Source: a virus
Strand: one strand, 5' to 3'
Virus record (IMG/VR): IMGVR_UViG_3300017963_000087
Location: 1 to 48,141 of that record
Length of the DNA stretch: 48,141 bases
This document shows positions 1-48,141 of this stretch, piece after piece (within the stretch, counting starts at the first letter, position 1; each line of letters begins with the position of its first letter). The position numbers and the translations under genes were made by a program. The notes under the pieces are model-generated. The model was not told where the DNA came from. It did no database searches and saw only the letters and a list, made by a program, of their open reading frames with translations.

Positions 1-123
1 AGTAGCGATTGCTCTATTCCTTCTGATGACCAGTGCAAGTGTTATACTGGCTTTTCGGCTTATGTTGTTGATCCGGGAAAAGGAAGGATAGTAAGTCTTA
101 CCCCCTACAGGTTCCAAACCAAC
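1..123. repeat. Terminal direct repeat, left copy (assembly overlap)
   Basis: These 123 bases are identical to 48019-48141 at the other end of the window. The reading frame entering from the right end continues in the same frame here, so the repeat is best read as the overlap of a closed circular contig, giving a 48,018 bp genome. A true short terminal repeat of a linear virion is possible but would be unusual inside a coding gene. Confidence 0.95.
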
Positions 124-840
124 TCAGTTAACTCTGGGGACAATTTGTTGTCTGAACTTTATTTAGTTAAAAGTCAGTATGGTAAAATACCCAGAGGCCT
201 ACCTTTTGAATTAACTGTTGATATGATGGAAGTCCAAACCGACAAAGGCAAAAACAAATTTCCTCTGTGGAATCTAAAGGCCTATGGTACCATGGAACAA
301 ATCAATTCATTTGTGCAGCGTACACAGTTACCGACAAATGAGAATAATTCCATCATTGCCGACCCGTCTAAACTTCTGCAGTCTAAGGCAAGTGCAGAAG
401 ATTCGAACGAGGGCGACGAACACCCTTATCCTGAAAACGAGGGCGAAAAAGAGGCTGCAGAATTTTTTGAAGGTATTACCGGAGAGAAGCCCGATGTTGT
501 TGAACAGGTGAATTCAGATGATATTCTTCAACGTCGAGGCCTTTTATCTGATATAGTACTGGATCAGTCTGACGTTAAGGGTGTTTTAGCACAATCGATT
601 AAGATCATTATGGAATTGTGTAATCAGAACAAAACGTCTGCCCGGAAAAAACTTAAAGAATATTCCAAGGTTGAAGACGCTCACCCTTCAGGGTATGATT
701 CATCCGCAGATATTCTGGAAAAGGGCGGTAATTCGCTCGTTCAATTAGTATTTGAGCGTGTCAAGAAAGATTACCGGGATCATCTAACTAAAATTGAGGC
801 AGATGAAAACCAAGGAGACCTGCTCAATGGAAAAAAGTGA
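1..840 (+). CDS. phiC31 Gp3-like (RDF-like family) protein, C-terminal part
   Basis: This is the 3' part of a gene that starts at 47659. On the circle the whole gene is 1200 nt, encoding 399 aa. This part continues a cysteine-rich stretch (CGSSDC, then CKC near its start) and then a beta-rich segment (FELTVDMM, FPLWNLKAYG). The last 150 residues are acidic and then lysine-rich, probably a flexible tail. Overall order (YGDKPNKL, then RSCDGEEC, then Cys pairs, then a domain ending in the LKAYG region) resembles the Gp3-like family, whose phiC31 member is the recombination directionality factor. No integrase is visible in the genome, so an RDF role is not supported. Its place beside a PD-(D/E)XK nuclease suggests a recombination or repair role (inference). 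Confidence 0.55.
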   Translation, partial: SSDCSIPSDDQCKCYTGFSAYVVDPGKGRIVSLTPYRFQTNSVNSGDNLLSELYLVKSQYGKIPRGLPFELTVDMMEVQTDKGKNKFPLWNLKAYGTMEQINSFVQRTQLPTNENNSIIADPSKLLQSKASAEDSNEGDEHPYPENEGEKEAAEFFEGITGEKPDVVEQVNSDDILQRRGLLSDIVLDQSDVKGVLAQSIKIIMELCNQNKTSARKKLKEYSKVEDAHPSGYDSSADILEKGGNSLVQLVFERVKKDYRDHLTKIEADENQGDLLNGKK

Positions 841-1084
841 AAAAGTAACTCATCCCCCGTTTAATCATCAAACCATTGACGGATTGTGCGATTTGATGAT
901 GCAAATAAACAACGGGGAGAAATTATCACATGACCGGGTGTACAACATATTCTATCGTGTAACTTCGTATAAGCAAGAATCAAAACCGAACAACCAAGGC
1001 AAGACCCGGAAACTTCAATCACCTAAATTGTACAAAGAGGTAATCAGAAGGCTAACGCAACGTGGTGATTTGAATGCCAATTAA
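827..1084 (+). CDS. Hypothetical 85-aa protein
   Basis: The ATG at 827 lies 9 nt after AAGGAG; an earlier in-frame ATG at 794 lacks a site and lies deep in the previous gene. The protein is charged and basic toward the C-terminus, with no cysteine pairs or membrane segment. It overlaps both the Gp3-like gene (stop at 840) and the helicase start (1074), so the three are translationally coupled. By its position just before a DnaB-like helicase it could be a helicase loader or accessory factor, but nothing in the sequence proves this. Confidence 0.75.
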   Translation: MEKSEKVTHPPFNHQTIDGLCDLMMQINNGEKLSHDRVYNIFYRVTSYKQESKPNNQGKTRKLQSPKLYKEVIRRLTQRGDLNAN

Positions 1085-2336
1085 GCCACCAAAAGTAGAT
1101 AGTAAGCAACATGAGCAGGAGATACTGGGGATATCATTAATAAGTGATGGGGATGCGGAGAGGGTATCCAAAATCCCCAGTTCCCTGTTCTACTATAGCA
1201 GGCATCGAGAGATTCATAAAGTCATTTGCCTTCTGGTTGAACAAAAGCAAAAAATAGATATGCTTGCCCTGATCGCTAAGTTAGGCGATGAATATCAGGT
1301 TGCTGTTGCAGAGATTGGGCAGTATGGGTTGAACCCGGGGTCACTCCACCAGCGTGTTAATGAACTTAGGGACATTAGGTTCAAACATACCGTTGCCAAC
1401 CTACCGCCAGATACCAGCATAGAAGAACTTGAAGACCTGATAGACAAATATAAACCAGAACAGGAAGAGGACCGCTCATATATCCCGGACCGGGATGAGT
1501 TATTAGAAAAGGTTATAAAATACAGGTACACTGGGTCCCTTGATTCTATGTCCTGTGGGTATGATGGACTTGAAGATATATATCGTGTAGCAAAGGGCCA
1601 ACTCGTTGTATGGACCGGGATTCCCGGACATGGCAAGAGTACGTTTATCGACAACATTGCCGTACGGATGGCTGACAAGTTTAGTTGGAAGACCTGCTAT
1701 TTTTCACCGGAATCTTACCCCATCGAACAACATTATGCCAGACTTATTGAGATACACACGAAATTAAGTATGGCGAATAAGACAACAACGGTACAAAAGA
1801 TATCTGAGAAAAAACTTGAAGAGAGTTTTAATTTTGTGTACGAGCATATTAAATCTCTTTATATCCCACCAGATGAAAGAACCTTGGATGGTATTATGTC
1901 GCAGGTCACCTCGGAGTATGATTCATTTGTTCTCGACCCTTGGAATGAGATAGAACATAAGCGTGATGCAGCCCTCAGCGAGACCGAGTATATCGGTAAA
2001 ACCCTAATGAGGTTGAAGGCTTACGCAGTGTTCAAAGATATACATGTTGATTTGATAGCACATCCCAAAAAACTACAAAAGGATGAGAACGGTAAATATA
2101 ATGAACCTGAACCTTATGATATCTCCGGTAGTGCTAACTGGTATAATAAACCAGACATATGTGTAACTATTCATAAGTCCGGGAATGGTGAGGGTGAGTT
2201 TCATGTAAAAAAAGTAAGGGTCAGGGGCACAGGCAGGTTAACTCATAAGGAACCAGTATTATTCACTTTTAATTGGGAAAATCAAACCTTTGAAGAAAAA
2301 GAAAAAAATGAGAAGAAGAGCGAACTACCGATATAA
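1074..2336 (+). CDS. DnaB-like replicative helicase
   Basis: This 420-aa protein has the two-part layout of hexameric replicative helicases. An N-terminal helical domain (about residues 1-110; HEQEILGISL, SLFYYSRHREIH) resembles the DnaB N-domain. The C-terminal RecA-like ATPase has Walker A GIPGHGKST at about residues 181-190 and a Walker B-like hydrophobic strand ending in aspartate (SFVLDPWNE) near residue 287. DnaB proteins unwind DNA 5'-3' at the fork. The protein is somewhat shorter than host DnaB (about 450-470 aa), as is usual in phages. With the O-like initiator at 5796 it would make up the phage's own replication start machinery, with polymerase supplied by the host (inference). Confidence 0.88.
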   Translation: MPIKPPKVDSKQHEQEILGISLISDGDAERVSKIPSSLFYYSRHREIHKVICLLVEQKQKIDMLALIAKLGDEYQVAVAEIGQYGLNPGSLHQRVNELRDIRFKHTVANLPPDTSIEELEDLIDKYKPEQEEDRSYIPDRDELLEKVIKYRYTGSLDSMSCGYDGLEDIYRVAKGQLVVWTGIPGHGKSTFIDNIAVRMADKFSWKTCYFSPESYPIEQHYARLIEIHTKLSMANKTTTVQKISEKKLEESFNFVYEHIKSLYIPPDERTLDGIMSQVTSEYDSFVLDPWNEIEHKRDAALSETEYIGKTLMRLKAYAVFKDIHVDLIAHPKKLQKDENGKYNEPEPYDISGSANWYNKPDICVTIHKSGNGEGEFHVKKVRVRGTGRLTHKEPVLFTFNWENQTFEEKEKNEKKSELPI

Positions 2337-2349
2337 AAAGAGGTACAAA

Positions 2350-2673
2350 ATGAGACCATTAGAACAACAACAGAAAATGAATAAAACCGAGGCACGATAT
2401 GCGGAACTTCTCGAGTTACGGAAATTGGCTGGGGAAATATTGGATTATAAGTTCGAACCGTTTAGGCTAATATTGGCCGGGAACACATCGTATTGCCCCG
2501 ACTTTTTAGTTGTCTTTAAGGATCACTTTGAAATACATGAGGTGAAAGGCTTCCTCAGAGATGATGCCAATGTGAAGTTTAAGGTTGCAGCAAGAACTTT
2601 CCCTTGGTTTAAATTTATAATGATATTTTGGAAGAAAAAACAGTGGGATTATCATGAAATTTCAAAGATATAA
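2350..2673 (+). CDS. PD-(D/E)XK nuclease, DUF1064-like
   Basis: The protein is 107 aa. I place the start at ATG 2350, preceded by AGAGG with 6-7 nt spacing. An upstream in-frame ATG at 2290 would overlap the helicase and add only a poly-basic stretch. The catalytic pattern is readable: P-D in YCPDF near residue 49, then a strand and E-x-K in HEVKG near 64-66, after an early helix (EARYAELLELRKLAGEI) and a strand (FEPFRLI). This is the DUF1064 type of small phage nuclease. Such proteins occur in phage replication modules and may act in branch resolution or host DNA breakdown; the substrate cannot be told from the sequence. Confidence 0.75.
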   Translation: MRPLEQQQKMNKTEARYAELLELRKLAGEILDYKFEPFRLILAGNTSYCPDFLVVFKDHFEIHEVKGFLRDDANVKFKVAARTFPWFKFIMIFWKKKQWDYHEISKI

Positions 2674-3223
2674 TTGCAAACATTGTGGGGAAGAGTTTGA
2701 GCGGAGAAAATTATCAACTTATACCCCAAAATTTTGTAGTATGAAATGTGCCAATGAATATCAAACACTTAACCCATATAGGGGTGAGAGAAAGGAGAGA
2801 ATAATTCAAACCTGCAAGGAATGCGACAGGGAATTTGCCGTATTGCCGAGCAGGGCAGATAGAAACCTTTTTTGTTCTACAAAATGCCAATACACATGGA
2901 GATCAAAAAAAATGTCCGACAAAGGAAATCCAAATTGGCAAGGAGGAATATCCAGACTCCCATATCCATTTAATTGGAAGGAAATTTCTGCAAAGGTGAT
3001 CGAAACGCAAAGAGTGTGTATGAATCCTATGTGTGGTTACAACGGTAGGCTGGTCACACATCATATTAACTATGACAAAACAGATTGTGGAAAAATGAAC
3101 CTGATCTGCTTATGTGAAAAATGCAACTCTGCAGCAAATTTTAATAAAAAAGAATGGGAGATATTATATGCGAATATTAATAAAACTTTTTACGAGTCCA
3201 TTGATTTTTTTAATGGGGCTTAA
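2654..3223 (+). CDS. HNH endonuclease with two zinc fingers
   Basis: The protein is 189 aa and overlaps the previous gene by 20 nt. Residues 8-60 hold two CxxC zinc-ribbon units (CKHC, then CSMKC; CKEC, then CSTKC). A linker with a GNPNWQGG motif follows, as in many phage HNH proteins. The HNH core begins at about residue 134 (VTHHI) and continues through an aspartate/asparagine region to paired cysteines (CLCEKC). This is a typical free-standing phage HNH enzyme of homing type. It could also nick DNA during packaging, but it is far from TerL, so homing is more likely. Confidence 0.85.
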   Translation: MKFQRYNCKHCGEEFERRKLSTYTPKFCSMKCANEYQTLNPYRGERKERIIQTCKECDREFAVLPSRADRNLFCSTKCQYTWRSKKMSDKGNPNWQGGISRLPYPFNWKEISAKVIETQRVCMNPMCGYNGRLVTHHINYDKTDCGKMNLICLCEKCNSAANFNKKEWEILYANINKTFYESIDFFNGA

Positions 3224-3321
3224 ATTAATGCATCACCATGTATATTACGGCTTTAAATCATCTGTTAGGCTCGTGAAAGCATTGTCGGACGACACAACAC
3301 ACAAATCGAAGGAGATTAGTC

Positions 3322-3723
3322 ATGGAAACACAAGCACCCATCAATGAATACCGCTTAGTTTTCAAATCAGAATTAATCCCAGCACCAAAGGCTTATAGAA
3401 AAGAGGACGATTGTCCTATGGTCAGGGAAACCCGATGTATTATTTATGTAGGAGAAGAAGAAATGCCTGTCGCATTTGCCACTGTAACGCAGCACGTCAG
3501 GGATCAGGATAATAAGTTCATTGGGCAGAAGAGGGCATTAGAGAAGACACTTAGAGATTTTGCTGCAGGGGATATTAACAAGGATGTCAGAAAGGAAATA
3601 TGGGCTGAGTTTTTCAGAAGGTCACAGCATGGGTGTGATCTGATCGGGATACCATTCCCGGGGAGACCATCAATAAGGCCACTCGATAGTCAGGGGTTAC
3701 CTGATCTGAGGGCACGAGTTTAA
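3322..3723 (+). CDS. Hypothetical 133-aa protein
   Basis: The start ATG follows AAGGAG closely (3308-3314). The protein is soluble, mixed charge, with a proline/arginine-rich C-terminus (IPFPGRPSIRPL) and no motif I can name. It is separated from the HNH gene by about 100 nt without a clear promoter or terminator, so it probably belongs to the same rightward transcript. Confidence 0.7.
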   Translation: METQAPINEYRLVFKSELIPAPKAYRKEDDCPMVRETRCIIYVGEEEMPVAFATVTQHVRDQDNKFIGQKRALEKTLRDFAAGDINKDVRKEIWAEFFRRSQHGCDLIGIPFPGRPSIRPLDSQGLPDLRARV

Positions 3724-3790
3724 TTCTGTGCCCAGAAGAGTACTAATAGTCATCTTATAAGCACAAATTTAAACCAGAAAGGAGAGATAT

Positions 3791-3976
3791 TTGGAACACA
3801 AAGTTAGAAAGGTACTGAGTCTGAACATGACTCTGAATGACCGAGAGATGAAAGCACTGGCAGCCTGCCTACAGCATGTAAACTTCGACCAGTCAGAATT
3901 AATGAAGGAACGGAGAGAGGAATTAAAATTATTTGCAGAGAATTTCAGGAAGGTATTGATTGAGGCAACAGATTGA
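3791..3976 (+). CDS. Small helical protein, TTG start
   Basis: The 61-aa frame starts with TTG at 3791, placed after AAAGGAGAG at the right distance. No ATG fits. The sequence is strongly helical and charged (NDREMKALAACL, then KERREELKLFAENFRKVL). It is the last rightward gene before the bidirectional terminator at 4007-4038. No family recognised. Confidence 0.6.
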   Translation: MEHKVRKVLSLNMTLNDREMKALAACLQHVNFDQSELMKERREELKLFAENFRKVLIEATD

Positions 3977-4006
3977 AGTAAGCATGGCTGCAGTTTGTAG
4001 CATAAA

Positions 4007-4038
4007 AAAGCCCCCCAGAACTTAATCTGAGGGGCTTT
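4007..4038. terminator. Bidirectional Rho-independent terminator
   Basis: AAAGCCCC (4007-4014) pairs with GGGGCTTT (4031-4038), extended inside by CAGA/TCTG. An A-tract precedes the stem and a T-rich stretch follows it, so it works in both directions. It separates the rightward genes ending at 3976 from the leftward unit ending at 4043. Confidence 0.92.
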
Positions 4039-4042
4039 GTTG

Positions 4043-4255
4043 TTATGAATCATTATTGTACTTCATCCGGTTAAATGCTGCCTTCCATTCTTTCATCGAA
4101 TCAATCATGGATGACTTAGTGAATTTAAACTCTCTTCTACAGTAGGTACACCGGGCGATGGGTTTTTCCACTTCCCGGGCGGTCAACTCAATTCTGGTTT
4201 CGCACATCGGACAAACGGTATGAAGTATAAATTGTGAATAGTTTGTACGTTTCAT
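4043..4255 (-). CDS. Small zinc-ribbon protein
   Basis: This 70-aa protein has CPMC near residue 15 and CTYC near 36, a single zinc ribbon, followed by a basic stretch and a helix. The start overlaps the stop of the upstream membrane protein gene (ATGA), so the two are coupled. It is the last gene of the leftward unit, just before the terminator. The zinc ribbon suggests nucleic acid or protein binding; no specific role can be given. Confidence 0.8.
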   Translation of the reverse strand: MKRTNYSQFILHTVCPMCETRIELTAREVEKPIARCTYCRREFKFTKSSMIDSMKEWKAAFNRMKYNNDS

Positions 4256-4458
4256 AGCGATACCCCCAGAACCATCTCATATACAGTGAGAATAGTCCAC
4301 AGCATTATGCAAAGCACTCCGCTAAAGTATGCAACGGACTTCGTTACACCTATTTGCTGGAAGTCTTTCAGTTCCCAGTGAATCAACTCTTCATCCTGCC
4401 ACAGATTTGCTTTAACGGCAATGGCAATACAGAACAATCCAAATAATAATAGTAACAT
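4252..4458 (-). CDS. Small membrane protein, two transmembrane helices
   Basis: This 68-aa protein has an N-terminal hydrophobic helix (LLLLFGLFCIAIAV), a short charged loop (WQDEELIHWELKD) and a second helix (YFSGVLCIMLWTIL). Start follows AAAGGAG, which lies in the end of the upstream gene. Such proteins in regulatory or early operons may act in superinfection exclusion, but this is only a guess from topology. Confidence 0.75.
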   Translation of the reverse strand: MLLLLFGLFCIAIAVKANLWQDEELIHWELKDFQQIGVTKSVAYFSGVLCIMLWTILTVYEMVLGVSL

Positions 4459-4461
4459 AAT

Positions 4462-4620
4462 TTACTCCTTTTCTTTTGGCTGAATCTCTGATTTGATACC
4501 TTTCACAGCCAATAACTCGAGGGCTGCCTGAAAGGACCGGATATCATTTACTTTTTGATATTGCTGGACCATCACAATAACTTCCGGGGATAATTGTAAC
4601 GTCTTCTGTACTTTTCTCAT
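4462..4620 (-). CDS. Ribbon-helix-helix DNA-binding protein
   Basis: The protein is 52 aa, from an ATG at 4620 placed 6 nt after AAAGGAG. A longer frame to 4677 has no ribosome site. The pattern is a short beta strand (KTLQLSP), a helix (EVIVMVQQYQKVN), a turn with serine, and a second helix (FQAALELLAVKGI). This is the Arc/MetJ/CopG ribbon-helix-helix fold, which binds operators as dimers. It is the only clear small repressor-type protein in the leftward unit. The palindrome TTATAATTATAA in the leftward promoter is a possible operator (inference). Confidence 0.7.
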   Translation of the reverse strand: MRKVQKTLQLSPEVIVMVQQYQKVNDIRSFQAALELLAVKGIKSEIQPKEKE

Positions 4621-4630
4621 ATCGTCTCCT

Positions 4631-4915
4631 TTACCCTGTGTATGGATAACATACCAGATATCTGTAAATGTTCTCACCGATTTTCTGTAGTGAGTAGTAG
4701 GAACCTAATCCGTAAGGGAAACCACAGCGACCGTCAAACCTGTCTTTGTCTGTGGCCTTGTTCTCTGCTGGTCTGATAAATTCTTTGCAGAACTTCTCGA
4801 CTTCCTTTTCATCCCTATCAGAATATATCTTATATTCGAATATGGAATCCTCATATGGTTTAGTCTGACCGGACCGGATTACATCCCAGTGAATTAAAAA
4901 TGTTTTCTCTGGCAT
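4631..4915 (-). CDS. Hypothetical 94-aa protein
   Basis: The start follows AAAGGAG with a good spacing. The protein is soluble and rich in acidic and aromatic residues (YKIYSDRDEKEVEKF, YGLGSYYSLQKIG). No family recognised. It lies between tRNA-Tyr and the ribbon-helix-helix gene in the leftward unit. Confidence 0.75.
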   Translation of the reverse strand: MPEKTFLIHWDVIRSGQTKPYEDSIFEYKIYSDRDEKEVEKFCKEFIRPAENKATDKDRFDGRCGFPYGLGSYYSLQKIGENIYRYLVCYPYTG

Positions 4916-4950
4916 AATTAACTCCTTTCGTTTAACGTGTTACGTTATAG

Positions 4951-5034
4951 TGGGTATAGATGGATTCGAACCACCAAAGGTCAGCGACCAACAGATTTAC
5001 AGTCTGCCTGAGATTTCCCATTCTCAATATACCC
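4951..5034 (-). tRNA. tRNA-Tyr (GTA)
   Basis: Read leftward, the acceptor GGGTATA pairs with TATACCC. A D-arm (GAGA/TCTC), an anticodon arm with loop CTGTAAA (anticodon GTA), a long variable arm (GGTC/GACC) and a T-arm with TTCGAAT follow. The long variable arm is the bacterial type II tRNA-Tyr form. CCA is not encoded, so the host must add it. It sits between two protein genes of the leftward unit and would need processing out of that transcript. Confidence 0.95.
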
Positions 5035-5040
5035 AACAGC

Positions 5041-5250
5041 CTATTGAACTTGAACAATTTTGCGTTTTTTGTCATAGCGAATAAATATATAAGCATCTTT
5101 CGGTGCGTCATTGATGCCGACATACTGACCATAATGACCACCAAACATGGTGGCTATAACAAAATCCTTGCCTTCGTTCCAATCTTTCTTAACGGCCTTC
5201 TGTGACGTATAGTCCCTACCATATGCTGGTAACAAAGTTAATGAAGTCAT
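5041..5250 (-). CDS. Hypothetical 69-aa protein
   Basis: The ATG at 5250 follows AAAAGGAG; an upstream in-frame start would run into the folded RNA. The sequence is rich in aromatic and charged residues, with a glycine-rich centre (MFGGHYGQYVGI). It is the first coding gene after the structured RNA and ends 6 nt before tRNA-Tyr. No family recognised. Confidence 0.75.
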   Translation of the reverse strand: MTSLTLLPAYGRDYTSQKAVKKDWNEGKDFVIATMFGGHYGQYVGINDAPKDAYIFIRYDKKRKIVQVQ

Positions 5251-5278
5251 TTTATACTCCTTTTGGTTAGTGTAAATA

Positions 5279-5489
5279 GCACCCGGCAACAGAATCGAAC
5301 TGTTGTGCGACCATCCCGGGTGTAAGGAGTTAGGGAGTCACAGTCACAGACCTTGTTCAGGCGTTAACTGTGGACTCTGTACGGGGACTCACGCTTTCGG
5401 CTTTTCATCTCTACTGTAGAGAATCCGCAGGGCTGTGCTCCGCATTGACCAGAGTCGATATTTTCGACCGGAGTTGAATAAATCAACTG
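5279..5489 (-). ncRNA. Unidentified structured RNA with tRNA-like 3' hairpin
   Basis: No gene lies here, but base pairing is dense. Read leftward from the predicted start, hairpins are AGTTGA/TCAACT (5488-5472), GTCGA/TCGAC (5468-5454) and TCTCTA/TAGAGA (5422-5408). A 7-bp long-range pairing GACTCTG/CAGAGTC joins 5456-5450 with 5379-5373. The segment around 5376-5368 can instead pair with either of two overlapping copies at 5349-5336. The 3' end (5322-5280) is a 7-bp acceptor-like stem stacked on a T-arm with loop TTCGATT. I recognise no known RNA family. Possible roles are a leader that controls the leftward genes or a stable phage RNA released by tRNA-processing enzymes (inference). Confidence 0.6.
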
Positions 5490-5494
5490 GGAAC

Positions 5495-5523
5495 AATGTA
5501 ATTATAATTATAATACGTGTCAA
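5495..5523 (-). promoter_or_regulatory. Leftward sigma-70-type promoter
   Basis: TTGACA (5523-5518), a 17-nt spacer and TACATT (5500-5495) place the start near 5488, exactly at the first hairpin of the structured RNA. The -35 box is perfect; the -10 box matches 4 of 6. Confidence 0.7.
5502..5513. promoter_or_regulatory. Candidate operator palindrome TTATAATTATAA
   Basis: A perfect 12-bp palindrome lies inside the spacer of the leftward promoter. The same 15-nt core (TAATTATAATTATAA) occurs once more in intergenic DNA just before ssb (15170-15181). A shared regulator is suggested but A/T-rich DNA can give such matches by chance. Confidence 0.35.
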
Positions 5524-5564
5524 ATTTATTTTTAATATTTTTTTATAAAATGTATAATTTGATA

Positions 5565-5593
5565 TTGATTTGTAGGCCCTAAATGATTATATT
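5565..5593 (+). promoter_or_regulatory. Rightward promoter for the replication-initiation genes
   Basis: TTGATT (5565-5570), 17 nt, TATATT (5588-5593). The pattern is the same as at six other sites in this genome. It reads into the HTH gene at 5621 and the O-like gene. Confidence 0.75.
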
Positions 5594-5620
5594 CTTTTGA
5601 ATTTAACCCGGAGAAAAAAA

Positions 5621-5803
5621 ATGGAAAAAAAATTTATTAATGCTCAGGAATGTGCTGAGTATTTACATGTTACTACCCAGACTATAAGTAATTGGGCCAG
5701 AGAATTTAAGATACCGTTCTATAAGCCTCACGGGAAGTTATTATTCATTAAAGATGAAATCGATCAGTGGGTGATGGCATCCAAGGGGGTGAAGAATGGC
5801 TAA
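5621..5803 (+). CDS. HTH (excisionase/MerR-type) DNA-binding protein
   Basis: This 60-aa protein begins at ATG 5621 after GGAG; the longer frame from 5597 starts inside the predicted transcript leader. The sequence INAQECAEYLHVTTQTISNW, then KPHGKLLFIKDEIDQWV, is the winged-helix HTH_17 pattern of excisionase-like proteins, with a helix-turn-helix followed by a wing. It overlaps the initiator gene start. With no integrase present, a transcriptional or replication-control role (lambda Cro/Xis-like position) is more likely than excision. Confidence 0.8.
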   Translation: MEKKFINAQECAEYLHVTTQTISNWAREFKIPFYKPHGKLLFIKDEIDQWVMASKGVKNG

Positions 5804-6773
5804 TCCTCAACCTGATCAATATACCAGAATAAGCAATGAATATCTCGAAGCATTACTCCAGTATAATATCCCCGGCAATCCCAGAAGAATACTCGATACT
5901 ATCATCAGATATACTTGGGGATTCCACAACAAATCAAACCCAATTGGTATCACATTATTCAAAAAATCGACCGGAATGAATGAAAAAAACATCCGGGAGT
6001 CCATCAAATGGTTGCAAAGCAGAAAACTTATTGGTATTAACACCACCAAGTATCGCCATGAATACAGTATAGTCAAGGATTACACCAAGTGGAAAGATGG
6101 GGGTTATATTACCACCAGTTTTCCCAAACATGGTGGTAATGATACCCTCTATGGTACTCAGGAAGAAACTAATGGTAATGATACCCCCAAACTTAATGGT
6201 CATGATACCATTACAAAAAGAAAAAAGAAAACTGATAAAGGGGATCACCCGAAAATATCATCCAATGTCCCCTTCAGTGAAAAAGAACTTTTGGAAATCT
6301 ATAATGGCAACAACTTCACTTTTGATTTTGAGAAGTTTGTTACATGGTGGGATGAGGGCACAAAGGTTTTAAAAAGACCTAAATCGGCTATGCTTAATTG
6401 GCAGGGTAAAGAACCACCACCACCAGAACCAGAGAAACCTAAACCAAAAAAGGGAACAAAGGAATGGTATGAGTCCGGGCCAACAATGATGCCTACCTAC
6501 ACCATATTGAATACCAGATGCGTCAAAGATATTGAAAAATTCCAAGATGAAGATTTTATCATTCAAGGAACATTGGATGGGTATGACTTCAAAAGACGTA
6601 AAGAGTTTACTCCAGAAGAAGCCCTTAAGTTTTTAGCAAAAGTTAACCCGGAATGGCAAAAAAGTGGATACAAAAATTTGTTCGATAAATTAGATTGGAA
6701 ATTCATAAAATTATATTATAATTTAGAGCGATCAGAATTCGATCCCAACTATAAAGAGGAACTACCAATATGA
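5796..6773 (+). CDS. Lambda O-like replication initiator
   Basis: The protein has 325 aa. Residues 5-100 (YTRISNEYLEALLQYNIPG, IIRYTWGF, GITLFKKSTGMNEKNIRESI) match the phage replication protein O N-terminal winged-helix domain, which binds origin iterons. A hydrophilic linker follows (residues 110-160, NGNDT repeats, lysine-rich), then a C-terminal region with KEWYESGPTMMPT and a tryptophan-rich end. In lambda the origin lies inside the O gene, and here the linker DNA also holds iteron-like repeats (6135-6209). The protein would bind these, melt the A-rich flank and recruit the helicase (family knowledge plus inference). Confidence 0.8.
   Translation: MANPQPDQYTRISNEYLEALLQYNIPGNPRRILDTIIRYTWGFHNKSNPIGITLFKKSTGMNEKNIRESIKWLQSRKLIGINTTKYRHEYSIVKDYTKWKDGGYITTSFPKHGGNDTLYGTQEETNGNDTPKLNGHDTITKRKKKTDKGDHPKISSNVPFSEKELLEIYNGNNFTFDFEKFVTWWDEGTKVLKRPKSAMLNWQGKEPPPPEPEKPKPKKGTKEWYESGPTMMPTYTILNTRCVKDIEKFQDEDFIIQGTLDGYDFKRRKEFTPEEALKFLAKVNPEWQKSGYKNLFDKLDWKFIKLYYNLERSEFDPNYKEELPI
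6135..6209. repeat. Iterons; probable replication origin
   Basis: Three copies of GGTAATGATACC or GGTCATGATACC lie at 6135-6146, 6174-6185 and 6198-6209, with a diverged copy (GGTTATATTACC) at about 6104. Each has the imperfect palindrome GGTA/TACC. Directly after them comes an A-rich, nearly T-free strand (about 6210-6240). Iterons followed by an A-rich tract inside an O gene is the lambda origin layout. Confidence 0.65.
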
Positions 6774-6961
6774 TCGCTGTGGACCAGTGGATGAAAATGA
6801 ATAACGGATATAGATTTATTTCAGGATGCAATATGCACCATGGGCATGACAATGAAGAACCACAGCCAAAAATGAAAAAAAGCATTGAGGTTGAAATAAG
6901 CCTACCAGATAAACCAGAACCAATCACAAAAATAAAAAAATACAATGAAAGGTCGAAATGA
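6770..6961 (+). CDS. Hypothetical 63-aa protein
   Basis: The start overlaps the initiator stop (ATGA) and the stop overlaps the next gene. The N-terminal half contains a His/Cys cluster (CNMHHGHD); the C-terminal half is Lys/Glu/Pro-rich. It could be a lambda P-like loader by position only; nothing in its sequence shows that, and it is much shorter. Confidence 0.6.
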   Translation: MIAVDQWMKMNNGYRFISGCNMHHGHDNEEPQPKMKKSIEVEISLPDKPEPITKIKKYNERSK

Positions 6962-7449
6962 AAAAAAGAAGTGAAATTGTTATGTGTGGTTCAGTCACAC
7001 TTGCCAGATTATACTGCGAAGACTGCGAAGAATACCAACTGGTTGGAGTTAAAAACAAAAGATGTCCCAACTGTGAAGGGAAATTGAGACATACAAAAAA
7101 TGTTGAAGTAAGAAAAATTGGGAATGGGGTTGAAAGAAAACATCTCCCAAAGGGTGAGATAGATAAACTAACAAAAGAACAAAATGGGAAATGCTACTGG
7201 TGCGGAAGAGAACTTAATTATTACTATATCAAAAAAGGCAAAATAATAAAATCAAAAAAACATGCTGATCATATTATTCCATACAGTTATCTCCAGTCAA
7301 ACCCAAAAAACAACTGGGCGATAGTCTGTAGCGTGTGCAACTTAATTAAAAGTGATAAAAATTTTACCAGTGAAAAAGAAATTAGGAACTACATACTTGA
7401 TAAATGGGATAGCAAAAATTTTGAAGTGCTTGCCACTGACCATGATTAA
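6958..7449 (+). CDS. HNH endonuclease with zinc ribbon
   Basis: This 163-aa protein has an N-terminal zinc ribbon (CEDC near residue 22, CPNC near 38). The HNH domain has CYWCGREL near residue 76, then KKHADHIIPYS with the catalytic histidine, then NNWAIVCSVCN. The two CxxC pairs brace the beta-beta-alpha-metal site. The family includes McrA-like and homing enzymes. The gene is coupled to the previous one by ATGA overlap. Its codons are A-rich (many AAA), unlike the late genes, which could reflect separate acquisition. Confidence 0.88.
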   Translation: MKKRSEIVMCGSVTLARLYCEDCEEYQLVGVKNKRCPNCEGKLRHTKNVEVRKIGNGVERKHLPKGEIDKLTKEQNGKCYWCGRELNYYYIKKGKIIKSKKHADHIIPYSYLQSNPKNNWAIVCSVCNLIKSDKNFTSEKEIRNYILDKWDSKNFEVLATDHD

Positions 7450-7481
7450 AATGCCCCTCTCGTGTGGTGCAATAGTGGTAC

Positions 7482-7536
7482 AAGCGATTTAAATACCTAA
7501 AATGTAATATTCCACATTTTAAACAGAAAATCGCTT
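7482..7536. repeat. Nested inverted repeat upstream of the terminase-small-like gene
   Basis: AAGCGATTT (7482-7490) pairs perfectly with AAATCGCTT (7528-7536). Between them AAAATGT (7499-7505) pairs with ACATTTT (7514-7520). The double palindrome lies 33 nt before the gene at 7570 in a 120-nt gene-free gap. It could be a protein-binding or packaging site; there is no T-run, so it is not a typical terminator. Confidence 0.55.
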
Positions 7537-7569
7537 AGAATCAAAATATGGAAGAAATAGAGGCATAAA

Positions 7570-8118
7570 ATGAAGAAATCACAATCAAAAAAAGTCACTG
7601 AAAAAACTGAGGGCGATCAGGCAGTTATAGTCAGTAAAAAACGGATGACTCAGATGATATCCGAGAAGATAAATGAGGGACATCGGGACGTGTTCAAGGA
7701 CGAGTCGGTCGACAAAACGCTCAAAACGCCCAAATGGTTAAAGAAAGAGAACACAATTCCTTATCTCAAGATGATTCAATTGCTCGTATCAGCACAATTT
7801 AACGATATTTCCAAGTTTTCCCGGGAAAACAAGGTCAGTAGGCAGACTATTTATGAGTGGCTTAAGTCCCCAGATACCAAGGACTTAGTGGATGAATTCA
7901 TCAAGGCCCTCGCTGTTGCTGATAAGGCCAAAGTATATCAGATGATATTGGCTAAAGTGCCCGACAATCCGGGCTTTGCGAGGCTTTGGATGGAGAGATA
8001 CGAGGGATATCGCCCAGAAGAACCAAGGTCCGGCAATGTGACCATCAATTTCAACTTTCTTGATCCCCCCAAGAAGCCTGTCAAAGAGGCAGAGGATGCC
8101 GAGTATGAAGAACAATAG
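7570..8118 (+). CDS. Putative terminase small subunit (HTH protein)
   Basis: The protein has 182 aa. A basic N-terminal tail is followed at about residues 65-110 by a helix-turn-helix (SKFSRENKVSRQTIYEWLKSP). A helical region (FIKALAVADKAKVYQMIL, then DNPGFARLWMERYEGYRPEE) comes next. This order of HTH, helical region and RY(E)G/YRPEE tail is the pattern of small terminase subunits of the phBC6A51/HTH type. Small terminase recognises the packaging site and stimulates TerL. The gene is 12 kb from TerL, which is unusual, so a different DNA-binding role stays open. Confidence 0.6.
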   Translation: MKKSQSKKVTEKTEGDQAVIVSKKRMTQMISEKINEGHRDVFKDESVDKTLKTPKWLKKENTIPYLKMIQLLVSAQFNDISKFSRENKVSRQTIYEWLKSPDTKDLVDEFIKALAVADKAKVYQMILAKVPDNPGFARLWMERYEGYRPEEPRSGNVTINFNFLDPPKKPVKEAEDAEYEEQ

Positions 8119-8361
8119 TCAACAATACTACACAATCTTACACACCCCCCAACATAATTGCACAAAAAGTTGTGACATAAAAAATATTATGATGTCTCTG
8201 CTTTCCTAATGTAACATGTAAACTAACCCATTCTCCCTGCTGTGTTATAATGGTATCCCATATTAGCCCCCCGGGGGTAGGGGGTGGCCCCCCCCCACTA
8301 ACTTCCCTACGGGACATATTATTATTTATACATGCCCACGTAAGTCCCGACCTTTAAAAAT

Positions 8362-8399
8362 TACCTAACAAAAGCATGCTTATTTCCCTGTGTTAGGTA
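8362..8399. repeat. Inverted repeat with inner palindrome
   Basis: TACCTAACA (8362-8370) is complementary to TGTTAGGTA (8391-8399). The loop contains the palindrome AAGCATGCTT (8372-8381). The layout resembles the nested repeat at 7482-7536 but with a different sequence. Confidence 0.6.
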
Positions 8400-8432
8400 C
8401 CATACCCATATTATATTTTTATATAAAAAAAT

Positions 8433-8461
8433 TTGCATTATATATCCCTGTACATTATATT
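8433..8461 (+). promoter_or_regulatory. Promoter for the accessory operon
   Basis: TTGCAT (8433-8438), 17 nt, TATATT (8456-8461), followed by the homing endonuclease gene at 8494. The -35 is weak but identical to that at 9330. Confidence 0.65.
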
Positions 8462-8493
8462 ACCATGTGTCACCCAACATAGGAGAAGTAGAC

Positions 8494-8979
8494 ATGTGGA
8501 AACATATTGATGGTTTTGGGGATAGGTATAAGATTTACAGTGATGGAAGGGTTTATAGCGAGTATAAGCATGGTTTTTTGGTTCAATATCCGAATGAAAA
8601 GGGTTATTTGCGTGTTGCATTACATTTAGACGGAAGGCAGCGCCAATTCAGGGTTAGTCGACTTGTCGCTTTGGCTTTTCTTCCAAACCCAAATGGTTAT
8701 TCGACTGTTAACCACCGGGATGGGGACAAAACAAATAATGATGTTTCTAATTTAGAGTGGTTGAGTAATCGGGACAATATTGTTCATGGGTATAAGAATG
8801 GTTTTTTTCCTCGTGGTGAGGATCGTCCCGGGGCAAAGTTAACAATGGCTGATGTTTTAGAGATAAGACGCATATATTCGTCTGGGGAAATTGGTTATCG
8901 ATTACTTGCTAAGCGGTTTGGTGTTAATAGGTCAACCATTAGGCGAATTATTAAAAGGGAGATGTGGGATCATGTATAA
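8494..8979 (+). CDS. Homing endonuclease, NUMOD4-HNH-HTH
   Basis: The protein has 161 aa, from ATG 8494 after AGGAGAAG. It has three parts. NUMOD4-like residues 1-25 (WKHIDGFGDRYKIYSDGRVYS) are followed by an HNH core (VSRLVALAFLPNP, then STVNHRDGDKTNNDVSNLEW with the catalytic His). A C-terminal helix-turn-helix (YRLLAKRFGVNRSTIRRIIKRE) completes it. This is a standard free-standing homing endonuclease of phages. The C-terminal HTH would add target specificity. Confidence 0.92.
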   Translation: MWKHIDGFGDRYKIYSDGRVYSEYKHGFLVQYPNEKGYLRVALHLDGRQRQFRVSRLVALAFLPNPNGYSTVNHRDGDKTNNDVSNLEWLSNRDNIVHGYKNGFFPRGEDRPGAKLTMADVLEIRRIYSSGEIGYRLLAKRFGVNRSTIRRIIKREMWDHV

Positions 8980-9328
8980 AACATCTAAGGGCGTTGAAAT
9001 ATCTGGTCAGGTTTTGGTGGCCATGAAGTCTCGTGGTTTATCCGAGTCTGATATTGCTTGCGAATTCAACATTTCCCGTATGCAATTATATCGAATACGG
9101 AAAAAGAACAATTGGCTGGTGACTAACCGCAGCACAAGGGGACAGGTTCGTGTACCTGATAATGAAAAAAGGGCACGTAAGAATGCCTATATGGCTGATT
9201 ATTACCAGAGAAATAAGCCAGACCCGGTTAAAAGGGATCGTTCTTGTTTTTACTGTGGGAAAGAGGTGGATGGCGGGCCTTTCGCAAACAATAAATATGT
9301 CTGTCCCACATGTATTTCTACGATTTAA
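8972..9328 (+). CDS. HTH protein with C-terminal zinc ribbon
   Basis: This 118-aa protein starts at ATG 8972, overlapping the homing endonuclease. Residues 20-48 form a helix-turn-helix (LSESDIACEFNISRMQLYRIRKKNNW). The C-terminus has CFYCGK and CPTC, a zinc ribbon. The HTH is closely similar to the one in the gene at 17457 (SEQDIAEILNISRRMLYKIRKKMNW). It may be a phage regulator or the DNA-binding remnant of a homing protein. Confidence 0.8.
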   Translation: MYKTSKGVEISGQVLVAMKSRGLSESDIACEFNISRMQLYRIRKKNNWLVTNRSTRGQVRVPDNEKRARKNAYMADYYQRNKPDPVKRDRSCFYCGKEVDGGPFANNKYVCPTCISTI

Positions 9329-9329
9329 C

Positions 9330-9358
9330 TTGCATCTGTTCTATCACTATATTATATT
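9330..9358 (+). promoter_or_regulatory. Promoter for small-gene cluster
   Basis: TTGCAT (9330-9335), 17 nt, TATATT (9353-9358), followed by GGGAACC and a gene at 9390 with an AAAGGAG site. Confidence 0.7.
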
Positions 9359-9389
9359 TGTGGGAACCATTTTACAAAGGAGATTGATT

Positions 9390-9602
9390 ATGGCAGAACA
9401 AGAGGAAGAAGTCATTATATCAAGGGCATCGGCATTTTGGCTTGGTTGTTTTATAGGTGCGACGGTTTTTATGGCGGTATATCTAGTATTCGAGACTGAT
9501 TATAGTCAAGGCTATCGTCAGGGTCAGATTGATGCTATTCGTGGTGACATAAGGTATGAGCGTGTTGCTCCTGATAGCGTGTGGAAGGAGATTAACAGAT
9601 GA
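9390..9602 (+). CDS. Small single-pass membrane protein
   Basis: The 70-aa protein starts at ATG 9390 after AAAGGAG. An acidic N-terminus (AEQEEEV) precedes one transmembrane helix (FWLGCFIGATVFMAVYLVF), then a soluble tail with repeated Gly-Gln (YRQGQIDAIRGD). This tail resembles those of small phage membrane proteins of unknown role. The stop overlaps the next start (ATGA). Confidence 0.75.
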   Translation: MAEQEEEVIISRASAFWLGCFIGATVFMAVYLVFETDYSQGYRQGQIDAIRGDIRYERVAPDSVWKEINR

Positions 9603-9844
9603 GTTTTTTTGAGATAAAGCCCACCTTCCCATATTCGAAGAAATTTCCGATAAGGTTAAAGGTAACGGTTGAGTCTGACGCATATTATGCTGCGATATGG
9701 GAGATACAGGCAGAGATCAGGAACAAGTTAAAGTGGGGTTCTGCTTTGGATGATGCGACGCTTGAGTATGTTTCTGGGTTAATTTGTGGGGAATTAAATG
9801 AGCGTAAATTGAATCATTATTGGAATCCGAGGGATGAAGACTAA
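9599..9844 (+). CDS. Hypothetical 81-aa protein
   Basis: Coupled to the previous gene by overlap. The protein is soluble and contains a helical middle (AAIWEIQAEIRNKLKW) and acidic residues near the end. No family recognised. Confidence 0.7.
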   Translation: MSFFEIKPTFPYSKKFPIRLKVTVESDAYYAAIWEIQAEIRNKLKWGSALDDATLEYVSGLICGELNERKLNHYWNPRDED

Positions 9845-10088
9845 GGAATATCAAATTGATCATCACACGAAGTCAGCGGTATTTACGTATGAGCAGTTTA
9901 TGCGTCATGTAGCCCGGGAGTATTTTTTAATGGATTGTCCATTTTGCGAGGGAGACAAGCCTTCGTTGTTTATTTATACTGACAGGGGGGTTTTCACGTG
10001 TGCGAGGTGTTTGGTTTTCGGCGAGGTAATTTGGGAGAAGGATCATGTAGTATTAAAAAGGTTGAGGGTGGTTGAGGCTGATGAATAA
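9834..10088 (+). CDS. Primase-type zinc-ribbon protein
   Basis: This 84-aa protein contains CPFCEGDKPSLFIY and then GVFTCARCLVFGEVI. This is the layout of the zinc-binding domain of bacterial and phage primases (CPFH...PSF...F.C..C...GD.I), with cysteine where the second ligand is often histidine. There is no catalytic TOPRIM domain here or next to it. It may be a stand-alone zinc ribbon derived from a primase that helps recognise initiation sites, or an inert relic. No phage primase was found elsewhere in the genome. Confidence 0.7.
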   Translation: MKTKEYQIDHHTKSAVFTYEQFMRHVAREYFLMDCPFCEGDKPSLFIYTDRGVFTCARCLVFGEVIWEKDHVVLKRLRVVEADE

Positions 10089-10248
10089 AGAGATACACAA
10101 AGATAAATGTGTGTGGGTAAGAAATGAAAAAGGTTTTTATGATACTGAGTGTGGTACAGAAGGAGTGTCTTATACAATAGATTTTTTTAGAACACATATT
10201 GTGTGCCCATATTGCGGAAAACCGATACATATACTGGAGGATAGGTAA
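10081..10248 (+). CDS. Small zinc-binding protein, 55 aa
   Basis: A short frame whose start lies in the end of the previous gene. It has a cysteine near residue 10 and another near 25, and CPYCGK near the C-terminus, suggesting a metal site. Its stop overlaps the next start by one base (TAATG), typical of coupled phage genes. Function unknown. Confidence 0.65.
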   Translation: MNKEIHKDKCVWVRNEKGFYDTECGTEGVSYTIDFFRTHIVCPYCGKPIHILEDR

Positions 10249-10382
10249 TGGATCAGTGGTTTTTACTTGCTATTGCATATTTTTTATTGGTTGGTCTTAC
10301 TGGTTATGTCTTAACTGTAATTATTTATCTTGCTTGCAGTTCAGCAATAAAAGATTATTTTGAGGAATTGGAGGATAAATGA
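10248..10382 (+). CDS. Small single-pass membrane protein, 44 aa
   Basis: The frame encodes a hydrophobic stretch (FLLAIAYFLLVGLTGYVL and on) covering about 25-30 residues, then a short acidic tail (DYFEELEDK). It follows GGAGG with suitable spacing. It is coupled by overlap to genes on both sides. Possible roles include lysis or exclusion; nothing specific is visible. Confidence 0.65.
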   Translation: MDQWFLLAIAYFLLVGLTGYVLTVIIYLACSSAIKDYFEELEDK

Positions 10383-10639
10383 GTGATAAAGGAGCAGTAT
10401 TATGTGTATTCTGCGGAAAAAATGTTAGATATTTAGCTAATGATGAAAAATCACATAGATTTGCTTTGGAGGAAATGCGGTTACATGAAAAAATCTGTGA
10501 TGAAAGTCCACTTGTACAAAAACTCACAGCCATTGAAAAGAAAGTGGATGAGATTATCAATGCTATTGAATATGATACAGACAATGAAATAGATGGATTA
10601 TGGCTACTTGAACAATTAAAACAAATAAAGGAATTGTGA
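10379..10639 (+). CDS. C2HC zinc-finger protein with coiled coil
   Basis: The 86-aa protein starts with a CVFCGK pair near residue 9, then a His and a Cys (LHEKIC) that can complete a zinc finger. The C-terminal half is a heptad-like helix (LTAIEKKVDEIINAI). The start overlaps the previous stop. Function unknown; DNA or protein binding is likely from the finger. Confidence 0.72.
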   Translation: MSDKGAVLCVFCGKNVRYLANDEKSHRFALEEMRLHEKICDESPLVQKLTAIEKKVDEIINAIEYDTDNEIDGLWLLEQLKQIKEL

Positions 10640-10830
10640 TGAGTCACGGTTGGACAAAAAAATATCTTGACATATCTTTTCACACGTTCTTTGAAATGAT
10701 GTTGAAAGATAGAGAAAGATACAAAAATGAGGACAAGGTATTATATTTCAAAGTTGTGGTTAAAACTGATAAATGTACGCATGAACACCGGAGTATTTTA
10801 AAAAACGAAGTTAGACCAGACGATTTATAA
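10639..10830 (+). CDS. Hypothetical 63-aa protein
   Basis: ATG 10639 overlaps the previous stop (TGATG) and has AAGGA before it; GTG 10636 is an alternative. The protein is basic and has one helical part (HTFFEMMLKDRERYKN). No family recognised. A 130-nt gap with a GC-rich element follows. Confidence 0.6.
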   Translation: MSHGWTKKYLDISFHTFFEMMLKDRERYKNEDKVLYFKVVVKTDKCTHEHRSILKNEVRPDDL

Positions 10831-10842
10831 ATAACTTCCATA

Positions 10843-10929
10843 CAGACAGGTGAGGATGGCCCGAGGGTGACGACCGAGGGGCAAGGTGGAGAGTGGGTGG
10901 ATGGACGACGGTCCGAGTAGCCTGTCTTG
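10843..10929 (+). ncRNA. Candidate structured RNA, GC-rich element
   Basis: In a gap without a gene, AGACAGG (10844-10850) pairs with CCTGTCT (10921-10927). The 70 nt between are about two-thirds G+C by hand count, against roughly one-third in the flanking genes. Inside are a GGAC/GTCC hairpin (10903-10914) and a repeated CCGAGGG (10861-10867 and 10874-10880). There is no open frame of useful length. Strand is assumed from the neighbours. It could be a riboswitch-like leader for the gene at 10963 or a small RNA; I cannot match a family. Confidence 0.45.
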
Positions 10930-10962
10930 TATTGATTTGAGAATCGAGAATTGGAGGAATAG

Positions 10963-11274
10963 ATGAAAGAAATAGCAGAGAAATACCCGAAGGGAATAGA
11001 ATTATTTGCAGAATATTTACATCCAACCGTTGAAGTTGAATATTCCGTAAATAGAGATATTAAATATGGAACTATAATCGAATATTTCGGCTATCTCGTC
11101 CTTGAATTTTTCCCGAAATATGGGATTGAGATAACAAGGGATATAAACTTTAATGACGATGGATCTTGTATTATAGATTATGCTGTATGGTATATGGGAG
11201 AATTTGAAGATGCTAAAACTCCCCAAGAAGTCATGCTCAAAGCATTTCAAATACTTGAAAGTCAGGAGGAATAG
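10963..11274 (+). CDS. Hypothetical 103-aa protein
   Basis: The start follows TTGGAGG. The acidic, soluble protein has aromatic strands (YFGYLVLEFFPKYGIEI) and a helical C-terminus. The stop and next start share a junction sequence (GGAGGAATAGATG) seen three times in this cluster. No family recognised. Confidence 0.72.
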   Translation: MKEIAEKYPKGIELFAEYLHPTVEVEYSVNRDIKYGTIIEYFGYLVLEFFPKYGIEITRDINFNDDGSCIIDYAVWYMGEFEDAKTPQEVMLKAFQILESQEE

Positions 11275-11775
11275 ATGGATGAATTTAGTGATGGTCATGC
11301 TATATATAACACAAATACAGAGGGAGGAATGATGGTTTGTGATAAATGTGGTGTTGATTTACCTGAATCAGTCTTTTGGGATGATGAATGTTTAATGTGT
11401 CATAGTGAAACCAAAATCAAACAACTGGAAGCGGAGAATAAAGTATTCCTTGAGACTAAGACGGCACTAACGCAACAGGTGATGGATTTAACTGTGAAAA
11501 ACCAAAAACTCCGAGAGGCTATTGAAACGGCGGAAACAGAAATTTTTGAGTTTGATGATCCTCACTTGAAAAGGAAAATGCAATTAATAGAAGAAAACAT
11601 TCGGTTAAAAGCGGATTTCAAACTGGTAGAAAAATTGCGTGATGAGGCAATATCAGATTTGTACAAAGAACAAGCAGAAAACCATCGGCTGAGAGAGGCT
11701 ATTAAATATACATTGAGATATTTATACGACGTACCATTAAAAAAGTATTTACAAAAAGCATTGAAGGAATGTTAA
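11275..11775 (+). CDS. Zinc finger plus long coiled coil protein
   Basis: The protein has 166 aa. After a short leader, CDKCGVDLP and CLMCHSE form a zinc ribbon (about residues 21-43). A long predicted coiled coil follows (KQLEAENKVF, QQVMDLTVKNQKLREAI, KADFKLVEKLRDEAI). An internal ATG at 11329 also has a GGAGG site, so the true N-terminus is uncertain. Such zinc-plus-coil small proteins are common in phage accessory regions; the target is unknown. Confidence 0.72.
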   Translation: MDEFSDGHAIYNTNTEGGMMVCDKCGVDLPESVFWDDECLMCHSETKIKQLEAENKVFLETKTALTQQVMDLTVKNQKLREAIETAETEIFEFDDPHLKRKMQLIEENIRLKADFKLVEKLRDEAISDLYKEQAENHRLREAIKYTLRYLYDVPLKKYLQKALKEC

Positions 11776-11943
11776 ATGAACGCTGAGGAATTGGCAATAT
11801 TTATTCATAATAAGTATGAAGAATTTGCGCCTAAGTACGGATATGAAACTCGAAAAGATACGAGGGAATTTGACAAAGATTCTCCAAACGGAAAGTTAAT
11901 GATTGCTGTTAGCAAAGAAATCTTAAAAACATTGGAGGAATAG
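11776..11943 (+). CDS. Hypothetical 55-aa protein
   Basis: The short frame starts directly after the previous stop (TAAATG). It is charged and helical (AEELAIFIHNKYEEFAPKYG). It ends in the GGAGG-TAG-ATG junction that also serves the next gene. No family recognised. Confidence 0.6.
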   Translation: MNAEELAIFIHNKYEEFAPKYGYETRKDTREFDKDSPNGKLMIAVSKEILKTLEE

Positions 11944-12132
11944 ATGGGAAGAAATTGGGATGCTAAAAGATATGTACTTCATCCCGGGTATAATGAGGAA
12001 GGGGTACATTATTCATATCCCCAACTTATACGGTCACTTAAATTAAAGCCAGATAAATGTATTAATTATGATGATATGCGTGGGGATAGTCTGCAAGGTA
12101 AAAAACATATGTTCCCACCGAGTGGAAAATGA
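11944..12132 (+). CDS. Hypothetical 62-aa protein
   Basis: The start follows GGAGG. The basic protein is rich in Tyr, Lys and His and has no clear motif. It overlaps the next gene by 4 nt (ATGA), the first of the sulfotransferase pair, so it may be co-expressed with it. Confidence 0.6.
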   Translation: MGRNWDAKRYVLHPGYNEEGVHYSYPQLIRSLKLKPDKCINYDDMRGDSLQGKKHMFPPSGK

Positions 12133-12737
12133 TGAACCATGTCGAGAAAAGATTTCTCCCGTACACAATACAGAAACGTCATAATGGCAGGTATCTTCTC
12201 GTACTGGGTCTCGCTCGGTCTGGAACGTCTTTTCTGGCATCTTTACTGGGCGGTCACCCAGATATTAATATGCTTTCAGAATGTTTTGATGCCGGGTTTA
12301 CCAGACTTATAGGTAAAAAATATGCTGGGAATAAACTTTGTATTCATCAGATCAGGTATAACGAACTTTCCCCAGTCCCGTTAAGGGTAGTCACAACCGG
12401 GAGTAAAACCCGGGCGGTGTGCAGGATGCTTATTCAGGATTATATGATGCTCGATGCTAAAATTATAATTATACTTAGGAATACAGGGGACGTTATAAAA
12501 TCGATGGTAAACAGAACAGCCTGTCGTGAAGATTGGGCCGAAAAGGTTGTTAGATCAAATTTAACGCAGTTGAACCGGGTCATGGATGGTGAGTGTCATG
12601 TGGTTGGATATACATCATTATGTGAGAACAAAGTAAATACATTGAAAGAGATTTGCGAATATCTTGAACTTGAATATTCGCCTTTAATGCTTGAGGGCGA
12701 AAAGAGAAACTGGGTTTACCCGGAGAGGGATGGGTAA
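12129..12737 (+). CDS. Sulfotransferase-like protein 1
   Basis: The 202-aa protein shows the PAPS-binding pattern. The 5'-phosphosulfate loop is LGLARSGTSFLASLL (about residues 21-35), and the 3'-phosphate motif is IIIILRNTGDVIKSMV (Arg...Asp...Ser, near residues 115-130). Sulfotransferases move sulfate from PAPS to sugars, peptides or small molecules. The protein is shorter than typical (250-300 aa) but both motifs are intact. It overlaps the second sulfotransferase-like gene (TAATG). A likely use is modification of a cell-surface sugar or virion glycan (inference). Confidence 0.8.
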   Translation: MMNHVEKRFLPYTIQKRHNGRYLLVLGLARSGTSFLASLLGGHPDINMLSECFDAGFTRLIGKKYAGNKLCIHQIRYNELSPVPLRVVTTGSKTRAVCRMLIQDYMMLDAKIIIILRNTGDVIKSMVNRTACREDWAEKVVRSNLTQLNRVMDGECHVVGYTSLCENKVNTLKEICEYLELEYSPLMLEGEKRNWVYPERDG

Positions 12738-13231
12738 TGAAAGAGATTTTAATAAGAAAATTGAAAAAAAGAATATCTCTTATGATAGGTCGTGGACCTA
12801 AATATCTGATATATTATTCGTTAAAAGGTAAATTGATGTGGTATATGATCCCGAAGGCCGGGTCGAGAACGATAAGATGCCATATAGAGCAACAGTATCC
12901 TGACTTTGTTTTTGTCGGGGAAATCCCGGTTGTCCCCTTTCTCTGGCGTGGATATACGACGTTTACTGTTATAAAAGACGATGAGGATCGCTATAATAGC
13001 ACATGGAGAGATAAAGTAGTAAATAGAAAGGTTTGGAGTAATGAAGAATTTCAAAAAAAAATGGGAATTGATCCGCACCTTACTCCTTGTTCAAGGCTTT
13101 ATTGTGCTGGGTTTTGCGATTATATTGTTGATATTGGCAATCTTTCGTGGCTTTTAGGGGCCTTGGGAGTTAAGTTTAACCGGATAGAACATATAAACAA
13201 AACGAGGTCCTTAAGAATAAGGGAACGCTAA
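12737..13231 (+). CDS. Sulfotransferase-like protein 2 (family 2 type)
   Basis: The 164-aa protein has MWYMIPKAGSRTIRCHI (about residues 35-51), the counterpart of IPKxGGTS in carbohydrate sulfotransferases of the family-2 type. TTFTVIKDDEDRYNSTWRDK (near 75-95) is the counterpart of FxVRDPxERxxSxYR. A C-terminal HINKTR matches the HxNKT end of that family. The RDP motif is degraded to KDD, so activity is uncertain. It is fused by overlap to sulfotransferase 1, suggesting that they act on the same glycan. Confidence 0.65.
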   Translation: MKEILIRKLKKRISLMIGRGPKYLIYYSLKGKLMWYMIPKAGSRTIRCHIEQQYPDFVFVGEIPVVPFLWRGYTTFTVIKDDEDRYNSTWRDKVVNRKVWSNEEFQKKMGIDPHLTPCSRLYCAGFCDYIVDIGNLSWLLGALGVKFNRIEHINKTRSLRIRER

Positions 13232-13344
13232 TGATTAGGACATATATTCATCAAAGGGATAAGGCCCTAACATATAAACATAAAAAAATCAAACGTAAAA
13301 TGGCGAGAAAGTCACGTAGGATTAATAGGAAAAAAGCAGCATGA
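13231..13344 (+). CDS. Very basic 37-aa peptide
   Basis: A short frame overlapping the previous stop by one base and the next start by four. Of 37 residues about 17 are Lys or Arg (KHKKIKRKMARKSRRINRKK). It has no upstream site of its own beyond coupling (GGGA). It may bind nucleic acid or be a non-functional coupling frame. Confidence 0.5.
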   Translation: MIRTYIHQRDKALTYKHKKIKRKMARKSRRINRKKAA

Positions 13345-13742
13345 AAAAAACATTATGCCTTTCGGCATTATGCTTTTTAGTAGCAATAATTTGTAATGAC
13401 ATTGAAGATACACTGGTTCATCACTATTCAGAATCTATTTTTGATCAGGGCTTTGAATCATTCTGGAACCCGGACTGGGCAAGGGTTAAATGGTACCGGG
13501 AATATACTACCCTTCCGTCATATACGTACGATGGCTGGCATCTTGTCAAGATAGTTCGCCAGTTATTTCTGGGCTTGGGGATATACCTTTTATGGCTGGG
13601 AGTCTACGAAAACCCGGATGGATACTCTTGTAGAGTCCCTATTTGCCACCGTATAATTACACTTATACTGTGGCTAATTGTTTGGGGCTGTGTGATATAT
13701 TTGTCTCACTGGCTCTTATATGGTAAACTTTTTTACAAGTGA
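13341..13742 (+). CDS. Multi-pass membrane protein
   Basis: The 133-aa protein has an N-terminal hydrophobic segment (LCLSALCFLVAIIC), a periplasmic or cytosolic loop with ESFWNPDWARVKWYREY, a second segment (VRQLFLGLGIYLLWLGVY) and a third (IITLILWLIVWGCVIYL). The pattern FWNPD, then DGWHL, then a hydrophobic segment recalls a small membrane protein family that I associate with Bacteroidota genomes and phages, but the match is from memory. Function unknown. Confidence 0.75.
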   Translation: MKKTLCLSALCFLVAIICNDIEDTLVHHYSESIFDQGFESFWNPDWARVKWYREYTTLPSYTYDGWHLVKIVRQLFLGLGIYLLWLGVYENPDGYSCRVPICHRIITLILWLIVWGCVIYLSHWLLYGKLFYK

Positions 13743-13750
13743 GGTAACTT

Positions 13751-14233
13751 ATGAAAGACAGAACTCAAAATGCTCAAATCGCATTTTTATGTTTCGTATT
13801 AATTGCTTTGTTTGTGATATTGGCAATGGGTGTTAACACATGCAACGCACAATATTCAACCAATGTCTCAGGGTATTATCTTTACTTTGACAAGTTGGAT
13901 GCAGGGCAGACAATGCCGACTGCTGACTTTGTCATTACAGAAAATGCAACCTATACCGCACAATGGACAAGGGGTACGGGTAACGTGGGTTATCAATCTC
14001 CGTACGCTGCAACAAATTTTCATGTTTCTTATATACCAAATACTTCTTCGTTGTGGACGAACGACACAACTGCGACACCCTTAGTGATTACGTTTGTTGC
14101 TGGGATATATGAAGTGACATGTGTGGAAGAAGATGTGAACGGGAATCAAAGCGGTAGATCACAACCATTCTTTTTACAGTTTGCAGAAAACTACGCTAAG
14201 GTACCATTTAATTTTATATTAAAAAGGCCATAA
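13751..14233 (+). CDS. Secreted protein with signal peptide
   Basis: The 160-aa protein starts with KDRTQNAQ followed by a hydrophobic core (IAFLCFVLIALFVILAM) and a likely cleavage site after CNA. The remaining about 125 residues are beta-rich and Thr/Asn-rich (TAQWTRGTGNVGYQ), like an immunoglobulin-like or fibronectin-like domain. It precedes the secreted hydrolase-like gene by zero bases. It may be a surface or periplasmic accessory protein expressed during infection. Confidence 0.7.
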   Translation: MKDRTQNAQIAFLCFVLIALFVILAMGVNTCNAQYSTNVSGYYLYFDKLDAGQTMPTADFVITENATYTAQWTRGTGNVGYQSPYAATNFHVSYIPNTSSLWTNDTTATPLVITFVAGIYEVTCVEEDVNGNQSGRSQPFFLQFAENYAKVPFNFILKRP

Positions 14234-15067
14234 ATGAAGTATATAATATTAACATTTATGTTAACCTGTTTAGCTCAGTCGCAGATTGTGGCTGATCATT
14301 TATCGACAAGAGCAAATATCCCGGCTGAATGGATTGAAGCAGCGAAGCAATTAAAAGTACACTATGGACACACATCACACGGTGCTCAAGTAACGGTCGG
14401 GCTTGAAAGACTACCTTATGATGTAAGTATAGGTTATGGTAATCTGCCAAATACAAACGGGCTTAATATATTCGATGGTACGTTTGTGAGTGGTGCGTAT
14501 GATAACGCAGTACAGCCGATTAAATACTGGGATGGAGAACAGGGCCGGAACTGTACCCGGTATGTATTAGATAATTACGATATAGACGTATCGTTTTTTA
14601 TGTGGTGTTGGGAGTTGCGTTCAATGGGCGAGAGTTATGTTGATCGTTATTTAGTATCTATGGAACAATTAGAACAAGAATATCCTGACGTTATTTTTAT
14701 CTACGCAACAGGTCATTCTCAAACATATGAAGGTCATCATTATTATGGGCATTTAGGCAATGGATATTTACCGATCTTTACCAGAAACCACAATAAAATA
14801 AGACAGTATTGCAGGGACAATAATAAAGTTTTATTTGACTTTGGTGAAATTGATTGCTGGTGGTTTGATGGGAATAGTTGGAGCCAAAGCACAACAAACG
14901 GATACCCAAGAGAGCATGACCACTATAACATCGATCAGGCCGGGCACACCTCATATGAAAACTGTGAAAATAAAGGTAAGGCGTTCTGGTGGCTTTTAGC
15001 ACGTTTAGCAGGTTGGCAACAGGAGTTTGTTATATCCAAACCGAGGAATCTGAGGATTGTCAGATAA
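14234..15067 (+). CDS. Secreted SGNH-hydrolase-like protein
   Basis: The 277-aa protein has a signal peptide ([17 protein letters not shown]). Then comes [24 protein letters not shown], a motif I associate with secreted proteins of Bacteroidota and related phyla. A later [13 protein letters not shown] and [16 protein letters not shown] suggest the strands and acidic residue of an SGNH-type fold. The end includes [14 protein letters not shown]. No standard GDSL serine motif is obvious, so an esterase role is a guess. With the neighbouring sulfotransferases it could modify exopolysaccharide (inference). Confidence 0.6.
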
Positions 15068-15093
15068 TTCTTATTTAAAGGGGGTGATGCCAA

Positions 15094-15153
15094 TTGGTCA
15101 GGGCACTAATAATAGTAGTGCTTTTACTACTATCACAGGTCGTTAAAGGGTAG
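15094..15153 (+). CDS. Candidate 19-aa hydrophobic microprotein
   Basis: A TTG-started frame after AAAGGGGGTG (spacing about 10) encodes RALIIVVLLLLSQVV flanked by one Arg and one Lys, a single transmembrane segment. An ATG frame at 15087 in another register (19 residues) is an alternative. The DNA also forms an AGTAGT/ACTACT hairpin (about 15113-15130). I rate this as possible only. Confidence 0.25.
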   Translation: MVRALIIVVLLLLSQVVKG

Positions 15154-15169
15154 AAGGGTGGGCACATAA

Positions 15170-15181
15170 TTATAATTATAA
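15170..15181. promoter_or_regulatory. Second copy of the TTATAATTATAA palindrome
   Basis: This copy lies 21 nt before the ssb start. TATAAT within it (15171-15176) could serve as a -10 box but there is no good -35 at 17 nt. See the copy at 5502-5513. Confidence 0.35.
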
Positions 15182-15201
15182 ACAAAAAACAGGAGTGAAC
15201 T

Positions 15202-15612
15202 ATGCCTAATAAAAATTTATGTATCCTTGTTGGACATGCCGGGGGTGACCCGGAAGTCCGTTATAGTTCAAGTGGGACATGTATTGCAAACTTCTCACTG
15301 GCAACGTCATGGGGTAAAAAAGACTCTGACGGTAACTGGGAAAACTTTACAGACTGGCACAAGATTGTGGCATTTGGGAAGTTGGGAGAGAAGGTTGCTG
15401 AGTATATAAACAAAGGTCAACCAGTGATGGTCGAGGGTTCAATCAGATATGAGTCATGGGAAGATGATCAGGGCAATAAAAAATATGCAACGAAGATCAT
15501 TGCACGATCTGTTGATATTCTGATTAAACCCGTTGACAATCAAAATCAAGAAAAGGTTAACAATCAGGTTGACAATAAAAAAGACGAGGAAGAGAGTGAT
15601 CTCCCATTCTGA
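15202..15612 (+). CDS. ssb: Single-stranded DNA-binding protein
   Basis: The 136-aa protein has the OB fold of bacterial SSB: NLCILVGHAGGDPEVRYSSSGT at the start (given here in part as VGHAGGDPEVRY), then ANFSLATSW, TDWHKIVAFGKLGEKVAEYINKG and EGSIRYESWED. The acidic, low-complexity tail ends in DLPF, the usual C-terminal tip (DxPF) that binds partner proteins. It protects single-stranded DNA during replication and recombination. The start follows ACAGGAG. The next gene starts inside its last codons, so that protein is made together with SSB. Confidence 0.95.
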   Translation: MPNKNLCILVGHAGGDPEVRYSSSGTCIANFSLATSWGKKDSDGNWENFTDWHKIVAFGKLGEKVAEYINKGQPVMVEGSIRYESWEDDQGNKKYATKIIARSVDILIKPVDNQNQEKVNNQVDNKKDEEESDLPF

Positions 15613-16231
15613 TTTTATTCGCTACGGCGAAGAGATATCGGAAGACCTTCGGCTTGAGCGATTTCATCAGATATCTAAAAACATTGACGTCGATTCCGCA
15701 CAATGGTTTAGAAACAATCTCGACTGGTTGCAGAAGAATTGGATAATGGATGAATCGATAAGAAAATCTTATGGCGATATAGAGTTATCTGTTATGACAA
15801 GACCACCCGGGAAAAACAAAGATCATTTAGGTCAGGAAATGCCCATCTCCATGAGTCAGCCGGAAATTAAAACCTATCAGATGCAATTGTTTAGGGTTCA
15901 CCGGAGAATAAGTCATGGAATTCATTCTAATTATCGTAATTATCAAAGTGAAATGTTAAAGTTAAAAGAGGCTGTTATTCAGGAACAGATTCACAATATA
16001 CTGAGAGCCTGCGTATTTGGGGTGTATATTAAGATAAACCCGGTAATCACCCCGACACTTCGTTCCATGTCCGGGTTTATCGAACAAAAAGGAAGATTGC
16101 CCAGACCCGAGGATCAAGTCACTATGGCGGTTTTAGGGGGTAGATTCTTACAGATGCATACCATGCCAGACTTCGGTAGTGAACACGAAGAGTTCTGGCT
16201 AACTACGGAGTGTTGTATAATTGCACACTAA
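15596..16231 (+). CDS. Unknown 211-aa protein with N-terminal SDFIRYGEE motif
   Basis: I take GTG 15596 as start, 7 nt after GAGG. Earlier ATG 15533 lies inside ssb and would add only a shifted ssb frame. The N-terminus ISHSDFIRYGEEI is shared in form with the next two genes marked here. The rest is helical with no clear family (FHQISKNIDVDSAQWF, QEQIHNILRACVFG). It overlaps ssb by 17 nt and may interact with SSB or the replication complex (inference). Confidence 0.7.
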   Translation: MISHSDFIRYGEEISEDLRLERFHQISKNIDVDSAQWFRNNLDWLQKNWIMDESIRKSYGDIELSVMTRPPGKNKDHLGQEMPISMSQPEIKTYQMQLFRVHRRISHGIHSNYRNYQSEMLKLKEAVIQEQIHNILRACVFGVYIKINPVITPTLRSMSGFIEQKGRLPRPEDQVTMAVLGGRFLQMHTMPDFGSEHEEFWLTTECCIIAH

Positions 16232-16439
16232 AGACTTTCTAAGATATACAGAAGACATATATCCAATTCATTCTAAAAACGTATGTGCCCAATGTGGTAA
16301 CGAAATATTAGAAAAGGATTTAATATGGTTGGATCGTGTTGCATCTGTTCAATTATGCACCCATGCATTGTGTGGTGCGATATTACAACCCATTGGGGAA
16401 AATAGTTATATTGCGATAGGTTGGCCATATTCCCCTTGA
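16221..16439 (+). CDS. Small zinc-binding protein with TKDFLRYTED motif
   Basis: The 72-aa frame starts at TTG 16221, overlapping the previous stop. Its second to eleventh residues (HTKDFLRYTED) repeat the motif of the genes at 15596 and 17182. CAQCGNE near residue 22 and later Cys/His (CTHALC) make a zinc site likely. The shared N-terminus decides the start, since no ATG is present. Confidence 0.6.
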   Translation: MHTKDFLRYTEDIYPIHSKNVCAQCGNEILEKDLIWLDRVASVQLCTHALCGAILQPIGENSYIAIGWPYSP

Positions 16440-16464
16440 CTTAGTTCCCACAAAGGGTTATATT
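16436..16464 (+). promoter_or_regulatory. Promoter before the 205-aa protein
   Basis: TTGACT (16436-16441), 17 nt, TATATT (16459-16464). The -35 overlaps the end of the previous gene. The match is among the best of the set. Confidence 0.75.
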
Positions 16465-16577
16465 ATGGCATTCACTAACAATAGGGGTTGAAATGTTCTA
16501 CATCACAATAATGAGCAAACTTATCCTGTTGAAGTGTAAGATCAAAATAAAATTACACAAAATGAAAGGAGTATCTT

Positions 16578-17195
16578 ATGTACGAAGATCGGGCGAAACA
16601 AATGTTTGAAGAGACTCCCGGTTTAGAAGTTATCGAGGCTATTCATGAGGATTTCGATGTGGCCGGGCAAGAATTGCTTGAGAAAGCAAACGAACTCCTT
16701 GATACCGAGAAGAAGAAAGTCAACCCGGAAGTCCACAACAAACTCAAGGATTTCGGTTTTAAACGGGCAGAGGCTGTAGTAAAGGTAGAGGAACAGGAAA
16801 AGGCCGAGGCTATCGCCAAGGCTGTCGCAGAAAAGGTTGCCTATTACTTTGAACACTACCCGTTCAACAAATTTATCACCAGAGAGCAGGTAAAGGATAT
16901 CTGTAAGAAATATGGTCTTGTCTTTGGTAAGACCGAGTGGTACATTGGAGATATCCCGGAGAAGAACCAGATGGAGATTGCCTCTTTTGAAGTACGGGAA
17001 GAGGATAAAGTCTCTGAGCGAGACATTATGATCGTCGCCACCAAGGATGAATTCGATCAAAAAGGCCTTCAGTTATCTAATGGCTGGGAACTCAAAGAAC
17101 TCCCGAAAGACCCGATTGTTTTATATCCGGTCTCTGGTGGATTTCTGATTGTTTCTAAATGGGGGGCTGAGGCCGATATCGATGAAGTGCAGTGA
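16578..17195 (+). CDS. Unknown 205-aa phage protein
   Basis: The start follows AAAGGAG, about 110 nt after a good promoter. The first half is helical and charged (residues 20-100). The second half has strands and the motif ITREQVKDICKKYGLVFG, then IPEKNQMEIASF, which resemble a conserved protein of other phages of Bacteroidota-like hosts (from memory). The end is an acidic tail. Strong expression signals suggest a needed early product, but the function is unknown. Confidence 0.72.
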   Translation: MYEDRAKQMFEETPGLEVIEAIHEDFDVAGQELLEKANELLDTEKKKVNPEVHNKLKDFGFKRAEAVVKVEEQEKAEAIAKAVAEKVAYYFEHYPFNKFITREQVKDICKKYGLVFGKTEWYIGDIPEKNQMEIASFEVREEDKVSERDIMIVATKDEFDQKGLQLSNGWELKELPKDPIVLYPVSGGFLIVSKWGAEADIDEVQ

Positions 17196-17382
17196 TTTTC
17201 TCCGATACGGTGAGGACTTAGTAAATGATGGTAAGGAACCGGATAAAATTTTTCCACCCGGGTGGCCAGAGGGTTTTAGGTTAGCAGCAGAGCAACACAG
17301 AAATGACATAGAGGAAAATCTTATGTTCGGTTCCTTTGATCCTGCAATTGTGGCGAGTTCTTCAACACATGTAGATATTTAG
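17182..17382 (+). CDS. Small protein with SDFLRYGED motif, 66 aa
   Basis: The ATG at 17182 overlaps the previous stop. The N-terminus KCSDFLRYGEDLV repeats the motif seen at 15596 and 16221. The middle is PGWPEGFRLAAEQHRND and the end is Ser-rich. Its stop codon overlaps the first bases of the tRNA gene. Confidence 0.62.
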   Translation: MKCSDFLRYGEDLVNDGKEPDKIFPPGWPEGFRLAAEQHRNDIEENLMFGSFDPAIVASSSTHVDI

Positions 17383-17454
17383 TGGGGTAGAGAAGTGGTA
17401 TCTCGGGAGAATCATAATCTCCGTCTATCGTGGGTTCGAATCCCACCCCCACCA
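17381..17454 (+). tRNA. tRNA-Met or tRNA-Ile2 (CAT anticodon)
   Basis: The D-arm is GAGA/TCTC, the anticodon arm is GGAGA/TCTCC with loop ATCATAA (anticodon CAT), and the T-arm is GTGGG/CCCAC around TTCGAAT. The acceptor pairs GTGGGG with CCCCAC, leaving an A1:C72 mismatch. The anticodon stem lacks the three G:C pairs of initiators, so it is elongator Met, or Ile if C34 is modified to lysidine. CCA is not encoded. Confidence 0.88.
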
Positions 17455-17456
17455 CT

Positions 17457-17702
17457 ATGTTTAAATTATTACGTAAAATAAAACTGAGCCGACTATTGAA
17501 AATAGAACCTACCTACAGGACAAAATATGGTTATGAGTTTAGCCAAAAAGACCTCGACAAAATGGAAGAGCAGGGCTTTTCTGAACAGGATATAGCAGAA
17601 ATACTCAATATATCGAGACGGATGCTGTATAAAATAAGGAAAAAAATGAACTGGCCCCATAAAATAAGGTCTGATAAAGGGAAAACTCATGCCAAAAGTT
17701 AG
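17457..17702 (+). CDS. HTH protein, 81 aa
   Basis: The ATG at 17457 comes two bases after the tRNA; an earlier start at 17430 would lie in the tRNA. There is no usable Shine-Dalgarno site, so tRNA processing may leave a nearly leaderless message. Residues 30-60 (FSEQDIAEILNISRRMLYKIRKKMNW) form a helix-turn-helix closely like that at 8972. The rest is basic. It may regulate the late switch just downstream (inference from place). Confidence 0.72.
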   Translation: MFKLLRKIKLSRLLKIEPTYRTKYGYEFSQKDLDKMEEQGFSEQDIAEILNISRRMLYKIRKKMNWPHKIRSDKGKTHAKS

Positions 17703-17862
17703 GATACGTGTGGCCGAGCGGTATCCATATTATTCACTTGAAGATACCTCTGAATTAGACGAAGAAGTTGAACTTGACCAGCAAGTGATAAATATGATGC
17801 GTGAGGCAGAGAGACTCCTTAATTTGATTGAAAAGGAAATAAAAAAAGATAAAATTGTGTAA
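17689..17862 (+). CDS. Small helical protein, 57 aa
   Basis: ATG 17689 follows AAAGGGA and overlaps the HTH gene. The N-terminal half is acidic (LEDTSELDEEVELD), the C-terminal half is a heptad-like helix (MMREAERLLNLIEKEIKKDK). By its place just before the late promoter it could be an antiterminator or co-regulator, but no motif supports this. Confidence 0.6.
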   Translation: MPKVRIRVAERYPYYSLEDTSELDEEVELDQQVINMMREAERLLNLIEKEIKKDKIV

Positions 17863-17877
17863 AATTGTAAAATAATG

Positions 17878-17906
17878 TTGTTTTTTTAGGGAACATGCAT
17901 TATATT
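17878..17906 (+). promoter_or_regulatory. Late promoter
   Basis: TTGTTT (17878-17883), 17 nt, TATATT (17901-17906). It is followed by about 95 nt of leader, a strong terminator and then the structural operon. Confidence 0.7.
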
Positions 17907-17912
17907 ACCCCA

Positions 17913-18006
17913 CGTGATGGGAACAATTCTACATAATGACTCCTTTGGTTAGTGGTTAAAACCCCTACACTGTGGTATCAGCACAGCACAGTGTCAGGGG
18001 TTTTTT
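17913..18006 (+). ncRNA. Late leader RNA / small terminated RNA
   Basis: From the predicted start to the terminator the transcript would be about 94 nt with no open frame. It includes a D-arm-like hairpin (GGTT/AACC around AGTGGTTAA). Promoter, short leader, terminator, late genes is the layout of lambda pR' and its 6S RNA. Confidence 0.5.
17958..18006 (+). terminator. Strong Rho-independent terminator
   Basis: AAAACCCCT (17958-17966) pairs with AGGGGTTTT (17996-18004). Inside, ACACTGTG (17968-17975) and CACAGTG pair further. Six T follow. It stands between the late promoter and the late operon. Confidence 0.92.
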
Positions 18007-18020
18007 GCGTTTGAGGGAAC

Positions 18021-18260
18021 ATGGACGGCATAGAAAAGTTAATTAAAATAATCGAACAGACCGAGACTATTATTATGACTGATGCAGATATTCTTAAGGA
18101 CCTCGCAAACTGTTTGGAACGAAAAGGTAAATTTAAAATTACTATTAACGGGTTCGGTGGCAATCTGGCCAATCTTAATGTTCAGGTTAAAACCGGAAAG
18201 AAGACGTGGATGCACGCTTCCAAAAATAATTCTCAACCGAATAACTCAGGTAATCAGTAG
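18021..18260 (+). CDS. Hypothetical 79-aa protein
   Basis: The first gene of the late operon, after GAGGGA. The N-terminal half is helical (IEKLIKIIEQTETIIM, ILKDLANCLERKG); the C-terminal half is polar and glycine/asparagine-rich. No family recognised. Confidence 0.68.
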   Translation: MDGIEKLIKIIEQTETIIMTDADILKDLANCLERKGKFKITINGFGGNLANLNVQVKTGKKTWMHASKNNSQPNNSGNQ

Positions 18261-18274
18261 GAAGGAAGTGAATT

Positions 18275-18697
18275 ATGGCTTGGACGGTCAAAACGATCAA
18301 GAATAACTTCATGGTCGCCTACGAAGATTTGGTTTTGAGTACAACTCCGGGTACCAACGATATTAGCACATCTCGTATCCCAGATCAATGTCTCATTCCC
18401 GGCAAGGACTTTATTGTTGGGCTATATGCCCGTAATGCAAGTTCATCCGGTGCTGTTGATGTTGATGTGGATGCAAGTTATTCTTCTGGTGGTACTTATG
18501 CAGTACTTAAGGCTGATGTTATCGCCAGCGTTACGCTGGGTGGAGAATTTTCCATGGGACTTTACGATGTAAGTGCCAATGGCGAAATGCCTTACTATAA
18601 AGTAAGGATCGACCCAGATACTGCAGGCAAGGCGACTCAGACCTATCGTGTCTACGTCATTCAAAACAATCAGGCCAATGAGGTGCAGAACCCGTAA
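18275..18697 (+). CDS. Putative head decoration protein
   Basis: The 140-aa protein is mostly beta and rich in Ser, Thr, Val and Asp (AVDVDVDASYSSGG, TLGGEFSMGLYD). It is similar in size and composition to capsid decoration or small structural proteins. The start follows AGGAAGTG. It lies at the head of the late operon, upstream of a glycosyltransferase. The call rests on composition and place, not on a family match. Confidence 0.4.
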   Translation: MAWTVKTIKNNFMVAYEDLVLSTTPGTNDISTSRIPDQCLIPGKDFIVGLYARNASSSGAVDVDVDASYSSGGTYAVLKADVIASVTLGGEFSMGLYDVSANGEMPYYKVRIDPDTAGKATQTYRVYVIQNNQANEVQNP

Positions 18698-18707
18698 GGG
18701 AGCATCG

Positions 18708-20150
18708 ATGAATGACAATTATCCAGGTGTGGCTGCCATTGTGATAAATTCACGTGGTGGCCACATGTTTAAAGAATGTATGGAGTCTCTGAAAAAACAG
18801 AGATATCCGGGTCCGGTCGAGGTTGTCGTAATGGAGAACCTTGACAAAAAGAAGACAATTGGTAAATGCTGGAACGAGGCGGTTAAGCAGGCTACCACAG
18901 ACCTGTGCGTATTTATTGGTGATGATGACACAGTAAACGCAGAGTATATTTTTGTGTTAGTGTCAACGCTGTTAGAGGCCGAAAAATCGGTGAATCAAGT
19001 TGCTGGAGTGAGTTCGTTCTGTACTGTCTTCGATGGTAAGAATGAGGGTTATACAAATAAAACCCCTACCGGGATGTTTTACAGAAAACATTTACTCGAG
19101 CATCCCTTCGATGAATCCTTAAAGAAACTTGTTGACCGGAAATACATTGATAAAATTTCTGACAAGGGGTTTGCTTATATAATTTCTCCGTTCTATTACG
19201 GATACCGATATCGTCAGCATACAGGCAAGACTGCTGGCCGATATAACATTCAATCTGATAACGAGATTGCAAAAACAGATATATACGCAGTATATGATCA
19301 CAATCATTTTATAGACCCTATCATTGAAGAGTGGAAAAAGGAAGGCTATAACGTAAAGAAAAATGATCAGGTTCAACCAAAGTATCTGGCTGGGGCTAAA
19401 CTGGTCTGGTGTGAGTTTGCCGGGCAGAATGCACAGGTGGTCGCAGATAGCGACCTCCCCGGGAAAAAGGTTGTCAGACTACACGCATATGAGGCGTTTG
19501 GAAAATATCTCAATGAAATAAAATACAATAGATTTGATAAGGTTGTTTTCGTCTCGGACTACATCAGAGAATACTGCGAGAACAGGGTTGGCAAGATAGA
19601 AAACGCAGTAACCATCCCGAACGGGGTTGACCTTACAAAATTTAAAATCCCTGATAAAGGGAAAAAGAGAAATAATAAAATTGCTGTGGCCGGGTATCTG
19701 GCCAATAAAAAGGGTTCACATGTTTTGCTCATGTTGGCAAATGAGTTCCCGGGATTTGAGTTTCATGTTATCGGAAGTTTTCAGGAGAGGGACGTTTACG
19801 ATTTATTTGAACGTAAGAGACCTGCCAATTTAACTCTGTATCCATGGACATCAGATTTAAATGCGTTTTTTACGGACAAATCCTATATCCTGAACACTTC
19901 TCCCCGGGAAAGTCAGGGCATGGCAGTCATGGAAGGTATGGCTGCCGGGCTTAAACCTCTGGTCTATGACTGGGTGGGGGCTGAAAAAATATATACCAGA
20001 GATGGGGTGTGGAAAAGTGTTGACGAACTAAGTTCGTTATTGCACTCTGATTACTGGTTTCCAGAAGAGTATCGCAGGTTTATAAAAAGAAATTATAGTT
20101 TCGAAATTATGAAACGTAGGTACATGAAATTAACAAAAGAGTTAATATAG
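18708..20150 (+). CDS. Two-domain glycosyltransferase (GT2-GT4)
   Basis: The 480-aa protein starts at ATG 18708, 7 nt after AGGGAG. Residues 5-200 form a GT-A domain of family 2: VAAIVINSRGG, VEVVVMEN, and the metal-binding GDDDT near 71-75. The second half, from about residue 250, is a GT-B domain of family 4 type: VVFVSDYIREYC, IPNGVDLTKF near 302, VAGYLANKKGSH, and SPRESQGMAVMEGMAAG with the Glu that binds the nucleotide sugar. It could build a glycan of at least two sugars. Its place between a decoration-like gene and terL suggests modification of virion proteins, with host surface as the alternative. Confidence 0.85.
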   Translation: MNDNYPGVAAIVINSRGGHMFKECMESLKKQRYPGPVEVVVMENLDKKKTIGKCWNEAVKQATTDLCVFIGDDDTVNAEYIFVLVSTLLEAEKSVNQVAGVSSFCTVFDGKNEGYTNKTPTGMFYRKHLLEHPFDESLKKLVDRKYIDKISDKGFAYIISPFYYGYRYRQHTGKTAGRYNIQSDNEIAKTDIYAVYDHNHFIDPIIEEWKKEGYNVKKNDQVQPKYLAGAKLVWCEFAGQNAQVVADSDLPGKKVVRLHAYEAFGKYLNEIKYNRFDKVVFVSDYIREYCENRVGKIENAVTIPNGVDLTKFKIPDKGKKRNNKIAVAGYLANKKGSHVLLMLANEFPGFEFHVIGSFQERDVYDLFERKRPANLTLYPWTSDLNAFFTDKSYILNTSPRESQGMAVMEGMAAGLKPLVYDWVGAEKIYTRDGVWKSVDELSSLLHSDYWFPEEYRRFIKRNYSFEIMKRRYMKLTKELI

Positions 20151-20184
20151 TATACCTTGTAAAACAAAAAGGTTGATGTAAATT

Positions 20185-20310
20185 ATGCCTTGTGGAACAA
20201 AAAGTGTAAGTGGTTTGAATTCTGCCAGACGGACCTATGACTACAAAAAGAAGAAATCAAAACCTAAAAGGGTGAAACGTGATAGGCCAAGGCGAAAACG
20301 TAAATTATAA
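20185..20310 (+). CDS. Very basic 41-aa peptide
   Basis: A short frame between the glycosyltransferase and terL. It ends in a Lys/Arg-rich stretch (KKKKSKPKRVKRDRPRRKRK). It overlaps the first codons of terL. There is a weak GG-containing site. It may be a DNA-binding peptide or a translational coupling frame. Confidence 0.45.
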   Translation: MPCGTKSVSGLNSARRTYDYKKKKSKPKRVKRDRPRRKRKL

Positions 20311-21829
20311 TATTGGCTATCCAGAAGGGATGCCACCGACCCCCAAGCAGTTAAGTTTTCATCAAGATATAACGTCTCGTGTCAAATTGCTTGAAGGTGG
20401 GTTTGCGTCTGGGAAGTCGTATGCTTTGGCAATGGATTTAATTATTAATTTATTGCAATACCCGGGGAATGAGTGTGTCTATGGTCGTTTAACCTTAGAT
20501 GAAATTCTTCGTACTTTCTTCAACATTTGGAATGATCTCCTACCAGACTCATTGATTCTTTCACATAATAAATCAGAACGCAAAATTACGGTAATGACTT
20601 CTGATCCCAAAAGACCTTCAATCCTTTATTATATACCCCTTGATGATAGTAAGGGTGCCAAACATAAGATTAAATCTATGAACCTTGGCTATGCTGCTAT
20701 TGATCAGGCAGAAGAAGTCTCCGAAGATATTATTGAGGCATTTCTTGGTAGGTTGAGACGTAAGGGGACAAGGCGACAGTTGGCTATGAATGCTAACCCG
20801 GAAGGTCATAATTGGATATGGCGTAGATTTATAAAAGAAAAAGATAGGCATCGCAGACACTCCTATATGTCCATTAATCCTTGGCAGGAAGAGGCCCCCG
20901 TCCCAACAGAAGACGAACTTTATGCGAGGGCAAATGAACTGGGGAAAGACCCTATGGATTTAATGATTATGGATTTCCCTCAGTATGTGAAATATACTGA
21001 CAATCCTTTTCTACCAATGGACTATTTATTAGATATGCTCTCGTGGCCAGACAGGATGAAAAGCAGATATGTCTTTGGAAATCACGATGCATTTGAGGGG
21101 CTAATCTATGACCAGTTCAATGAAAATTTTCATGTTGTGGAACCATTCGATACGAACGATAAACGCTACACTCGGGTCATTAGTATGGACTGGGGAAAGG
21201 TTAACCCTCTCTGTGTCCTCTTCTGGGATATTGATCCGTTGGGAGTATGTTATTGTACAAACGAAATCTACCAAACCAATATGGACATTCCAACTCTTAA
21301 ATTGATGATCCATGGAATGAATAGAGGCAAGAAGGTTGCTGCATGGGTTGCTGATCCATCTATAAAAAAAGTTCTCTTGCCCGGCCAACCAAGTATAGAT
21401 GACCTGTTTAAGAAAGATGATGACGGTAGTGGGTATGCGATAAACTGGCGAGAGGCAGATAATTCTCCCGGGGCCGTAAATGCCGGGATTGAAGTTGTTC
21501 AGAACTATTTAAAGAATGACCCGTTTACTGATAGTAATTCGAAAGTGTTTTTCTTTAAAGGGAAATGCCCGAATTTAATTGAGGAAATTCAGGATTATCG
21601 TTGGAAGGAAATGGCGAGAACCATGACCTTGATTCACGCAAAAAACCAACCGGAAATTCCTCGTAAATATAAAGACCATGCCATGGATAGTATGCGATAT
21701 GCACTGTCATGGATACAGCGATTTGACATCCGTCCCAAAGAGGTTGACCGGAACATGAAAAAGTTTTTAAGGTGGTATTACCAGCGAGAGGCGAAGATGA
21801 ACGGAATAAGAAGTCATATGGTGGCGTAA
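20279..21829 (+). CDS. terL: Terminase large subunit
   Basis: This is the DNA packaging motor, 516 aa. The ATPase domain has Walker A GGFASGKS (residues 40-47) and a Walker B-type strand AAIDQAEEVSE near residues 139-150. NANPEGHNWIWR is the coupling-motif region. The RNase H-like nuclease has ISMDWGKVNPLC near residue 301, and a late DHAMDSMRYAL near 462 with the last acidic residue. GTG 20279 has an AAAGGGTG site; an internal ATG at 20330 begins MPPTPKQLSFH and is a possible shorter start. It is followed by the portal, as in most tailed phages. Confidence 0.95.
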   Translation: MIGQGENVNYNIGYPEGMPPTPKQLSFHQDITSRVKLLEGGFASGKSYALAMDLIINLLQYPGNECVYGRLTLDEILRTFFNIWNDLLPDSLILSHNKSERKITVMTSDPKRPSILYYIPLDDSKGAKHKIKSMNLGYAAIDQAEEVSEDIIEAFLGRLRRKGTRRQLAMNANPEGHNWIWRRFIKEKDRHRRHSYMSINPWQEEAPVPTEDELYARANELGKDPMDLMIMDFPQYVKYTDNPFLPMDYLLDMLSWPDRMKSRYVFGNHDAFEGLIYDQFNENFHVVEPFDTNDKRYTRVISMDWGKVNPLCVLFWDIDPLGVCYCTNEIYQTNMDIPTLKLMIHGMNRGKKVAAWVADPSIKKVLLPGQPSIDDLFKKDDDGSGYAINWREADNSPGAVNAGIEVVQNYLKNDPFTDSNSKVFFFKGKCPNLIEEIQDYRWKEMARTMTLIHAKNQPEIPRKYKDHAMDSMRYALSWIQRFDIRPKEVDRNMKKFLRWYYQREAKMNGIRSHMVA

Positions 21830-21843
21830 ATAAGGAGTAAATA

Positions 21844-23607
21844 ATGGCAAAGGCTTGGAGTAAACCATATATCCTGCAGAGATGGGAATACGCAAGAGAT
21901 CGTAAGCAAGACTATTTTGAATCTGCAGCAAAAGAAAATCGTGCCTACTATGACGGGACCGGGCATTGGACAGAGAGCGAAAGAAAAACTCTTGAGGCAG
22001 AGGAACGCCCAGCAACTGTTATGAACTATGTCTTTAAACTTGTTAATACATTTGTCGGTAATGAAATCCAGAATAGAAATGATATTCACGCCTTCCCTAT
22101 GGAGGGTGGGGATATTCAGATGGCCAATATTTTGAATTATGGGTATAAGTTTGTAAAAAATAATACCCGGCTTGATTGGAAATTTACCCAAGCACACCTT
22201 GATGGTTTGATTAGTTCTCAAGGCTGGTTAATGAATAAAATTAAGTTTAATACTAAAGGTGAACCACTTATCGATGTCCTTACAAAAAATGCTCTTATGG
22301 TATATTATGACCCGGATAGTATCGAACTTGATTTAACAGATGCACAGGATATTTTTGAGACAGAATTTATATTTAAAGAAGAATTGCTGCGGATGTATCC
22401 CGGCCACAAAAAAGACATTCAGAGATTTTATGATGCAAAGGACTTGAGTGATCATGGATTGTATGTTGATCGTAAAAAACAACTGGTTAGGGTTCTTTAT
22501 GGCGAATTCCGCAAATATGAGAAAAAGAAATACTGGGTGGTAAGAAACAAGGGAGCCTTTGAATATTTTGATAAAGAACCTAAGAGAAATGAAGTCCCGG
22601 ATGGGGCCGACGTTTTAGTAGAATATGACACCATTCCTAAAATATATGGAACGAGAATTCTCGGAGATGTGGAACTGGAAGAGCCTATCGCTAACCCCTA
22701 TGGGTGCGGTGAGAATGAATTTAGTTACACACTAATGTGCCCTTATTTCATAAACGGGAAAGGTGTCTCACTCGTTGATCAGTTTAAGTCTATGCAGGAT
22801 ATGATTAATAAGTCGTATTCTCAGGCTATCGATATTTTAAACAGACAACCCAAGGTTGGGGGGCTGTTTGAGGAAGGGGCCGTAGATGATCCAGATGAAT
22901 TAAATGAGATAGCAAGGTCCGGGAAATGGTTGTCTGTAAAAAACATAGACAAAATAAAAGAACTCAACCCACCGGACTACCCCAGTGCCCACATGAAATT
23001 ACTCAATGAGACTATTGAGTATATCAAGGATATTGTCGGCACACCGGAAGTATTCTTGGGTGAGGCACCCGGTAGGGTTGAGTCTGGTCTGGGTATTCAG
23101 ATTCTACGTAAACAGGCTGGGCTAACATTTGAGATGCCTGCAGACAATCTCAGACTTGCACAGGTGCTTGTAGGTCGCAAGATACTAAATCAAATGACAA
23201 CATTCTGGTCAAGGAATAAATTTATGCGTATAGCAGGTGATGATGGCAATTTTAAATCTATTGATATAAAACCAACCAAAATTAATATAACAGATCAGGA
23301 TAGGGAGGGAACTGTTCTAAAGACAGACTCGTTAACAAATAGGTTAAAGCAGGGCGAGTATGACATTGTTATTGACGTAACTCAACCCACACTTACACAA
23401 AGAATGTATAATCAAATGATCGCAACACAAATATTTCAATTGATGCCACGACCGGAACTGGCACCGATGTTAATCGATATGCTTGATTTTCCACAGAAAG
23501 ATAAATGGAAAGAGGCACTGGGGGCTGCTGCCAGAGCAATGCAAGCAGAACAACAACAAAATCCATTAGCACAAATGATGGGGCAAGGGGGTTCAGGTGG
23601 GCAGTAA
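21844..23607 (+). CDS. Portal protein, P22-like
   Basis: The 587-aa protein has the start of P22-type portals (WEYARDRKQDYFESAAKENRAYYDG; shown in part here as ENRAYYDG), then a VMNYVFKLVNTFVGNEIQNR segment and a long alpha/beta body. EYIKDIVGTPEVFLGEA and GRVESGLGIQILRKQ belong to the clip and stem regions. The C-terminal MGQGGSGGQ tail is short; P22's long barrel is missing. It forms the 12-subunit ring through which DNA enters and leaves. Confidence 0.88.
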   Translation: MAKAWSKPYILQRWEYARDRKQDYFESAAKENRAYYDGTGHWTESERKTLEAEERPATVMNYVFKLVNTFVGNEIQNRNDIHAFPMEGGDIQMANILNYGYKFVKNNTRLDWKFTQAHLDGLISSQGWLMNKIKFNTKGEPLIDVLTKNALMVYYDPDSIELDLTDAQDIFETEFIFKEELLRMYPGHKKDIQRFYDAKDLSDHGLYVDRKKQLVRVLYGEFRKYEKKKYWVVRNKGAFEYFDKEPKRNEVPDGADVLVEYDTIPKIYGTRILGDVELEEPIANPYGCGENEFSYTLMCPYFINGKGVSLVDQFKSMQDMINKSYSQAIDILNRQPKVGGLFEEGAVDDPDELNEIARSGKWLSVKNIDKIKELNPPDYPSAHMKLLNETIEYIKDIVGTPEVFLGEAPGRVESGLGIQILRKQAGLTFEMPADNLRLAQVLVGRKILNQMTTFWSRNKFMRIAGDDGNFKSIDIKPTKINITDQDREGTVLKTDSLTNRLKQGEYDIVIDVTQPTLTQRMYNQMIATQIFQLMPRPELAPMLIDMLDFPQKDKWKEALGAAARAMQAEQQQNPLAQMMGQGGSGGQ

Positions 23608-23926
23608 AATAATATTGCCAGATTATAATCCAGCAATGATTCATGCAGACCCAACAAATAAACCAGAAACTATTGCTCTTTATAGATCACCCATGGCAAG
23701 GCTTACTGGGAAAAAAGAGGCCGGACTATATCTGGTTGACATGATGGAGAGAGAGAAACCATATGTTTCAAAGGTAATTGTTGATGAGGATAACCAAGTG
23801 GAACACTGGAGAATAGAGAAACAGTTTTGGTTAAAATTCAAAAAACAATTCCAAGACTTTGGATATCTCCCCACTATAAAAATGAACAAAGCCAAGGACA
23901 CCCCGTATATGTTAGAAAAATATTAA
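23597..23926 (+). CDS. Hypothetical 109-aa protein
   Basis: The frame starts with GTG 23597, overlapping the end of portal by 11 nt. It contains SPMARLTGKKEAGLYLVDMM and a basic aromatic segment (FWLKFKKQFQDFGYLP). The promoter for the scaffold gene lies right after it. No family recognised; perhaps a head-assembly helper. Confidence 0.68.
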   Translation: MGSKIILPDYNPAMIHADPTNKPETIALYRSPMARLTGKKEAGLYLVDMMEREKPYVSKVIVDEDNQVEHWRIEKQFWLKFKKQFQDFGYLPTIKMNKAKDTPYMLEKY

Positions 23927-23934
23927 AATTGTGC

Positions 23935-23963
23935 TTGAATGTGTAAAAATATGTAATTATATT
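23935..23963 (+). promoter_or_regulatory. Promoter for scaffold and capsid genes
   Basis: TTGAAT (23935-23940), 17 nt, TATATT (23958-23963), 17 nt before the scaffold start. It would give extra transcripts of the most needed structural genes. Confidence 0.75.
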
Positions 23964-23980
23964 AAGCGAGGAGATTCAGT

Positions 23981-24682
23981 ATGAGCGAAGAACCGAAAAA
24001 ACTGAGCGAGATAACTCTCGACACAGAGGCTTTACCAAAGGCCCTGCAAGAGAAATTCGCTGGTAAATCAGTTGAAGATGTATTAAAATCCTACGAAGAG
24101 GCCCAGACAGCCCTGCATGAAAAAAGTGAAGAGGCTAAACGAAAACAGGAAGAACTTGAACAACTACAAAGTCAACCAGACCCTGACCCAGACCCCGAAC
24201 CAGACCCAGACCTTGACCAAGATGATTCATATGATGATTTATATGGAGATGATACGTACGTGACAAAAGATTTAGTTGACAAAAGAATAGAGGCCTTAAA
24301 CAAGAAACACGAAAAAGATTTACAGGCGGTTGAGGATAGGGCTGTCAATACGGCTCTGGCCCGGATAGAAAAAAACAATTTTATTGATGGTCACCCTGAG
24401 ATATTTGAAGGTAAATCTCCACAGGAGGCCGATGCTATCATAAAAAAGATTGCCGGGGCTGGGTATGTAAACGGTAAGAGCACCCTTGAGGGTTCATTAG
24501 AATCAATTAAAGAAGTCTCTGACGAACTCGGGTTTGGTAATACTGGAGACCCACACAGACAAGTCCCTAATGATTTACCACATAAAGTTATAGGCGAGTA
24601 TGATTCGCCAGAAGACGAAATATCACATATGAAGAAAGTCCACAAAGAAACACGTGGCAATATATCCAGTTTTCTAAAATAG
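23981..24682 (+). CDS. Scaffolding protein
   Basis: The 233-aa protein is acidic, helical and lacks hydrophobic core sequence. A coiled segment (SYEEAQTALHEKSEEAKRKQ) is followed by an Asp-Pro repeat (PDPDPDPEPDPDLD, near residues 67-80). A KDLVDKRIEALNKKHEKDL coil and a basic/charged C-terminus (SPEDEISHMKKVHK) come next. Position just before the capsid gene and this composition are classical for a scaffold, which shapes the procapsid and leaves before maturation. Confidence 0.8.
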   Translation: MSEEPKKLSEITLDTEALPKALQEKFAGKSVEDVLKSYEEAQTALHEKSEEAKRKQEELEQLQSQPDPDPDPEPDPDLDQDDSYDDLYGDDTYVTKDLVDKRIEALNKKHEKDLQAVEDRAVNTALARIEKNNFIDGHPEIFEGKSPQEADAIIKKIAGAGYVNGKSTLEGSLESIKEVSDELGFGNTGDPHRQVPNDLPHKVIGEYDSPEDEISHMKKVHKETRGNISSFLK

Positions 24683-24792
24683 AAAACTGACGAGGACGGG
24701 AAAGTTGAGTAGTTCTCTTTCCTATAATCCTTCTTAGTAAAAGTAACTACGCTTTAATTAACTAAGGATTAACCCTTTTAGGGGAGAGAACT

Positions 24793-26040
24793 ATGGCTTA
24801 TTCACAATCCACAAAGGATACTGCCAACCTTGACTCCAGTCGTAGAACCTATGATATCCCCCTGCATGATGATATTCACGAACTTTGGGAACCTTCGGCA
24901 ACCCCGTTTTTGGTTTTCTCACGCTCTATGCGTAGAATGCCTACGGGAGACCCGAAACCTACCAGACTCGTTCATAAAGCAGGCTGGGTAGACAGACGGT
25001 TTTTCGCTGGTGGTGCAGGTTCGTGGTCATCCAGCGTGGTCTCCAATCTTGCGGTTGAAAAGACTGTTGGTGGAAGTGATAATGTTGGTTTTCTCATTGA
25101 TGGTCTGGTTTGTCGGGCGAAAACTGCAGGTGGTGACACAGTGTTTGTCATTACTAATGTTGACAACCAAAAACAGATCGACATTGAGGCAATTACTGCT
25201 ACCGCAAGTCAGAATAACATCGCTGATGGAGACGAGATTCAGGTCGTAGGAACTGCGTTTGCGAGAGGTGCCGATAAGGCTACCGCAACCTACGATACAA
25301 CCACTACTGAGTGGTCGTATACGCAGATTTTTAAAACCACTATTGACGTTACCGGAACTCTCCGGGCAACTGAAACCTTTGGTGGTTCAGAATATGATCG
25401 TTTAATGGAAGATAAGCGTGCTGAGCATCTTACTGATATTGAACGGGCACTCTTGTTTGGTACAAGAGGTGCAACAGCATTGACTTCAAGTACTGTTTAC
25501 AGTACGTATGGTATCGTGTCATACATCGAAGCCAATTCCTCAAACAGCACGATTAAAACCCCAGCATATTCCAACTATTCCTTTGATTCGTTTATCGATG
25601 ATATGGAAGACTGGTATAGTTTGGGTGGCAATAAAGCCACAGATGAAAAACTCGCACTGAGTGGGTCCAGTGTACTGGCATTTTTCTCAAAGATTAATTC
25701 CGGTAAACTCTGGGGCGACGCTCAGGTCAACATCGATTCAAAGATGTCCGAGTTTGGTATTCATGTAACTTCCGTACGCCATCCTTTTGGTGTCCTTCAT
25801 CTCGTGCATGAACCTCTTTTTAGAGGAAACTCCACCAATTCCTTTTATAAGGACTATATGTGTGGTGTTGATATGCAGAATGTTCTGTATATGCCTCTGG
25901 AGGGTAACGGTGTTTCCCGGGATACACATCTCGTGAAAAACCTGCAGACCACGTATGATAAGATCATCCATGAACTGCGTACCGAAACGGCTCTCTTGCC
26001 AATGCTTTCCGAAACACACGCCCTGTTTAAATTCGCATAA
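24793..26040 (+). CDS. Major capsid protein, SU10-like
   Basis: The 415-aa protein has the features of the SU10/DUF5309 capsid class. The N-terminal part is DDIHELWEPSATPFLVFSRSM, then a basic loop (KPTRLVHKAGWVDRRFF). A strand region (FKTTIDVTGTLRATETFGG) precedes the spine helix (RLMEDKRAEHLTDIERALLFG, about residues 206-225). FGVLHLVHEPLFRG and a final ETALLPMLSETHALFKF complete the HK97-type fold. It forms the icosahedral shell. A terminator follows, which would make it the most abundant message. Confidence 0.88.
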   Translation: MAYSQSTKDTANLDSSRRTYDIPLHDDIHELWEPSATPFLVFSRSMRRMPTGDPKPTRLVHKAGWVDRRFFAGGAGSWSSSVVSNLAVEKTVGGSDNVGFLIDGLVCRAKTAGGDTVFVITNVDNQKQIDIEAITATASQNNIADGDEIQVVGTAFARGADKATATYDTTTTEWSYTQIFKTTIDVTGTLRATETFGGSEYDRLMEDKRAEHLTDIERALLFGTRGATALTSSTVYSTYGIVSYIEANSSNSTIKTPAYSNYSFDSFIDDMEDWYSLGGNKATDEKLALSGSSVLAFFSKINSGKLWGDAQVNIDSKMSEFGIHVTSVRHPFGVLHLVHEPLFRGNSTNSFYKDYMCGVDMQNVLYMPLEGNGVSRDTHLVKNLQTTYDKIIHELRTETALLPMLSETHALFKFA

Positions 26041-26051
26041 GATAAACTAAC

Positions 26052-26084
26052 CCCGGGGATAAGGGCATCCCCGGGTTTTATTTT
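26052..26084 (+). terminator. Terminator after the capsid gene
   Basis: CCCGGGGAT (26052-26060) pairs perfectly with ATCCCCGGG (26067-26075), followed by TTTTATTTT. It lies inside the late operon, so it must be leaky or antiterminated for the downstream tail genes. Confidence 0.92.
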
Positions 26085-26095
26085 AGGAGATTCTT

Positions 26096-26245
26096 ATGAA
26101 TTTCGAAATTATAAAAGATAAGGACTCCAATAAACTTGACGAGAAATTAGAGATACTGACAGATAAACCCGGATTTACGGTACATGGTTTTGGTGTGGAT
26201 CGTGAAGGGTTTTACTGTGTTCTCGTTTCGTGGAAGGAGCAATAG
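26096..26245 (+). CDS. Hypothetical 49-aa protein
   Basis: A short frame after TAGGAG, directly behind the terminator. The acidic and polar protein has two predicted strands at the end (GFTVHGFGVD, GFYCVLVSW). It holds the ribosome site of the next gene in its last codons. No family recognised. Confidence 0.65.
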   Translation: MNFEIIKDKDSNKLDEKLEILTDKPGFTVHGFGVDREGFYCVLVSWKEQ

Positions 26246-26247
26246 TT

Positions 26248-26604
26248 ATGGTTTATAAATTCAGATCACTTGTGGAACCAGACTTAAGTGTTACCACAAA
26301 AGACAGTGATGGTGATTTGGTGACGGTAAACTTTGAGTCACTTAATGGTAGTTCCGGTGGCCAGATCGGTATCTTCGAAACAGAAGAAACTAAAATTGCC
26401 GAAGGCTTAAAGGCTGATGGAAGATGTGACAAACTTTATTATTTCTGTGATAAAAAAAAGTCCAGAGTAAAAAAGGAACCGGAGCCAATTTTGGCGGTAG
26501 AGGAATTCGCAATACCGGAAGAACAAGAACCAGTAGTTACGGTATCGGTACCAAAGACATCGAAGACCTCTAAAAAAAGAAAGTTTTTCAAAAGAAAAAA
26601 GTAA
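26248..26604 (+). CDS. Head-region protein with basic tail
   Basis: The 118-aa protein starts at ATG 26248 after AAGGAG; an ATG at 26230 lies inside the previous gene. The first part has strands (TTKDSDGDLVTVNFES, GQIGIFETEETKIAEGL) similar in order to the next gene (VTDANGKLHRLRFEN, TFDEDGIAEAI). The C-terminus is a Pro/Glu linker and a poly-basic end (KTSKKRKFFKRKK). It may be a head-completion or decoration protein. Confidence 0.6.
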   Translation: MVYKFRSLVEPDLSVTTKDSDGDLVTVNFESLNGSSGGQIGIFETEETKIAEGLKADGRCDKLYYFCDKKKSRVKKEPEPILAVEEFAIPEEQEPVVTVSVPKTSKTSKKRKFFKRKK

Positions 26605-26616
26605 AGGAGCCATATT

Positions 26617-27030
26617 ATGGCAAAACCGATTTTTGAACGCAAAAAACATTTATTCATTTCCAGCGAGACGACCGACCTCGATGTAACGGATGCAAACGGT
26701 AAATTGCACAGACTTAGATTTGAAAACTGTGTTTGTACATTTGACGAGGATGGGATTGCTGAAGCCATTCGGAGACACCCACACTTTGGATGGAGATTTT
26801 TCGAAGACCACAAAGATCGAAAAATAGAGAACGCTTTTGAACCAGAAAAAAAATCTCTGGCTGATGCCCTCTCTGGAATGACTATTCAGATACTGCGTAA
26901 TATCTGCAAGGAGCAGAAATTAATGGACGGTGACTGGAAGAAAATTTCAGCGACATCGAAGAAGGATTTAGTGCTTTATATGTTAAAGCACAAAGACGCT
27001 TTGGGGCATTATGCAACTATCGGACATTAG
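26617..27030 (+). CDS. Head-region protein with HeH/LEM-like end
   Basis: The 137-aa protein has an N-terminal strand domain similar to that of the gene before it. The C-terminal part (MTIQILRNICKEQKLMDGDWKKISATSKKDLVLYML) has the helix-extended loop-helix order of HeH/LEM-like DNA-binding ends seen in small phage head proteins. The start follows AAAGGAG. The stop overlaps the adaptor gene by 20 nt. Confidence 0.6.
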   Translation: MAKPIFERKKHLFISSETTDLDVTDANGKLHRLRFENCVCTFDEDGIAEAIRRHPHFGWRFFEDHKDRKIENAFEPEKKSLADALSGMTIQILRNICKEQKLMDGDWKKISATSKKDLVLYMLKHKDALGHYATIGH

Positions 27031-27610
27031 AACAAGGGTAAGATATTACCTACGTGAGGCCACAGCCAGTGTATGGACAGATGCAGAAATAAACGCTTTA
27101 ACAAATCTCGCACAGAGATACATAGCATCAAGACTCAGGCCAGAATTAATTCCCGGACTTATAGTATTAAAGACAGAATCCATTTCAGGGGCGACTTCTT
27201 CATGGACGTTGCCGACAGATTTTATAGAAATGGTTTCTTCTCCATACCATGTATCCGCAGCCGGGGCGTATACTCATCTTCCGCTTAAATCTCACGAAGA
27301 GTTTGTTAAAACTTCTGGTTTTCATCAAACTCATTTGATGTATCAGAAACAGGAGAGTATGTTGGCAGATGGGAAGTTATACGTACAGCAAACTATTTCT
27401 GATGGTGTGTTGGCATATTATTATTTGAAGTATCCTGCAGATTTATCTGGTGACTCTGATGTCAGCAATATCCCTGACAGTTATATTGACCTTGTTATTA
27501 TCAAGGTTGCAGCAGATGCTCTGGTAAAAACTCGCCAACTCAGGGAATCTAATTCATTGCTCCAATCTCTCGAGACAAGGATACAAATGGCCAATAAGGA
27601 GAACAAATGA
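27011..27610 (+). CDS. Head-tail adaptor protein 1
   Basis: The 199-aa protein starts LSDIRTRVRYYLREATASVW, then TDAEINALTNLAQRYIASRL, the helical start of adaptor proteins that bind the portal. In the middle SWTLPTDFIEM begins the beta part. IPDSYIDLVIIKVAADALVK and a closing coil follow. It is related to the next gene (order of motifs, LPTDFI shared). Such proteins close the portal and connect it to the tail. Confidence 0.7.
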   Translation: MQLSDIRTRVRYYLREATASVWTDAEINALTNLAQRYIASRLRPELIPGLIVLKTESISGATSSWTLPTDFIEMVSSPYHVSAAGAYTHLPLKSHEEFVKTSGFHQTHLMYQKQESMLADGKLYVQQTISDGVLAYYYLKYPADLSGDSDVSNIPDSYIDLVIIKVAADALVKTRQLRESNSLLQSLETRIQMANKENK

Positions 27611-28221
27611 ACTTAGGTGGAATAAGAAGTTTAGTTGAGATATACCTTGCAGACCTTGATAATCGCCATTTCTCTCCCGGGATCATAGATACCTTTATAA
27701 ACGAAGGTCTTAGGATTTTGGCTGTAGAAACGCTATTACTCGAGGCAAAAGATGCGAGCCTGACCTATAGTTCTGCCAATGATGGGTTTACCCTTCCCAC
27801 TGACTTTATTAAAGTTAAGGAATTGTTATGGATAGATTCTTCAAGTGGTAGACATGGTGTCCAGCAAAAATCCCTTGAGCAAATTTACAAAATGAGAAAT
27901 GACTGGGAGGGAATTAATGAATCTGCTGCAGCATCTTTAGCCCCTCTGGGATATGCGATAAACAATGGTACTATTATATTTGATAGCACAACGCAAACAT
28001 CTCCGACATTGCATTACTATAAATATGATACGGCCCTCTCGTCTGATACGGATTCACCATCTATTGATTCTGAGTATCATTCAGCATTGGCAGATTATGC
28101 GTTTTACAAACTTACGAAAGATACTAAGGCACTCGCTCTGTGGCGTGACAGCATATCTAAAATGTCTGCAAGTAAATTTAAGCAGGGTGATACTCAAAGA
28201 GCAAGGTTCATAGGAATATAA
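27607..28221 (+). CDS. Head-tail adaptor protein 2
   Basis: The 204-aa protein repeats the plan of the previous one: GIRSLVEIYLADLDNR, TFINEGLRILAVE, then GFTLPTDFIKV, then a strand-rich part and a helical end (YHSALADYAFYKLTK). It overlaps its neighbours by 4 and 1 nt. The pair probably forms two rings of the connector, or one became a tail component after duplication. Confidence 0.7.
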   Translation: MNLGGIRSLVEIYLADLDNRHFSPGIIDTFINEGLRILAVETLLLEAKDASLTYSSANDGFTLPTDFIKVKELLWIDSSSGRHGVQQKSLEQIYKMRNDWEGINESAAASLAPLGYAINNGTIIFDSTTQTSPTLHYYKYDTALSSDTDSPSIDSEYHSALADYAFYKLTKDTKALALWRDSISKMSASKFKQGDTQRARFIGI

Positions 28222-30338
28222 TGGCCTCAATAAAGAAGTATTTTATAAAAGATTTTTCTCGTGGCGTTATTTCTGACAATGATTCTATTAACATGCCAGA
28301 GAATAGTGCGAAAGAGATACAGAATCTTGAAATATTCCCCGGTGGGCTAAGGTGTCGTAAGGCAACAAAATCCTTGAGTACATTTTCGGTAACCCGGGTA
28401 AATGGCGTTTTTGAATGTAAGGTTTTAGATGCAGATGTTGCCAGTAAAAGGGTCTTATTGTTAAAAGATGCTGCCACTTTCAAAGCATATTCAGAAAGCA
28501 GTGAAGCCTATACCGCATTAACAAAAACCTTGGATGCTTATTCTGGGACGGTTGCAAATTCAGATCAACCATTTTTTGCAGCAATAAATAATGTCATGAG
28601 GGCCGGGTTATGGGCCGGGTGGAATGATACTGCTGCCCTTGCGTTTTGGATGGGAGATATTGATCGTGGTTTTTTTAATGACAACGAAACCCTTGATGGA
28701 TGGATGACAGAGGATGCGGTATTAAAACCGCCCCTATCCACAGACCTTACAATTTCATCAACAAATGACGGGACATATCCAAACGCTATTGATACTGGAT
28801 TTTTTACGATCCGGGCAACATACACATATGATGGTTTTCAGGAAAGTTGGTTTGAAGATAATAACGGATCAGCAGAAGTAACAAATGACCCGGGTGTAAA
28901 AACACGTCTTGATTGTATCTATGCTATAGATTTTTCAAGTTTAAACAAGAGAGTTACGGCAATAAATTTTTATTGCCAATATCAGGATGATGAAGATGAT
29001 CCGACAACAAAGACAGGGTTCTGGTATATTGGTTCAATAGGCATAAATGACGCAAAGTGGTATGACGATACTGGTGTTTCTGGTGATTACCAGATAGGGA
29101 TTAGATTATCTAAGACAGCAACAGGAGACAAGTTCCCCTTCCATTATAAGTCTGAAATAGGACATGCCTCAACATCTTTTGCTGATGAGTTGCAGGTTAT
29201 TGAAGAGGAAATGTATACAAAATTAAATGCTATAACATCTGTGAAAGGCTTTGACCTTAACGGTTATAGTAAAAGTCTTTGGGTAAATCAGCGTAATTTT
29301 GCAATCAGGCCAAATCTTGATTATACCCTTGAAGAACTGCCATATGATATCAGGCAAGTTGTTCTATTTAGTCAACTGGCCCAACCAGATTGTTTCCATG
29401 TTAATATTGACTACATCGATTGTCAGACAACAGAGGGTGACGCATGTACCGGGTTGGCTACTTTGTTTGGGGATTTAATTGTATTCAAAGAGTTAAATAT
29501 GTTCCGTATTAACTTTAATAACTCCGGGAATTCTTTGGACTGGAGAATTACAGAACACTTTCAGAGCGTTGGGTGTGTTGCTCCGAACTCTATTGCCTCT
29601 GGTAATGGTCGAATATTTTTTGCAGGTATCGATAATATTTATATGTTTGATGGTAGGATAGCAAGGCCCATAACGAAAGATAGAATAAGAGACGACTATG
29701 TCTCAAAACTTGCAGCAAGGCTTGTGTCTGATGGTAATTACGATAAGATATATGGCCTTTTTGATCCACTAAGGAATAATTATCGGCTAATGTTTAGCAC
29801 CTCTGGCAGTTGTTATGTTTATGATATTGATCGTGGCTCGTGGAGAATAGATGATTATGATGATACGGAAAGACCTGAATTTTTAGCACTTAGTGCTGAC
29901 AATGAAATTCTTGGAACAAAGTCAGACGGCACTACTGGTCTTGTGATGAAAGTTGATGATAGCGTTTCTGCCAACCATGAGACATTTGATATATCATATA
30001 TTAGTCAATGGCTGTCAATTGATGGAAACCCTTTTGGTGAGAAGAGGTTGTGCTATATAAAAGTTTTGATGAGAACAGAGGCAGATGAAGATATTACTGT
30101 TCGTATTTACAAAGACTTTATAGATGAGGGTGTGGTGACACCAGCAACACATGATAATACTGCGAGCCTTCTTGCAACTGGGGCAGATTATAAATATTTT
30201 TATTTTGAAAATTCATCAATATTCAAAGTATTAAAGTTTGATATATATTCAGGAAACATCCCGAGTGATGAGCAAGCGAATTTACAAATACTTGAAATTG
30301 AAATAGGGTATGAAACATTAGACGAGTTGGGTAAATAA
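28221..30338 (+). CDS. Tail hub/nozzle-like protein
   Basis: The 705-aa protein is beta-rich throughout, with repeated strand-turn units (FGDLIVFKELNMFRINF, GRIFFAGIDNIYMFDGR, LRNNYRLMFSTSGSCYVYD), like the beta-propeller body of short-tailed phage nozzle proteins (T7 gp12, P22 gp10 type). N-terminal IKDFSRGVISDNDSINMP, ending in NLEIFPGGLRCRKA, is the strand-turn start seen in such proteins. It lies where tail nozzle genes usually are, after the adaptors. Confidence 0.72.
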   Translation: MASIKKYFIKDFSRGVISDNDSINMPENSAKEIQNLEIFPGGLRCRKATKSLSTFSVTRVNGVFECKVLDADVASKRVLLLKDAATFKAYSESSEAYTALTKTLDAYSGTVANSDQPFFAAINNVMRAGLWAGWNDTAALAFWMGDIDRGFFNDNETLDGWMTEDAVLKPPLSTDLTISSTNDGTYPNAIDTGFFTIRATYTYDGFQESWFEDNNGSAEVTNDPGVKTRLDCIYAIDFSSLNKRVTAINFYCQYQDDEDDPTTKTGFWYIGSIGINDAKWYDDTGVSGDYQIGIRLSKTATGDKFPFHYKSEIGHASTSFADELQVIEEEMYTKLNAITSVKGFDLNGYSKSLWVNQRNFAIRPNLDYTLEELPYDIRQVVLFSQLAQPDCFHVNIDYIDCQTTEGDACTGLATLFGDLIVFKELNMFRINFNNSGNSLDWRITEHFQSVGCVAPNSIASGNGRIFFAGIDNIYMFDGRIARPITKDRIRDDYVSKLAARLVSDGNYDKIYGLFDPLRNNYRLMFSTSGSCYVYDIDRGSWRIDDYDDTERPEFLALSADNEILGTKSDGTTGLVMKVDDSVSANHETFDISYISQWLSIDGNPFGEKRLCYIKVLMRTEADEDITVRIYKDFIDEGVVTPATHDNTASLLATGADYKYFYFENSSIFKVLKFDIYSGNIPSDEQANLQILEIEIGYETLDELGK

Positions 30339-31135
30339 TGCCAGCAAAGCCATTTAAAAGCGAAAACGATGAGATAAACGCTTTGATTGACTGGGTTATA
30401 GGCAATTTTAGGGCCAAGGACCCAAGAATTGTTTTAGATACAGTCAAGGAACATCGGTCAACACCACCCGTTGGTATGCAAAGCAACGAAATAAGGGTGA
30501 GAACCGATGGTGTATTTGCTCAATTAGTATTTAGAGATAGAGACGGCAAGTTTTATGTTTATCCTTGGGTTAAGTATGGTTCTGGCTTTATGAAATTTAA
30601 AGAGGCTGCAACTGTATGGGATAACTTATCAGTACAAGTGTCTGGGGTTCGTCTTGCCGGAGCAAATCCTGCTGATCAGGAACCCTACAGGGATTCATAT
30701 GTTTTGAGTTTTGATGGTTCATCAGACGAGTATGCATATTTTATAATAAATATGTCGCATAGATACAAAGAAGGATCAGATGTTAGTTTTAATATTCACT
30801 ATACACCAAAGGCATCTGGTGCTGGCGGTGGTGCTGAGAATATTAAATGGGATTTGACTTATTCATGGGCTAATATTGGGGCCAGTTTTCCAGCATCAAG
30901 CAGTTTGAGTATTACCCATGATGCACAAAATGATTCACAACACCAGAATGTGTACGTGGACCTTGGAAAAATAAGTGGCGAAGGAAAAACAATGAATTCA
31001 ATTATGTTATGTAGTTTAAAAAGAGATACAACCGTAGCAAATAATTATACGGATGAAGCATATGTCGTTGCTATAGATTTTAATTATCAAATTGACACAA
31101 TGGGTAGCGATGATGAGTTAGTGAAAGGAGTTTAG
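30338..31135 (+). CDS. Virion structural protein, unknown
   Basis: The 265-aa protein starts with a short helix (ENDEINALIDWVIGNF), then a beta region (VRTDGVFAQLVFRDRDGKFYVYPWVKYG) and a second beta-sandwich-like region (YVLSFDGSSDEYAYFIINM, VSFNIHYTPKASGAGGG). It may be a fibre adaptor or carbohydrate-binding part of the tail. It is coupled to neighbours. Confidence 0.6.
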   Translation: MPAKPFKSENDEINALIDWVIGNFRAKDPRIVLDTVKEHRSTPPVGMQSNEIRVRTDGVFAQLVFRDRDGKFYVYPWVKYGSGFMKFKEAATVWDNLSVQVSGVRLAGANPADQEPYRDSYVLSFDGSSDEYAYFIINMSHRYKEGSDVSFNIHYTPKASGAGGGAENIKWDLTYSWANIGASFPASSSLSITHDAQNDSQHQNVYVDLGKISGEGKTMNSIMLCSLKRDTTVANNYTDEAYVVAIDFNYQIDTMGSDDELVKGV

Positions 31136-31136
31136 A

Positions 31137-31778
31137 ATGCCAACAAAAAGAAATCCGCTCGAGGAATATTTAGATAAACGGGTGCTTCCCGGAAGAGAGG
31201 GTGAAATTGGTCTTGGAAGACCTGCTGGTGAGAACCTTCGTGATCCTAAAACCATTGATCATTTTAATCTTGATAAATATCTTCAGGATCAGTTGGGATA
31301 TGAATTCCCCGAGGAAGAACTTAACCGCAGATTGCAATCTCTGGGTATATCAATGGCAGGGGCACAAACTCAGGCTCAACGGTCTTTTGATCAAAATCAG
31401 GCAGCGAGGACTGGTGGTAGATTAGGAAGTGCTGCTCGTGGTACGGAACAAATCGGTGGTCAATATGCCTTGGCCAGAGCAGCCGGGACAAGCCAGATAA
31501 TGTCACAGGCCTTTAATCAACAGATTCAGCAAAGGATGGCTGCACTCAATGCGTACATACAAAAGTATGGTATTGATAAGCAGGCTCAGTTGGCAATGGA
31601 GCAGTTAGAGGCACAGAGAGAACAGGCATCTGCCGAGTGGTTTGGAGATATTTTTGGGAGTCTGGCTTTGCTCCCTTTCTTATTTAGCGGTGGTGGGGGT
31701 GCCAACACCATCGCCAATGATACATTGGCACTAAACTTTAATCCAACAGACCTTGCAAACTATGAGGACTTAGCATAA
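31137..31778 (+). CDS. Putative ejection/internal virion protein
   Basis: The 213-aa protein is helical and Gln/Ala-rich in the middle (AQTQAQRSFDQNQAARTGGRLG, shown in part as RSFDQNQAARTGG; then AYIQKYGIDKQAQLAMEQLEAQ). The C-terminal segment FGSLALLPFLFSGGGG is a hydrophobic, membrane-active-like stretch. This matches pilot or ejection proteins of P22/T7-type phages, which enter the cell envelope ahead of DNA. It heads a set of three such genes. Confidence 0.65.
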   Translation: MPTKRNPLEEYLDKRVLPGREGEIGLGRPAGENLRDPKTIDHFNLDKYLQDQLGYEFPEEELNRRLQSLGISMAGAQTQAQRSFDQNQAARTGGRLGSAARGTEQIGGQYALARAAGTSQIMSQAFNQQIQQRMAALNAYIQKYGIDKQAQLAMEQLEAQREQASAEWFGDIFGSLALLPFLFSGGGGANTIANDTLALNFNPTDLANYEDLA

Positions 31779-32812
31779 TGGCAGATTTAAATGTACTTGG
31801 TGCCCTCTCCGGGATCGGGAAGAGTACAATAAAAGGACTGAGTATGCTCAGGGAGAGAGACGAGCAAGAGGAAGAACGGGAACGACAAGAAAGAGAAAAA
31901 AGAATTAATTTCTATCGTACATATCTCCCAGATATGGATGAGGCCCGGGCTAAACAGTTCCTTAATAGGGACGAAAATCTTGGTGATGATGATAAACAGG
32001 CCCTTATGTCTATTGCCGGGTTGCGTAGAAAACAGGAACGGCAAATCGATATGTCTTCTGCAGAGAATCAATTACAGGAACTGCTAAAGGGGGACTATAA
32101 CCCGGAAGCAGCCTATAACCTATGGGAAGGTCAAATATTAAAAAATCACCCTGACTGGCCAAAGGATTATCGTGAATCTGTTCTTGCTCGTGGCAGACGG
32201 ATGTTTGGTGTTGAGCAAAAAAATGTTGGTTCCTACTCATTTGATAAATTTCTTACTGACTGGCAAGACCCACAGGTTGATAACGAAGGCTTGAAAAAAA
32301 TGGCCAAGGAAATTGGGCACCCCGAATGGGTGGATTATGTTGGTAGCACCAGAAAACAGCCCGGGAAAACACCAAAAACCTCTACTGGAAGAACACCGGA
32401 AGAGGTTATTGACGACCAATCCCGAATTATAGGTAGACGTATTCGTGATATCGATACCCGGATGGGAGTTATTCAGGAAAATATGTCGAGTTTTGGTCGT
32501 GATCACGAAGACTATCCGAAATGGGCAGAGCAGTTAAATGAATTAAAAGCAGACAGAGACTATCTCAGGAAAAAGGAAGGGGAACTTGGAGAGGAAGACG
32601 CTAAACCTTTTAAGGATTTAAATAAAGTCCTTACCAGACCCAGAACCAAAAAAAAAGAAAAACCTAAACCAAAAGATAAATTAGGATCGGCTGCAAAGCA
32701 CGCACAGTTGCAAATTAAACGTAAGAAGGCAATGCGTATGCTTAGAGAAGGTGGTTATAAAATTACCGTAGAACGTGTTAATAAGATCATTGAACAAGGA
32801 TTAGTTGACTAA
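31778..32812 (+). CDS. Internal virion protein, coiled
   Basis: The 344-aa protein has a highly charged helical N-terminus (MLRERDEQEEERERQEREKR), then alternating helices and polar loops with repeated Lys/Pro near the end (KKKEKPKPKDKLG) and a basic helical C-terminus. No enzyme motif is visible. It sits between the ejection protein and the giant internal protein with 1-nt overlaps, so a role in the ejected core is likely. Confidence 0.6.
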   Translation: MADLNVLGALSGIGKSTIKGLSMLRERDEQEEERERQEREKRINFYRTYLPDMDEARAKQFLNRDENLGDDDKQALMSIAGLRRKQERQIDMSSAENQLQELLKGDYNPEAAYNLWEGQILKNHPDWPKDYRESVLARGRRMFGVEQKNVGSYSFDKFLTDWQDPQVDNEGLKKMAKEIGHPEWVDYVGSTRKQPGKTPKTSTGRTPEEVIDDQSRIIGRRIRDIDTRMGVIQENMSSFGRDHEDYPKWAEQLNELKADRDYLRKKEGELGEEDAKPFKDLNKVLTRPRTKKKEKPKPKDKLGSAAKHAQLQIKRKKAMRMLREGGYKITVERVNKIIEQGLVD

Positions 32813-35800
32813 TGCCCAACTTAGAAGAATTATTTGGTAAGCCAGATGCTGGGAAAAAATTAACTGCTCTTTTCGGTCAACCAGATGCCAAATCACCGGA
32901 TGTTAAAGCGGCTGTGGCTGCTGAACCGGACATAAAGATAAAAGGTCAGGTAACGGGAGCACCAGAGGGATTAAGATTTCCCACTGATCTGTCAAAAGAA
33001 GAGGCCCAGACACTCACCCCGTATCTTAAGGCATTTGACGAAACCCCACCGGGGCACCCGGCCAGATTACGTATTCTCAATGAATTAAAAAGACTCAATG
33101 CTGTATTTGCGGAGAGACGTAAAGACGAGGCGTTGCTGGAGAAGGTACGCACCCCCGGGGCTGGAGAGAAGATTGCTGCAGGAGTAACCGGGGGATTTAT
33201 GTCCGGGGTTAGTGCTGGACACGCATCTATATTTCAGGACTACCAGAAGAACCTTGAAAGAATGGTTCGTGACCCATTTATCCCTAAAGATATTCGTAAA
33301 TCCACAGAAACCATGGCGAAGATATCTAACAAACAGTTAGAGAAACTTCAAGATAATGCTATATATAAATGGTCTAATCTGGCTGGTGAAATTGGTGGTA
33401 TGGCCGTACCTTTCGGGGTATTAAATAAGGCAACTGCTTTTATTAAACTTGGGAAAATGGTTCCCAATCTTAGTAAAACTGGTCAAGCCTTCCTTAAGGT
33501 TGCAGAAAATATGACCAGAGAGGCGGCCATTGGTGGTATGTATGGTGCTGTTGAAAAATTGGAAGAGGGGGAAGGAAGACTACAAAACATACTGGAAGAC
33601 GCTGCTTTGTTTAGTTTATTCTCTGGTGCTTTAAGCGGTGTTGGAACTATATTTAAAAAAGGTGAGGTTACCAAGATACTTAGTGGCAGCAAAACGATAG
33701 ATGACTTTTATAAGAAAGTAACCAAAAAGGTTGCCGAACACCCTGTGGGTAGACAGTCTGCCACTATGAAGAACGCACCAGATGAACTTATATACCTTCG
33801 TGAGCACTATGGAACCAGAGACAATCCTATCCTTATGGATGGGAAGAGGTTCGAATTAGGTAATGAGTTCTGGTACGGAGAGGCTGCAAAGAAGAAATTT
33901 GACAAGATGTTTGAAGAGCATGGCAAACTCTTCACTAGTAAGGAAGGCGGTAAAAGAGAATTCCCGGGGCTTGAAAAATTAATGAAACAGGAACTGGATG
34001 CCATAGATTTAACCCGGGGCAAACAGCCGTTAACATCTACGTTAACTTTAGGAAAGTCTCGCAGGCCTGCCCAAGAGATAGCAGATAAACTTGGTGTAGC
34101 CAGATCACAACCACGTAGGCTAACCGCTAAAGAACGTCTGATTGAGCAACAAAGGGTTGCCAAAAAGACTCAGCCAAAGCCAGAGATTAAAGGACCTCGG
34201 GAAAAAGAAGTTAAATTCCCGGCAAGGGGAAGGCAGGAATTCAAAAAGGCTTGGGAAGAGTCTGGCATGAAAAAAGGCGATGTGGATGAGAATATGAGGA
34301 TTATCCAGAAAGCCATTGAAAAAAACCCAAAGGCCACGCCACAGGTTTATGTTAAGGCCGAGACTGGTGAGATTGTAACACAGCAAGCCTTTAATCACTC
34401 TGATTTAATTATAAAGTCAGGGATGAAACATTCAGACGTAATCGACTCTGGATGGAAGGTTGGAGATGATTTTTATTCATACTTCTATGGGAAGTTACCG
34501 AAACAAAAACCAAAAGATATTAAACTACCCAAAGAGTTTGGTAAGGTAGAAAAAGAAGTTCCAGTATTTACGCCTAAAACAAATACACCGCAGGCCACAC
34601 TGGTAGGCAAGCAGTTTAAAAACAACTCTGCAGGAATAGAAGTCCTTGAACGCAGGATGATTCAATCCAGAAATAGGGCAGAACAATTTAAGGCTGAATA
34701 TGAAAAAACAAAAAACCTTGACTTACTGTCGAGGGCACAACAGCCCCTCAAGACGGCAGCAATGTATCGTGAGGCGTGGGAAGTCGCTACCGGGAGAATG
34801 CCAGAATTACTCGATGATATAAAACCGTTCTTTGAAAAGAGGAGAAGTTTCCTTAATAGTTTAGACGAGATTACTGCCCGGGCAGAAAAGAGATTAAAAA
34901 TTCGTTGGGATAAAAACGCCATGAAGTTCTATGGTGGTTTGCCAATTGATCCTATAAGAACTGCAAGCGATTTGGCCGACTTGTCTATTATCGGTGCCCA
35001 GAGAATTATACGTGGTGCAAACACCTCTGCTAAATTTGCCAATGAAATGATCAAGACATATGGCGATAGAATTAAACCACATATAGATGCGTTGTATAAA
35101 AAATCTCTTGGACATGTCAAAAGATTTTTAAAGGCTGTTGAGGATAAGGCTCATTCTATGCCAAGTTTAAAACAGGCCCTAACTCACTTTAAAAAAGGTG
35201 AATATGCTGCAGGGTGGTATAATAAAACTGGCGAAGAGATCAGAAAAATGTTCGGAGATAAAGACGGGGACATGTTCCTTGACTTTGTTGCTATTACTTC
35301 GCCACAAACCACACCAAAAGCAAATGTAACCAAGGCATTAGAACTATTTAAACGCTGGAAACTTGGCCAGACCGGGGATGAATTTAAATACGGTACTGGG
35401 GAACAGTGGGATTTTTTCAAGAAAGCAATTAAAGGTGAAGAATTTGGTGGTCGCAAGATTCAGAATTTTAGAAAGAACCTTAAGGGTGATCTCGATCCAG
35501 TCACTGTTGATATGTGGATGTTTGAAATCTATTTTGGAAAGACAAACGGAACACCTATTCAGTTTAAGTTTATTGAGGAAGATATTAAACGTCTGGCTAA
35601 GGAATTAAATAGAAAACCTGCAGAAGTTCAGGCAGCAATGTGGGTTGGCTATAAAGAACTGCCACAAAATGTTAAGCGTGGTGGAGAGGGTTCCTATGAC
35701 GCTATCGAGCACTATGTCAAACAACAGTTTGCTGCCTCAAAACATAAAGCCCCAGACGCATGGCTGCTTGATGGTATTGCTGATCGTATGGTTAAGACTG

Positions 35801-38565
35801 GAGTTAAAGAGGCTAAGGTTGAACTTGGTGGTAAAAAGTTTGCTATCGATCTAATGAAGGCAGCCGGGAAAGATATTAGAAATACCGAACTCGGCATCAC
35901 TACAAACCCATATAAAAATATTGAAGAGTTTCTCGGCAAACACAAATTAGTTTTAACTGATCAAGAAAAACAAAAGATAAAAGCCTTTATGCAGTCTCTC
36001 GCACAGCGAAAACTATTATCTACATCAGAGGCCGAGAAGGAAATAAATAGATTTATTGAAACGCAGTTTGGAGAGCGGTTTAAGGTTGTTAGTGATGTCC
36101 GTAAGGCTACTGCAAAAAGTTTGGCTCCTCTCCCACCGGATACCAGAAAGTGGTACACTCGCTGGATGGATGGTGAGTTATTAGGAGATATTAACGTTAA
36201 GTCTACCATAAGAAAGGCTATTGGGAGACGCAAACGGTCGGTTGTTAATGCCGAAGAGGCCTCTAAGGATAGGGTTGAGTGGTTCGACAAACAGGCCGAT
36301 GACTTTAATGTACAGTTTATGTCACAGATAGAACGTGGGATCGATAAAATCAAAGACCCGAGGCTCAGGGAAATTGCTAAAGACTACAGGAAGAGATTAG
36401 ACAGAGCATGGGCAGATTCTTTTGTAGAGTCTAATGGCAGACAGGCCTATATAGAAGATTATTTCCCTCATCTTTGGGAAGACCCGGGCAAGGCTAAAAA
36501 ATTCTTTACCAGTGAATATTCAGGGTTTTATAAAAACCCCGGATTTTTAAAAAAGCGTTACTATGATTTCATAGAAGATGGTATGAATGCTGGGCTAAAA
36601 TTAAAAACGACTAATCCTGAGTTACTGGTTCTTGAAAGAGAGTTGTCAGGGTTTAGATTCAGAGAAACAAAGAACATACTCGATGAACTTAAGGGTTCTG
36701 GTTATTTAAAATTTATTAAATCAAGCGAACGCCCACCAGCAGGCTGGTCCAAGTTAACTAAATCAAGGTCTCTTGAGGTTATTATCCCCGGGGCCGGGAA
36801 GATAGGTGATCTCTATGTCCCGGAACAGGCCAGAAAAGTAATTGATAATTATCTATCAAAAGGTTTTTGGTCTATAGGTGAGACACCTTTTAAACAAAAA
36901 CTTAATAAATCATTGCGTGGCATTTCGATGATAAAGAATGTAATGCTGGCATATAAACTTGGTTTGTCGGGATTCCACTTCATAGAGACGACCACGTCTG
37001 CACATACGATGCAGTTTAAATCTGCTCTTCATTCTTTAGCAAGGGGAGATTTTAGACAGGCTATTTCTAAGTTTGGGAACTGGCTGCCCTTTGTCGGTGA
37101 GACGCATTTTGTAAGAAAGGGTGGAGATATTTATCGTGCATGGAAGACAGGAAAGTTTAAAAACGATTATGAAAAGTGGGCTGTTGAGCAAATAGAAACG
37201 GCTGGTGGGGCCCTTAGTATGCCAGAACAATGGCATAGGGGTGTGCAAGGGCAATGGAGAAAGGCTAAACAATTATATCGTAAAGGGAAGGTTTTCCGGG
37301 CAACGGCACGCCTGCCGATAGCACTTATGGAACAGGCGATGAAACCATTAATGGAGCAATATATCCCAAGACTTAAAGCCTATAGTTATATAGAATCTGT
37401 AAAAGATTTTGCCCGGAGGCATCCCGAAATTAAGATGCATTCGAAGGAATGGGAGAAAAACATAGGTAAACTCTGGGATAATGTTGATAACAGGTTTGGA
37501 CAACTACAGTACGACAATCTGTTTTTTAACAGAATGGCCAGAGATATTGGCGTTATGTCTCAGATATCTATGGGATGGAATATCGGGACATGGAGAGAGT
37601 TCGGTGGTGCTGCTAATGATATTCTTAAATTTACTGCAGGGAAGGCACTAAAACAAAAACCGGACGTATTAATAGATAAAGCCCTGTACAGTTCTCTATA
37701 TATTGCCCACTTTGGGTCCATAGGTGGACTGACTACTTACCTGTTAACTGGTGAATATCCAAAACAATTCCTTGATTTTTTCTACCCAAGGACCGGGAAC
37801 ATAAATCAAGACGGGACTGCGGAGAGGTTGCAAATGCCAACCATGTTAAAAGAGGCTGCAGCATCGACCGAGGCTGTGAGAAAGGACGGAATTTTACTGG
37901 CACCATTAACATATGGTAGACATAAAATTGCACCTATTTTCTCTATGACTGCTGATCTGTTGCTTAACGAGGATTTTTATGGTGTTGAAATCACAGATAA
38001 AAACGCACCCATATACGAGCAAATGGAGAACTATGCATCTTTTATTCTTGAACAGGGTTTTATGCCTATATCGATATCGAGTTATAATCGTCATATAAAA
38101 AGGACCGCAGGTAAAAGTGTAAAAGGACGGAAGGTACCTGACGAGGCCTTAAATTATGCTGCCCCTTTTATCGGGTTCTCAATCGCTCCGGGATATGTAG
38201 TAAAAACCGCTATACAGAAAGAAATCTTTGACATGTTTAGTAAGCGTATCGGTGGTGGTAAAAAAACAAAAGAGCAATGGGAAAAATATAAAAAGAAATC
38301 TGAAGTTAAAATGCTGGCTATCACAGACCCTAAAAAAGGGCTAAAGGAATTTTTAGCACTTCAAAGCGAGGGGGTTATCCCCAAAAATACAAAATGGTCA
38401 ACATTCAAAAGAAGTGCGATGACCCCGGCTGACATTAGGGCTTTCGGTAGACTACCTAAAGGTGATCAGGATTATTTGTGGAGTAAGATGTCAAAAGAGG
38501 AAAGAATGAAATACAAAAAAAGTTACCATAAATTTAAAAGTGTACCGAGATACATACCAAATTAA
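32812..38565 (+). CDS. Giant polyvalent internal virion protein
   Basis: At 1917 aa this is the largest gene. The N-terminus has repeated short units (ELFGKPDAGKKL, ALFGQPDAKS). Around residues 110-290 there are hydrophobic helices rich in Gly/Ala (GEKIAAGVTGGFMSGVSAG). Around residues 780-1000 lies a domain with WYNKTGEEIRKMF, VAITSPQTTPKANV and DPVTVDMWMFEIYFG, which has a helix-hairpin-helix feel but no clear active site. Near 1150-1400 there is a YIEDYFPHLWEDPGK region. The last 500 residues contain more hydrophobic helices. It resembles large polyvalent ejected proteins. I see no lysozyme motif. Confidence 0.7.
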   Translation: MPNLEELFGKPDAGKKLTALFGQPDAKSPDVKAAVAAEPDIKIKGQVTGAPEGLRFPTDLSKEEAQTLTPYLKAFDETPPGHPARLRILNELKRLNAVFAERRKDEALLEKVRTPGAGEKIAAGVTGGFMSGVSAGHASIFQDYQKNLERMVRDPFIPKDIRKSTETMAKISNKQLEKLQDNAIYKWSNLAGEIGGMAVPFGVLNKATAFIKLGKMVPNLSKTGQAFLKVAENMTREAAIGGMYGAVEKLEEGEGRLQNILEDAALFSLFSGALSGVGTIFKKGEVTKILSGSKTIDDFYKKVTKKVAEHPVGRQSATMKNAPDELIYLREHYGTRDNPILMDGKRFELGNEFWYGEAAKKKFDKMFEEHGKLFTSKEGGKREFPGLEKLMKQELDAIDLTRGKQPLTSTLTLGKSRRPAQEIADKLGVARSQPRRLTAKERLIEQQRVAKKTQPKPEIKGPREKEVKFPARGRQEFKKAWEESGMKKGDVDENMRIIQKAIEKNPKATPQVYVKAETGEIVTQQAFNHSDLIIKSGMKHSDVIDSGWKVGDDFYSYFYGKLPKQKPKDIKLPKEFGKVEKEVPVFTPKTNTPQATLVGKQFKNNSAGIEVLERRMIQSRNRAEQFKAEYEKTKNLDLLSRAQQPLKTAAMYREAWEVATGRMPELLDDIKPFFEKRRSFLNSLDEITARAEKRLKIRWDKNAMKFYGGLPIDPIRTASDLADLSIIGAQRIIRGANTSAKFANEMIKTYGDRIKPHIDALYKKSLGHVKRFLKAVEDKAHSMPSLKQALTHFKKGEYAAGWYNKTGEEIRKMFGDKDGDMFLDFVAITSPQTTPKANVTKALELFKRWKLGQTGDEFKYGTGEQWDFFKKAIKGEEFGGRKIQNFRKNLKGDLDPVTVDMWMFEIYFGKTNGTPIQFKFIEEDIKRLAKELNRKPAEVQAAMWVGYKELPQNVKRGGEGSYDAIEHYVKQQFAASKHKAPDAWLLDGIADRMVKTGVKEAKVELGGKKFAIDLMKAAGKDIRNTELGITTNPYKNIEEFLGKHKLVLTDQEKQKIKAFMQSLAQRKLLSTSEAEKEINRFIETQFGERFKVVSDVRKATAKSLAPLPPDTRKWYTRWMDGELLGDINVKSTIRKAIGRRKRSVVNAEEASKDRVEWFDKQADDFNVQFMSQIERGIDKIKDPRLREIAKDYRKRLDRAWADSFVESNGRQAYIEDYFPHLWEDPGKAKKFFTSEYSGFYKNPGFLKKRYYDFIEDGMNAGLKLKTTNPELLVLERELSGFRFRETKNILDELKGSGYLKFIKSSERPPAGWSKLTKSRSLEVIIPGAGKIGDLYVPEQARKVIDNYLSKGFWSIGETPFKQKLNKSLRGISMIKNVMLAYKLGLSGFHFIETTTSAHTMQFKSALHSLARGDFRQAISKFGNWLPFVGETHFVRKGGDIYRAWKTGKFKNDYEKWAVEQIETAGGALSMPEQWHRGVQGQWRKAKQLYRKGKVFRATARLPIALMEQAMKPLMEQYIPRLKAYSYIESVKDFARRHPEIKMHSKEWEKNIGKLWDNVDNRFGQLQYDNLFFNRMARDIGVMSQISMGWNIGTWREFGGAANDILKFTAGKALKQKPDVLIDKALYSSLYIAHFGSIGGLTTYLLTGEYPKQFLDFFYPRTGNINQDGTAERLQMPTMLKEAAASTEAVRKDGILLAPLTYGRHKIAPIFSMTADLLLNEDFYGVEITDKNAPIYEQMENYASFILEQGFMPISISSYNRHIKRTAGKSVKGRKVPDEALNYAAPFIGFSIAPGYVVKTAIQKEIFDMFSKRIGGGKKTKEQWEKYKKKSEVKMLAITDPKKGLKEFLALQSEGVIPKNTKWSTFKRSAMTPADIRAFGRLPKGDQDYLWSKMSKEERMKYKKSYHKFKSVPRYIPN

Positions 38566-38575
38566 GGAGAAAGAG

Positions 38576-39163
38576 ATGAAGTTATTCAAACTTTTAGTAC
38601 TAATGATACCACTGTTGATTACATCAGGATATGCCCAGATAACCGACTATGCAGATGTGGCCGACTTATTCGAGGGAACCTTCTGGGCTGACTCGATCAC
38701 CACTTCAGAGGGTATGAGTTCCGCTTATGATGTGGATAAGGGCCTCAATAATAGAGAGAGATATGTTGTCAATTATCTAACGAGTGCCGATTCTTCCGCA
38801 GATACAATCCAAACCAAGATGATAGAGAATAGGGCCTATGGTGATCACTTTATATCTTATACACTGACATCTGATTCTGCCGGGGCAAGAAACCCGGATA
38901 CGGTCGCTGCGGTTTTAGAGATGGGTGTGTTTCGTGGCTATGGAACTGTCGCTGGCACTGCTGCAGGGACTGTTGATAGCGACGGGATATTGTGGAAAAA
39001 TATTGCGAGATTTGCCTTGGTAGAAGTTAGTGGAGAGGTTTCGCTCAAGGATTCGACATGGTGGACGGATTTCCCGGCAACACACTATTGGTATCGAATA
39101 CGTGAGACAACGGAGCAATCTAACGATTACTATATCAGTGACTTTAAATTTAAACAAGATTAG
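38576..39163 (+). CDS. Secreted protein in tail region, 195 aa
   Basis: The start ATG 38576 follows AAGGAG; the upstream ATG at 38540 lies in the previous gene. The N-terminus MKLFKLLVLMIPLLITSGYAQ is a clear Sec signal peptide with cleavage after YAQ or YA. The rest is beta-rich (RERYVVNYLTSADSSAD, FARFALVEVSGEVSL-like strands) without a known motif. A signal peptide on a gene directly after the internal virion protein is unusual. Confidence 0.7.
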   Translation: MKLFKLLVLMIPLLITSGYAQITDYADVADLFEGTFWADSITTSEGMSSAYDVDKGLNNRERYVVNYLTSADSSADTIQTKMIENRAYGDHFISYTLTSDSAGARNPDTVAAVLEMGVFRGYGTVAGTAAGTVDSDGILWKNIARFALVEVSGEVSLKDSTWWTDFPATHYWYRIRETTEQSNDYYISDFKFKQD

Positions 39164-39171
39164 AGGTTAAT

Positions 39172-39597
39172 ATGTCTGTAAGAAATCCTGAACAACTATC
39201 TTACGCCCTTTTTGATCATGAAACAATTACGGGTGAAAAGGTTGCCCAAAAGGTAATTGCTGCTGCAGATGAGACAGCAAATTATTCTTCTGAGTTTAGT
39301 TTTGATGAGTTTTTTCAAAACACTCTGGGAATTATTGGATTGGCCATGGAACTTGACGGTAATGCCAGCGACACAATTACGGTTGTGGTTGAATTTTACT
39401 ACGGTAAGGGCATGACATGGGGGACAAAAACAATTACTCTACTTAATGCTGTCGCTGCGAACACAAACCAATATGTTCGTATTGATATTCAAAGTGGGTG
39501 GAGGGATTATTTACCATTCAATAAGATCAGGTTTAAGATAACAAAAACCGGGACAAATGGTACCTGTACCATTAAGTCCAGAATACAGAGGGTTTAA
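39172..39597 (+). CDS. Virion or tail-accessory protein, 141 aa
   Basis: The protein is beta-rich and lacks a signal peptide: SVRNPEQLSYALFDHETIT, VVVEFYYGKGMTWGTKT, FNKIRFKITKTGTNGTCT. The order looks like a single jelly-roll or immunoglobulin-like domain. The start follows AGAGGT. It sits between two genes with signal peptides. Confidence 0.6.
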   Translation: MSVRNPEQLSYALFDHETITGEKVAQKVIAAADETANYSSEFSFDEFFQNTLGIIGLAMELDGNASDTITVVVEFYYGKGMTWGTKTITLLNAVAANTNQYVRIDIQSGWRDYLPFNKIRFKITKTGTNGTCTIKSRIQRV

Positions 39598-39598
39598 G

Positions 39599-41656
39599 AT
39601 GAAGATATTTATATTTATATGCACAATTATATTGCTATTTTGTGCGTCACAGGATTCCTATGCCCAATGGACATGGCAAGGGAAAATTCGCTGGGACATG
39701 CTTGAAGTAGAGGTGCAAGATTCTATCAGGTCTGTTGTAAGAGATTCTCTTGGAACATCGGTGGCTGAGACAATTCAAGATTCAATCGCCTTTCCGGTAG
39801 ATACGACTGCGTTGAAACTGCTGAATATGGATGAAGGGAGAATGGCTTATCTTAAGCAACTATCGTCTGCCAATACAAACGGTGGGGGGTGGTTTGTAGT
39901 TAAAGATTCTACTTATGATGAACAGTATGGCGGGGTGGCGTTTTCCCATCCTACATCTGGTTTACAGTGGGTGAGAATTGAATATTTGGATGGAGCCGTA
40001 AATGTTTTATGGTTTGGAGCATTAGATGATAGTTCGGGTTCGTCTACTTCTGCTTTTATTTCTGCAAAAAATGCAGCAACAGCCAACGGGCAAGAAATAT
40101 ATATACCACCGGGACAATATAAATTAAGTTCGGGATATGATAGTGGGGATTTTTTTTTACCGGGTGGTTATACATTATATTCTCAGAATTTTACAAGAAC
40201 ATTAAACAGGGAAATTGCAGAGTTGTTTCCTAGTGCTGATGGAGATACCGTTTTATCGGTTGCAAGAACAGGGGCATCGTATAATGAAGTATCTGGACAA
40301 GGTGCAATTATAAGAAATATAACAATAAATGGAATTGCCGGGACTGATACGGGTAAGGTCGGCTTATTAATGGGAACCTCTAATGATGCTGATATGAGCG
40401 ACTTAGTAATTAAAAATTTTTCATGTGCCGACACTGGATATGGTCTTGTTTTAGATTCTGAGGGTCCAAATTCGGTTAATTTTACTCGTATTGTTAGTAC
40501 GAATAATGATTATAATTTATGGATAGACGACACAGACGGTATATATTTTAATGAGTGTAGGTTTTTAAACCCACAAATAACAAATGTTTATATAGCAGAT
40601 GCTTTAGTTACAAATTTTATTTCAAGTGATTTTGAGCTTGGGGTTAATAGTGGACTTCATTCAAGTGCGGGAATAAAAAATATTGTTTTACAATATGCAA
40701 GAGAAACGGCTATTTTTGGTGGATATATGGAGGCAAGCGGTACTGATTCCTTAGAAACAATGATTGATATTCAGCAATGGAATGAAAACAGTGCCGCAGC
40801 ATATTTTTCATCTTTAAATATATACGGGATGCGAATATTGGCAAGCAGTGTGATGTATCCGATAGATGTTAATTCACAACAGGGATGTTATATTAATCTT
40901 TACGGTGGTGAATTAGCTTATAAGTCTCTTTATGATAGACCAGCTGTTCCGATTGCGGCAAGTGACACAGTTACAAATGTTATTAATTTACATTCTGTTA
41001 TAATTAGTACAGAAAGTATGCCAGCAGGGGGCAAAACATATACCATATTCGGATATGATAGTGCAGGGTGGGATATATCACCAAGAAATTTAAGTGTATG
41101 GGACAACCCGTTTACTTTTTCCGGGGATGTATTCTTTGAGGGTAGCGGTGGGGTATTGTCTGGCATAAGGACTGATGGTGCAGGGTTTAAAGAGGACGCA
41201 AACAGAAACGTGTTAAATATGCCGTTAGAGGGGAGCGGTACTTCGTGGAATGGTACAAATTATGATCTTGCGGTTGATTCAAAATTTGACACAGTAGATA
41301 TAGATGTTGTAAGGATTTATGACGATCAAAGAACTAACAGCAAAATCATACTTGATGTGATTTTGGCAAGAGATGATGGGGCAACTTCAGAATCTCATAC
41401 AATTACTTATATTCAACAAAATGATGGTTCAGTAAGTTCATATTTCAACCTTGATTCCCTGTATGATTCCAATGATGGTGCGGGTGAGGATTTATTGCAA
41501 GATAGCATCTTTGTAGAGAATAAAACCACTACGTCCTTTAGAATAGTTTGTCCTATGGACACATCTGAAAATTGGAGCGGAACAAGATATTTTAGAGGAG
41601 AGGTTATTTATGGGAGAAATATAGAAACCGTAACAGCTACAATGAGAAATGAATAA
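39599..41656 (+). CDS. Secreted spike-like beta-helix protein
   Basis: The 685-aa protein starts at ATG 39599, 7 nt after AGAGGG. The N-terminus MKIFIFICTIILLFCASQDSYAQ is a signal peptide. Then a short helix and an amino-terminal adaptor (WVRIEYLDGAVNVLWFGA; STSAFISAKNAATANGQEIYIPPGQY). The phrase AKNAATANGQEIYIPPG is a typical start of a pectate-lyase-like right-handed beta-helix, which follows up to about residue 500. The end is a beta domain. Tailspikes of this build bind or cut surface polysaccharide, but they do not normally carry signal peptides. Confidence 0.72.
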   Translation: MKIFIFICTIILLFCASQDSYAQWTWQGKIRWDMLEVEVQDSIRSVVRDSLGTSVAETIQDSIAFPVDTTALKLLNMDEGRMAYLKQLSSANTNGGGWFVVKDSTYDEQYGGVAFSHPTSGLQWVRIEYLDGAVNVLWFGALDDSSGSSTSAFISAKNAATANGQEIYIPPGQYKLSSGYDSGDFFLPGGYTLYSQNFTRTLNREIAELFPSADGDTVLSVARTGASYNEVSGQGAIIRNITINGIAGTDTGKVGLLMGTSNDADMSDLVIKNFSCADTGYGLVLDSEGPNSVNFTRIVSTNNDYNLWIDDTDGIYFNECRFLNPQITNVYIADALVTNFISSDFELGVNSGLHSSAGIKNIVLQYARETAIFGGYMEASGTDSLETMIDIQQWNENSAAAYFSSLNIYGMRILASSVMYPIDVNSQQGCYINLYGGELAYKSLYDRPAVPIAASDTVTNVINLHSVIISTESMPAGGKTYTIFGYDSAGWDISPRNLSVWDNPFTFSGDVFFEGSGGVLSGIRTDGAGFKEDANRNVLNMPLEGSGTSWNGTNYDLAVDSKFDTVDIDVVRIYDDQRTNSKIILDVILARDDGATSESHTITYIQQNDGSVSSYFNLDSLYDSNDGAGEDLLQDSIFVENKTTTSFRIVCPMDTSENWSGTRYFRGEVIYGRNIETVTATMRNE

Positions 41657-41673
41657 TTGGAAGGATATATTAA

Positions 41674-44124
41674 ATGTATAAAATATTTTTGTTTTTATTT
41701 ATACCGATTTTATGTTTTTGCCAAACTTTCGATGTAAGAGAAACATTTGAAAAAACTGGTGTTTCGACTAACTGGACAGAGGTTGCCGGAACGGCAAATT
41801 GGGATACTACGGCAGCACTAGAAGGTGGTCATTCTGTAAGGCTTGAAACAACGAATATAATTCAATACGCTATAGGAACAGATTATAGTGAAATATGGGT
41901 GCATTTTATATTAGAACCATTATCAGGTTTGGGTACTGCAAACGGTACTTTTTATCTTAGAGATATTAGTACTGCTTTGTGTTATTTTAATGTAACGGCT
42001 GATACTGTTTGTAAATTTTATCACGGTACAAACAATTCAACGGGTTCGACTGTTTTAACTAATACCACTCATTATTTTTGGGTTCATTATGTAAAAGGAA
42101 CTGGTTCAAATGGAACGGCTGAATTATATTTTTCAACCGATGGAGATATACCAGCATCGCCAGAAGTTTCTTTAACTGCTGGTACATCAACTGATGACGT
42201 GGGGTATATAAGATTTAATACAAGCGGTGCGGGATGGAGGGTAGTATTAGATGATGTGATAGCAGATGCCGACTCTATTGGTAATTATTCAGCACAACAA
42301 AGAGATTATTATGTAGATGCAACGAGTGGAGTAAATGATTCAAGTGGCACAGCATCGACAAGACCTTGGCAAACTATTGCAAAAGTAAATGGCTGGACTT
42401 TTAACGCTGGCGACAACATCTACCTCAAACGTGGCGAAACATGGCGTGAACAATTAACCGTACCGTCTTCTGGTACTTCGGGGAATAGAATTTCTTTTGA
42501 TGCCTATGGTAGCGGTGCAGATCCTATCGTAAGAGGTGATGATGTTGTCGATGGTTGGACAAATGTTTCAGGCAATAAGTGGTATTATTTGGGAATTTCT
42601 ACTGATCCGAGAGTGATTAATTTCAGAGATACTTTAGGAACCGAGGCAGCAAATTCAGGTGCGGTGGATGCTGAGAAAGAATGGTTCTGGACTGATGATA
42701 CGTTGTTTATTTATTCTTCAGATACAACCAATATAGGATATTCTGTACGAAACGCAGGTTTAAATGCAAACGGGCAAGACTATTTAAACTTCTCTAATAT
42801 CCATGTAAAATTTACAAGAAATGGTATATCATATTTAAATGGTTGTAATAATATTACTTATGACAATATGAGTTGTTCTTATACAGGTAACTATGCGATA
42901 TACATGGAGACAACCTGTTCTGATATTACTATGACCAATTCCACATTAACGGGTTCTGGTGAAATCGGACAGGGAATAATGCTCTACTCTAATGGTAATG
43001 ACACAACCAGAGGATTTACATTTTCAAATAATACGATTAACGGAAACGGTAACAGTGGTGGAATAGGAATTAGTATATTAGAGGCTGATACCTGTACCAT
43101 ATCAGATATTGTAATATCGGGCAATTCCATCACAAATACAGACGGTGGTTCCGGGGCAATAAAAGTATATGATGCAGGAGGTTACACAGGCAAAAAATAT
43201 TTTTGTAATGTGCGAATTGATTCCAATACAATTTATAGTGCTGCTTCAGGTGGCATATATTTAAAAGGTGCTCATAGCGATAGTGGAATTACATATATCA
43301 GAAATAATACAATTTACTCAACAAGTACAGCGTCAACAACTGGTGGTATGGTTATAATGTTCTCTGATAGTGTTTATGTTGAAAACAACTTAGTATATAA
43401 TAATTCAACAAACGGGATAGACGGTTGCGGAGTTGATTTTGATTTAGGTGTTACAAATTCTGTAATGAGATATAACACAATATATGGACATACTGATAAC
43501 GATGGAAGTAGTAATAGATTTCAATCATCCTCTGGTATTATGCTTTTTGCTGAGGCAGATGTAAATGGCACAGACAGTTTAAATACAGGAAATGACGTTT
43601 ATTATAATATATTATATGACAATATAGACGGTATAAAAGTTTGTGGAGACAATGTCACCAATACCGATATATATAATAATGTTTGTTATAGTAATGACAG
43701 CACTGGTGTAATCATTAAAAGTGCCTTAACGGGAAGCGAATTTAACGTAAAAAATAATATACTCAGCGAAAATGATTACGGGTTAGGTTCTGAGGGTTCA
43801 CTTGATCCAGACAACGACTATAATTGTATTTACGGAAATACGACAGGCGGAACCAATAATATTACAATCGGAACCAATAGCATCACCGGGAACCCCCTAT
43901 TCACAGATGCTACAAATGCAGATTTTACATTAACGGCAAGTTCACCCTGTGTTGATGCTGGAACCGATGTTAGCCTGACATTAGACTTTTCAGGTAATAC
44001 CGTACCCTACCCTGTTAATCAAGTATTAGTTGATATTGGTGCTTACGAATATTTATTAGGTTTGGGAGTCCCTAATTTATTAAAATATAAGACTAATTAT
44101 AGAAGAAATTACTTGAGGTATTAA
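41674..44124 (+). CDS. Secreted beta-helix protein with lectin-like start
   Basis: The 816-aa protein has an N-terminal hydrophobic stretch (IFLFLFIPILCFCQTF), a signal peptide, perhaps of lipoprotein type. Residues 20-200 resemble a concanavalin-like domain (WDTTAALEGGHSVRLET, YSEIWVHFIL). From RDYYVDATSGVNDSSGT a right-handed parallel beta-helix starts (TRPWQTIAKVNGWTFNAGDN, then repeated ITYDNMSCSYTGN-type turns to about residue 760). Very Asn/Thr/Ser-rich. It probably binds or degrades polysaccharide at the cell surface. A short basic end follows (NYRRNYLRY). Confidence 0.75.
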   Translation: MYKIFLFLFIPILCFCQTFDVRETFEKTGVSTNWTEVAGTANWDTTAALEGGHSVRLETTNIIQYAIGTDYSEIWVHFILEPLSGLGTANGTFYLRDISTALCYFNVTADTVCKFYHGTNNSTGSTVLTNTTHYFWVHYVKGTGSNGTAELYFSTDGDIPASPEVSLTAGTSTDDVGYIRFNTSGAGWRVVLDDVIADADSIGNYSAQQRDYYVDATSGVNDSSGTASTRPWQTIAKVNGWTFNAGDNIYLKRGETWREQLTVPSSGTSGNRISFDAYGSGADPIVRGDDVVDGWTNVSGNKWYYLGISTDPRVINFRDTLGTEAANSGAVDAEKEWFWTDDTLFIYSSDTTNIGYSVRNAGLNANGQDYLNFSNIHVKFTRNGISYLNGCNNITYDNMSCSYTGNYAIYMETTCSDITMTNSTLTGSGEIGQGIMLYSNGNDTTRGFTFSNNTINGNGNSGGIGISILEADTCTISDIVISGNSITNTDGGSGAIKVYDAGGYTGKKYFCNVRIDSNTIYSAASGGIYLKGAHSDSGITYIRNNTIYSTSTASTTGGMVIMFSDSVYVENNLVYNNSTNGIDGCGVDFDLGVTNSVMRYNTIYGHTDNDGSSNRFQSSSGIMLFAEADVNGTDSLNTGNDVYYNILYDNIDGIKVCGDNVTNTDIYNNVCYSNDSTGVIIKSALTGSEFNVKNNILSENDYGLGSEGSLDPDNDYNCIYGNTTGGTNNITIGTNSITGNPLFTDATNADFTLTASSPCVDAGTDVSLTLDFSGNTVPYPVNQVLVDIGAYEYLLGLGVPNLLKYKTNYRRNYLRY

Positions 44125-44549
44125 TGAAAATAAATGATCATTTAATCATAGCCCTTAACGAAATAGGGGTAAAAGAGATTTCTGGTAGCGATTATAATCC
44201 ACGCATAGCAGAATATCTAAAATCAGTCCAGATGAGGGCTGATGATGAAATACCATGGTGTGCTGCCTTCGTTAATTGGTGCTTAGAACAGGCTGGGTGT
44301 AAGGGCACGCAAAGACCAAACGCAAAGTCTTATTTAAACTGGGGGTACGATATCAAGGAACCCGTCCCGGGGGCTATTGTTGTCTTTGATAGAGGAAAAT
44401 ATAAATGGCAGGGCCATGTTGGATTTTTTCTTGACATGACCCCAAGTTATGTGTACCTTCTGGGTGGCAATCAACAAAACAAAGTTTCTATTAGGCCATA
44501 CGATAAAAGAAGATTAAAGGGCTATCGATGGTCAAGTGAATTCATTTAA
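44124..44549 (+). CDS. Endolysin, CHAP-type amidase/peptidase
   Basis: The 141-aa protein has the CHAP/NlpC-P60-like pattern. The catalytic Cys is in DEIPWCAAFVNWCLEQAG (C46), the catalytic His in WQGHVGFFLD near residue 98, and the following polar residue is in LLGGNQQNKVSI. The start KINDHLIIALNEIGVKEI is the helix typical of TIGR02594-like proteins. It cleaves peptide bonds in peptidoglycan at the end of infection. It has no signal peptide, so it needs a holin. The two genes at 44565-45267 and the TM protein at 45236 are the likely partners. Confidence 0.88.
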   Translation: MKINDHLIIALNEIGVKEISGSDYNPRIAEYLKSVQMRADDEIPWCAAFVNWCLEQAGCKGTQRPNAKSYLNWGYDIKEPVPGAIVVFDRGKYKWQGHVGFFLDMTPSYVYLLGGNQQNKVSIRPYDKRRLKGYRWSSEFI

Positions 44550-44564
44550 GAAAGGAGTTTAAAT

Positions 44565-44885
44565 ATGGGTATCGAAGATTTGAAAGATGTCGTAAAGGTA
44601 GGTCTCGACATTGGAGAGGCACTATCTGACGGTATCGGAATCGAAGATGTTTCTGCACTATTTGGTTTACCAGATGCAATTGCTGGTATTTCTAATGTCC
44701 CGGCTGAAATCGCTGATCTTGATGAAGCAGAGAAGGTTGAGTTAAAACAATTTGTAGCAGATAACTTCGACATTCCCGATGATAAACTCGAAGAATTTAT
44801 CGAGTCTGCAGTCTCTACAGTCATAGAAATTTATGGTCTGTATGTTAAGTTTAAAGCACTTAACGATGGGGACCCAGATGCCTAA
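44565..44885 (+). CDS. Hypothetical 106-aa protein, lysis region
   Basis: Acidic and helical with alternating Ile/Val/Glu (DLKDVVKVGLDIGEALSDG, EFIESAVSTVIEIYGLYVKF). There is a weakly hydrophobic C-terminal helix. The start follows AAAGGAG directly after the endolysin. It could be a lysis regulator; no family is recognised. Confidence 0.65.
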   Translation: MGIEDLKDVVKVGLDIGEALSDGIGIEDVSALFGLPDAIAGISNVPAEIADLDEAEKVELKQFVADNFDIPDDKLEEFIESAVSTVIEIYGLYVKFKALNDGDPDA

Positions 44886-45267
44886 GAGGTATCAAATATA
44901 TGAGGTAACAAAGGTCAAGAGGTTGAAGGTTAAATTCAACCTCTCTTTACCTATACCACAGGAAATCGCCAAATACATGGCTGATAATGGGGTGCTTAAC
45001 CGGGATGAGTTAGCCAGATTACAAAACCAGATTAAAATTAGGATAAACGAGGCCGAGTCTTCTATCTGGCAAAGGCTTGCATCATTGATATATTATCGGG
45101 TGAAAGATCACATAAAGATATCACCACAAACATTATATATGTTGATGTCTAACTTCGATAAAATTAGACCATATATGCCTAATGAATTTTGGATGAAGGT
45201 TGTAGATATCATCGATAAGATTGGAGAACATCTTTATGGTAAAGAGAGAGCGAAGAGCGGAAGATAA
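44878..45267 (+). CDS. Hypothetical 129-aa basic protein
   Basis: ATG 44878 overlaps the previous stop. The protein is basic and mixed helical (RDELARLQNQIKIRINEAE, FDKIRPYMPNEFWMKVVDII). It overlaps the TM protein by 32 nt. It is probably part of the lysis or late accessory set; no family recognised. Confidence 0.65.
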   Translation: MPKRYQIYEVTKVKRLKVKFNLSLPIPQEIAKYMADNGVLNRDELARLQNQIKIRINEAESSIWQRLASLIYYRVKDHIKISPQTLYMLMSNFDKIRPYMPNEFWMKVVDIIDKIGEHLYGKERAKSGR

Positions 45268-45547
45268 TGGAGACGATAGAGGATATAGACAACGAAGATT
45301 TTTTAACAATGGAACAATCGTCAAGATGCTTATTGCCCTACTCTTTGGGAGTGGAGCCACAGGCGGTATTTCTTTTTTAACAAACGAAGACCACGACACC
45401 ATCACCTTGAATAAACAGGAAGTTCGAGTTCTTAAAGAAAAATTGGCTGGTCAAGAAAGACTATTTAATGCAAAATTAGAAACATTAAACAGTAAGATTG
45501 ACGCTGTAGACGGTAAAATAGAAATTTTACTGAGAAGAACAGAATAA
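45236..45547 (+). CDS. Holin- or spanin-like membrane protein
   Basis: The 103-aa protein starts at ATG 45236, 8 nt after GGAGAA; a longer frame begins at 45221. The arrangement is a charged N-terminus (KRERRAEDNGDDRG), one TM segment (IVKMLIALLFGSGATGGISF) and a long coil (VRVLKEKLAGQERLFNAKLETL). This is typical of phage inner-membrane lysis proteins, either a small holin (XhlA-like) or the inner-membrane spanin. Which of the two is not decided by the sequence. Confidence 0.6.
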   Translation: MVKRERRAEDNGDDRGYRQRRFFNNGTIVKMLIALLFGSGATGGISFLTNEDHDTITLNKQEVRVLKEKLAGQERLFNAKLETLNSKIDAVDGKIEILLRRTE

Positions 45548-45565
45548 CGAACCGAAAGGAGAACA

Positions 45566-46423
45566 ATGACGAAAGCACCTAATATTAAGGTGCCCAATAT
45601 CATTGTTGTTTCAGATATCCATGCAGGATGTCATTATGGACTATGCCCACCAAAAAATTATTTTCCAATTAGATTAGACGAAGGTGGAACATATCATCCC
45701 TCTCCCGGGCAACGGGAAACGTGGCGATTGTGGAGATATTTCTGGGACAAATGGGTACCGATGGTCACAAAAGGTGACCCGTACATTATATTAATTAACG
45801 GTGATGCCATAGACGGAATGCACCACCAAAACGTAACACACATAACCGCCAATATCCACACACAAATCAATCTCGCCTATGCAATACTCGCACCAGAAGT
45901 AGATAAATCATCAGGTTTAATATATATCAGAGGTACCGAAGTTCATGTTGGGCAAGGTGCTCAAAACGAGGAAACATTGGCTGAACGTCTCGGTGCAATG
46001 CCCAATGAACACAATAACCATTCCCGTTGGTTGGCATGGATAAGAATGGGGAAAGCCCTTATCAATGTCTCCCATCACGTAGGAACAACGGGAACTATGG
46101 CATATGAAAGTACGGCTGTCTTTAAAGAACTTGTCGAAACCTATAACGATGCTGGCAGATGGAATAGACGACCACCGGACGTTGTGGTAAGATCACACAG
46201 GCATAGATGTCTTGAGGTCAGAGTCCCATCTGTAAACACATATGCGACAACGCTGGCTACGGCTGGTTGGCAATTGAAAACGCCCTATGTGTATCGTATC
46301 CCATCCGGGAGAGCAGGCGAGGCTCAGATCGGTGGACATCTAATAAGACATGGTGACGAGGACTATGTATATACTCGGTTTTGTGTGTGGGGTGGTAAAA
46401 GAACCGGGGAGATCACGATATGA
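45566..46423 (+). CDS. Calcineurin-like metallophosphoesterase
   Basis: The 285-aa protein shows metal-binding motifs in order: VVSDIHAG (D17, H19), INGDAIDG near residue 79, YIRGTEVHVG near 117 (where GNHD/E is usual), a middle SHHVG near 171, and RSHRHR near 210 (GHxH equivalent). The GNHD asparagine is replaced, so activity might be altered. Phage members remove phosphates from nucleotides or DNA/RNA ends, or process tRNA and defence nucleotides. The start follows AAAGGAG. The gene is last but one of the late operon. Confidence 0.85.
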   Translation: MTKAPNIKVPNIIVVSDIHAGCHYGLCPPKNYFPIRLDEGGTYHPSPGQRETWRLWRYFWDKWVPMVTKGDPYIILINGDAIDGMHHQNVTHITANIHTQINLAYAILAPEVDKSSGLIYIRGTEVHVGQGAQNEETLAERLGAMPNEHNNHSRWLAWIRMGKALINVSHHVGTTGTMAYESTAVFKELVETYNDAGRWNRRPPDVVVRSHRHRCLEVRVPSVNTYATTLATAGWQLKTPYVYRIPSGRAGEAQIGGHLIRHGDEDYVYTRFCVWGGKRTGEITI

Positions 46424-46665
46424 AAAAAGGATTCAGTGTAGAAAATTTATATGAACATCTCGAGGAAGAAAGATTACAAGAGAAACATTGGGAACCCACT
46501 ATCCCAATGTTAATATTAAAAACAATTTATGATGCAAAGATGAAAGGAGTAACTTGGAGAGGAATTAAGCGAGCGTTAGAAAAATCAGGCTTCAATTATA
46601 GTATTCCTAAACTAAGATATAACTACGATAGAGCAATTGTTGAAAAATTATTTGACTCCGAATAG
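46420..46665 (+). CDS. Hypothetical 81-aa basic protein
   Basis: The ATG overlaps the phosphoesterase stop. The protein is basic and helical with RGIKRALEKSGFNYSIPKLRYN, which could be a small HTH. The promoter for the recombination operon begins within its last codons. Confidence 0.65.
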   Translation: MKKGFSVENLYEHLEEERLQEKHWEPTIPMLILKTIYDAKMKGVTWRGIKRALEKSGFNYSIPKLRYNYDRAIVEKLFDSE

Positions 46666-46680
46666 ATTATTTATTATTTT
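46652..46680 (+). promoter_or_regulatory. Promoter for the DNA-metabolism operon
   Basis: TTGACT (46652-46657), 17 nt, TATTTT (46675-46680). The nuclease gene at 46712 follows. The motif GGGAACC after the -10 recurs at 9360. Confidence 0.65.
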
Positions 46681-46711
46681 ATGGGAACCATCACATTAGA
46701 AAGGAGTCAAT

Positions 46712-47545
46712 ATGATTAAAGAAATTGGAGACGGGAAAATTCAGTTAACCTTAGACGAGGCTCGCTGGTATTTTCTCGCTGACGGAACACCCTGCCCCAG
46801 TGTTACGTGGATACTGGAACACATGCCTAAAGGCCACTGGTTCTACGTCTGGCTGGCCGATAAGATGCAATCCTACGATGAAGTAAGACAACTCATGAAT
46901 GATCGTGGCCAAGAAGGTTCTATGGCCCATTGGGGGATGGAGCGTTATCTCCTGAATGAGACGGTAAATTACACAGATGAACATCCCGAGTTCGAGAGAG
47001 GTTTCACTCCCCGGGAATGGGAGATGGTGTTGGCCGGGAAAAGATGGTGCGACAAATACGAACCTGTAGTTAAGTGGATTGAGGTGCCTGTGTTCGGCGA
47101 GGTCCCGGGAAATTACGGTGGGACCGTCGATATGATTGTGCTTATTGACGGAGAAAAATTTGCTTATTCAGAGGGGAGAGGAAAAGAGAAAAAGATGGTG
47201 TTCCCCTACGGAGAAGGGCAGGTTCAGTTTATGGGCGATTGGAAAACATCACAAGCAATATACGATTCCCATAAAGCACAGGTCGCTGCATACGGTGTTG
47301 CCGTTTCCGGGACGGAGTTGGATGTTAGTTCTATAGGTATTATTCGGCTTGGCAGTAAGCACAAAGTCGGCTATGAGTTTTGGCATGGCAACTATCGTGA
47401 TGCTCAGGCCTATAAGAAACTATTCGATGCTGCATATACGTTCTGGCAGCATTTTAACCCAAACCCGGCACCTAAAATTGTTGAGGTTCCTATGGCCATA
47501 AGCCAGAAAGAAGAGGCACCAGATGACAGAGAGGAAACTTTGTAA
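46712..47545 (+). CDS. PD-(D/E)XK nuclease, Cas4/RecB-like
   Basis: This 277-aa protein has the phage exonuclease plan. GYGGTVDMIVLIDG-like YGGTVDM (aspartate near 140) is followed by FMGDWKTS (D near 175, K near 177) and HKAQVAAYGVAV (Gln...Tyr, the RecB motif, near 190-195). A helical N-terminus (SMAHWGMERYL) gives the first conserved His. I see no Cys cluster for an iron-sulfur centre. It would resect DNA ends for recombination. The start follows AAAGGAG. The next genes are a zinc-finger protein and the Gp3-like protein. Confidence 0.82.
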   Translation: MIKEIGDGKIQLTLDEARWYFLADGTPCPSVTWILEHMPKGHWFYVWLADKMQSYDEVRQLMNDRGQEGSMAHWGMERYLLNETVNYTDEHPEFERGFTPREWEMVLAGKRWCDKYEPVVKWIEVPVFGEVPGNYGGTVDMIVLIDGEKFAYSEGRGKEKKMVFPYGEGQVQFMGDWKTSQAIYDSHKAQVAAYGVAVSGTELDVSSIGIIRLGSKHKVGYEFWHGNYRDAQAYKKLFDAAYTFWQHFNPNPAPKIVEVPMAISQKEEAPDDREETL

Positions 47546-47693
47546 GTATTGTGGGCAGCCAGTAGTAAGACCAAGCCCGAGAGCAGAAAAGTGCGGAAAT
47601 AATTGCCCAGCACAGGCAAAACTATATCAATACAATGCACACATAAAGGAGATGTGGAATGCGAAAAAACTGGAGACCAAGGGTCAGGCCTGA
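47523..47693 (+). CDS. Small zinc-finger protein, 56 aa
   Basis: A short frame whose start overlaps the nuclease end. CKYCGQPVVRPSPRAEKCGNNC (given in part: CKYCG, then CGNNC) forms a four-cysteine zinc site. The protein is basic and resembles small HNH-like or zinc-binding phage proteins. It overlaps the start of the Gp3-like gene. Confidence 0.68.
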   Translation: MTERKLCKYCGQPVVRPSPRAEKCGNNCPAQAKLYQYNAHIKEMWNAKKLETKGQA

Positions 47694-48141
47694 TCGTCGG
47701 GGAAAGATCACCACTGGTACCAAAGGATTAAGTAGTAAGGGTAAAAAGATTCCAAAATCACTTGACTACTTTAATTTACAAAAATTCCCTGAACTTATTG
47801 AAGTGTATGGCGATAAACCAAACAAACTGATTATTGTGTTTGGGCTTGAAGATGAAACCCTCTTTTTCCAGACCGAGTATGTACTCTGGGCAAGGTCTGA
47901 GAAAGGTGCATGGAAGAAACGCTCGTGCGATGGTGAGGAATGTACACATCATGTCCCAGAAGTAATTGACGGAAAGAAATTTAACAGAGGTGACGTTCAT
48001 GAATGTTTTGGATGTGGCAGTAGCGATTGCTCTATTCCTTCTGATGACCAGTGCAAGTGTTATACTGGCTTTTCGGCTTATGTTGTTGATCCGGGAAAAG
48101 GAAGGATAGTAAGTCTTACCCCCTACAGGTTCCAAACCAAC
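47659..48141 (+). CDS. phiC31 Gp3-like (RDF-like family) protein, N-terminal part
   Basis: The 5' part of the gene that continues at 1-840. ATG 47659 follows AAAGGAG by 8 nt. The N-terminus is basic (RKNWRPRVRPDRRGK), then IPKSLDYF, FPELIEVYGDKPNKLIIVF, TEYVLW, and KRSCDGEECTHH. This order with a following set of Cys pairs is what I know of the Gp3-like family. Together with the other part it gives 399 aa. The frame is open through the 123-bp overlap. Confidence 0.6.
   Translation, partial: MRKNWRPRVRPDRRGKITTGTKGLSSKGKKIPKSLDYFNLQKFPELIEVYGDKPNKLIIVFGLEDETLFFQTEYVLWARSEKGAWKKRSCDGEECTHHVPEVIDGKKFNRGDVHECFGCGSSDCSIPSDDQCKCYTGFSAYVVDPGKGRIVSLTPYRFQTN
48019..48141. repeat. Terminal direct repeat, right copy
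   Basis: Identical to bases 1-123. See the left copy. It shows that the sequence is a closed circle with duplicated ends. Confidence 0.95.

Follow-up and report, generated by a model that had tools for sequence, protein, structure and literature searches.

The 44 nucleotides at positions 5279 to 5322, on the minus strand of the window (the whole 48,141-nt stretch analyzed, IMG/VR virus record IMGVR_UViG_3300017963_000087), form a tRNA-like minihelix, one of a family widespread among phages, at which RNase P and RNase Z would split polycistronic RNA; we place the probability of this reading at roughly 0.6. The window encodes terminase, portal, and major head proteins together with replication proteins. 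The minihelix family is apparently undescribed, with no matching family in Rfam and no description found in a literature search that lay largely outside subscription journals and preprints. The first-pass annotation had described positions 5279 to 5489 as an undescribed structured RNA resembling a switch or antitermination leader. A structured RNA is indeed present and matches no Rfam family at either gathering or permissive thresholds, but the switch leader was not borne out, and the relevant part is the 3' 44 nt.

Results

A tRNA-like minihelix without D-stem or anticodon arm

Read along the minus strand from 5322 to 5277, the element is CACCCGG-GATGGTCGCA-CAACAG-TTCGATT-CTGTTG-CCGGGTG-CTA, comprising an acceptor stem and a canonical T-arm joined by a D-loop-like linker (GAUGGUCGCA) whose 10 nt stand in for the D-arm, anticodon arm, and variable region (Table 1). 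The T-arm, with its GTTCRANTC loop, and the acceptor stem lie in a 12-bp stack as in tRNA, and C5322 is able to add one pair with G5280. An anticodon arm and D-stem are absent, and the window copy was detected neither by ARAGORN nor by the Rfam tRNA model (RF00005). The strict arrangement occurs once in the window and in none of 300 simulated windows. Nearest-neighbor energies for the window copy narrowly favor another fold (−17.6 versus −17.1 kcal/mol), so the structure rests on comparison.

The minihelix shares with tRNA (RF00005) and tmRNA the T-arm consensus, the 12-bp acceptor/T stack, and C74, but differs from them in having no anticodon arm, D-stem, tag ORF, or encoded CCA. Two specific identities were rejected. 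For tmRNA, the 5' acceptor strand lies only 10 nt ahead of the T-arm, and ARAGORN finds no tmRNA; for a remnant of an attP site or tRNA 3' end, the 5' acceptor strand lies about 10 nt ahead of the T-arm in relatives and covaries, and no tyrosine integrase was detected in the window.

Table 1. Positions of the minihelix, its flanking features, and the tRNA genes of the window
Feature	Coordinates	Strand	Basis or remark
Overlapping alternative promoter-like site TTAAAA/TATAAT	5535-5507	-	
Promoter-like site TTGACA-17-TACATT, leftward transcript	5495..5523	-	Consensus match only
Leader RNA of ~170 nt, apparently noncoding	5323..5490	-	No ORF; fold z −2.49
Acceptor-like 5' strand ACCCGG	5316..5321	-	Family pairing
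D-loop-like linker GATGGTCGCA, conserved GG and R-AUGGU-Y pair	5306..5315	-	R-Y covariation
T-arm CAACAG-TTCGATT-CTGTTG	5287..5305	-	Sequence and covariation
Acceptor-like 3' strand CCGGGT, completing the 12-bp coaxial helix	5281..5286	-	
Tail G-C-T-A (positions 73-76)	5277..5280	-	
69-aa ORF, first gene past the minihelix	5041..5250	-	RBS AAAGGAG
Genuine tRNA-Tyr (GTA)	4951..5034	-	6 nt past TAG of the 69-aa ORF
94-aa ORF past tRNA-Tyr	4631..4915	-	RBS AAAGGAG
tRNA-Met, second phage tRNA of the window	17378-17460	+	First bases overlap TAG (17380-17382) of the upstream reading frame

Comparative evidence for a functional RNA family

To collect viral relatives, a pattern was used that fixed only the letters of the linker and T-loop and left stem pairing unconstrained; conservation of loop and linker in the family is therefore partly imposed by the search. 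At least 120 IMG/VR stretches matched. After removal of near-identical copies, with remaining kinship uncorrected, 101 of the 116 distinct viral matches among those listed (about 87%) carried Watson-Crick pairs at 8 or more of the 12 stem positions. In the unselected alignment, pairs 4-8/40-44 and 19-24/34-39 were formed in 88-97%, as compared to 39-67% after shuffling, and both stems exhibited all four Watson-Crick pair types. The linker R-Y pair around AUGGU covaried as G-C/A-T (94% versus 73%). Forty-four rows, chosen for good pairing and hence biased toward structure, served to build a covariance model; these rows gave a covariation score of 1.137, as compared to 0.226 when shuffled. A linker-agnostic scan of 2.03 Mb yielded 60 further elements, possibly including a few true tRNAs, in which the linker varied in length and sequence, GG was retained in 58 linkers, and C74 was present in 57 elements.

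Both subclasses (6 + 6 and 7 + 5, with T-stems of 6 or 7 bp) form a coaxial helix of 12 bp, and in both, pairing drops from ~85% to 32-49% at base pair 13. Twelve base pairs is the length of the tRNA acceptor/T stack, and the D-loop-like GG linker can form a tRNA elbow. The tail follows the form N-C-N-A, with C74 in 83 and C75 in 7 of the 101 viral minihelices among the matches listed; the non-CCA tRNAs of the same loci likewise carry C74 in 66 of 78 cases and usually a base other than C at position 75. Within the stems, G·U pairs outnumbered A·C pairs by 47 to 7 (p = 2e-8), indicating that the sense RNA of the minihelix is under selection and functional.

Distribution among phages and bacteria

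When a genome collection was scanned with the linker/T-loop pattern, 98 bacterial stretches were recovered, and 68 of the 80 bacterial loci examined carried well-paired minihelices. These loci belong mostly to Streptomyces and Nonomuraea, along with other actinobacteria and small numbers of Bacteroidota and further taxa, and are likely prophages or mobile elements. Three Nonomuraea genomes (L182, L161, and L181) hold 3-5 near-identical minihelices within 1-2 kb, and a WhiB-family gene lies downstream of those in L182. A subgroup with the stem TTGCGGT/ACCGCAA was observed at L044, L027, L020, L058, and L070; the copy in L044 is located ~0.8 kb upstream of a stretch resembling Listeria phage terminase large subunit genes. 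No full-length match was obtained in 80 helicase-fetched phage loci (823 kb) chosen regardless of the minihelix, indicating that the minihelix is common rather than universal and that the model is specific.

Placement after stop codons and in arrays

Minihelices lie preferentially just past stop codons. In 58 of 97 viral copies, a reading frame of at least 60 codons ended −4 to 25 nt upstream of the first paired base, as compared to 10% for random positions, with the stop-to-minihelix distance peaking at 6-8 nt; 35 of the 97 had no qualifying upstream ORF. Copies in bacterial genomes showed the same arrangement in 25 of 57 cases (13% at random). With frames of at least 100 codons and an interval of −10 to 40 nt, the count was 47 of 107, versus 8.7% at random and 6 of 107 on the opposite strand. 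Stop proximity is partly a product of compact phage genomes, but the random positions, the strand asymmetry, and the arrays argue that it exceeds this effect.

The arrays consist of 3-8 minihelices on one strand between short ORFs. The largest contained 8 copies in 5.6 kb (G014), followed by 5 in 2.5 kb (G012) and 4 in at most 2 kb (G011 and G016); three-copy arrays were found in the Gordonia phages Trine and MakoManhole and in mycobacteriophage LittleE, and the first pattern match (L010) also lies in an array. Where no Shine-Dalgarno sequence is present, the next ATG usually follows 12-19 nt downstream of the minihelix; where one is present, it and the ATG are found ~45-50 nt past the minihelix. 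The genes upstream of minihelices are diverse (anti-restriction, HNH, and others of no known function), and upstream gene function was set aside as a clue to the role of the minihelix since no common function emerged.

Several further features of these loci were observed. At L010:1200-1600, an IMG/VR isolate record, tandem minihelices are spaced by 5-mer repeats of the GGCAAGGC/GGCGCGGC type, and repeats of this type also surround the minihelices of LittleE (L132) and adjoin those in the Gordonia phages (L131 and L134). The Trine minihelix at L134:1711-1754 is called "tRNA-???" by ARAGORN (1686-1754), so that minihelices may be present in databases as questionable tRNAs. Minihelices are overlapped by Trine gene 40, whose annotation begins at L134:1488 and whose start is probably misannotated. 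In G012 and G014, a tyrosine integrase gene is located ~2-3 kb from the minihelix array.

An array in which every small gene, whatever its function, has a folded element behind it is reminiscent of an integron, in which case the minihelix would be a DNA-level recombination site like the attC hairpin and each short gene with its minihelix a mobile cassette. Tyrosine integrase genes were found in 6 of 12 records tested, some of them no more than a few kb from the array, which fits this explanation. However, the record of the window (without a PF00589 match) and five others have no tyrosine integrase, the excess of G·U over A·C pairs reflects selection on sense RNA, and the T-loop, D-loop GG, 12-bp helix, and C74 are all tRNA features. 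A DNA-cassette role is thus disfavored, and we consider it quite improbable.

The two genuine tRNAs of the window display stop codon/tRNA junctions (Table 1), such that real tRNAs share the layout of the minihelices. Both end in A-C-T-A, with C-T-A past the discriminator like the minihelix. The arrangement expected for punctuation of a transcript, in which tRNA or tRNA-like units abut stop codons between consecutive same-strand genes, is therefore observed for both kinds of element.

Location a few nucleotides past stop codons would also suit an RNA that is not cut at all, namely a stable tRNA-like 3' block, possibly CCA-tailed, that protects upstream messages from exonucleases, or a stable end that downstream decay leaves behind. 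The LittleE copy at W02 24482, located at the end of a block of leftward genes that converges on the tape-measure gene, agrees with such a role. In arrays, however, minihelices are found in mid-transcript with the next ORF 13-60 nt downstream, and a simple hairpin would be enough for protection, with no need for a tRNA elbow, a 12-bp ruler, or C74; we regard this explanation as unlikely. Somewhat less likely still is a trans-acting role, in which the 44-nt mini-tRNA serves as a decoy or charged minihelix that titrates EF-Tu, RNase P, the CCA enzyme, or a tRNA-targeting defense nuclease. Retention of the T-loop/D-loop elbow and the NCNA tail, and the presence of several copies per phage, fit this model, but it makes placement past each stop codon unnecessary, the acceptor sequences vary freely, which leaves no single synthetase identity, and an anticodon is lacking.

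The upstream leader

The stretch from 5290 to 5490 was confirmed as gene free, with no minus-strand ORF of at least 60 aa; the longest short frame in the leader spans 40 codons from a TTG and lacks a ribosome-binding site. The promoter proposed to start transcription at about 5488 is present as sequence (TTGACA-17-TACATT), but the start position is less certain than proposed, as its score of 10/12 is equaled by the overlapping TTAAAA/TATAAT site, which shifts the start by 12 nt. Promoter-like sites showed no enrichment (10 found versus 6.6 ± 2.8 expected in shuffles). The reported dense pairing proved modest and near chance over 218 nt (z −1.76, with 10 of 200 shuffles as good), and the first 168 nt of the leader fold somewhat better than shuffles (z as in Table 1). 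The 7-bp helix GACTCTG/CAGAGTC exists (5456-5450 and 5379-5373), and in the minimum free energy fold 5379-5373 is bound instead to the GACTGTGACTC region (~5336-5349), such that the described alternative pairings do occur; the helix gained no comparative support, no homologues having been found, and the competing fold is near chance and likewise without comparative support.

The search for homologous leaders that had been proposed returned none, and covariation was detected only for the 3' 44 nt, the sole part of 5279-5489 with comparative support. Among 50,697 phage records there was no DNA-level relative of this region, and DNA and protein searches gave no close relatives of the locus that cover the leader. 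Relatives of the portal protein (L007/L008) are 4-6 kb fragments with the leader region outside them, and relatives of the 69-aa protein (L002-L006 and L009) have no complete minihelix adjoining.

For a riboswitch or antitermination leader spanning the whole of 5279-5489, the somewhat better than shuffled fold of the 168-nt leader and its alternative pairings are the points in favor. Against these, no terminator-like site was found within 4000-6000, Rfam and the site scan returned no known aptamer, T-box, or terminator/antiterminator ahead of a gene, the leader has no homologue, the overall z is marginal, and the conserved tRNA-like 3' part occurs elsewhere without that leader. The leader and its competing folds are thus unsupported, and of the explanations weighed here we give this one the least credence.

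Discussion

RNase P recognizes the elbow of tRNA and uses the T/acceptor stack as a ruler (PMC4919913), and in vitro it cleaves hairpins composed of an acceptor and T-stem/loop, making use of RCCA pairing (PMC11143913). A T-loop with a T/acceptor stack of ~12 bp is found in both minihelix subclasses, and what the family conserves (elbow loops, 12 bp, and C74, with the rest free) corresponds to the features RNase P reads, from which we infer cleavage. Host RNase P would read the elbow-to-acceptor length and cut at the 5' end of the minihelix, and the short unpaired stretch that separates the stop codon from the helix would act as the leader for this enzyme; RNase Z or another nuclease of tRNA 3' ends would cut past the discriminator. 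The predicted products are separate mRNAs with very short 3' ends and defined 5' ends. With respect to pairing of RCCA with the GGU of P15, C74 is kept and C75 is rare in the counts given above, so the minihelix would pair only in part with RNase P RNA, a property common to those phage T4 tRNAs that lack CCA (PMC11143913). In the window phage, cleavage at ~5321/5322 would detach the leader as an RNA of its own and create a new 5' end for the 69-aa mRNA, and the real tRNA-Tyr would end that unit. The broader proposal, that many unrelated phages and actinomycete genomes punctuate their messages with 44-nt mini-tRNAs hijacking RNase P and RNase Z, and that genuine phage tRNAs act alike, is in our judgment evenly poised.

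This model is reminiscent of mitochondrial tRNA punctuation, where tRNA or tRNA-like units also lie between genes flush with stop codons and cuts free the mRNAs, a layout that the real tRNA-Tyr of the window reproduces. In contrast to mitochondria, the units here are mostly 44-nt minihelices without anticodon arm or D-stem, they occur in phages and actinomycetes, and their cleavage is predicted. Non-tRNA phage substrates of host RNase P are known, namely the φ80-induced M3 RNA and the P1/P7 C4 antisense RNA (PMC11143913). These resemble the minihelix, by description, as phage folds that are cut, or in our case would be cut, by the host enzyme, but they are single RNAs of individual phages, whereas the minihelix is recurring, covarying, multicopy, and located past stop codons. 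AT1-type model substrates (PMC11143913) share the acceptor/T stack with T-loop; unlike these, the minihelix is natural, has a 10-16-nt linker with a D-loop-like GG, and carries an NCNA rather than an RCCA tail. The lncRNAs MALAT1 and NEAT1 are matured by tRNA-processing machinery, a tRNA-like element 3' of the RNA body marking the end for tRNA enzymes (PMC12941219); as compared to these single eukaryotic elements, minihelices are present in many copies per genome, mostly past ORFs.

The minihelix is a compact, sequence-flexible, strongly covarying RNA absent from Rfam and present in phages of many environments. Its occurrence in the cultured phages LittleE, Trine, and MakoManhole makes it testable, and it would supply an annotation rule for "empty" spacers past phage stop codons. 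If the punctuation reading is true, the minimal RNase P substrates made for in vitro work would have an equivalent in nature, tRNA punctuation would extend beyond organelles, and a second role would be suggested for phage-carried tRNA genes. Minihelices probably account for the splitting of long transcripts into messages of one gene each in some phages.
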